37,656 nucleotides of DNA from Actinomycetes bacterium (GTDB lineage: Bacteria; Actinomycetota; Acidimicrobiia; Acidimicrobiales; RAAP-2): assembly GCA_021831125.1 (NCBI GenBank), contig JAKBNI010000012.1, forward strand, positions 1 through 37,656, written 5' to 3'. A program made the translations under genes and the position numbers. Below are positions 1 through 37,656 of this stretch, one piece after another. The notes beneath the pieces are model-generated. The model had not been told where the DNA came from. It searched no databases and saw nothing but the letters and a program-made list of their open reading frames with translations. How positions within the stretch are numbered: position 1 is the first letter of the stretch; each line of letters starts with the position of its first letter.

Positions 1-21
1 GGGGGGTCGGGGGCCGTCCGC

Positions 22-27
22 TAGCAT
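22..27 (+). promoter_or_regulatory. -10 box of tRNA-Arg
   Basis: TAGCAT lies 17 bases before the first base of the tRNA and matches the TANNNT form seen before other genes here. The -35 region would fall at or beyond the window edge and cannot be judged. Confidence 0.45.
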
Positions 28-44
28 GGTGGGCCAGCATCGAC

Positions 45-121
45 GCGGCTGTAGCTCAGCGGATTAGAGCATCGGTCTACGGAACCGAGGGTCGGGGGTT
101 CGAATCCCTCCAGCCGCACCA
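45..121 (+). tRNA. tRNA-Arg (anticodon ACG)
   Basis: The cloverleaf folds by eye: acceptor strands GCGGCTG and CAGCCGC, D stem GCTC/GAGC, anticodon stem TCGGT/ACCGA around the loop CTACGGA, and a T arm with TTCGAAT. The anticodon is ACG, so this is the arginine tRNA whose A34 is normally deaminated to inosine by TadA; a tadA gene lies at 17102-17566. The 3' CCA is encoded (119-121). Confidence 0.97.
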
Positions 122-141
122 CGGGCGCCTCGCGCCCCGAC

Positions 142-546
142 TCACCCCCGCAGCACCGTGAAGTCGACGACCGTGACAATCCCCGCGGCCCGCGTCGCGA
201 GCCGCGGGCCGCCCGCGACGAGGCCGTCCGCCTGGAGCATCGCCACCGCGAGGTACTCCGCGTCGCGTAGGTCCTCCCAGCCGTTCGCTACCGCCAGGTC
301 CCACGCGCGCCGGCGCGAGACGCGGTCGCCCAGCAGGCGGACCCTGAGCCCGGTCATCCGCTCGTGGAGCTCGAGCGCCTCTCGCTCGCTCGTTCGCCCC
401 GCGCGCGTGCGTGCGAGCAGGATCGCCAGCGCGTCGCTGCGCAGCGCGGTGGGGCCGACCAGTTGGAGGTCGGGTCCGGGTGAGACGCCCTCCTCGACGA
501 GGCGAACGAGCGCTACCGGGTCGAGGGCGTAGCGTCTCGTCGACAC
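142..546 (-). CDS. PIN-domain (VapC-like) protein without a visible antitoxin
   Basis: The 134-residue product resembles actinobacterial PIN-domain proteins, which are Mg-dependent ribonucleases and usually toxins of VapBC pairs. Visible features are the N-terminal YALDP (Asp9), a helical middle, and GWEDLRDAEYLAVAMLQAD, where Asp95 is the usual third acidic residue. The segment that normally reads like LVTxDxxL is LVAGGPRLA here, so the last acidic residue appears to be missing. The start is GTG without a convincing ribosome binding site. The gene sits 20 bp downstream of the beta-helix/OmpA gene on the same strand, and no small VapB-like reading frame precedes it. It may be a solitary or inactive PIN protein, or have a distant partner. 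The fold is fairly sure; toxin activity is not. Confidence 0.75.
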   Translation of the reverse strand: MSTRRYALDPVALVRLVEEGVSPGPDLQLVGPTALRSDALAILLARTRAGRTSEREALELHERMTGLRVRLLGDRVSRRRAWDLAVANGWEDLRDAEYLAVAMLQADGLVAGGPRLATRAAGIVTVVDFTVLRG

Positions 547-566
547 GTCAAGACGTCGCTCGGGAC

Positions 567-3227
<2,661 letters not shown>

Positions 3228-3412
3228 GCGTCCTCCCCCGTGACCGCTCGAGGCGTGCCGGGCTCGACCCTACCCTCGAGAATCGCGCGAGGCGTTGACA
3301 CTCGGACGGGTCGGCCTCCCCGACATTCTGTAGGGAATGGCTGGACGCGTCCCGGGCGGGAGACCCCGCTCGTTAGAGTGACCCGACGTCTCGACTCGCA
3401 CGGGGGGGATCG
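3228..3412. promoter_or_regulatory. divergent promoter region between two secreted-protein genes
   Basis: This 185-base gap separates two divergent genes. A TAGAGT at 3374-3379 is a plausible plus-strand -10 box for the Kelch-type gene, 33 bases before its ATG. TTGACA at 3295-3300 matches a -35 but has no well-spaced -10. A short inverted repeat CATTC-N6-GAATG lies at 3324-3339 and could be an operator. Confidence 0.35.
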
Positions 3413-5041
3413 ATGCGCGTACGGCTTGTGGGTGTGATCGCGCTCGTGGCGGCGGCGGTGTCCGTGCCGCTCGGCGCGCAGGCCGCGTCGTCGCCGTGGC
3501 GGCTCATCGCCCACGAGCCGACCTTCATGGCGGGTTCGCCCGGGGCGATGTTCCTCCTCACCGACGGGAAGGTCCTCGTCCAGGACCAGGGTGCGACCAA
3601 CAGCGGCGGCGCCCAGTGGTGGCTGTACTCACCCGACGCACGAGGCAACTACCAGGACGGGACCTGGTCCCGGACCGGCAGCCTGCCCGCCGGGTACACC
3701 CCTCTCTACTTCGCCTCGGGGGTCCTACCGGACGGGAGCGTGATCATCGAGGGTGGCGAGTTCAACGGCACCAGCGCCTTCGCCGCGACCAACCAAGGGG
3801 CGATCTACGACCCCACGACGGGCACGTGGTCGAGCGTCGCCCCACCGTCGGGGGGGACCGGGTGCTGGTCGACGATCGGCGACGCCCCGTCCGTGGTGCT
3901 CGCCGACGGGACGTTCCTGCTCGGCAGCTCGGGGACGCGGACCTCCACCTGCGCGGCCCTTTTCGGGGCCGCGTCGTCGTCGTGGTCCGCCACGGGCGTC
4001 GGCAAGGGCGACCCCTATCCCGAGGAGGGGTTCACCCTCTTGCCCAGTGGGCAGGTCCTGGACGTGAACACCGGTGAGGGGCCGAGCACCCTGGGCGGGG
4101 TGCGCACCTCCGAGCTCTACGACCCGACCACGGGGTCCTGGAGCTCGGCCGGCGACACCCCGAGCGCGCTGGACAACGGCGACGGCGAGATCGGGCCGGT
4201 GTCGCTCCTGCCCGACGGGATGGTCTTCGCCGAGGGCGCGACGGCGTCCAGCGCCCTCTACGACACCTCGACCGGGACCTGGTCACCCGGGCCGGCGATG
4301 CCCACGCTCGGTGGCCAGCAGCTCGACGCCGCCGACGCGTGCTCGGCCGTGCTGCCCAACGGGAGCGTCCTGTTCAACGCCAGCCCCGACATGCATCCAC
4401 CCACGCACTGGTTCACCTTCGACGGCTCGACCATCACGCCGGTGCCCGACGACGCCGCACTGGCCTCGTCGAGTGAGGGGAGCAACCTGTGCAACGCCCT
4501 CGACCTCCCGAGCGGCCAGGTGCTGGTGAGCGAGCGGGCGGGGTCGACCCCGATGGAGGTGTACAGCGCGTCGGGGACGGCGAACCCGGCGTGGGCCCCG
4601 ACGATCTCGACGGCGCCGTCGACGGTGGCGGCCGGACGCCCGTACTCGATCCGGGGCACCCAGTTCGGGGGGCTCGACGAGGGCGCGTACTTCGGTGACG
4701 ACTACAACCCGCAGTCGAACTACCCCCTCGTTCGAGTCACCAACCGGGCCAGTGGCCGCGTCACCTACGCGCGCACCTCGGGCTCGACCGGGCTGTCGGT
4801 GGCCCCGGGGACGCCCGGGTCGACGACGTTCGTCCTGCCCGCGAGCGTCCCCGACGGCCCCTCGGCGCTGCAGGTGGTCGTGAACGGCATCGCCTCGGCG
4901 CCCTCGGCCGTCACGGTGACCGGCGGCGCCCACGCGGCGCGCCCGGGCCGCGTCGTCACCCTCACCTGCGTGCGTGGACGGTCCGTGCGCCACGTGCGCG
5001 GGCGCCACCCTCGCTGTCCGGGGGGCTGGCGGCCGCGCTGA
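3413..5041 (+). CDS. secreted Kelch/galactose-oxidase-type beta-propeller protein
   Basis: The 542-residue product starts with a clear signal peptide (MRVRLVGVIALVAAAVSVPLGAQAAS is hydrophobic after two arginines). Residues 30-400 hold repeats of the pattern LPDGxVxxxGG ... LYDPxTGxWS (for example VLPDGSVIIEGG, IYDPTTGTWSS, ELYDPTTGSWSS, LYDTSTGTWSPG), the Kelch-type blades of galactose-oxidase-like propellers. Residues 400-510 look like an immunoglobulin-like domain (DUF1929/E-set style) with the GxxFGGLDEGAYFGDD segment, followed by a short basic tail with two cysteines. The catalytic Cys-Tyr pair of galactose oxidase cannot be identified confidently, so enzymatic activity is not claimed. 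ATG is preceded by GGGGGGA. The gene is divergent from the beta-helix/OmpA gene and shares its theme of export. Confidence 0.85.
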   Translation: MRVRLVGVIALVAAAVSVPLGAQAASSPWRLIAHEPTFMAGSPGAMFLLTDGKVLVQDQGATNSGGAQWWLYSPDARGNYQDGTWSRTGSLPAGYTPLYFASGVLPDGSVIIEGGEFNGTSAFAATNQGAIYDPTTGTWSSVAPPSGGTGCWSTIGDAPSVVLADGTFLLGSSGTRTSTCAALFGAASSSWSATGVGKGDPYPEEGFTLLPSGQVLDVNTGEGPSTLGGVRTSELYDPTTGSWSSAGDTPSALDNGDGEIGPVSLLPDGMVFAEGATASSALYDTSTGTWSPGPAMPTLGGQQLDAADACSAVLPNGSVLFNASPDMHPPTHWFTFDGSTITPVPDDAALASSSEGSNLCNALDLPSGQVLVSERAGSTPMEVYSASGTANPAWAPTISTAPSTVAAGRPYSIRGTQFGGLDEGAYFGDDYNPQSNYPLVRVTNRASGRVTYARTSGSTGLSVAPGTPGSTTFVLPASVPDGPSALQVVVNGIASAPSAVTVTGGAHAARPGRVVTLTCVRGRSVRHVRGRHPRCPGGWRPR

Positions 5042-5101
5042 TCGGACGCGCGGGGCCGTCGCGGTGGCCCTAGCGTGGGGGGGAGAGCGAGGTGACGTGA
5101 C

Positions 5102-5890
5102 GTGAGCGAGTACCGCACCGTGCTGGTCGAGCGTGAGGGACCGACGACCACGATCTGGATGAACCTGCCCGAACGGCTCAACGTCCTCACTCGCGAGATG
5201 ATGGAGGAGCTCACCGACGCCGTCGCGGCCGTCGCGGCGAGCGACGCGACGGGCGTGGTGCTGGGGGCGAAGGGGCGCCTCTTTTGCGCCGGACACGACT
5301 TCGGCGAGATGGCCGGGCGGGACGCCGGCGAGGTCCGCGGCCTCTTCGACACCTGCGAGCGGCTCATGCGCGCGATCCGCGAGGCGCCCCAGCCCGTGGT
5401 CGCGCGGGTCCACGCGCTCGCCACCGGTGCGGGCTGCCAGCTCGTCGCCACGGCCGACCTGGCCGTGGCGAGCGAGGGGGCGACCTTCGCCACGCCGGGG
5501 GGCCACGGCGGGCTCTTCTGCACGACGCCGCTCGTGGCGGTGGGGCGCGTCGTCGGGCGCCGCCGCGCGCTCGAGATGGGCATGAGCGGCGACCCCATCG
5601 ACGCGGCCACGGCACACGCGTGGGGCCTCGTCAACGTCGTCGTGCGCGACGACGAGCTCGACGAGGCGACGGCCGCCCTCGTGGCCCGGGTGACCCGAGG
5701 GGGGGTGGAGTCCAAGGCCATCGGCAAGCGGGCCTTCTACGAGCAGATGGACCTCGGGGTGGAGGACGCCTACGGCCTGGCGACGAGCGTGATGGCCGAG
5801 GCCGCGCTGGGGGCCGAGGCCCAAGAGGGCATCGCCGCCTTCTTGGAGAAGCGGCCGCCGGACTGGTCGGCCGCCCGGGCCGGTCGCTAG
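5102..5890 (+). CDS. enoyl-CoA hydratase/isomerase (crotonase) family protein lacking both usual glutamates
   Basis: The 262-residue protein spans the whole crotonase fold. The oxyanion-hole segments are present: FCAGHDFGEM near residue 63 and ATGAGCQLVATADLAVAS near 108-125. In rat crotonase the two catalytic glutamates lie in GGGCEL and QPEI; here the matching segments are AGCQL and TPGGHGG, so both are replaced. The C-terminal half (KAIGKRAFYEQMDLGVEDAY, then AQEGIAAFLEKRPPDW) resembles the ECHDC3-like branch. It probably acts on an acyl-CoA, but simple hydration is doubtful. The start is GTG, after a GGGGGGAGAGCGAGG stretch and a possible -10 TAGCGT further upstream. Its stop codon overlaps that of the convergent TetR gene in a shared CTAG. 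Confidence 0.92.
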   Translation: MSEYRTVLVEREGPTTTIWMNLPERLNVLTREMMEELTDAVAAVAASDATGVVLGAKGRLFCAGHDFGEMAGRDAGEVRGLFDTCERLMRAIREAPQPVVARVHALATGAGCQLVATADLAVASEGATFATPGGHGGLFCTTPLVAVGRVVGRRRALEMGMSGDPIDAATAHAWGLVNVVVRDDELDEATAALVARVTRGGVESKAIGKRAFYEQMDLGVEDAYGLATSVMAEAALGAEAQEGIAAFLEKRPPDWSAARAGR

Positions 5891-6477
5891 TGAGCCGCCG
5901 CCGGCGGGCGCAGCCCGTCGAGGACCATCCCCACTAGCCGGTCGCACTGCTCGCGGGTGAGCGACGCGCTCGCGCACATCGGGCCGAGGAGCCCGAAGAC
6001 CTCGTCACCGCTGACGTCGGAGCGCACGACCCCGGCGCCCTGGCCGCGCTCGACGACGAGGCGGATCGCCGCCTCGAGCCGCTCGCGGGCGTCGCACTTG
6101 AGCTCGGGGTTCTTCTCGAACGCCTCTCGCAGCTCGGTGAGGAAGCGTCGCTTGCCGAAGGCGTAGGCCACGAATGCGTGCAGGAAGCTGTCGACGGCCT
6201 CCCAGGGGGTCATCGTGGCCACGTCGCGCTCGGCGACGGCGACCACCTGGTCCACGTCGTCGCGGTAGACGGCCTCGACGACGTCGATCCGCCGGGGGAA
6301 GTGGCGATAGAGGGTGCCGATGCCGACTCCGGCGCGCTTGGCGATCGCCTCCATGGAGGTGTCGCCCTCCTCGTCGAAGATCTCGCGGGCGGCCTGGAGC
6401 AAGAGGTCGTGATTGCGCCGGGCGTCGGCGCGCTGGGGCCGCCCCGGGCTCTCGGCCCGCTCGTCCTGGATGGTCAT
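5887..6477 (-). CDS. TetR/AcrR-family transcriptional regulator
   Basis: The 196-residue product has the classic TetR N-terminal helix-turn-helix (LLLQAAREIFDEEG, then MEAIAKRAGVGIGTLYRHFP) and an all-helical ligand-binding C-terminal part. The start at 6477 is preferred because AGGAGG lies 7 bases upstream; a longer frame reaching 6516 would have no such site and would run over the promoter. The gene is divergent from the DHA2 pump at 6586, and the shared region carries inverted repeats around a perfect TATAAT, so it very probably represses the pump and perhaps itself. The ligand is unknown. Its 3' end overlaps the crotonase gene by 4 bp. Confidence 0.95.
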   Translation of the reverse strand: MTIQDERAESPGRPQRADARRNHDLLLQAAREIFDEEGDTSMEAIAKRAGVGIGTLYRHFPRRIDVVEAVYRDDVDQVVAVAERDVATMTPWEAVDSFLHAFVAYAFGKRRFLTELREAFEKNPELKCDARERLEAAIRLVVERGQGAGVVRSDVSGDEVFGLLGPMCASASLTREQCDRLVGMVLDGLRPPAAAH

Positions 6478-6518
6478 CGCCTCGCCTCCTGGGGCGCACC
6501 CCGGGGGGTGCATCAAGT

Positions 6519-6561
6519 GGAGGAACCCTCCGTATAATAGACGGAGGAACCTTCCGGTTCC
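6519..6561 (+). promoter_or_regulatory. pump promoter with candidate TetR operators
   Basis: TATAAT at 6533-6538 is the only consensus -10 box noticed in the window. It sits inside an inverted repeat CCTCCGT-N7-ACGGAGG (6527-6547). A second perfect repeat GGAACC-N4-GGTTCC (6546-6561) abuts it. The nonamer GGAGGAACC also occurs twice in direct orientation (6519-6527 and 6543-6551), 24 bp apart. The arrangement suits repression of the pump by the divergent TetR protein. No good -35 box is visible. Confidence 0.65.
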
Positions 6562-6585
6562 ATGTTACCCCCAGAAAGGTCGCTC

Positions 6586-8100
6586 ATGTCCACCGCCGTC
6601 ACCTCGCCCGCGACCCCGGCCCGCGGCGCGCTCGGCCGCCTCCTGGCGCGGCCGTCCGTGTATCTCCTGATCATCCTGGCCGCCCAGCTGATGGTCGTCC
6701 TCGACGGGACGATCGTCAACGTCGCCCTGCCCCACATCCAGCGCAGCCTCGGCTTCTCGGGGACCGGGCTGTCGTGGGTGCTGAACATCTACGTCCTCGC
6801 CTTCGGTGGGCTCCTGCTGCTCGGGGCCCGGGCCGGCGACCTGCTGGGGCGGCGCCGGGTCTTCCTCGTGGGGCTCGCCCTCTTCACGCTCAGCTCGATG
6901 CTCGGCGGGCTCGCTACGAGCTCGACCACCCTCTTGATCGCCCGGGCCGTCCAGGGTGTGGGCGCGGCCCTGGCCGCGCCGTCGGCGCTCTCGCTGCTGA
7001 CCGCGGCCTTCGCGCCCGGGGCCGCGCGGGTGCGGGCGCTCGCCATGTACACCGCGGTCTCGGCCGCCGGGGGGGCCATCGGCCTGGTGGCCGGGGGGCT
7101 CTTGACCGAGCTCGTCTCGTGGCGCTGGGTGATGTTCGTCAACGTGCCGATCGGGCTCGTGGTCGGGCTGCTCGCGCGCGTCGTGGTCGCCGAGACCCCC
7201 GTGCGCACCGGCCGGCTCGACGTGGCCGGCGCCCTCACCTCCACCACGGGCATGACCGGGCTCGTCCTCGGGCTCGTCGAGGCCGGCGCCCGGGGCTGGT
7301 CGAGCCCCGTGACCCTCGTCCCGCTGGTCGCGGGGGTCGTGCTGCTCGTCGCCTTCGTGCGGATCGAGGGTCGCGCGGCCGAGCCGGTGGTGCCGCTGCG
7401 CCTCCTCCTCGGGGTGACCCGCTCGAGCGCCAACGCGGCGCGCGGGCTGATCTACGCGGGGATGTTCGGGGTCTTCTTCTTCCTCACCCAGTTCCTCCAG
7501 GAGGTCCAGGGCTACTCGCCGCTGCGCGCCGGCCTCGCGTTCCTGCCGATGCCGGTGTCGATCTTCCTCGCCTCCCAGCTCACGAGCCGGGTGCTGGTGC
7601 GCCGCTACGCCCCGCGCACGATCGTCCTCGTGGGCGCCGCGCTCGTGGGCGCCGGTCTGCTCGTGGCCTCGCGGATCGTCCCGACCTGGGGCTACCTCGA
7701 CGTGGCCGGCGTCCTGGTCCTCATCGGCTCGGGCTCGGGCCTGTCGTTCGTGACCCTCACCTCGCTCTCGCTCGAGGGCGTCGCCCCGGCCGACGCCGGT
7801 GCGGCCTCGGGGCTCGTGAACGTCTCCCAGCAGCTCGGCGCGGCGCTCGGGCTCGCGGTGCTGGTCAACGTCTTCGCGGTGGCCACCGGTCACGCCCAGT
7901 TCGGCGGGGCGAGCGACCCGGCCGACGCGCGCCGGCGCCTCGACGCCCTGGTCCACGGGCTGCACGTCGCCTACGGCGTCGGCTCGCTCTTCGCCCTGGC
8001 CGCGGTGGCCCTCGTGGCGATGACCGGCCGGAGCCGGCGCGACGACGCCGACTTCGACCTCTCCTTCGAGGACGAGGCCCTCGTCGAGCTGGCCGGCTAG
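6586..8100 (+). CDS. DHA2-family (EmrB/QacA) MFS exporter
   Basis: The 504-residue, very hydrophobic protein has the 14-helix length of DHA2 drug:H+ antiporters. Motif D1 appears as LDGTIVNVALPHIQ in helix 1, motif A as GDLLGRRR between helices 2 and 3, and the motif C region as SAAGGAIGLVAGGLL in helix 5, followed by SWRWVMFVNVPIG. It is predicted to expel a toxic or signalling small molecule across the cytoplasmic membrane using the proton gradient. The start at 6586 has GAAAGG upstream; an in-frame ATG at 6562 lies in the operator and has none. It is divergent from the TetR gene at 6477, and its stop overlaps that of the convergent gene at 8097 within CTAG. The substrate cannot be told. 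Confidence 0.94.
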   Translation: MSTAVTSPATPARGALGRLLARPSVYLLIILAAQLMVVLDGTIVNVALPHIQRSLGFSGTGLSWVLNIYVLAFGGLLLLGARAGDLLGRRRVFLVGLALFTLSSMLGGLATSSTTLLIARAVQGVGAALAAPSALSLLTAAFAPGAARVRALAMYTAVSAAGGAIGLVAGGLLTELVSWRWVMFVNVPIGLVVGLLARVVVAETPVRTGRLDVAGALTSTTGMTGLVLGLVEAGARGWSSPVTLVPLVAGVVLLVAFVRIEGRAAEPVVPLRLLLGVTRSSANAARGLIYAGMFGVFFFLTQFLQEVQGYSPLRAGLAFLPMPVSIFLASQLTSRVLVRRYAPRTIVLVGAALVGAGLLVASRIVPTWGYLDVAGVLVLIGSGSGLSFVTLTSLSLEGVAPADAGAASGLVNVSQQLGAALGLAVLVNVFAVATGHAQFGGASDPADARRRLDALVHGLHVAYGVGSLFALAAVALVAMTGRSRRDDADFDLSFEDEALVELAG

Positions 8101-9215
8101 CCCCAGACCTCGGCGGCCGTCTCGACGACGAGGCGCAGCTTGGCGACCTCGTCGTCGAGGGTGACCGAGTTGCCCTCGACGGTCGAGGAGAAGCCGCACT
8201 GGGGCGAGAGGCAGAGCTGGTCGAGGTCGACGTAACGGGCGGCCTCGTCGATCCGGCGCTTCAGGTCGTCCTTGGACTCGAGCTGGCCGCGCTTGGTCGT
8301 GACCAGCCCGAGGACGACGGCCTTGCCCTTGGGCACGAAGCGCAGGGGCTCGAAGCCGCCGGAGCGCTCGTCGTCGTACTCGAGGAAGAAGCCGTCCACG
8401 TCGAGCTCGCCGAAGAGGGCCTCGGCCACGAAGTCGTAGCCGCCCTCGGCGGCCCAGTAGGACTGGAAGTTGCCCCGGCACGAGTGGGTCGTCACGAACA
8501 TGCCCGCCGGGCGGTCCCTCAGGGCGGCGTTGATCTGGCGGATGTAGCGCAGGTGCTGGTGCTCGGCGTCGTCGCCGCGCCCGGCGATCATGGCGCGCTG
8601 GGCCGGGTCGTTGAGGTAGGCGAGCGAGGTGTCGTCGAGCTGGAGGTAGGTGCAGCCGAGCTCGCCCAGGCGCCGGACCTCTTCGGCGTAGGCGGCCGAC
8701 AGGTCGTCCCAGAATCCCTCGACGTCGGGGTAGACCGCGGGGTCGATGGCCGCCGCGCCCCCGCGGTAGTGGACCATGCTCGGCGAGGGGATCGTGAGCT
8801 TGGGCGTCGCGGTCGTCACCGTCGACTTCAAGAACGTGAAGGCGTCGCCGAAGATGGTCCGGTCGATGCCGATGGGCCCGTCGACCGCGAGGGCCGCCGA
8901 GGTGAAGGCCGTCTCGCCCTGGGCGTTCTTGAAGGGGACCTGGATCTTCTCGTCGGTGGTGCGCACGCCCTTGAGCTGGTAGATGAAGTCCATGTGCCAG
9001 CTGGTGCGGCGGAACTCGCCGTCGGTCGCCGAGCGCAGGCCGAGCCCCTCTTGGAGGGCCACCGCGTCGCGGATCGCCGCGTCCTCGGCGGCGCGCAGCC
9101 CCTCGTCGTCGAGGCGTCCCGCGGCGTGCTCGGCGCGCGCGTCGAGCAGGGCGCGGGGGCGCAGCAGGCTGCCGACGTGGTCGGCGCGGAACGGGGGCGT
9201 GGTGCGTGTCGTCAT
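8097..9215 (-). CDS. MetE C-terminal-like (YxjG/YxjH type) methyltransferase
   Basis: The 372-residue protein matches the short cobalamin-independent methionine synthase relatives: it opens with FRADHVGSLLRP and has the (beta/alpha)8 catalytic half only. Likely zinc ligands are visible as His244 and Cys246 in THSCRGN, an acidic residue near 279 in FFLEYDDE, and Cys340 in LSPQCGF. Such proteins transfer a methyl group to homocysteine or a related thiol; the methyl donor of this branch is not established, so full MetE activity is not assumed. The ATG is 6 bases after TATCGT and has no ribosome binding site, consistent with a leaderless transcript. It ends in a 4-bp overlap with the pump gene. 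Confidence 0.9.
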   Translation of the reverse strand: MTTRTTPPFRADHVGSLLRPRALLDARAEHAAGRLDDEGLRAAEDAAIRDAVALQEGLGLRSATDGEFRRTSWHMDFIYQLKGVRTTDEKIQVPFKNAQGETAFTSAALAVDGPIGIDRTIFGDAFTFLKSTVTTATPKLTIPSPSMVHYRGGAAAIDPAVYPDVEGFWDDLSAAYAEEVRRLGELGCTYLQLDDTSLAYLNDPAQRAMIAGRGDDAEHQHLRYIRQINAALRDRPAGMFVTTHSCRGNFQSYWAAEGGYDFVAEALFGELDVDGFFLEYDDERSGGFEPLRFVPKGKAVVLGLVTTKRGQLESKDDLKRRIDEAARYVDLDQLCLSPQCGFSSTVEGNSVTLDDEVAKLRLVVETAAEVWG

Positions 9216-9221
9216 GGGGCG

Positions 9222-9227
9222 ACGATA
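9222..9227 (-). promoter_or_regulatory. leaderless -10 box of the methyltransferase
   Basis: On the minus strand TATCGT is followed by six bases and then the ATG at 9215. A transcript starting 6-7 bases after the box would begin at the start codon. Confidence 0.5.
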
Positions 9228-9253
9228 CCCGTCGGGCCCGGGCGCGCCCGGGC

Positions 9254-9694
9254 CTAGTCGTCGAACTTGCTGCCGCAGCCCGAGCAGAACGTCTGGCCGG
9301 GCAGGCGCAGCTTGCCACAGACCGGGCAGTACCCGGCCCCGCCCTGGAGGGCCGCCTCGGTGACCCCCGCCTCGCCCCGGCCCGCGACGTACTTGTTGTT
9401 GTGGGCCTTGGTCGGGTAGGCGAGGAGCACGAGCGCCCAGGGCCAGACGAGGATCGTGAAGGCCCACCAGCCCGAGCGCCCGGCGTCGTGGTGGCGGCGC
9501 ACCATCACCGCGAGCCCGGGGACGAGCACGGCCAGCTCGTAGAGGGTCGAGAGCAGCGTCGAGTGGGCCGTGCTCAACACCACCGAGACGACCAGGTTGA
9601 AGAGGAAGAACCACCAGTACTCCGGTCGGCTCGCGGCTCCTCGGAAGTCGGCGTACTTGGTGAAGCAGGTGCGTACCGCCTGGACTGGTCCCAC
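9254..9694 (-). CDS. DUF805 membrane protein with C-terminal zinc ribbon
   Basis: The 146-residue product begins with the DUF805 signature (TKYADFRGAASRPEYWWFFLFN) and has three or four membrane segments, including the family motif RRHHDAGRSGWW. The last 30 residues form a zinc ribbon with two CxxC knuckles (YCPVCGK and FCSGCGS). DUF805 has no known function. The start is GTG, preceded by GAGGAGGG, with a possible -10 TAGGGT a little further upstream. It may follow or be independent of the sulfoquinovose synthase gene, which is divergent from it. Confidence 0.93.
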   Translation of the reverse strand: MGPVQAVRTCFTKYADFRGAASRPEYWWFFLFNLVVSVVLSTAHSTLLSTLYELAVLVPGLAVMVRRHHDAGRSGWWAFTILVWPWALVLLAYPTKAHNNKYVAGRGEAGVTEAALQGGAGYCPVCGKLRLPGQTFCSGCGSKFDD

Positions 9695-9840
9695 GAGCCC
9701 TCCTCGGGCGACACCCTAGCCAAGGCCGACCGGGCCGCCGGGGACTCGGGGCGGCCCGGGGGGGCGGGAGTAGAGTCGGGGGACGCCGTCGCCCGCCCGC
9801 GGGACGGGCCACGACCGGCGACGCTATTCCTAGGAGAGTC

Positions 9841-11037
9841 ATGAAGGTACTGGTCCTCGGTGGAGACGGCTTCTGCGGGTGGCCCACCTCGCTGCACCTG
9901 TCGGACATCGGTCACGACGTGACCATCGTCGACAACCTCAGCCGCCGCATGATCGACCTCGAGCTCGAGGTCGAGTCGCTGACCCCCATCCGGCCGATCG
10001 GCGAGCGCCTCGCGGTGTGGCGCGCGCTCACCGGCAAGGAGATCGCCTTCGTCAACCTCGACCTCGCCGAGGAGTACGACCGGCTCGAGGCCCTGATTCG
10101 CGACCTCGCGCCCGACGCGATCGTCCACTTCGGCGAGCAGCGCGCCGCGCCCTACTCCATGCGCTCGGTCGCGGCCAAGCGCTACACCGTCGACAACAAC
10201 GTGCGCGCGACCCACAACGTGCTCGTCGCGGTGGTGGCCTCGGGCCTCGACGTCGCGCTGGTGCACCTGGGGACGATGGGCGTCTACGGCTACGGCTGGT
10301 CGGGCTCGGCCCCGATCCCCGAGGGGTACCTCACGGTGAAGGTCCCCACCCCCGACGGCGAGATCGACCGCGAGATCCTGCACCCGGCCAACCCCGGCTC
10401 GGTGTACCACATGACCAAGACCCTCGACCAGCTGCTCTTCGCGTTCTACGCGAAGAACGACGGGCTGCGCGTCACCGACCTGCACCAGGGCATCGTCTGG
10501 GGGACCCAGACGCCCCAGACGGCCCTCGACGAACGGCTCATCAACCGCTTCGACTACGACGGCGACTACGGCACGGTGCTCAACCGCTTCCTCATGCAGG
10601 CGGCCATCGGCCACCCCCTGACCGTCCACGGCACCGGCGGCCAGACGCGGGCCTTCATCCACATCCGCGACACGGTGCGCTGCGTCCAGATCGCCCTGGA
10701 GAACCCGCCGGCCAGCGGGGACAAGGTCAAGGTCTTCAACCAGGTGACCGAGACCCACCGGGTCCGTGACCTCGCCGAGCTCGTCTCCAAGCTCACCGGG
10801 GTCGACGTGGCCTACCTGCCCAACCCGCGGGTCGAGGCCGACGAGAACGAGCTCAACGTCGAGCGCGAGCAGTTCGTGGCGCTCGGGCTCAACCCGACCT
10901 TCCTCTCCGAGGGGCTGCTCGAGGAGGTCCGCGACGTCGCCTCGCGCTACAAGGACCGAGCCGACACGAGCAAGATCGTGGCCCGCTCGGTGTGGCGCCG
11001 GGGGATGGAGGTCGCCCCCGACCTCGTGACCCGCTAG
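9841..11037 (+). CDS. sqdB: UDP-sulfoquinovose synthase homologue (SQD1/SqdB)
   Basis: The 398-residue protein is an extended short-chain dehydrogenase that matches plant SQD1 along most of its length. The NAD-binding loop is GGDGFCG (7-13), followed by the hallmark RRMIDLELEVESLTPI. The catalytic triad is visible as Thr145 in GTMGVYG and Tyr189-x3-Lys193 in VYHMTK. The stretches ALNRF-like VLNRFLMQAAIGHPLTV, GGQTRAFIHIRDTVRCV and NPRVEADENELN are diagnostic. SQD1 makes UDP-sulfoquinovose from UDP-glucose and sulfite, the donor for sulfolipid or, in Sulfolobus (Agl3), for protein glycans. No glycosyltransferase or sulfite-supply gene adjoins it, so the end product is unknown. AGGAGA lies 6 bases before the ATG. 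The assignment to the family is firm; the substrate is inferred. Confidence 0.93.
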   Translation: MKVLVLGGDGFCGWPTSLHLSDIGHDVTIVDNLSRRMIDLELEVESLTPIRPIGERLAVWRALTGKEIAFVNLDLAEEYDRLEALIRDLAPDAIVHFGEQRAAPYSMRSVAAKRYTVDNNVRATHNVLVAVVASGLDVALVHLGTMGVYGYGWSGSAPIPEGYLTVKVPTPDGEIDREILHPANPGSVYHMTKTLDQLLFAFYAKNDGLRVTDLHQGIVWGTQTPQTALDERLINRFDYDGDYGTVLNRFLMQAAIGHPLTVHGTGGQTRAFIHIRDTVRCVQIALENPPASGDKVKVFNQVTETHRVRDLAELVSKLTGVDVAYLPNPRVEADENELNVEREQFVALGLNPTFLSEGLLEEVRDVASRYKDRADTSKIVARSVWRRGMEVAPDLVTR

Positions 11038-11079
11038 GCCATCGCCCGACGGGCGCACGGCCCGTGTGAGGATGGGGCG

Positions 11080-11547
11080 ATGCCCCACTCCTCGATCTAC
11101 GAGTACGTCCGCCACCCGCGCGCGGCCGAGCTGCGCGCGGGCCGCCCCGTCAAGACCTCCGACCTGCGCCGGCCCCGCACCGACAGCTGGGTCGCGCGAC
11201 TCAACTCGAAGGTGGGCCTGCGAGTCACCCTGGTCGTGGGCACCATGTGGTGCGCCTACCTCTTCAGCGTGATCGCCCTGGTCGCGCTGCCCTCGGCCCT
11301 GCACCAGGGCGTCTACTACGTCGTGGTGTGGCTGAGCTCGAGCTTCTTGCAGCTCGTGCTATTGCCGATCATCATCGTGGGCCAGAACATCCAGGCCGCC
11401 GCCGCCGACCGCCGCTCGGAGGAGACCTACAAGGACGCCGAGGCGGTCCTCAAGGAGGCCGAGGAGATCCAGAAGCACCTGCTCGCCCAGGACGAGGTGA
11501 TCGCCTCGATCCTGACCCGGCTGGAGCGGGTCGCCCCCCCGGCCTAG
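11080..11547 (+). CDS. DUF1003 membrane protein
   Basis: The 155-residue product has a soluble N-terminal part, two membrane helices (about residues 50-75 and 85-110) joined by a short loop, the motif LPIIIVGQNIQAAAADRRSEE after helix 2, and a helical tail that may form a coiled coil (DAEAVLKEAEEIQKHL). This is the layout of DUF1003, a family of unknown function. The ATG follows GAGGAT by exactly six bases, so the gene may have its own leaderless promoter rather than being carried with the sulfoquinovose synthase gene 42 bp upstream. Confidence 0.85.
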   Translation: MPHSSIYEYVRHPRAAELRAGRPVKTSDLRRPRTDSWVARLNSKVGLRVTLVVGTMWCAYLFSVIALVALPSALHQGVYYVVVWLSSSFLQLVLLPIIIVGQNIQAAAADRRSEETYKDAEAVLKEAEEIQKHLLAQDEVIASILTRLERVAPPA

Positions 11548-11551
11548 GGGC

Positions 11552-12793
11552 CTACTCGCCCCGGGCGCGCGCCAGCTCGCCGATCTGCTCGTCGAAGGCG
11601 CGCCACGCGCGCTCGTGGCCGGCCACCAAGGCCCGGCGCATCGGCTCGGCGAAGGAGTGGAGCTCGAACTCGTTGGGGGCGGCGCCGAGGGTCGAGAGGT
11701 AGCCCGAGGCGGTGACGAGGAAGATGCCGACGCGCAGTCTCTGGCGCAGCACCGTGCGCTCCGCGTCGTCGAGCCCCGCGAGGATCGCCGAGACCGACTC
11801 GAGCTCGCTCAGGCGCTCGAGGATCGCGGCGCGGATGCGCTCGTTGTGGGCCCCGGCGATGGTCATCTCGAGGTTGAACAGGGAGCGGACGTGGTTCGTC
11901 GGGGCGACCGCGTCGAGGAGCATCTCGGTGAGCCAGCCCTCGCGCGTCACGTCGAGACGGCGTCCGGGTGAGAGGATCCTCGCGCGCATGACCGTGCGCA
12001 TCGCCTCGACCGCGAGGTCCTCCTTGGAGGCGAAGAGCTTGTAGATGGCTCCGGGCGAGCAGTTGGCGCGCCGGGCGATGCGCGAGATGGTGGCTCGGGT
12101 GTAGCCGCTGCGCCCGACGACGCCGAAGGTCGCGACGGCGAGCTGGGTGCGCAGGTCGTCGCTCGGCGGGGGGCTGAACGGCGACGGCGGGGCGAGGGCC
12201 GGCACGGGCCCGATCGCCGACGGGGGGACCGACAGCCCCTCCACCAGGATCTCGTAGAACGCCGTGGCGAGCTCGTCGTCGCTGCCGAAGCGGTGCGCCG
12301 CGGCCAGCATCACGAGGCTCAGGGTGAAGAGCACCGCGACGCGCAGGCCCACCGCCGGGTCGAGGTCGGGGCGCGCCCAGCGACCGATGAGGTACTCGTC
12401 GATGAACGGCTCGACCTCCTCGTGCACGGTCGGGAGCCGGCGGGCGGTGAAGAGCACCTGGAAGCAGGCGACGTCGGCCGGGTCGGCCCGGGCGACCCAC
12501 TGGCGCAGGTCGCGCGCGCGCTCGGGGCTGGGCTCGCGCACGAGCGCCGCGCACAGGTCGTACAGGGCGATGGCGCGCGCGAGCATCGTCGAGTTCCACA
12601 GGTCGACGAGCAACTCGTCGACGTCCTCGTAGCGCGCGTAGGTCGCGCCGTGGGTCAGGCCGGCCCGGTGGCCGACGTCGCGCAGGCTCAGGTGGTCGAC
12701 GCCCACGCGCAGAACCTCGGCGACGCCGGCGGCGCGGATGGCGGCGTCGTTCGCCAGGGCCCGGGCGCTGCGCGCCCGCTGGGTTCGGGGCAT
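11552..12793 (-). CDS. double TetR regulator (two TetR units in one chain)
   Basis: The 413-residue protein has two complete TetR-type helix-turn-helix units. The first is near residues 15-60 (LSLRDVGHRAGLTHGATYARY) and is followed by a helical domain of about 130 residues. After a Pro/Ser-rich linker (about residues 190-215) comes a second, GYTRATISRIARRANCSPGAIYKLFASKEDL, with its own helical domain. Such tandem fusions are known in Actinobacteria and probably act as pseudodimers. The start at 12793 is chosen because TAGGGT lies five bases upstream; a longer frame to 12844 would cover the promoter. It is divergent from the small membrane protein/DUF3445 pair, which is its likeliest target besides itself. 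Confidence 0.9.
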   Translation of the reverse strand: MPRTQRARSARALANDAAIRAAGVAEVLRVGVDHLSLRDVGHRAGLTHGATYARYEDVDELLVDLWNSTMLARAIALYDLCAALVREPSPERARDLRQWVARADPADVACFQVLFTARRLPTVHEEVEPFIDEYLIGRWARPDLDPAVGLRVAVLFTLSLVMLAAAHRFGSDDELATAFYEILVEGLSVPPSAIGPVPALAPPSPFSPPPSDDLRTQLAVATFGVVGRSGYTRATISRIARRANCSPGAIYKLFASKEDLAVEAMRTVMRARILSPGRRLDVTREGWLTEMLLDAVAPTNHVRSLFNLEMTIAGAHNERIRAAILERLSELESVSAILAGLDDAERTVLRQRLRVGIFLVTASGYLSTLGAAPNEFELHSFAEPMRRALVAGHERAWRAFDEQIGELARARGE

Positions 12794-12873
12794 GGCCCAC
12801 CCTACGCGAAAGGTTTTACATAAGTCCGAATCGTTTGTGTCCATATGGGTCGACGGCGTGGGAGAGTTGTGAC
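12794..12873. promoter_or_regulatory. AT-richer divergent promoter region
   Basis: The gap between the double-TetR gene and the small membrane protein gene is markedly richer in A and T than its surroundings (12806-12850). TAGGGT (minus strand, 12799-12804) is a likely -10 box for the regulator. CATATG at 12842-12847 may serve the plus strand, and GGAGAG at 12861-12866 is the ribosome binding site for the GTG at 12874. No clear palindrome was found. Confidence 0.4.
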
Positions 12874-13032
12874 GTGCACCTCCTGTTGGGGATCCACCTG
12901 GTCCCGCTCGGGCACCTCCCCGGGGTCCACGCCGGCCAGCCCCTGCCCGCCGCCCGGGTGGTCGTGCTCGCCGTGCCCGCCCTCGCGGCCGTCTTCTACG
13001 TCGCCGTGGTGCGGCGCCGCCGAGACCGGTGA
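12874..13032 (+). CDS. 52-residue single-span membrane protein
   Basis: The reading frame starts at GTG 12874, seven bases after GGAGAG, and codes for 52 residues: a short hydrophobic, Pro/His-containing N-terminal part, one membrane helix (VVVLAVPALAAVFYVAVV) and a basic end RRRRDR. Its stop overlaps the GTG start of the DUF3445 gene in GTGA, which implies translational coupling. It has no recognisable family. An upstream ATG at 12835 is possible but lacks a ribosome binding site and would extend into the promoter. It may anchor or assist the downstream protein; that is inference. Confidence 0.6.
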   Translation: MHLLLGIHLVPLGHLPGVHAGQPLPAARVVVLAVPALAAVFYVAVVRRRRDR

Positions 13033-13850
13033 TCCCCTACGTCCCCCTGGAGCGTCGGGCCTTCCGCCTGCGCATGGGCCTGCGCCCCCTCGAGCCCTCC
13101 GCCTGGCTCGAGTTCGATCCCGACGCCGACGCCGTGCTCGCGCTGCGCGCCCGGCTCATCGGGGTCGAGCGCGACCGCGTCGTCGCGCTCGACGAGGCGG
13201 GGCGGGAGGCGAGCGAGGAGCTGTGCGGGGTCGTCCTCGCCCACCTCGCACGGTGGCACCCCGAGCGCGTCGCCCCCGTCGGCGACGACCACCCCCTCGT
13301 GGAGGCCGCCCGCCTGGTCGAAGAGGACCTGTGCGTGATGGTCCGCGAGGACGCCTGGCGGCTGCGCGCGGCGGTGGTCTGCTTCCCCTCGCGCTGGGAC
13401 CTGCGCGAGAAGATCGGCGCGACGTTGCGCGAGATCCACGGGCCGGTCCCGGGCTACGAGGCGACCCTCGGCGACCCGGTGGACGCCTTCTTCGACCGCG
13501 TCGCCGAGGACCGCCTCTACGGGCGGCTCAACTGGACCCTGCTCGAGACGCCCGAGCTCTTCGCGCCCGACGCCGCGCGCACCGCGCCCAGCGGCGACCT
13601 CGCCGGTTGGTACTTCCGCGTCGAGCGCCAGACGTTCCGGCGACTGCCCGAGAGCGGCGCGGTGGTCTTCACGATCCGCACCTACGTCGCCCCGGCGAGC
13701 GAGCTCGCCGCGCGCGACCCGAGTTTCGTCGCGACCCTGACCGACCAGATGGCCTCGGCGCCCCCGGCGACGCGGGCCTACAAGGGCTGGGTGGGCGTCG
13801 CCGAGCGGCTCGACCCTAGGAGGCGAGCGGCGAGTCCGCCGGACCGGTGA
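13029..13850 (+). CDS. DUF3445 protein, heme-dependent oxidative N-demethylase (HODM) alpha-like
   Basis: The 273-residue product matches the DUF3445 family, whose characterised member is the alpha subunit of a heme-dependent oxidative N-demethylase. Diagnostic stretches are VVCFPSRWDLREKIGATL followed by IHGPVPGYE (around residues 115-140), and FRVERQTFRRLPESGAVVFTIRTYV near 200-225. HODM alpha binds heme and NADH-derived electrons come through partner subunits; none of those partners is encoded nearby, so electron supply is unknown. The GTG start overlaps the stop of the small membrane protein. The 3' end overlaps the convergent DUF2510 gene by 35 bp. The double-TetR regulator is divergent and may control the pair. 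Confidence 0.88.
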   Translation: MIPYVPLERRAFRLRMGLRPLEPSAWLEFDPDADAVLALRARLIGVERDRVVALDEAGREASEELCGVVLAHLARWHPERVAPVGDDHPLVEAARLVEEDLCVMVREDAWRLRAAVVCFPSRWDLREKIGATLREIHGPVPGYEATLGDPVDAFFDRVAEDRLYGRLNWTLLETPELFAPDAARTAPSGDLAGWYFRVERQTFRRLPESGAVVFTIRTYVAPASELAARDPSFVATLTDQMASAPPATRAYKGWVGVAERLDPRRRAASPPDR

Positions 13851-14421
13851 GCCGGTCGATCAGGACCGAGAGCCACATCCCCTGGCCGAGCGCGACGATC
13901 ACCGGCGCGAGGTCGAGCCAGGCGTCGGCCCGGGCCGAGGAGGCGTAGAGGACGAGCAGGACGACCTCGGCGGTGACCCGCAGCCCCGAGGGCCGCCCGA
14001 GCCGACGGGCCGCGAGGACCCCGACGACGAGGTAGTTGAGGCCCGGGACCCAGGCGTCGAGCGTCCAGCGACCCCGCAGCTCCTTCGAGGCCCCGGCGTA
14101 GACGACGCTGCCCAGGGCGAGCAGCCCCACCGCCGCCGCCCCGGCCAGGGCGGCGAACCACGTGGGCAGGGGCTCGGGCGAGCCGGGCAGGTGGTCGAGG
14201 ACCCCCACGAGCAGGGCGAGCCCGCCGATCACCCCGACCACGCCGAGGTCGACGACGCGCCGCAGCGCGCGCACGAGCTCGAGGCTGCCGGCCAGGCGCC
14301 GCGGGCGGGCCGGCTCGCCGTAGGGGCGCGTCACGCTCGCCCAGTCCGAGCCGTTCCACACGCGCCACTGGCGTCCCCCCGCCGGGTCGGGGTACCAGCC
14401 AGGAGGGGGACCGACACGCAC
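13816..14421 (-). CDS. DUF2510 membrane protein
   Basis: The 201-residue protein begins with the DUF2510 motif GPPPGWYPDPAG ... WNGSDW, a short domain found near the N terminus of many actinobacterial membrane proteins. Four to five hydrophobic segments follow (for example VGVIGGLALLVGVL, AALAGAAAVGLLALGSVV, AEVVLLVLYASS, PVIVALGQGMWLSVLI). Function is unknown. The start is taken as GTG 14421 because GAGAAT lies six bases upstream (14428-14433), the same geometry as other leaderless starts here. The reading frame is open for another 230 bases upstream but loses protein-like character there. Confidence 0.85.
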   Translation of the reverse strand: MRVGPPPGWYPDPAGGRQWRVWNGSDWASVTRPYGEPARPRRLAGSLELVRALRRVVDLGVVGVIGGLALLVGVLDHLPGSPEPLPTWFAALAGAAAVGLLALGSVVYAGASKELRGRWTLDAWVPGLNYLVVGVLAARRLGRPSGLRVTAEVVLLVLYASSARADAWLDLAPVIVALGQGMWLSVLIDRLTGPADSPLAS

Positions 14422-14437
14422 GACCCCATTCTCCCAC

Positions 14438-14457
14438 GGCCCCGCGCTCGCGGGGCC
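14438..14457 (-). terminator. hairpin after the aminotransferase-lipoprotein operon
   Basis: GGCCCCGC and GCGGGGCC form an eight-pair stem with a four-base loop, 9 bases beyond the lipoprotein stop on the minus strand. There is no T run, as is usual in this kind of genome. Confidence 0.5.
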
Positions 14458-14465
14458 GGCGACAC

Positions 14466-15515
14466 CTACCCTTCCACCAGGGACAACGGCACGTCGAGCA
14501 GGGTGGTGTCGCCGATCGCGGCGCACCGGCGCGTCCCGCAGGCCACTCCCACCAGGGCGCCCGGGACGTAGCGCAGGCGTGGCTCGAGCGCTCGCCGGCC
14601 CGCGCGCAGCGCCTCGAGGAAGGGCGTCCCCCCCGTGCCGCCCACCACCACGCACGGCCCGGCGCCTGCGCAGGCGAGCGCCGTCACCGGTCCCCCGAGG
14701 ACGCTCGAGCGCCCGGTGGCGCCCCGCTCACCCAGGCGAACGAGCAGGCTCTCGCTCCTCGTGCGCGCCAGCCCGCGGCAGGTCGTGGCCGAGCAGGTGA
14801 GCGACGAGAGGGCCACCCAGCGCCCGGGGACCGCGAGGGCGGTCCAGGTCGCCCCGGCGTCGCCCGTGCCCTCGAGGAGCACGTGGCGAGCGGGGTCGCG
14901 GGCGGCGAGCACGCAGCGCGTGGCGCTCGCGCACGCCACCGAGGTCACGACGTCGCCCGGGGCGAGGGGGAGGGGGGAGGGCGCGGACCAGCTCGCCCCG
15001 GCGTCGGCGCTCGTCGACCACCGGGGCGCCCCGCTGCGGGCGCCGGCGTCGACGAGCGCGCACAGGCTCGCGGCGCAGCCGATCGCCTCGACCCCGCCGC
15101 CGCCGCTCGGGGGCGAGAGGATGCCGACCTGGTGGGTGGAGGCGCTGAAGGTCCAGAGGAGGTCGCCGCCGGCCTCGACCCCGCCGACGAGGCACGTCGA
15201 GCCCCCGCAGCCGATCGCGGCGATCGAGGGCGCGGCCACGGCCGGCAGGTGCAGGGCGATCCAGGGGCTGCGCGGCGTGGAGAACTCGCCGCTCGCCGCG
15301 AGCCCGACGGCGGTGGTCGACGAGCCCATCGCCACGCAGGCGTCGTTGCGCGTGCAGCCCACCACCGACAGCGCGACCGAGACCGACCGGGTCGGCGCCC
15401 CGTCGAGCGACGGGCGGGCCGCGACCGAGGTCCCGCAGGCGGCGAGGAGCAGCGAGCCGACCGCCGCGCCGAGGGCCGCGACGACCCGCGTCCGGGCGCG
15501 CCCGGACGGTGCCAC
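14466..15515 (-). CDS. lipoprotein with seven cysteine-paired beta-propeller blades
   Basis: The 349-residue protein starts with a lipoprotein signal: basic N terminus, hydrophobic stretch and lipobox LLAAC with Cys27, so the mature protein is predicted to be lipid-anchored outside the membrane. The rest holds seven repeats, each with a beta strand carrying a C-x4-6-C pair followed by small hydrophobic residues: VGCTRNDACVAMG, IGCGGSTCLVGG, IGCAASLCALVD, VACASATRCVLAA, LTCSATTCRGLA, LACAGAGPCVVVG and VACGTRRCAAIG. The spacing suits a seven-bladed propeller of sialidase/BNR type with one disulfide per blade. The GTG start shares a base with the aminotransferase stop (TAGTG), so the two are translationally coupled. 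Ligand and function are unknown. Confidence 0.82.
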   Translation of the reverse strand: MAPSGRARTRVVAALGAAVGSLLLAACGTSVAARPSLDGAPTRSVSVALSVVGCTRNDACVAMGSSTTAVGLAASGEFSTPRSPWIALHLPAVAAPSIAAIGCGGSTCLVGGVEAGGDLLWTFSASTHQVGILSPPSGGGGVEAIGCAASLCALVDAGARSGAPRWSTSADAGASWSAPSPLPLAPGDVVTSVACASATRCVLAARDPARHVLLEGTGDAGATWTALAVPGRWVALSSLTCSATTCRGLARTRSESLLVRLGERGATGRSSVLGGPVTALACAGAGPCVVVGGTGGTPFLEALRAGRRALEPRLRYVPGALVGVACGTRRCAAIGDTTLLDVPLSLVEG

Positions 15516-16846
15516 TAGAGCGCGCGGATCGCCGAGGCCAGGACGTCCAGGCCGTCGGCCAGCTGCGCGTCGGTGATGACCAGGGGCGGCAGGAGACGAA
15601 TCACGTTGCCCCACGTCCCGCACGACAGGGTGACGACGCCCTCCCTCTGGCAGGCCGCGACGACGGCCTTGGCGGCGGCCGCGTCGGGCGTGGAGGTGCC
15701 GGGCCGGACGAACTCGAGGGCCATCATGGCGCCGCGCCCGCGGACGTCGCCCACCGCCGCGCACTCGCTGGCGAGCTCGTCGAATCGCGCGCGGATCGTC
15801 GCGCCGAGGGCCCGGGCCCGCCCCGCCAGGTCGCGGCGGCGCATCGTGTCGATGGTCGCGAGCGCCGCCGCCGCGGCCACCGGGTTGCCGCCGTAGGTCC
15901 CGCCGAGGCCGCCCTCGTGGACGGCGTTCATCAGCTCGGCGCGCCCGGTCACCCCGGCGAGGGGCATGCCGCCGGCGAGCCCCTTGGCCGTGGTGACGAT
16001 GTCGGGCACGACGCCCTCGTGGTCGACGGCGAACCAGTCGCCCGTGCGGCAGAAGCCGCTCTGGATCTCGTCGGCGACGAAGACCACGCCGTTCGCGCGG
16101 GCCCACTCCGCCAGGGCGGGCAAGAACCCCTCGGCGGGCACCACGAAGCCGCCCTCGCCCTGGATCGGCTCGATGAGCAGGGCCGCCACGTTGTGGGCGC
16201 CGACCTGGGTCTCGACCTCGGCGATCGCCCGGGCCGCGGCCTCCGGGCCCGAGAGCCCGTCGCGGTAGGGGTAGCTCATCGCCACCCGGTAGACCTCGGG
16301 GGCGAAGGGGCCGAAGCGGTCCTTGTAGGGCATGTTCTTCGCCGTGAGGGCCATGGTGAGGTTGGTGCGCCCGTGGTAGGCGTGGTCGAAGACGACCACC
16401 GCCGGCCGGCCCGTGGCGAGGCGCGCGACCTTGACCGCGTTCTCCACGGCCTCGGCACCGGAGTTGAACAGCGCCGAGGTCTTGGCGAAGTCGCCCGGGG
16501 TGAGCTCGTTCAGCGCCTCGCAGACCTCGACGTACTCCTCGTAGGGGGTGACCATGAAGCAGGTGTGGGTGAAGTCGGCCACCTGGCGCGAGACGGCGTC
16601 GACCAGCTCGGGCACGGCGTGGCCGATGGAGGTCACCGCGATGCCCGAGCCCAGGTCGAGCAGCTGGTTCCCGTCGGCGTCGACGAGGATGGCGCCCTCG
16701 GCACGCTCGATGTAGACCGGGAAGCCCTGGGTCAGGCCGTGGCTCACGGCGGCGCGGCGCCGCTCGTGCAGGGCGAGCGAGCGGGGCCCGGGCAGCTCGG
16801 TGAGGACCTTGCGCTCGGTGAGAAGGGGGGTCGGGGCGCTGTCCAT
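15515..16846 (-). CDS. gabT: 4-aminobutyrate-type class III aminotransferase
   Basis: The 443-residue product is a fold-type I, class III pyridoxal-phosphate aminotransferase. Visible sites are NSGAEAVE (128-135) for the phosphate, FDHAYHGR (153-160) with the ring-stacking aromatic, DEIQSG with Asp259 for the pyridine nitrogen, and Lys288 in TTAKGLAGG as the Schiff-base lysine. The length and the GGTYGGNPVA segment fit GabT, which moves the amino group of 4-aminobutyrate to 2-oxoglutarate, but related omega-aminotransferases look much alike. AGGAGGA lies just before the ATG. No succinate-semialdehyde dehydrogenase adjoins it; instead it is coupled to a secreted propeller lipoprotein. Substrate is therefore uncertain. 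Confidence 0.9.
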   Translation of the reverse strand: MDSAPTPLLTERKVLTELPGPRSLALHERRRAAVSHGLTQGFPVYIERAEGAILVDADGNQLLDLGSGIAVTSIGHAVPELVDAVSRQVADFTHTCFMVTPYEEYVEVCEALNELTPGDFAKTSALFNSGAEAVENAVKVARLATGRPAVVVFDHAYHGRTNLTMALTAKNMPYKDRFGPFAPEVYRVAMSYPYRDGLSGPEAAARAIAEVETQVGAHNVAALLIEPIQGEGGFVVPAEGFLPALAEWARANGVVFVADEIQSGFCRTGDWFAVDHEGVVPDIVTTAKGLAGGMPLAGVTGRAELMNAVHEGGLGGTYGGNPVAAAAALATIDTMRRRDLAGRARALGATIRARFDELASECAAVGDVRGRGAMMALEFVRPGTSTPDAAAAKAVVAACQREGVVTLSCGTWGNVIRLLPPLVITDAQLADGLDVLASAIRAL

Positions 16847-16924
16847 GGGTCCTCCTGGTCGACGGCCCCCCCAGCGTACCGGCGGTGCCCCCCGGGCCCC
16901 CGGGCGCGGGGGGTGCGAGACGGC

Positions 16925-16953
16925 GCGACGGGTGACCGGAGGTCACCCGTCGC
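16925..16953 (-). terminator. strong hairpin downstream of tRNA-Ser(CGA)
   Basis: A perfect 13-pair stem, GCGACGGGTGACC with GGTCACCCGTCGC, encloses the loop GGA. It lies three bases past the encoded CCA of the minus-strand tRNA and 79 bases before the aminotransferase start, so it probably terminates the tRNA transcript. Confidence 0.7.
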
Positions 16954-16956
16954 GCG

Positions 16957-17045
16957 TGGCGGAGGAGGTGGGATTTGAACCCACGGTGCCCAATGGACAC
17001 AGCAGTTTTCGAGACTGCCCGATTCGGCCGCTCTCGCACCCCTCC
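16957..17045 (-). tRNA. tRNA-Ser (anticodon CGA)
   Basis: On the minus strand the acceptor strands GGAGGGG and CTCCTCC pair (one G-U), the anticodon stem GCAGT/ACTGC encloses CTCGAAA with anticodon CGA, a long variable arm is present as expected for serine, and the T arm reads GTGGG TTCAAAT CCCAC. CCA is encoded (16957-16959). TAGACT (minus strand, 17053-17058) lies seven bases before the first tRNA base and is a likely -10 box, so the transcript would start at or next to the mature 5' end. Confidence 0.96.
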
Positions 17046-17089
17046 GTCGACGAGTCTACTTCTCTCGCCCCACGGCGCCTCGGGCCGCC

Positions 17090-17095
17090 TAGCCT
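17090..17095 (+). promoter_or_regulatory. leaderless -10 box of tadA
   Basis: TAGCCT is followed by six bases and then the GTG start of tadA at 17102. There is no ribosome binding site between them. Confidence 0.5.
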
Positions 17096-17101
17096 CGCGG
17101 C

Positions 17102-17566
17102 GTGGAGGACGAGGGGTACATGCGCGAGGCGCTCGAGTGGGCCCGGCGCGCCGCCGACCACGACGACGTCCCGGTGGGCTGCGTGCTGGTGGCCGAGGGC
17201 GAGGTGATCGCCGGTGGGGAGAACCGCCGGGAGGTTGACGCCGACCCGACGGCCCACGCCGAGGTGGTGGCGCTGCGCGCGGCGGCCCGGGCCCGGGGGC
17301 GCTGGCGCATGGACGGGGTGACGGCCTACGTGACCCTGGAGCCCTGCGTGATGTGCGCCGGGGCCCTGTTGAACGCCCGGGTCGAGCGGGTCGTGCTGGG
17401 CGCGCCCGACGAGAAGGCCGGAGCCGTGGGCTCGCGCTACAACGTCCTCGCCGACCCGCGCCTCCTGCACGAGCCGACCCTGGCCTTCGACGTGCTGGGC
17501 GAGGAGTCGGCCGCGCTGCTGCGCGCCTTCTTCGAGTCGCGCCGCACCCTGACCGGGGGCGTCTGA
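17102..17566 (+). CDS. tadA: tRNA-specific adenosine deaminase TadA
   Basis: The 154-residue protein has the cytidine-deaminase-type zinc site: His52-Ala-Glu54 (AHAEVVAL) with the catalytic glutamate, and Cys82 and Cys85 in PCVMC. NRREVDADPTAHAE and ARVERVVLGAPDEKAG are typical of TadA. It converts A34 of tRNA-Arg(ACG) to inosine so that CGU, CGC and CGA codons can be read; the matching tRNA is at 45-121. The start is GTG, six bases after TAGCCT and with no ribosome binding site, so a leaderless message is likely. A hairpin covers its stop codon. The convergent gene at 17614 is unrelated. Confidence 0.96.
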   Translation: MEDEGYMREALEWARRAADHDDVPVGCVLVAEGEVIAGGENRREVDADPTAHAEVVALRAAARARGRWRMDGVTAYVTLEPCVMCAGALLNARVERVVLGAPDEKAGAVGSRYNVLADPRLLHEPTLAFDVLGEESAALLRAFFESRRTLTGGV

Positions 17567-17575
17567 GGCCCCCGG
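17553..17575 (+). terminator. hairpin over the tadA stop codon
   Basis: CCGGGGGC and GCCCCCGG form an eight-pair stem around a seven-base loop that contains the TGA of tadA. No T run follows. Confidence 0.5.
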
Positions 17576-17613
17576 CGTCGCCGCGCGCGGGCGCCCCACG
17601 CCAACCGGTCCGC

Positions 17614-18078
17614 TCAGTCGAGGGGAGCGAGGCCGAGGGCCGCCAGCGCGGCCGTGGCGAGCGAGTGGCCCCCGCCGAGGCGTACGACGTCGCGCCCGGT
17701 CCCGTCGCGGGTGATCACCGCGACGTCGCCGCAGCCCTGGGGGTCGGCGACCACCACGGCGTAGGGGTGGTCGGCGCCGCCCCGGAAGAAGAGGAGCACC
17801 ACGCGCGCCCCCATGTCGACCGGGCAGTTCGTCACGCCGGTCGGGGCGGCGGGCAGGGCGTCCACGCCCTCGATGAGCCGCTCGATGAGGGACCGGTCCG
17901 ACGTGCTCGAGGCCGTGTAGCGAGGGGCGGTGGCGTCCAGTCCCCGGTCCACCCGCACGACCAGCCGCGCCGCGCCGCTCGCCACCGGCGCTCCCGCGGC
18001 CCCGGCCACCGTGGCGGTCGGGGCCAGCGCCAGGCCGAGGGCGAAGCCCATCGCGACCCACGCGCGTCGTGTCCTCAT
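17614..18078 (-). CDS. small secreted protein of unknown function
   Basis: The 154-residue product has a signal peptide (MRTRRAW, then a hydrophobic stretch to about residue 27 ending in VAGAAG). The mature part has alternating strands and helices, a basic, Leu-rich helix (SLIERLIEGVDALP), and two cysteines (NCPVDMG and PQGCGD) that could form a disulfide after export. I do not recognise a family. GAGGGG lies just before the ATG. It is convergent with tadA and lies 46 bp downstream of the SDR gene on the same strand, so it could be the last gene of a pump-SDR-secreted protein unit. Confidence 0.72.
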   Translation of the reverse strand: MRTRRAWVAMGFALGLALAPTATVAGAAGAPVASGAARLVVRVDRGLDATAPRYTASSTSDRSLIERLIEGVDALPAAPTGVTNCPVDMGARVVLLFFRGGADHPYAVVVADPQGCGDVAVITRDGTGRDVVRLGGGHSLATAALAALGLAPLD

Positions 18079-18124
18079 ATCCCCTCAGTGTCCCACCGCG
18101 ACCGGTCCTGACACCGGTCACCGC

Positions 18125-18883
18125 CTAGATGGTCGACCAGCCGCCGTCGACGGGCAGGACCACGCCGTTCACGTCGGACGACTCGTCCGAGAGCAGCCAG
18201 GTGATCGCCGCGGCCAGCTGGTCGGGGGTGGCGACCGGGGTGAGGTCGGTCGTGAGGTAGGGCATCACCCGCTCGCGTCCCCAGTCCGAGGTGAAGGTCG
18301 CGTCGATGTTGGTCATGACCCCGCCCGGGGCCACGGCGTTGGCCCGCACGCCCTTGGGCGCGTAGAAGAAGGCGGTCGAGCGGGTGAGCCCGACCACGGC
18401 GTGCTTGCTCGCGGTGTAGGCCACCCCGGCGGCCGACCCGCGCAGGCTGGCCTCGGAGGCGACGTTCACGATCGCGCCGCGCCCGGCGGCGAGCATCCCG
18501 GGCAGGACCGCCCGGGTGAGGCGCATCATCGAGTCGAGGTTCACCGCGAAGACGTGGGACCAGTGCTCGTCGGTGACCTCGGCCGGCGGCACGAAGCCGT
18601 CCATGATGCCCGCGACGTTGGCCAGCCCGTCGACGGGTCCCGCGGCGGCCGCGACGACCCTGTCGACGTCGCCCGCGACCGACAGGTCCGCGACCACACT
18701 CACCAGGGGGTCGCCCCGGTGGCGCCCGTCGAGGTCCCCGAGACGGGTGGCCGAGACGTCGGCCGCGACGACCGCGGCGCCCTCGGCGAGGAGGCGCTCG
18801 GCCGTGGCGAGCCCGATGCCCGACCCCGCGCCGGTGACGATCACGCGGCGTCCCTCGAAACGTCGTGACGCGCTCGACGCCAT
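18125..18883 (-). CDS. short-chain dehydrogenase/reductase (SDR)
   Basis: The 252-residue protein is a classical SDR: TGAGSGIG (17-24) for the cofactor, a conserved Asp at ADVS (about 42), NVAG (89-92), Asn115, Ser143, Tyr156 and Lys160 in YTASK, and a C-terminal LPVDGGWS. The acidic residue after the second strand favours NAD(H) over NADP(H). It oxidises or reduces a hydroxyl or keto group; the substrate is unknown. GAGGAGG precedes the ATG and TAGCGT lies further upstream as a possible -10 box. It follows a DHA2 pump gene by 67 bp, an arrangement repeated at 30063-32564. Confidence 0.93.
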   Translation of the reverse strand: MASSASRRFEGRRVIVTGAGSGIGLATAERLLAEGAAVVAADVSATRLGDLDGRHRGDPLVSVVADLSVAGDVDRVVAAAAGPVDGLANVAGIMDGFVPPAEVTDEHWSHVFAVNLDSMMRLTRAVLPGMLAAGRGAIVNVASEASLRGSAAGVAYTASKHAVVGLTRSTAFFYAPKGVRANAVAPGGVMTNIDATFTSDWGRERVMPYLTTDLTPVATPDQLAAAITWLLSDESSDVNGVVLPVDGGWSTI

Positions 18884-18950
18884 GGGGACCTCCTCTCGGG
18901 TCCGACGCTAGGGACACCGCGCTGACGGGCGGTAGGGACGTTCGCCCCGA

Positions 18951-20423
18951 TCACTCGAGCGGGGCCAGCTCCTCGAGCGCGGCGGCGTCGACCGCGCGAA
19001 TCCTCGGGAGGGTCCAGGCGGCGACGAAGGCCACCAGGGCGATCGCCCCGCTGGTGTGCATCGCGGCCTGGAAGGCGGGCACGGGGTCGAGGTAGGGAGC
19101 GGCCCCGGCCACCGGGTGGGCGACCTCGTGGCGAAGCGTCGTCGTGGCCACGCTCACCAGCACCGCGAGCCCGAGCGACCCGCCGATCTGTTGGGCGGTG
19201 TTGAGGAGCCCCGCGGCGAGGCCGGCGCGGTCGTGGCCGACGCTCGCCACGGCGTTGAGCATGAGCGGCACGAAGAGCAGGCCCATGCCCGCTCCCATGA
19301 GACAGAGGGCCGCGAAGGCGACGGGGTACCCCGAGCCCTCGTGCAGGGTGCCCGCGGTGAACTGCGCGCCCGCGACGAGCAGCGGGCCGAGGATGAGGAA
19401 GGGCTTCACTCCGACGCGCCCGACGAGTCGCGAGACGAGCTGGCTCGTGCTCGCCACCAGGATCGGCACCGGCAGGTAGGCGACACCGGCGAGCACCGGC
19501 GAGTAGTGGAGGACGTTCTGGAAGAACTGGGTGAGGAAGTAGATCATGGCCAGCATCACGCCGCCGATGAGGACCATGATGACGTAGCCGACGGCCCGGC
19601 CGTGGTGGGCGAGGAAGTCGAGGGGCACCAGCGCCGCGGCGCTGCGCCGCTCGACGACGACGAAGCCGACGAGCACGACGGCCGCCACCACGAAGGCGAC
19701 GACCGTGCTCGGGTGGGCCCACCCGGCCTCGGGCCCACGCACCAGGCCGTAGACGAGCGCCGACACCGAGACCGTGATCAAGAGGGCTCCGGGCAGGTCG
19801 AGACGGCCCCGGCCGGCCGCGCCCCGTGGCAGCGAGAGCGGGGCGAGGAGGAGGAGCAGCGCCCCGATCGGCACGTTCACGAAGAAGACCCATCGCCAGG
19901 AGGCGTAGTCGGTGAGGATGCCCCCGAGCACCAGCCCGGTGGCGCCGCCGGCGGCCGTCATCGCCGCGAAGACGGCCATCGCGCGGTGGCGCGCGGGGCC
20001 CTCGGGGAAGGTGGTGACCACGAGCGAGAGCGCCGTCGGCGAGGCGATCGCCGCCCCGAGCCCCTGGACGACGCGCGCAGCGATCAACAGCGTCGGGTTG
20101 CCGGCGAGACCGCCCGCGAGCGACGAGACGGCGAAGAGGCCCACCCCGATCATGAGCATCCGCCGGCGCCGCAGCAGGTCCCCCAGGCGCCCGCCGAGCA
20201 GCAGGAAGCCCCCGAAGGTGAGGACGTAGGCGTCGATGACCCACGCGAGGCCCGACGTGGAGAAGCCCAGCGAGCGCTGCAGGGTGGGCAGGGCGATGTT
20301 CACGATCGTGATGTCGAGCATCACCATGAGCTGTGCGAGGGCGATGGTGACCAGGGCGGCGCCGGGGTGGGCCACACGGGGCTCTCGCGGAAGAGGCGCT
20401 GCGGTCACGTCGGTCGGTTCCAC
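18951..20423 (-). CDS. DHA2-family MFS exporter
   Basis: The 490-residue protein has 14 predicted membrane segments and DHA2 motifs: LMVMLDITIVNIALPTLQ in helix 1, GDLLRRRRM as motif A, and AAGGATGLVLGGIL as motif C, then SWRWVFFVNVPIG. It is close in motif content to the pump at 6586 and more distant from that at 30945. It should export an unidentified small molecule with protons. The start is GTG 20423, eight bases after TAGGCT on the minus strand (20432-20437) with no ribosome binding site. No regulator gene adjoins it; an SDR gene follows by 67 bp, and the GH18-like gene lies 36 bp upstream. Confidence 0.93.
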   Translation of the reverse strand: MEPTDVTAAPLPREPRVAHPGAALVTIALAQLMVMLDITIVNIALPTLQRSLGFSTSGLAWVIDAYVLTFGGFLLLGGRLGDLLRRRRMLMIGVGLFAVSSLAGGLAGNPTLLIAARVVQGLGAAIASPTALSLVVTTFPEGPARHRAMAVFAAMTAAGGATGLVLGGILTDYASWRWVFFVNVPIGALLLLLAPLSLPRGAAGRGRLDLPGALLITVSVSALVYGLVRGPEAGWAHPSTVVAFVVAAVVLVGFVVVERRSAAALVPLDFLAHHGRAVGYVIMVLIGGVMLAMIYFLTQFFQNVLHYSPVLAGVAYLPVPILVASTSQLVSRLVGRVGVKPFLILGPLLVAGAQFTAGTLHEGSGYPVAFAALCLMGAGMGLLFVPLMLNAVASVGHDRAGLAAGLLNTAQQIGGSLGLAVLVSVATTTLRHEVAHPVAGAAPYLDPVPAFQAAMHTSGAIALVAFVAAWTLPRIRAVDAAALEELAPLE

Positions 20424-20459
20424 TCTTGGCGAGCCTAGGGCCGCCCGCCGGGGAGTCGG

Positions 20460-21998
20460 CTAGCTCGTCGGCTCGCCGGGAAGGGTGAACAGCGCGCGCC
20501 AGGGCGAGGCCGCGGCGTCGACCAACGCGGTCGACGGTCGGGCGCCCACGTTGTACCACTTGGCCTGGTACGGCTCGCCCCGGTAGAGCACGCGGTCGCC
20601 GCCGGCGTACGTGCCCGACGCGCTCCACTCGGGGTAGGTCCCCGCGGAGAGCGTCGTCGTGGTGGTGGGGTGGTCGCCGACGAGCACCGGCCCGAGCAGG
20701 ATCCACGGGGAGGTCCACGGGTCTGTGGTCGCGGCCGGGTCGGTGCCGGAGTTGTACCAGCGGGCCTCGTACACGTAGCCCGCGCGCACCACCTTGTAGC
20801 CCTGCACGTAGGTGGCGAGGGGCTGCCACAGCGGGTAGGGGGCGTCCGCGGGGTTGGTGTCGAGCGCGAGGGGCCTGCCCGACACGGCCGTGGCCGAGGA
20901 CATGGTCCCGCTGAGCCGGTCGAAGACCTTGCTGAAGGCGAAGGCGCCCTGGGTGACCCCGCTGCAGCTCGTGGCGAGGACCCCGTTCTCGACCGCCGCG
21001 CTCGTCCCGCACGGCCCGTCGCGGTTGAGCGACCAGATGGAGAGCCGGGCGAGGTGGTTCGCCCTCGCGAAGTCGGCCACCCGGCGGGCGTCGGCCAGCG
21101 AGACGGACTCGCCCGGCGAGTCGTTCTGGCCGATCATCACGGTGACGCCGAGGTGGGCCCACAGGTTGGCGCCCCGCAGGCCGTCGCCGTACTGGTTGGC
21201 GAGCTTCTGGAGCTGGGCCGCGGTGTCGGTCGCCGTGGTCTCGATCGCGGTCGCCATGTCGGCGACGGGCTGTCCGTAGTTCATGGCCATGACGTTGACC
21301 CCGGCGAGGGGCACGTGGTGCGAGAGGAGCGACGCGACCTGGGCGAGCGACGCGGTGCCCAGCCCCTCGAGTGAGCCGGGAAGGGTGAGCCAGACGTGGG
21401 CGTGCGCGAGGGGCCCGCCCTTGGCGGTGTCGGTCGCGAGCGCGGTGGCCCGACGCTGCGTGGCGGCGCCGTCGCTCAGGGCGGATCCCTCGACGTCGAA
21501 GTCGAGCGTCGAGACGTGGTAGTGGCGGGCCACCGCGGCGTAGTCGCCCGCCAAGGCCGTGACGTCGGTGCAGGCGCTCGCGAGCGGGGTGTGGGCCTGG
21601 CCCCCGAACGACACGGCCACGCTCGCCCCCGTGGACTCGAACTGGGTGATGCGCAGGCGCAGGTCGAGCGTCTGGTCGGCCTGGCCGAGGGTGTAGTAGC
21701 CGCCCCAGCTGGGCTGGCAGGGGTTGGAGGGCGAGGCGACGACGAAGCCGAGGACCGCCTGGCGAGCGGGGTCCATCGCGGCGACCTGGAAGTTGTCGAC
21801 CGGCGTCGCGGTGACGTCGACGTAGGGGGCGAAGAAGGTCGCGCGCGTCTCGGCCGCCGAGGTCAGGTTGGCGCGCACGACGAGCGGAACGCCGTAGGCG
21901 ACGGCGCCGACGAGCATCAGCGCGACGAGCACGCGCCAGGGCGAGAGGCGTCGGCGCGACCTCGGGGCCGGGGTGGTGGGGGAGGGGATCGCTGACAT
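20460..21998 (-). CDS. exported GH18-like chitinase with two chitin-binding-type modules
   Basis: The 512-residue protein has a basic N terminus and a signal or anchor helix (about 22-43). Residues 50-370 form a chitinase-like barrel: SFGG (130-133) and the catalytic line LDFDVEG with Asp166, Asp168 and Glu170 match DxDxE of GH18, and NVMAMNYG near 236 gives the expected Tyr. Two C-terminal modules (about 393-440 and 456-505) share Tyr-Pro-x-Trp and a YxAxWYNxG motif and resemble CBM5/12 chitin-binding domains. It is predicted to cut or bind chitin-like beta-1,4 glycans outside the cell. It is divergent from a membrane polysaccharide synthase, which suggests a shared glycan. Whether it is free or membrane-tethered is unclear. 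Confidence 0.88.
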   Translation of the reverse strand: MSAIPSPTTPAPRSRRRLSPWRVLVALMLVGAVAYGVPLVVRANLTSAAETRATFFAPYVDVTATPVDNFQVAAMDPARQAVLGFVVASPSNPCQPSWGGYYTLGQADQTLDLRLRITQFESTGASVAVSFGGQAHTPLASACTDVTALAGDYAAVARHYHVSTLDFDVEGSALSDGAATQRRATALATDTAKGGPLAHAHVWLTLPGSLEGLGTASLAQVASLLSHHVPLAGVNVMAMNYGQPVADMATAIETTATDTAAQLQKLANQYGDGLRGANLWAHLGVTVMIGQNDSPGESVSLADARRVADFARANHLARLSIWSLNRDGPCGTSAAVENGVLATSCSGVTQGAFAFSKVFDRLSGTMSSATAVSGRPLALDTNPADAPYPLWQPLATYVQGYKVVRAGYVYEARWYNSGTDPAATTDPWTSPWILLGPVLVGDHPTTTTTLSAGTYPEWSASGTYAGGDRVLYRGEPYQAKWYNVGARPSTALVDAAASPWRALFTLPGEPTS

Positions 21999-22188
21999 GT
22001 CCGATGAAGTCCGCTTCGTGTGAGGGCCGCCTCACGGTAGTGGTGGGCGACGCCGTGACACAAGCGGCCGGCCGCAAGATGTCCGTGAATTGTGAGTGAT
22101 GTGCGCGCGACGTGACATCGAGCGCGACGCGACCCAACATGAGCACAACTCTTCCGCCAAAGTCCGCAGAGGCACCTATTCTCGGCCG
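21999..22188. promoter_or_regulatory. divergent promoter region of the GH18-like and GT2 genes
   Basis: TATTCT at 22177-22182 is followed by six bases and the GT2 ATG, a leaderless arrangement. Within the gap lie GTGAGG-N4-CCTCAC (22020-22035), the perfect palindrome CGGCCGGCCG (22065-22074) bracketed by GACA and TGTC, and GATGT-N12-ACATC (22098-22119). Any of these could be an operator; none matches a regulator site I know. Confidence 0.4.
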
Positions 22189-24483
22189 ATGCCCGCAACG
22201 CAGACCCACGCCTCTCGACGTCGTGGCCGCTTCTACCGCGACCCCCTGGTCCCGTTCCCCCGTCGGGTGTCGGAACGCCGGATGGGCACCGGCCGGGCGG
22301 CGATCGTCGTGACGGCGGTGGCGTGGATCGCGTACCTCGTGGTCTGGGTCGACCGGCAGTTCCTCGAGCACAACGGCGTGACCCCGTTCGGCCACCTCGC
22401 CGCCGAGTCCTACCTCGCGATGGTGACCCTTCTCACCATCTCGTCCATGGCGTACCTGATCTCGCGCCAGGGCTACTTCTACCGCGCCCGGGCGCACCGG
22501 CGCACGCCCCGGGCGTTGCTCGACGACTTCTACGACCGGTCGAGCCCCCGGGTCAGCGTGCTCGTCCCCTCGTACCGCGAGGAGGCCCACGTGGTCAAAG
22601 CGACGCTGCTCTCCGCGGCGTTGCAGCGCGTCGCGGGACTCGACGTCGTCCTGCTCATCGACGATCCGCCCCTGGCGCCCTCGGAGAAGGAGGCGTCGCT
22701 CCTCGCCGGTGCGCGGGCACTGCCCGGCGAGGTCCAGGCGATCCTCGACGAGCCCGCCCGGCGCTTTGGCGCCCAGTACGCCGCCTTCGTCGAGCGCGAG
22801 GCGCGCGACGAGGACCTGACCCTCTCGGACATGGGCTCCCTCGCCGACTGCATGGAGGGTGCGGCGCGGTGGCTCCAGGCCTTCGCCGACGACTACCCCG
22901 TGGTGGACCACGTGGACGTCTTCTTGTGCGAGTTCGTGCTCAAGAGCGTCGCGGCCAGCCTCCTCGTGGACGCCACCGCCCTACGCGCCGCGCGCGAGAA
23001 CGGAGTCGTCCTGAGCGCCACGCGGATGGCCCACTTCTACCGCCGGGTGTGGGCGACCTTCGACGTGCGGCTTACCAGCTTCGAGCGCAAGGCCTACGCC
23101 TCGCTGTCGCACGAGCCCAACAAGGCGAGCAACCTCAACTCCTACATCGGCCTCATGGGTCGCAGTTTCATCGACGTCGGGACCGAGGTGGGCCGCCTCC
23201 TGGTCCCCGCCGAGCCCACCGAGGCCGACCTGTCGGTTGACGACCCCGACTACGTCGTCACCCTCGACGCCGACTCGCTGCTCCTGCCGGAGTACCTCGA
23301 GCGACTCGTCTTCCAGATGGAGCAGCCCCACCACGCCCGGGTCGCCGTGATCCAGACGCCCTACAGCGCGTACCCCAACCCGGAGTCGCGGCTCGAGCGC
23401 ATCGCGGGTGCGACGACCGACCTCCAGCATCTCCTGCACCAGGGTCTGGGCCACTACGACGCCGAGTTCTGGGTCGGGGCGAACGCGGTGATCCGCAAGA
23501 AGGCCCTCGACGCGATCGAGCGCGTGGAGCACCTGGGCAACTGGGAGGTCCGAAGCTACATCAGCGACCGGACGGTGATCGAGGACACCGAGTCGACCAT
23601 CGACCTGCGCGTGCGTGACTGGGCCGTGGAGAACTACCCCGAGCGACTGGCCTACAGCGCCACCCCGCCCGACTTCGGCTCCCTGTGCATCCAGCGTCGC
23701 CGGTGGGCCACGGGGGGACTGGTCATCCTGCCGTCGCTCTGGGCGCTCGTGCGCGCGCGCCGTCGTCGCCTCCAACAGACGCGCGTGGAGGAGCTGTTCC
23801 TGCGCGCCAACTACCTGTCGTCGATCGCCTGGACGTCGCTGTCGCTGATCGCGATCCTCACGCTGCCCTACAGCCAGCTCCTCCTCACTCCGGTGCTGGT
23901 GGCGATCGTGGCCCCCTACTTCCTCGCCATGGCGTCGGACCTGCGCTACTGCGGCTACCGCCGTCGCGACGTGGTGTGGATCTACGCGCTGAACCTCCTA
24001 CTGCTCGCCGTGAACATCACCGGGACGATCGCCTCGCTGATCCAGCTGCTCACCGGCGGCAAGGGGACCTTCGTGCGCACCCCCAAGGTCCGTAACCGGA
24101 CCCGCACGGCGCTGTGGTTCGCCCTCGTGCCCTACCTCCTGATGGGCCTCGTCGCCCTCATCGTCACCGTCGACGTCCAGAGGCACCACTGGCTCAACGC
24201 GACCTTCGTCGGGCTGAACGGGCTGTGCCTGCTCCTCGGGGTGGTCTTCTTGATGGGCGTGGTCGGCTCCCTCTCGGACATCGTCTACCAGGCCTTCCAG
24301 ATGCTCTACCGCTACGAGCCCGAGGTCGTCGACGTCGGCCCGACCCCCGAGACCGTCCTCGCCAATCCGGCGGTCGCGGACTGGTCGAGCGTCCTGCAGC
24401 CGGCCCTGATCGAGCGCCGGTCGTCCCAGCGTACGAGCGGCGACCCGGGGGCCCCGGGGCTGCCCGCGACGAGCGAGGGCTGA
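22189..24483 (+). CDS. membrane-bound family 2 glycosyltransferase (cellulose-synthase-like)
   Basis: The 764-residue protein has two membrane helices near 37-55 and 73-91, a large cytosolic GT2 domain and about five helices after residue 530. Processive GT2 motifs are present: VSVLVPSYRE (122-131), Asp158-Asp159 in LIDDPP, TLDADS near 360, IEDTE near 465 (the TED equivalent) and QRRRW at 502-506. About 200 residues separate the first Asp pair from DxD, much more than in BcsA, so there is a large helical insertion. No PilZ domain is seen. It probably polymerises and exports a beta-linked glycan. The start at 22189 fits TATTCT six bases upstream; a frame extending to 22096 looks non-coding. 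The divergent neighbour is a chitinase-like protein. Confidence 0.9.
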   Translation: MPATQTHASRRRGRFYRDPLVPFPRRVSERRMGTGRAAIVVTAVAWIAYLVVWVDRQFLEHNGVTPFGHLAAESYLAMVTLLTISSMAYLISRQGYFYRARAHRRTPRALLDDFYDRSSPRVSVLVPSYREEAHVVKATLLSAALQRVAGLDVVLLIDDPPLAPSEKEASLLAGARALPGEVQAILDEPARRFGAQYAAFVEREARDEDLTLSDMGSLADCMEGAARWLQAFADDYPVVDHVDVFLCEFVLKSVAASLLVDATALRAARENGVVLSATRMAHFYRRVWATFDVRLTSFERKAYASLSHEPNKASNLNSYIGLMGRSFIDVGTEVGRLLVPAEPTEADLSVDDPDYVVTLDADSLLLPEYLERLVFQMEQPHHARVAVIQTPYSAYPNPESRLERIAGATTDLQHLLHQGLGHYDAEFWVGANAVIRKKALDAIERVEHLGNWEVRSYISDRTVIEDTESTIDLRVRDWAVENYPERLAYSATPPDFGSLCIQRRRWATGGLVILPSLWALVRARRRRLQQTRVEELFLRANYLSSIAWTSLSLIAILTLPYSQLLLTPVLVAIVAPYFLAMASDLRYCGYRRRDVVWIYALNLLLLAVNITGTIASLIQLLTGGKGTFVRTPKVRNRTRTALWFALVPYLLMGLVALIVTVDVQRHHWLNATFVGLNGLCLLLGVVFLMGVVGSLSDIVYQAFQMLYRYEPEVVDVGPTPETVLANPAVADWSSVLQPALIERRSSQRTSGDPGAPGLPATSEG

Positions 24484-24614
24484 GCCGACCGCGACCCCTC
24501 GGGCGCGTCGGGCTCCGCGCCGGGACCGGTCGAGCCCCCCGCGGGTGACCTAGGTCCCGTGACGGCGCGTGCGCGGGATCGGACAATTGGCTCGGGGACG
24601 AGCCGGAGGTCGAG

Positions 24615-25568
24615 ATGGCGGTGCGGGCGCCGGAGGAGTCGTGGGACCTCGAGGGCCACCTCGAGGCGTGGGTGCGCGAGGGGATCCTCGACGAGGAGCA
24701 GGCGCGACGCATCCTGGCGCGCGAGGCGCTCCCCGCCCCCGCCCCGCCTCGCCTGAGCGTCGGCGCGGAGCTGGCGGCGTACCTCGGGGTGGTCCTGGTG
24801 GTGGCCGGGGCCGGCGTCGTCACGAACCGGGTCTGGGGAGACATCGGTGTCGGGGGGCGCGTCGCGATCGGACTTCTCTCGGCGACGCTCGGCTTCGTCG
24901 GCGGGTGGCTGCTCTCGAGGGTGGGAGAGTCCGGCACCTCCCGTCTGGCGAGCTTCCTATGGCTCTGCGGCACGGCGGGCTCCGCCATGGTGACCGCCGT
25001 CCTCGTCGATCGCCTCGACCACGGTCGGGCCTGGCCGACGGTGCTGACGGTGGGAGCGGTGGTCGCGGCGGTCTCGCTCGGGTTGTGGCGCAACCGGGAG
25101 CGTCCTCTGCAGTTCGTCAGTGCCGTCGCGGGGGTCGTGATGGTCGTCGCCGGCGCGCTCAACGGCACCGGATGGGCCGTGCACCCCGTCGCGGCGGGGA
25201 CCGTGGTCTGGGCCGCGTCGGTCGCCCTCGCCGTCGGCGGGGCGACGGTCCTGCGGCCGGGGGTCGTCGCCGTCGTCCTCGCCCAGCTCGGCGCGACCTT
25301 CGGGGCGCTCCTCGTCACACCCGACCAGCACGCCCTTGGCCTGACCCTCGGGCTCGTCGCGGGCGCGGCGGGCCTCGGCTACGGCGTCGGGCGCCGCGAG
25401 CCCCCCGTCGTCGTGGTCGGGGTGCTCGCGTTCTTCTCGATGACCGTCCGTCTGCTCGGGCTCTACCTGCGCGGGCCGGCCGCGGCGCTGGTCTCGGTCC
25501 TGCTGGGAGTGGCCCTCGTCTCGGTGGCGCTGTGGCGGACCTGGGGCCGGCGCGCCCGGCCACACTGA
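24615..25568 (+). CDS. DUF2157 membrane protein
   Basis: The 317-residue product has the DUF2157 N-terminal signature, in which a short amphipathic stretch VREGILDEEQARRILARE precedes the membrane part, followed by about ten hydrophobic helices rich in Val, Ala and Gly. The family has no established function. GGAGG lies five bases before the ATG. It follows the GT2 gene by 131 bp on the same strand and could be read from the same promoter, but the gap contains no clear signal either way. Confidence 0.88.
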   Translation: MAVRAPEESWDLEGHLEAWVREGILDEEQARRILAREALPAPAPPRLSVGAELAAYLGVVLVVAGAGVVTNRVWGDIGVGGRVAIGLLSATLGFVGGWLLSRVGESGTSRLASFLWLCGTAGSAMVTAVLVDRLDHGRAWPTVLTVGAVVAAVSLGLWRNRERPLQFVSAVAGVVMVVAGALNGTGWAVHPVAAGTVVWAASVALAVGGATVLRPGVVAVVLAQLGATFGALLVTPDQHALGLTLGLVAGAAGLGYGVGRREPPVVVVGVLAFFSMTVRLLGLYLRGPAAALVSVLLGVALVSVALWRTWGRRARPH

Positions 25569-25704
25569 TTCGTCGGTGACCTCCGCCGACGCGCGACTCG
25601 TCGCGTCGGCGCCGGCGCGGGGCCCCTGCGCCTCGAGACCGATGCGCTCGTCCGGACCGACGCCACGTGCTCGTCATCGCGCGTGTCTCAGTTCCACGCG
25701 ACGA

Positions 25705-25743
25705 GGCCCGCGGACCGCCCTCACCGAGGACGGCCCGCGGGCC
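25705..25743 (-). terminator. hairpin after the ferritin-like gene
   Basis: GGCCCGCGG (25705-25713) pairs with CCGCGGGCC (25735-25743), and further partial pairing continues inward. It lies 8 bases past the stop of the minus-strand ferritin-like gene and may also stop the convergent DUF2157 transcript. The rest of 25569-25704 shows no gene. Confidence 0.55.
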
Positions 25744-25751
25744 CCGTGCGG

Positions 25752-26510
25752 TCAGCTGCAGCGCAAGAACGCGGGCAGGTGACCGTACTGCTCGGCGTCG
25801 AGCAGGTGGTTGAACGCCAGGGTCACGTCGGGGTACGCCTTGACCAGGGCGACGTCCTTCGTGTACATCGCGATCAGCCCCGTCTCGACCGTGACCCCGA
25901 GCTGGCAGGCCGCCACGCGCGTCGTCGGCGAGGCCGCGCCGGTCGACGTGGCCGGCGGCACGGCGACGCCGTGGGCGCTCATGAGGGCGCTGAGCGTGGC
26001 GACGTGCTGCTGCTCACTGGGGGCGATGTTCGAGAACGGTGGGATCGCCCCGAGCTTCGCGAGGACGTTCTGGTAGGTCGCCAGCGCGTAGCGCTCCTGG
26101 CCGATCGCCTCGGTGAGGGCCGTGGTCAGGCTGGCGCTCGGTGGCGTGGCCGAGGTCGTCGTCGTGGTCGGCGCGACGGTGCGCAGCATCACCCGCAGCG
26201 CGACGCGCCACCGGGCGCGGAAGACGCCGGTCGTGGTGATGCTCTGGCCGGCGCGCAGCGCGCGGAACGTCGCGGTCTGGGCGTTCAGGGTGAAGCGCGT
26301 CTGGGCCGTCCAGAAGACCGGGTAGCGCACCGCGCCGACGAGGACGGTGAACTGGTGACCCGGGACGGTGACCGAGGTCACGGTCCCGGTCATCGTGAAC
26401 GTCTTCGCCGGCGGTCCGCCGGCCGAGGCCGCGCCCTCGCCCGCCACCGTCACCGCCGAGGCGATCAGGGCGAACGTCAGGACGATCGCTGTCGTTAGTC
26501 GTCGGGTCAT
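25752..26510 (-). CDS. secreted DUF2202-type ferritin-like protein with N-terminal beta domain
   Basis: The 252-residue protein has a signal peptide (about 1-30), a small beta-rich domain (36-110; TGTVTSVTVPGHQFTVLVG, OB-like in appearance), a Thr linker, and a C-terminal four-helix bundle typical of DUF2202. Candidate metal ligands are Glu139 in GQERYAL, Glu166 and His169 in SEQQH, Glu209 in TVETGL, and Glu240 and His244 in AEQYGH. Cys202 and Cys251 could pair outside the cell. The domain is ferritin-like, so a di-iron role is possible but unproven for this family. AGGAGG precedes the ATG. TAGCGT (minus, 26539-26544) is the likely -10 box, part of a mirror-image promoter pair with the 26687 gene. 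Confidence 0.86.
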   Translation of the reverse strand: MTRRLTTAIVLTFALIASAVTVAGEGAASAGGPPAKTFTMTGTVTSVTVPGHQFTVLVGAVRYPVFWTAQTRFTLNAQTATFRALRAGQSITTTGVFRARWRVALRVMLRTVAPTTTTTSATPPSASLTTALTEAIGQERYALATYQNVLAKLGAIPPFSNIAPSEQQHVATLSALMSAHGVAVPPATSTGAASPTTRVAACQLGVTVETGLIAMYTKDVALVKAYPDVTLAFNHLLDAEQYGHLPAFLRCS

Positions 26511-26537
26511 CGAGACCTCCTACTCGCTGTCGACCTC

Positions 26538-26649
26538 GACGCTACGGAGGCGCACGGCGGGTCCCTCGGGTCGAACGTCACAACGACGACGCGCGCGGTC
26601 GAGATGTGACGTTGCTCCCTGTAGCGGTGAAGGGCCCGTCCGTAGCGTC
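26538..26649. promoter_or_regulatory. mirror-image divergent promoters with shared upstream motif
   Basis: Read outward on each strand, both promoters have TGTGACGTT, then 25 bases, then the 11-mer TCCGTAGCGTC containing the -10 box TAGCGT. Minus-strand copy: 26574-26582 and 26538-26548. Plus-strand copy: 26605-26613 and 26639-26649. Both inverted pairs share one centre (26593.5). The motif centres are 31 bp apart, about three helical turns. The positions suit an activator or dual regulator serving both genes. Confidence 0.7.
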
Positions 26650-26686
26650 CTCGAAAAGGGGAAGAGCGAGTGAAGAGAGGTTCGAC

Positions 26687-29600
26687 ATGAACACGTGGAC
26701 TCCCCACCGGCGTCGCGGCAGCGTGACCACGCGACACGCGACTCGGCTCGCCGTCGTGGCGGCGATGGCGCTCGGCGGCCTGGAGGCGCTCGGCTCCTCG
26801 CCGGCCGCCGCCGTGTCGAGCCAGCTGAGTTGGACGACGGTCGCCAACAGCGCGACGGTCGTGCCCGGCTCGGCCCAGACCTTCAACAGCTTCAGCCAGC
26901 CCTCGGTCAACACCAGTGGGACGGTCGTCTTCCGTGCGCGCACCACCGGCCCCCAGACGCCACTGCGCGGGGTCTACGAGGGCGACACCTCCGGCTCGGG
27001 ACCGATCACCACGGTCGCCCAGACGGACAACGTCGTCCCCGACCCCAACAACTCGGGCGGCACGTTCAACGAGTTCCCGTCCTTCGCGCGGATCGCGGTG
27101 TCGGGCTCGATGGTCGCTACGCGCGGCCAGTCGACCCCGGTGTGGACCTACCAGGTCAACGGCACCGACACCAAGGTGGGCACGAGCGGCGTCTACGCCA
27201 CCCCGGGTGGGGCCCTCACGACCGGGGCGTCGATGCTCGGTGTGGATCCCGCCGAGTCGCTCTACGCGGTGCCCGGCGCGCCGGCCAACACCAAGTTCGA
27301 CCAGTTCCCCGGGGCGCCCGCCGTCGACGGCACCACGATCGCCTTCAAGGGCAACTACACCGTGGGCACCACCTCGGCGACCGGCGTCTTCTACCGGGAC
27401 CTCTCCTCGCCGACCCAGCCCACCGAGCTGATCGCCAACACCTCGACGGTCATCCCGGGCCAGCCCGGTGGTGGCACCGTCCCCTTCGGCGCGACGGCTC
27501 CGCCGAGCGCCGCCAACGGTGAGGTCGTCTTCACCGGCTGGGACAACGAGGACGCCCCCACGATCGGTGGGATCTACATGGCGCCCGAGTCGCCCTCGCC
27601 GACGATCACCCCGCTCGTGCGCATCGGCGACCCGGTGCCGGGTCAGACGTCCGGCGAGACCTTCACCAACTTCGGCGAGGGCCTCTCCTTCGACGGACGC
27701 TACGTGGCCTTCTGGGGCTCGTGGGGCTCGGCGACGCGCACGATCAACCTCGCGTGCGTCACCGACGGCAACGCGGCGCTCCTCGCCTACTGCAACTCGG
27801 TCTACCCCAACGGCTACACGACGACCGTCCCGGTGAACCAGGGCATCTTCGTCTACGACACCCAGGACCACACGCCCTACCCGGTCGCCGTGACCGACGC
27901 GCGCTTCCAGGACTTCCTCTTCTGGACCTTCGCCGGGAGCCCCCCGGGCGTGGGTGGCGGCACCGACCCGACCAGGGAGCCCCCGCACTGGCGCGCGGCC
28001 GCCTTTGTCGCGGTCTCGGGTGACCCGAGCGGCGGCTTCCAGGTCGCCTACAAGGGCGCGGCGACCGACGGGGACACGGGGATCTACCTCAGCCAGGGGC
28101 CGAGCGTCCCACGGACCATCGTCGTGGTGAAGACCTCGGACGTCGCCACCTCGATCGACGCCGCCGCGCCGGCCGGCGCGGCGGTGACGAGCGTCGCACT
28201 CGAGCGCGACGGCTTCCGGGGTCGGTGGCTGACCCTCAGCCTGTCGATGCTCGACCCGGTGACCTCGGCCGGTTGGGCCGGCGTCTACGCGACGAGCGTC
28301 CCGACGTCCCTCGCCCAGGAGTCCCAGACGCTCACGAAAGGGCCGCTGCCCTCGGCGTACGTCTCGGACACCTACGACCTCGACGTCACGAGCTCGTCGG
28401 ACCTCCCGGTGACCTACACGCTCGACCCCGCCACGACGAACGGGTCGTGCTCACTCACGGGCTCGACCCTGACGTTCTCCGCCGTGGGCACCTGCGTGGT
28501 CGACGCGGACCAGGCGGGTGACGCGAGCTACGCCGCGGCCCCGACACTCACGATCACCCTGGACGTGACCCCTCACCCCCAGTCGATCTCGATGGCGCCG
28601 CTCACCACGGCCTACGTCGGCGACTCGGTGACCCTCGCGGCCACGAGCGACTCGGGCCTGCCGGTCGCCTACGCCCTGGGAGCGGGGACCGGCGAGGGGG
28701 TGTGCTCCCTCGCGGGCGCGACGGTCTCGTTCACGGGCGTGGGCACCTGTGAGATCGACCTCACCCAGGCGGGCAACGACGTCTACGCGCCGGCTCCCAT
28801 GGTCGTGGTCGACGTGGCCGTGGACGCCCCGCCGCCTTCGGGTGGCGGCGGCGGGGGCGGCGGCGGGGGCGGCGGCGGCGGACCCCAGGGCCAGGTGATC
28901 ACGGTCGTCTCGCCCCCGACCACCCAACGGGTGGGCGGCTCCATCGTGCTGAGCGCGACGGCGAGCTCGGGACTGCCCGTCACCTACGCGGTCGAGTCGG
29001 CCTCCGCGGGCGTCTGCACGCTCTCGGGGACCACCCTCACCTTCACGAGCGTGGGGACCTGCGTGGTCGACCTCAGCCAGCCCGGTGACTCCACCTACGC
29101 GGCGGCGCCGGACGTCCGCCAGTCGTTCGACGTCGTCGGTCTCGCCACGCGGATGACGCTCCGGCTCGCTCCGGCCCACCCGCGCTACGGACAGCGGGCC
29201 GTGGCCTCGGCCACGGTCTCGGTCCCCGGGTCGACTCCCGGAGGGTCGGTCCAGTTCTGGGTCGACGGCGACGCGCTCGGCCACCCGGTGAGAGTCTCGG
29301 GCTCGCGGGCCACGAGCGCCCCCCTGCGCACCGCGAGGGCCGCCCTGCTCGGGCCGGGTCGTCACGTCGTGCGCGCCACCTACACCCCAGCCGACCCCAC
29401 GCGCTACGCGCTGGCCAAGGCCACGGCCACCGTGCGGGTGACCCGGGCCACGACCCGGCTGCGCCTTGCGCTCGGACCGAGCACGGTGCGCGTCGTCGTC
29501 ACCCCGGCTGGCCCGAGTGCCGCGGTGCCCGCGGGGCGGGTGCGCCTGTCGATCGGGGGGCGTGTGGTCGGGCTGCTCACGCTCAAGGGCGGCGCGGCGA

Positions 29601-29698
29601 CGATGGGCGTCGCGGTGCCGAGCGGCGCCCGGGTCCAGGCGACCTACCTGGGTGACGCCCGCTACCTGGGCGTGACCGGGGCGGGCGTCCGCCACTGA
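26687..29698 (+). CDS. large secreted repeat protein with Ig-like domains
   Basis: The 1003-residue protein has a long signal peptide (about 1-42). Residues 45-530 form repeats of the tandem-repeat type with VPG-x-FxxF and GVY/GIY motifs (VVPGSAQTFNSF, VIPGQPGGGTVPF, PVPGQTSGETFTNF), probably a propeller. Residues 545-830 hold three Ig-like repeats, each with SxLPVxY, a Cys-S-L and a VGTCxxD line whose two cysteines should pair. A glycine run of 14 separates the second and third. Residues 825-1003 are two further Ig-like units (Big_3_5 type, GGSVQFWVDGD). It looks like an adhesin or matrix protein, but no ligand is known. GAAGAGAGG lies six bases before ATG 26687; the longer frame upstream runs through the promoter. 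A terminator-like hairpin follows. Confidence 0.87.
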   Translation: MNTWTPHRRRGSVTTRHATRLAVVAAMALGGLEALGSSPAAAVSSQLSWTTVANSATVVPGSAQTFNSFSQPSVNTSGTVVFRARTTGPQTPLRGVYEGDTSGSGPITTVAQTDNVVPDPNNSGGTFNEFPSFARIAVSGSMVATRGQSTPVWTYQVNGTDTKVGTSGVYATPGGALTTGASMLGVDPAESLYAVPGAPANTKFDQFPGAPAVDGTTIAFKGNYTVGTTSATGVFYRDLSSPTQPTELIANTSTVIPGQPGGGTVPFGATAPPSAANGEVVFTGWDNEDAPTIGGIYMAPESPSPTITPLVRIGDPVPGQTSGETFTNFGEGLSFDGRYVAFWGSWGSATRTINLACVTDGNAALLAYCNSVYPNGYTTTVPVNQGIFVYDTQDHTPYPVAVTDARFQDFLFWTFAGSPPGVGGGTDPTREPPHWRAAAFVAVSGDPSGGFQVAYKGAATDGDTGIYLSQGPSVPRTIVVVKTSDVATSIDAAAPAGAAVTSVALERDGFRGRWLTLSLSMLDPVTSAGWAGVYATSVPTSLAQESQTLTKGPLPSAYVSDTYDLDVTSSSDLPVTYTLDPATTNGSCSLTGSTLTFSAVGTCVVDADQAGDASYAAAPTLTITLDVTPHPQSISMAPLTTAYVGDSVTLAATSDSGLPVAYALGAGTGEGVCSLAGATVSFTGVGTCEIDLTQAGNDVYAPAPMVVVDVAVDAPPPSGGGGGGGGGGGGGGPQGQVITVVSPPTTQRVGGSIVLSATASSGLPVTYAVESASAGVCTLSGTTLTFTSVGTCVVDLSQPGDSTYAAAPDVRQSFDVVGLATRMTLRLAPAHPRYGQRAVASATVSVPGSTPGGSVQFWVDGDALGHPVRVSGSRATSAPLRTARAALLGPGRHVVRATYTPADPTRYALAKATATVRVTRATTRLRLALGPSTVRVVVTPAGPSAAVPAGRVRLSIGGRVVGLLTLKGGAATMGVAVPSGARVQATYLGDARYLGVTGAGVRH

Positions 29699-29712
29699 AC
29701 CGCGGGTCGCGA

Positions 29713-29746
29713 GGGGCCGCTCCAGGCACGTGCCGGGAGCGGCCCC
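29713..29746 (+). terminator. hairpin after the large secreted protein gene
   Basis: GGGGCCGCTCC and GGAGCGGCCCC form a perfect 11-pair stem with a 12-base loop, beginning 14 bases after the stop codon. A short C-rich stretch follows instead of a T run. Confidence 0.65.
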
Positions 29747-29808
29747 CGCGTCGCCGGGGCGCCCCTGACCTCCGTGCACCGGGGCGCGGCCGGGTCCGCG
29801 GCCTCGGG

Positions 29809-29814
29809 TACGGT
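29809..29814 (+). promoter_or_regulatory. leaderless -10 box of the XRE gene
   Basis: TACGGT is followed by six bases and the GTG start at 29821, with no ribosome binding site between. Confidence 0.45.
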
Positions 29815-29820
29815 CTCGGC

Positions 29821-30030
29821 GTGGCCAGCGTCGACATCGTCCTCGAGGCCCGCCGGAGGGCGGGCCTGACCCAGGCCGAGCTGGCCGACCGGCTCGGGAT
29901 CGCCCGCTCGACGGTCGCGCGCTGGGAGATGCGCCGGACGCTGCCGACCTACGAGACGCTCGTGGAGGTGGCGGCGGTGTGCGGGCTCGAGCTGCGCTGC
30001 GCGCTGGTGCGGCCCACGGGCGGGGGCTGA
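29821..30030 (+). CDS. small XRE-family helix-turn-helix protein
   Basis: The 69-residue product is almost entirely a Cro/C1-type helix-turn-helix: ARRRAGLTQAELADRLGIARSTVARWEMRRTLPTYETL, with the typical LTQxELA second helix and the recognition helix ending in WE. There is no ligand or metal domain. It is a short DNA-binding protein; some of this size act as antitoxins or partner regulators, but no toxin-like gene adjoins it. The start is GTG, six bases after TACGGT. It is convergent with the SDR gene at 30063. Confidence 0.88.
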   Translation: MASVDIVLEARRRAGLTQAELADRLGIARSTVARWEMRRTLPTYETLVEVAAVCGLELRCALVRPTGGG

Positions 30031-30062
30031 GCCCCTCGCGGCCGACGGGGCCGGCGCGGGGT

Positions 30063-30851
30063 CTACAGGTCGGGGAGCCCGAAGTCGAGGCTGGGCACGT
30101 CCGTGCCCCCGTCCACCTCGAGGACCTTGCCGGTGAGGAAGGCGCCGGCCGGTGAGGCGAGGTAGACCACCGCCGCGGCCATCTCCTCGGGGTCGGCGAT
30201 CCGGTGCAGGGGGGTGAGGCCCTCCATCATCCCCTTGAGTTCGGGCGAGGTCGTCACGACCTCGAGCGCCGAGGTCGCGGTCGAGCCGGCGGCCAGGCCG
30301 TTGACCCTGATCCGGGGGGCCAGGTCCTTCGCCGCCAAGCGCGTGTAGTGGGCGAGCGCCGCCTTGGTCGATCCGTAGGCGGCGTAGCCGCGCCCGGCCA
30401 CGCGCCCCATGACCGAGGTGACGTTCACGATCGCCCCGCCGCCGGTCTCGAGCATCACCGGCACGGCGGCGACGGTGAGCGCGTGGGCCGTGGTGACGTT
30501 GAAGTGGAAGGCCTCCTCTAAGTACGCGGGCGTGGTGTCGAGCAGGGGCAGGGGGATCGCCCCACCGACGTTGTTCACGACGACGTCGAGGCGTCCGAAC
30601 GCCTCGCGCGCGATCCCGGCGAGCGAGCCGACGAGGTCGAGGTCGTTGAGGTCGCCCACGACCATCTCGGCTCGACGACCCGAGGCCGCTACGCGCGCGG
30701 CGACGGCGTCGAGGTCGCCGGCGGTGCGACTGGCGATGACGACGTCGGCGCCGCACTCGGCGAGGGCGACGGCGCTCGCCGCGCCGATGCCGCGGCCGGC
30801 GCCGGTGACGACGGCCACCCGGCCGTCGAGTCGGAAGAGGTCGAGGATCAT
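30063..30851 (-). CDS. short-chain dehydrogenase/reductase (SDR)
   Basis: The 262-residue protein is a classical SDR with TGAGRGIG (16-23), Asn-Asn-Val-Gly (93-96), Ser146, Tyr159 and Lys163 in YGSTK, and a C-terminal LEVDGG. The SR at 41-42 after the second strand suggests NADP(H). Substrate unknown. GGAGGG precedes the ATG, with TAACCT upstream as a possible -10 box, so it can be transcribed on its own. It follows the MarR-pump operon by 93 bp on the same strand, the second pump-SDR pair of the window; its sequence is not close to the SDR at 18125. Confidence 0.93.
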
Positions 30852-30944
30852 GGTCCCTCCAGGGTCGGGTCGGACCCGATGGAGGTTAGGTGGTGCCCGG
30901 CGTCCCGACGCGCGACGGGGCGACGCCGGACGCGTCGGTCCCGC

Positions 30945-33047
<2,103 letters not shown>

Positions 33048-33057
<10 letters not shown>

Positions 33058-33072
33058 CAAGCAAACAGCATA
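33048..33072 (-). promoter_or_regulatory. marR promoter and candidate MarR box
   Basis: On the minus strand TATGCT (33067-33072) lies nine bases before the ATG, so the leader would be very short or absent. The imperfect palindrome TTnCTT-N5-AAGnAA (33048-33064) overlaps the start codon and the likely transcription start. Bound MarR there would block its own promoter. Confidence 0.55.
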
Positions 33073-33116
33073 GGAGCCCGCCCGCCGCGGGCGCGCCCGG
33101 GGCCCCACGGCCGCCC

Positions 33117-33740
33117 TCAGGCGCTCGGCGACTCGTTCGGCCCTCGGCGTGGTGCGCCGCCCGGGGGGAGGGCCGCGTCGCCCCGGGCGAGCATCTCGAC
33201 GAACTGCTCGACGCGACGGTTCCGGGTCTCGGGGCGCTTCGCCGTCGTCACCCGGTAGAGGATCGAGTACCGGTCGGACGCGCTCAGCGAGTCGAACGTG
33301 GCTCTCGCCCGAGGGTCGCGCTCGAGCGCGGCCGCGAGGTCGGGGGGGACACCGATCGTGGCCGACCCGTCGTAGGCGGCGTCCCAGGTGCCGTCGGCCC
33401 GGGCCCGCGAGACCACCGCGAGACCCGAGGGCCGCATGCGGCACCCCTCGATGAGCGCGGTCGCGAGCGCGACGTTGCGCTTCGACCAGACGCTCCCGGG
33501 ACGACGCGGGGTGAAGGTCCGACGATACGAGCCGCCGTCGCCGCGGCCGAGCCGGCCGTCGATCCATCCGTAGCAGAGCGCCTCGGCGAGGGCGTCGTCG
33601 TAGCCCAGGCGGGTCGGCCCGGATGCCCCCTTGCGCGTGAGGGTCAGCCAGACGCCGACCGCCCGTGCGTGGTTCTCCGCGAGCCACGCCGACCACTCGG
33701 GAAGGTCCGCCACGGTGAGTGTGGGGAGGTCGGCCGCCAT
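33117..33740 (-). CDS. YdeI/OmpD-associated family protein
   Basis: The 207-residue protein matches the YdeI family: LPEWSAWLAENH near the start, GVWLTLTRKG, the strongly conserved EALCYGWIDGR (about 54-64), YRRTFTPRRPGSVWSKRN (about 72-89), and a C-terminal helical part with KRPETRNRRVEQFVEML. Members were linked to resistance to polymyxin or to OmpD in Salmonella, but the molecular role is not known. The ATG has no good ribosome binding site; CAGACT (minus, 33748-33753) lies seven bases upstream. It is divergent from the PNPOx-family gene at 33836. Confidence 0.92.
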   Translation of the reverse strand: MAADLPTLTVADLPEWSAWLAENHARAVGVWLTLTRKGASGPTRLGYDDALAEALCYGWIDGRLGRGDGGSYRRTFTPRRPGSVWSKRNVALATALIEGCRMRPSGLAVVSRARADGTWDAAYDGSATIGVPPDLAAALERDPRARATFDSLSASDRYSILYRVTTAKRPETRNRRVEQFVEMLARGDAALPPGGAPRRGPNESPSA

Positions 33741-33835
33741 CTCGTCGAGTCTGGCACCCCGGTGTGTCGGCCCCCGGCGCGTCGGCCCCGCACCACGCGA
33801 CGGGCGCCGTCACCACCCCGTGAGAGTGTGGGTCC

Positions 33836-34288
33836 ATGACCAGTTGGGACGAGTTCGCCGCCGCCGAGCCGGACCTGAGCCGCCGGGTCCGGGACCTGTT
33901 CGTCGCGCATCGCCACCACACCATGGCCACGTTGCGGCGAGACGGTTCCCCCCGGATCAGCGGCACCGAGGTCGACTTCGCGCACGACGGCCTGGTGCTG
34001 GGCGTGATGGGTGGCGCCCGGCGGGCCGGTGACCTCCGACGTGACCGGCGCGTCGCCCTGCACAGCTGCACCGCCGATCCCGGTGAGGACCCGACGCTGT
34101 GGCCCGGTGACGCCAAGATCTCCGGGACGGCCAGGGAAGTCGACGGGCCCCAGGGTCCCCCCGGCTCGCACCGGTTCCTGATCGACCTGGACGAGGTCGT
34201 GATCACCCGCGTCGGCACGCCCGCCGACCACCTCGTCATCGAGAGCTGGCACCCGGGTCGGGGCGTCCGACGCATCGAACGTCGGTGA
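33836..34288 (+). CDS. pyridoxamine 5'-phosphate oxidase-family protein
   Basis: The 150-residue product has the split-barrel flavin-binding fold: a helix, then HHTMATLRRDGSPRISGTEVDF, GLVLGVMGGARRAGDLRRDRRVALHS, and later AKISGTAREV and ITRVG. Small actinobacterial members of this family bind FMN, F420 or heme and often reduce or sequester small molecules; which cofactor applies cannot be told. A -10-like GAGTGT (33824-33829) lies six bases before the ATG, with no ribosome binding site. It is divergent from the YdeI-family gene. Confidence 0.87.
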   Translation: MTSWDEFAAAEPDLSRRVRDLFVAHRHHTMATLRRDGSPRISGTEVDFAHDGLVLGVMGGARRAGDLRRDRRVALHSCTADPGEDPTLWPGDAKISGTAREVDGPQGPPGSHRFLIDLDEVVITRVGTPADHLVIESWHPGRGVRRIERR

Positions 34289-34665
34289 CCGCTCCGGCAC
34301 CCGCCGGGCAGTCGTGCGGGCGTGGGCGACCAGGCGCTTCGACCCGCCGCAGCGACGCTCGACGGTCAACGTCACGGCGGGGGCGGCGCCGTGACGGCCT
34401 CGGGTCGGGGAGGGTGCGTGGTCCTGACCCGGGCCCCGTCCCACTCGTGACGCGACCCGCGTCCCTCGCCCCCGACGGCGGGGCGTCACCCGTCGTTGCG
34501 GTCGCTTCGTCGCGGTCACGGCCCACGGGGATGGTCTCGCGGCTCGGTGGACGCGCCGGCCGAGTCGGGGTGGCCCGGTCCTGGCCCGACCGGGACGGTG
34601 AGCGCACGCCGGGAGTACTCTGCCCAGTGACGGGCGCGTGCGCGAATCCAGTGAGGAGGCGGCAG
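34289..34665. other. 377-base intergenic stretch
   Basis: Reading frames through here are Arg/Pro/Thr-rich shadows with no start signal or family likeness. The only visible signals are near the end: TACTCT at 34616-34621, a possible -10 box for the acidic protein, and its ribosome binding site AGGAGG at 34654-34659. Confidence 0.5.
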
Positions 34666-34872
34666 ATGTCAAAGAACCCCGAGGAGACCCCGGACCTGAT
34701 GGGTCATCGCGATGTGACCGACGAGGAGCTGATGGGCTCGGGCGACGCGGCGGACGGTGACGCCGTGAGCCCGGGCGACCAGGCCGACGAGGAGTTGATG
34801 GGCCCGGGCGACCAGGCCGACGACGACGCCGTGAGCAAGGGCGACGAGTTGGGCGGCGACCTCCTCACCTGA
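34666..34872 (+). CDS. 68-residue highly acidic repeat protein
   Basis: The reading frame starts at ATG 34666, six bases after AGGAGG, a strong site by the standard of this window. The 68 residues contain about 22 Asp and Glu and very few basic residues. Two 22-residue units lie end to end (residues 19-40 and 41-62), each opening DEELMG and carrying GD, DAV and S-x-GD; a third, shorter DLMG occurs near residue 10. At DNA level the unit is 66 bp (34720-34785 and 34786-34851). There is no signal peptide, cysteine or aromatic residue, so it should be cytosolic and intrinsically disordered or metal-binding. I know no family for it. Being in-frame, start-equipped and repeat-conserving, it is probably a real gene. 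Confidence 0.7.
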   Translation: MSKNPEETPDLMGHRDVTDEELMGSGDAADGDAVSPGDQADEELMGPGDQADDDAVSKGDELGGDLLT

Positions 34873-35303
34873 GCGGCTCGCGGTGCGCCGATGCGGTCGG
34901 TGGGCGCCTCTCGAGGCGTGGCGGCCGGACGGGCTATCCCTCGGACGCGTCGGGTTCGTCGAGTCGCCCAACCCCCCGCGCAGGGCGTTGAGCCGATTGA
35001 GAGGTCGGACGCTCGTCGGCCCCCGGTGGCGGGCAGTTGACGAAAGCAATTCTGCCCAGCGAGCGGTGGGGACCCGGCTTGCCCGCCTCGAGCGCCCCAC
35101 ACGGTTTAGGCGAACTCAACCACGCGGTCGCCGCGAGAGACGATGGCGCGGGCCCCCTCAGACTGTGGCTAGGCCCCAGTCGCCTCGATCAGCTCTTGCC
35201 ACCTGAGGAGTCGGGCTGCGAGCACGTTCTCATCAAGAGGGATAACACAGCGGAACGCATGGGTGGGGCCGCTAGTAGGTATTGGTGGCGAGGCAGCGAT
35301 GCG
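34873..35303. other. 431-base intergenic stretch, lower G+C from about 35040
   Basis: No convincing gene is seen. A plus-strand frame from 35037 to 35408 and a minus-strand frame from 35458 to 35189 overlap the real gene at 35304 and lack protein-like pattern. Base composition falls visibly from about 35040 onward and stays lower to the tRNA-Ser at 36047. Confidence 0.5.
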
Positions 35304-35864
35304 CTATTGGAGCGCGACGGAGATGCACGCCACCGGATCTGCGTTTGGTCGCGCGTCGATGACGACGGACTCGGCGTGGCCGACCCCGAGCCAGTATTGG
35401 CTGGCTGAGGAGGCGGCATCTCCACGTACGTCAGTTCGGAAACCGAGCCAGATCTCATTCTGTGAGTAGTGAGAGGGCTTTGGTTGGTCCTGCACGCGTG
35501 CGCCAGCTACGGACGCCATCAACCCGCAACGGTGCGAATACGCATACGCGTAGAACCTCGCACGCGGCTTCAGCCCCCACACCCGGAGCGTCTCAACGAA
35601 CACGTTGCCCGCGTCTCCACCAACGTGCCGTCGAAACTGCACGAAGCGGACTCGACTCCCGAGAGGAACAAGTCCCTGGTCGTACGTCACCGCGGGATGA
35701 CTCCTGGCCTGTGTCGCGGAGGTGAAGGCGGTGGCAAGGTCCACGCTGTAGCCGAGTCCTGACGCACTGCTCGACGTCGGCGGCACGACAAGAACCATCG
35801 CGAAAGCGACAGGGAGGAGCGCGGCTGTGAACGTCGACGTCGTCCTCTTCGGTATGGCCAGCAC
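35304..35864 (-). CDS. secreted protein of unknown function in lower-G+C DNA
   Basis: From GTG 35864, which has GGAG a few bases upstream, the frame codes for 186 residues. It opens with a signal peptide (basic KR, then FTAALLPVAFAMVLVVPP, cut near SSASG). The mature part has aromatic and charged residues in a mix unlike its Ala/Arg-rich neighbours (RVRFVQFRRHVGGD, YAYAYSHRCGLMASV, NEIWLGFRTDVRGD) and two cysteines that may pair. No family is recognised. A longer frame to 35981 is possible but would bury the signal peptide. Codon use and G+C are lower than in the rest of the window, which suggests recent acquisition. It lies beside the 3' end of tRNA-Ser(GGA). Confidence 0.68.
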   Translation of the reverse strand: MLAIPKRTTSTFTAALLPVAFAMVLVVPPTSSSASGLGYSVDLATAFTSATQARSHPAVTYDQGLVPLGSRVRFVQFRRHVGGDAGNVFVETLRVWGLKPRARFYAYAYSHRCGLMASVAGARVQDQPKPSHYSQNEIWLGFRTDVRGDAASSASQYWLGVGHAESVVIDARPNADPVACISVALQ

Positions 35865-36046
35865 GCTACTCCGTGAAGTGGCGATCCCGCGATTCGTGGC
35901 GAGGGCACACGCATCTCGAGGAGCGGTAGTGCCGCGCCGACTCCGGACAAGGAAGCTTCGGACCGCCGGCGAGCGCGCCAAACGCCAAGGGCTGATTGCG
36001 CTGGGCTCTTCGTCAACCGGAGGGTCAGACCTTGGTCAAGACCCCG

Positions 36047-36134
36047 TGGCGGAGGAGGTGGGATTTGAACCCACGGAAGGTTGCCCTTCACACGATTTCC
36101 AATCGTGCCGATTCGGCCGCTCTCGCACTCCTCC
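36047..36134 (-). tRNA. tRNA-Ser (anticodon GGA)
   Basis: On the minus strand the acceptor strands GGAGGAG and CTCCTCC pair fully, the anticodon stem CACGA/TCGTG encloses TTGGAAA with anticodon GGA, a long variable arm follows, and the T arm is GTGGG TTCAAAT CCCAC. CCA is encoded (36047-36049). TAGCCT (minus, 36162-36167) is a likely -10 box. Its 3' end and flank are identical over 32 bp with those of tRNA-Ser(CGA). Confidence 0.96.
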
Positions 36135-36206
36135 CGGCGACGCGTGTGCGCCGGAGGGTCCAGGCTACCTGAGCCGCGCGAAGCGCCTCGCGAGTAACCT
36201 GGTCGG

Positions 36207-36336
36207 GCCGAGGTCCGCCGCGACGGTTGGGTCCCGTGCGACGGTCCTCCGTGAACCGAGTCAGGGGTGGAAGCCAGCAGCTCTCAGCGGGCGGCACCGG
36301 GTGCCACGGTTCGCCTGGTCGTCGCGGCGCCTCGGT
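36207..36336 (+). ncRNA. ffs: signal recognition particle RNA (4.5S type)
   Basis: The conserved domain IV core is visible: GTCAGG (36260-36265), a short stem GGT/GCC around the GGAA tetraloop (36269-36272), then AGCAGC (36276-36281), as in Escherichia coli 4.5S RNA. GAG/CTC and CCCGTGC/GCAC-C-GGG extend the hairpin, and a long closing helix pairs CCGAGG (36208-36213) with CCTCGG (36330-36335) and CGCCGCGAC (36216-36224) with GTCGCGGCG (36321-36329). TAACCT at 36195-36200 is a -10 box that puts the 5' end near 36207. It binds Ffh in the SRP. The tRNA-Ser, SRP RNA, dnaX order is also found in other bacteria such as Bacillus. The ends are approximate. Confidence 0.82.
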
Positions 36337-36353
36337 CTGTCTCGGGCCGTCGT

Positions 36354-36359
36354 TAGCAT
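36354..36359 (+). promoter_or_regulatory. leaderless -10 box of dnaX
   Basis: TAGCAT is followed by six bases and then the dnaX ATG at 36366. No ribosome binding site lies between. Confidence 0.5.
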
Positions 36360-36365
36360 GACCCC

Positions 36366-37656
36366 ATGCCCGACGGCCCCGTGACGCCGACCTCGCTCGA
36401 GGGCGTGACCTCCCTCTACCGGCGGTTCCGGCCGGGCCGGTTCTGCGAGATGCGCGGTCAAGAGCACGTCGTGCGCGCGCTGCGCGGCGCGGTCGCCAAC
36501 GGGCGGGTCTCCCACGCCTACCTCTTCTCCGGGCCGCGCGGGACCGGCAAGACCACGACGGCGCGGATCCTCGCCAAGGCGCTCAACTGCGAGAAACCCG
36601 TCGAGGGCGACGCGTGCAACGAGTGCGCGAGCTGCGTCGCGATCACCAAGGGGTCGTCTCTCGATGTCATCGAGCTCGACGCGGCGTCGAACAACGGGGT
36701 CGACGACGTGCGCGACATCGTGGCCGGCGCCTGGCACGGTTCGCCGGGCTCGTGGAAGGTCTACATCTTCGACGAGGTCCACCAGCTCTCCAAGGCGGCC
36801 TCGGCCGCCCTGCTGAAGACCCTCGAGGAGCCACCGGCCCACGTCGTCTTCGTCCTGGCGACGACCGACCCCCACAAGGTGCTGCCGACGATCCGCTCGC
36901 GCACCCAGCACCTCGAGTTCCGCCTCTACCCGGCCGAGACCCTGGCGTCGCTGCTCAAGGACGTGAGCGAGGCGGCCGACCTCGACGTCGACGAGGCGAC
37001 GCTGGAGGCGGCCGTGCGGCTCGGGCGGGGCTCGGCCCGCGACGCGCTGAGCGCCCTCGACCAGCTCGTCGCGACCGGGGCGGTCGCCGAGTCCCGGCCG
37101 ACCTTCGACGGCCTGCTCGAGGGGATCGCCCAGTCCGACGCCGTGGCGACCCTGGGCGCGCTGGCCGGTCTCGTGGGCGAGGGATGGGACCCCGAGCAGC
37201 TGGCCGAGAGCCTGGCCGGCGAGGTTCGCCAGGTCTTCCTCCTCCAGGTCGCCCCCCGGGTGGCCGACGCCGTCGACGCCGACCGGGCGAGGCTCGCCGA
37301 CTGGGGCGAGCGGCTCGGACTCGCGCGCACGGTGCGCGTGCTCGAGACCGTCGGTCGGGCGATCCGTGAGATGAAGAGCGCACCGGACAAGGTGGTGATC
37401 CTCGAGGTAGCCCTGGTGCGCCTGGTGCGCCCCGAGCTCGACGCGACCTACGAGGCGCTCGAGGAGCGCCTCGGCCGACTCGAGCGCGAGCTGCGCACCG
37501 CTCCGAGCGCCCCCGCCCCGGCGCCCCCGCCGCCGCGGCCCATCGGCCGGGTCGCCGCGGCGACCCCCCCGGCGCCCCCGCCCCCACCGGGCGAGCCCGC
37601 CCCCGTCCCCGGCACGACCCCCGCCCCCGCGGCGCCGGTCGACGTCGAGGGGGACC
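36366..37656 (+). CDS. dnaX: DNA polymerase III subunit gamma/tau, cut by the window end
   Basis: The frame is open from ATG 36366 to the window edge (430 codons seen). It is the clamp-loader ATPase that loads the sliding clamp at the replication fork. The N-terminal YRRFRP is typical; Walker A is GPRGTGKT (56-63); four cysteines at 75, 84, 87 and 90 form the zinc module; Walker B is DEVH (136-139); sensor 1 TTD is at 166-168 and the SRT motif with the arginine finger at 177-180. After about residue 370 the chain becomes Pro/Ala-rich, the usual linker to the tau-specific part, which lies outside the window. TAGCAT lies six bases before the ATG. The SRP RNA gene is just upstream. Confidence 0.97.
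   Translation, partial: MPDGPVTPTSLEGVTSLYRRFRPGRFCEMRGQEHVVRALRGAVANGRVSHAYLFSGPRGTGKTTTARILAKALNCEKPVEGDACNECASCVAITKGSSLDVIELDAASNNGVDDVRDIVAGAWHGSPGSWKVYIFDEVHQLSKAASAALLKTLEEPPAHVVFVLATTDPHKVLPTIRSRTQHLEFRLYPAETLASLLKDVSEAADLDVDEATLEAAVRLGRGSARDALSALDQLVATGAVAESRPTFDGLLEGIAQSDAVATLGALAGLVGEGWDPEQLAESLAGEVRQVFLLQVAPRVADAVDADRARLADWGERLGLARTVRVLETVGRAIREMKSAPDKVVILEVALVRLVRPELDATYEALEERLGRLERELRTAPSAPAPAPPPPRPIGRVAAATPPAPPPPPGEPAPVPGTTPAPAAPVDVEGD

Follow-up and report, generated by a model that had tools for sequence, protein, structure and literature searches.

The window, a 37,656-nucleotide stretch of DNA from a bacterium known solely from assembled environmental DNA, carries two genes that point away from each other across a gap at 26511-26686. 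The reverse strand encodes a ferritin-like protein of 252 residues (25752..26510), which consists of a signal-like N-terminus (judged by eye), an OB-like domain and a DUF2202-like four-helix domain. The forward strand encodes a repeat protein of 1003 residues (26687..29698), which combines a signal-like start, likewise judged by eye, with DUF7453 and Ig-like (Big_3_5) repeats.

The structural model of the ferritin-like protein (mean pLDDT of 79.6) places helices at residues 126-153, 159-179, 198-223 and 227-251. Residues E139, E166, H169, E209 and H244 are invariant in its 18 homologues; the domain is modelled as a four-helix bundle with the metal residues E, ExxH, E and (E)xxH, of which the last-helix carboxylate varies. 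Structural similarity search revealed that the model of the four-helix domain is closest to bacterioferritin (E of 1.1e-4), and CusF is among the structural matches of the OB-like domain model. Pfam on the window protein alone gave nothing useful and no DUF2202 match, so the DUF2202-type assignment needed the homologues and the structure model: 12 of the 18 aligned homologues match DUF2202 (Pfam PF09968) at an E of 0.1 or better, the best at 7e-8. Compared to DUF2202 proteins, the ferritin-like protein shares the invariant E, ExxH, E and H and a bacterioferritin-like model, but has in addition an OB-like domain at its N-terminus that resembles CusF. In named records, the repeat protein has its relatives mainly among MAGs, labelled Actinomycetes, Acidobacteria, Proteobacteria and others. 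A search of a library of open-access papers returned no paper on DUF7453, none on DUF2202 with ferritin, none joining DosR and Acidimicrobi-, and one joining DosR and acid mine drainage.

Mirror repeat and probable DosR-type boxes in the gap

The gap contains two inverted pairs of repeats. The 9-mer TGTGACGTT stands at 26605-26613 on the forward strand and at 26574-26582 on the reverse strand, and the 11-mer TCCGTAGCGTC at 26639-26649 (forward) and 26538-26548 (reverse), with a single occurrence of each on either strand of the window. On each side, 25 bases separate the 9-mer from the 11-mer, and the two pairs share the centre 26593.5, an arrangement that the earlier note had located exactly; the two 9-mers start 31 bp apart, with 22 bases in between. 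When the mononucleotides of the 176-bp gap were shuffled 3000 times, two complementary arms of at least 8 bases on one centre never appeared, and the mirror repeat is therefore not a product of chance. Its common centre, by contrast, follows from the equal spacing in the two divergent promoters and hence adds no evidence.

In the genome of the window (G000; 139 contigs totalling 2.0 Mb, with a completeness of 87%), the composite pattern with a spacer of 24-26 bases occurs without mismatches at two places, both in this gap. Up to three mismatches added one extra place, directly upstream of an Hsp20 gene, and comparing this Hsp20 site with orthologous promoters led to the recognition of a fuller box. 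TGTGACGTT is the left half of the box GTGACSTTnnnCCCTA and not a complete site: the element described previously is real, but its right half CCC, three bases after TGTGACGTT, had been overlooked. The box is followed by 21 bases and a TAnnnT -10 element, and its register is that of the published OsdR and DevR(DosR) boxes. DosR is the low-oxygen dormancy regulator of the tuberculosis bacterium.

Both window boxes fit GTGACsTTnnnCCC[TG] over 16 bp and are followed by 21 bases and then by TAGCGT, with one mismatch each to box-N21-TANNNT. The box of the repeat-protein promoter, GTGACGTTGCTCCCTG (26606..26621, forward strand), has a matrix score of 22.0 and is paired with the -10 element at 26643..26648, whereas that of the ferritin-like gene promoter, GTGACGTTCGACCCGA (26566..26581, reverse strand), scores 27.2 and is paired with the -10 element at 26539..26544; each TAGCGT lies within a copy of TCCGTAGCGTC. 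If transcription starts 7 bases past TAGCGT, the box would be centred at about -42, i.e. at the -35 position. For the weight matrix, 22 sites of other genes served as the training set, and those of the gene pair were left out. Among 347,840 background positions of the own genome, from which overlapping loci, training sites and window sites had been dropped, two score at least 19, one at least 22 and none at least 25.

A possible third box, GTGACCTAGGTCCCGT, lies at 24545-24560 on the forward strand, 21 bases before GACAAT. It precedes the gene of a DUF2157 membrane protein (ATG at 24615), a neighbour of the ferritin-like gene, and its score of 9.4 is not significant alone.

Recurrence and conservation of the promoter layout

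The box-only pattern GTGACSTTSNVCCCKWG with up to two mismatches matches 158 places in the own genome, against 42 for the reversed control, and the repeat-side window box is absent from these places. For the 30 places with an accompanying locus, a TANNNT exactly 37 bases downstream of the initial G is present at all 3 boxes without mismatch, at 1 of the 7 with one and at none of the 20 with two. As six of the seven one-mismatch boxes are without a -10 element at this distance, the box alone is no clean marker. One two-mismatch box has TANNNT at 38; the protein encoded behind it has a signal-like start, and its look-alike in G033 likewise follows a site. With the -10 element included, the pattern box-N21-TANNNT with up to three mismatches occurs at 11 places in the own genome and at one in the reversed control; three of these have no mismatch, the window pair has one, a further place has two and five have three.

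The same layout recurs beyond this genome. Across 99 genomes of the genus, 60 sites with up to one mismatch were found in 34 genomes, and none in the control. The 198 relatives together have 453 composite sites with up to two mismatches, against 108 in the reversed control, with matches in 145 genomes; these relative-wide counts include coding false positives, such as the conserved coding sequence GTGACCTgCAGCCCTAC...GAGGCCAAGAT. A DosR orthologue at an E of 1e-40 or better is present in 143 of the 198 relatives, in which the sites outnumber the control by 392 to 67, compared to 61 to 41 in the other 55 (Mann-Whitney p of 1.5e-7, with relatedness ignored). Within the genus, a site occurs in 33 of the 85 genomes that have a DosR orthologue and in 1 of the 14 that lack it, namely G001. 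Four genomes without the orthologue still have 4-11 sites, namely G001 (8), G102 (7), G127 (11) and G188 (4), and their closest regulators are just 30-36% identical. G001 is a close relative with a 91%-complete assembly, in which the contig with the DosR orthologue may simply be missing; G102, G127 and G188 remain exceptions to the link between DosR and the sites.

The genes behind 35 sites, comprising 6 of 11 in the own genome and 29 of 55 in other genus genomes, were inspected, with gene starts assigned by a crude rule; at least two of the sites (L177 and L178) apparently fall inside coding regions, and at several the -10 element is poor or no clear gene follows. The five best own-genome sites, with zero or one mismatch, belong to a Gmad2-domain gene, a CxC ORF with a peroxiredoxin gene, an Hsp20 gene and the window pair. 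The first of these, behind a site without mismatch, adjoins a universal stress protein gene, another site without mismatch is followed by the 57-residue CxC ORF and then by the 1-Cys peroxiredoxin, and the third belongs to the Hsp20 gene. One of four further own-genome sites inspected lies upstream of an aldehyde dehydrogenase gene. Over all 35 sites, Hsp20 follows seven (five of them Pfam-checked), the CxC ORF with peroxiredoxin two, a SLAC1-family transporter two (one checked), a radical-SAM-like protein two (one checked, below the Pfam cut-off) and a BON protein one. A cation P-type ATPase and a nicotinate phosphoribosyltransferase follow one site each, both with an imperfect -10 element. 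Hsp20 and stress genes, as expected of a DosR regulon, are present among these targets, and the Hsp20, P-type ATPase and peroxiredoxin match hspX, ctpF and ahpC, all of which belong to the Mtb DosR list in the section of PMC4082495 cited here.

The 57-residue CxC ORF (MGCWCARR...) lies between the box and the peroxiredoxin gene in both G000 and G047 (L092 and L182).

The gene pair itself is conserved in the genus. The ferritin-like gene (at least 55% identity) was found in 12 genus genomes, and a repeat-protein match above 500 bits in 13. Both genes lie on one contig in 11 genomes, giving 12 loci, and are divergent in all 12; the pair is split over two contigs in G057, and the repeat-gene match of G004 reaches the contig end. 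At every genus locus with both sides on the contig the genes are adjacent, and none were seen apart. The repeats are conserved in most relatives with the pair: the ferritin-side box scores at least 19.3 in 10 of 13 loci, and the repeat-side box at least 11 in 8 of 12 testable loci, with 6.3 in G079 and the masked G020 excluded. In the matrix scan, G077, G066 and G048, all with a DosR orthologue, show no box on either side; these loci either lost the boxes or were always without them. The repeat gene of G058 has the promoter sequence AGGACTTTAGTCCCTA-N21-TACGGT, with a near-canonical DosR box that keeps both register and spacing.

The -10 element of the ferritin-like gene persists in the three box-less loci (L036, L037 and L038), and TCCGTAGCGTC in those of G077 and G066. 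G001 carries two copies of the divergent pair (on C28 and C115; L034 and L052), with boxes on both sides in each.

Seven loci have both boxes found in one scan, and the distance between the boxes is 25 bp in four of them (G000, G001 twice and G032), 118 bp in G031, 186 bp in G079 (a weak box) and 271 bp in G058. Each box is thus fixed to its own -10 element and not to the other box. The comparison of the gap across orthologous loci that the note had suggested therefore recovered boxes in most of them, but the 25-bp distance in four close copies alone, and the mirror layout was seen in this one small group alone.

The candidate regulator and the reading of the gap

The own genome has five GerE-domain matches, and the structure comparison covers the one on contig C56 (G000:C56:15379-16026). 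Its best PDB match is Mtb DevR (3c3w) with 243.8 bits, followed by VraR with 130.8 bits, and it shares 56% identity with DevR over 207 residues. Residues D8, D9, D54, T82, K104, K179, K182, N183, T198 and T205 are identical to those of DevR. The orthologue accordingly retains the phospho-acceptor aspartate as well as Lys179, Lys182 and Asn183, three residues that contact bases in DevR, as given in the cited part of PMC4082495.

The gene of a DosS-like kinase with GAF, HisKA_3 and HATPase domains, in which one GAF stretch was found, is transcribed divergently from dosR. The best matches of the GAF domain are DevS chains and the heme-GAF kinase chain 2vzw, the record of which is titled probable histidine kinase response regulator and which we take to be Mtb DosT; the HATPase domain is best matched by DosT (3zxq). 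The kinase keeps equivalents of the heme ligand His149 and of Tyr171. The heme-pocket residues 87 and 89, Glu and His in wild-type DevS according to the same part of PMC4082495, are replaced by Gly and Leu, and the aligned chain also has Gly at 87. Of the box scores in the dosR locus, the top eight all lie outside the stretch between dosR and the kinase gene.

Three box-like sites lie downstream of dosR (L102, 2497-2512, 2715-2730 and 2737-2752), two of them 22 bp apart, in a gap between a 101-residue ORF and a membrane-protein-like ORF that also holds a palindromic GGGACCCTCGTCCCTT. A perfect GGGACTTTAGTCCC lies upstream of another NarL-type response regulator gene (L056, about 2277-2290, in G000:C92), and no -10 element was seen at the usual distance from it. 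The DosR orthologues of the genus are of several kinds (98-100%, 75-79% and about 47-59% identical), and G008, G028, G038 and G039 have two DosR matches each.

We propose that the gap very probably consists of two DosR/DevR-type promoters placed back to back, which would turn on both genes together. The most likely regulator is the response regulator of the DosR/DevR-OsdR family on C56, and co-regulation of the two genes by one nameable factor appears well supported by the sequence evidence. The earlier prediction of two outward promoters, co-regulated by one factor just upstream of both -10 boxes, has gained support from the recurrence of the layout and the conserved boxes, whereas the statement that no regulator could be named has to be corrected. 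By analogy with DosR, the divergently transcribed GAF-domain kinase would sense the signal, either loss of O2 or NO/CO, and would phosphorylate the DosR orthologue. Dimers of DosR~P would then bind at the two boxes and bring RNA polymerase to both weak promoters, activation being the presumed direction of regulation. The ferritin-like and repeat-protein genes would be induced alongside Hsp20, the 1-Cys-peroxiredoxin operon and other genes.

The alternative that survives best, albeit with low probability, assumes that the reader of the box is not the DosR orthologue but a different NarL/LuxR-type protein encoded in the genome, or else an unrelated activator. The C56 protein is the one of five GerE-domain matches set against solved structures, and G001, G102, G127 and G188 have sites with no close DosR orthologue found. 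In addition, PolR of Microlunatus, reported to be 76% identical to DevR, is said in the cited portion of PMC6754071 to bind GTTCAC direct repeats, and thus homology alone does not fix the binding site. However, the register fits the DosR/OsdR boxes, the orthologous G058 promoter has a near-canonical box, the enrichment of sites tracks DosR presence, and the targets match hspX, ctpF and ahpC of Mtb.

We consider it improbable that the gap forms a single symmetric operator, in which one factor reads the whole mirror arrangement and switches both genes. The exact symmetry over 112 bp and the 25-bp box distance of the four close copies would suit such an operator, but box and -10 element stand singly before Hsp20, peroxiredoxin and other genes, the boxes are 118-271 bp apart in other orthologous loci, and the shared centre is forced by the equal spacing. 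A joint operator across both boxes is thus unlikely, and the meaning that the earlier note had attached to the exact symmetry and to the same face of the helix finds no support, as the geometry varies among the orthologous loci (25, 118, 186 and 271 bp).

Very little speaks for an alternative sigma factor that would use TGTGACGTT as the -35 and TAGCGT as the -10 element. The spacing between the two elements is fixed, as this would demand, but amounts to about 30 bp, far over the 16-19 bp that sigma factors span between -35 and -10, and both the conserved right half CCCTA and the DosR-box register would be left unexplained. Least credible of all is that two neighbouring promoters are alike by chance: the exact 9-mer and 11-mer mirror identity was not seen in relatives, and its exactness may be partly accidental, but the shuffles, the controlled recurrence through genome and genus and the conservation in orthologous loci argue strongly against it.

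Two further candidates were rejected. A CRP/FNR or Rex site was suggested by TGTGA, but inspection by eye showed no right half to match it at the expected distance, and the spacing is too long for an ECF sigma promoter.

Two DosR-type promoters back to back would turn an unexplained mirror repeat into a named regulatory circuit that is open to testing. The DosR/OsdR box, with its fixed box-21-(-10) layout and T-variant left half, would be extended to a genus of many small genomes, and searching with this layout could yield a catalogue of the regulon for genomes of organisms that cannot be cultured. DUF2202 ferritin-like and DUF7453 proteins, both of little-known families, would be tied to a dormancy-type regulon. 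The two proteins may plausibly act jointly outside the cell. A more tentative idea, which we regard as possible rather than probable, is a DosR response with a secreted arm, in which the ferritin-like di-metal protein with its CusF-like domain and the Ig-repeat surface protein might be exported upon loss of O2 and jointly bind or store metal.

Likeness to known DosR and OsdR promoters

DosR/DevR-OsdR boxes are imperfect palindromes of 16-20 bp with the halves GGGAC...GTCCC or GGGCC...GGCCC. The present box lies in register with them; its right half is CCCTA and its left half GnGAC, with T at position 2. This base is T in 18 of the 22 training sites, whereas DosR/OsdR boxes have G; a G-to-T change at position 3 of the OsdR site, which is the same base, lowers binding by about 50% (cited part of PMC5069765). 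The consensus is AGGGCCGATCGGCCCT for OsdR of Streptomyces coelicolor (PMC5069765, same part) and TTSGGGACTWWAGTCCCSAA for DosR (PMC2275270, part cited). Predicted OsdR sites include AGGGACCTTCGGCCCC at SCO0167 and SCO0216, and CGGGACCTTCGGCCCT lies in the SCO5978-SCO5979 gap, which is bound by OsdR in vitro (PMC5069765, same part). These OsdR boxes share the 16-bp register, and their main departure from the present consensus is a single base of the left half, whereas the OsdR consensus as given there is more symmetric than the present box. Moreover, OsdR also belongs to a kinase-regulator pair, and Table 1 of that source has divergent gaps with a shared site (PMC5069765, same part). Set against the OsdR consensus, the two window boxes agree at 10 and 9 of the 16 positions, levels reached by 0.7% and 2.5% of random window 16-mers. 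A consensus match alone is thus weak, and the identification rests on the register, the spacing, the recurrence, the regulator and the G058 site.

Close parallels to the gap are found in Mtb. The promoter-proximal Dev box overlaps the -35 position, and the divergent tgs1-Rv3131 pair is driven by two boxes (PMC3029386, section cited), while narK2 and Rv1738 share four boxes (PMC7018068, section cited). In both cases, as proposed here, divergent genes are co-induced via DevR boxes in the shared gap, according to the cited parts of PMC3029386, PMC7018068 and PMC2275270. The present gap differs in having one clear box per promoter, in the separation of the 9-mers by 22 bases instead of close packing, and in its targets, a ferritin-like protein and a repeat protein with signal-like starts. 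Several boxes per regulated region, bound cooperatively, are common but not universal in such promoters. Well-studied DevR promoters of Mtb carry two or more boxes each, compared to two in the whole gap here; by the portion of PMC2275270 cited, many units in the DosR Table 1 have a single motif.
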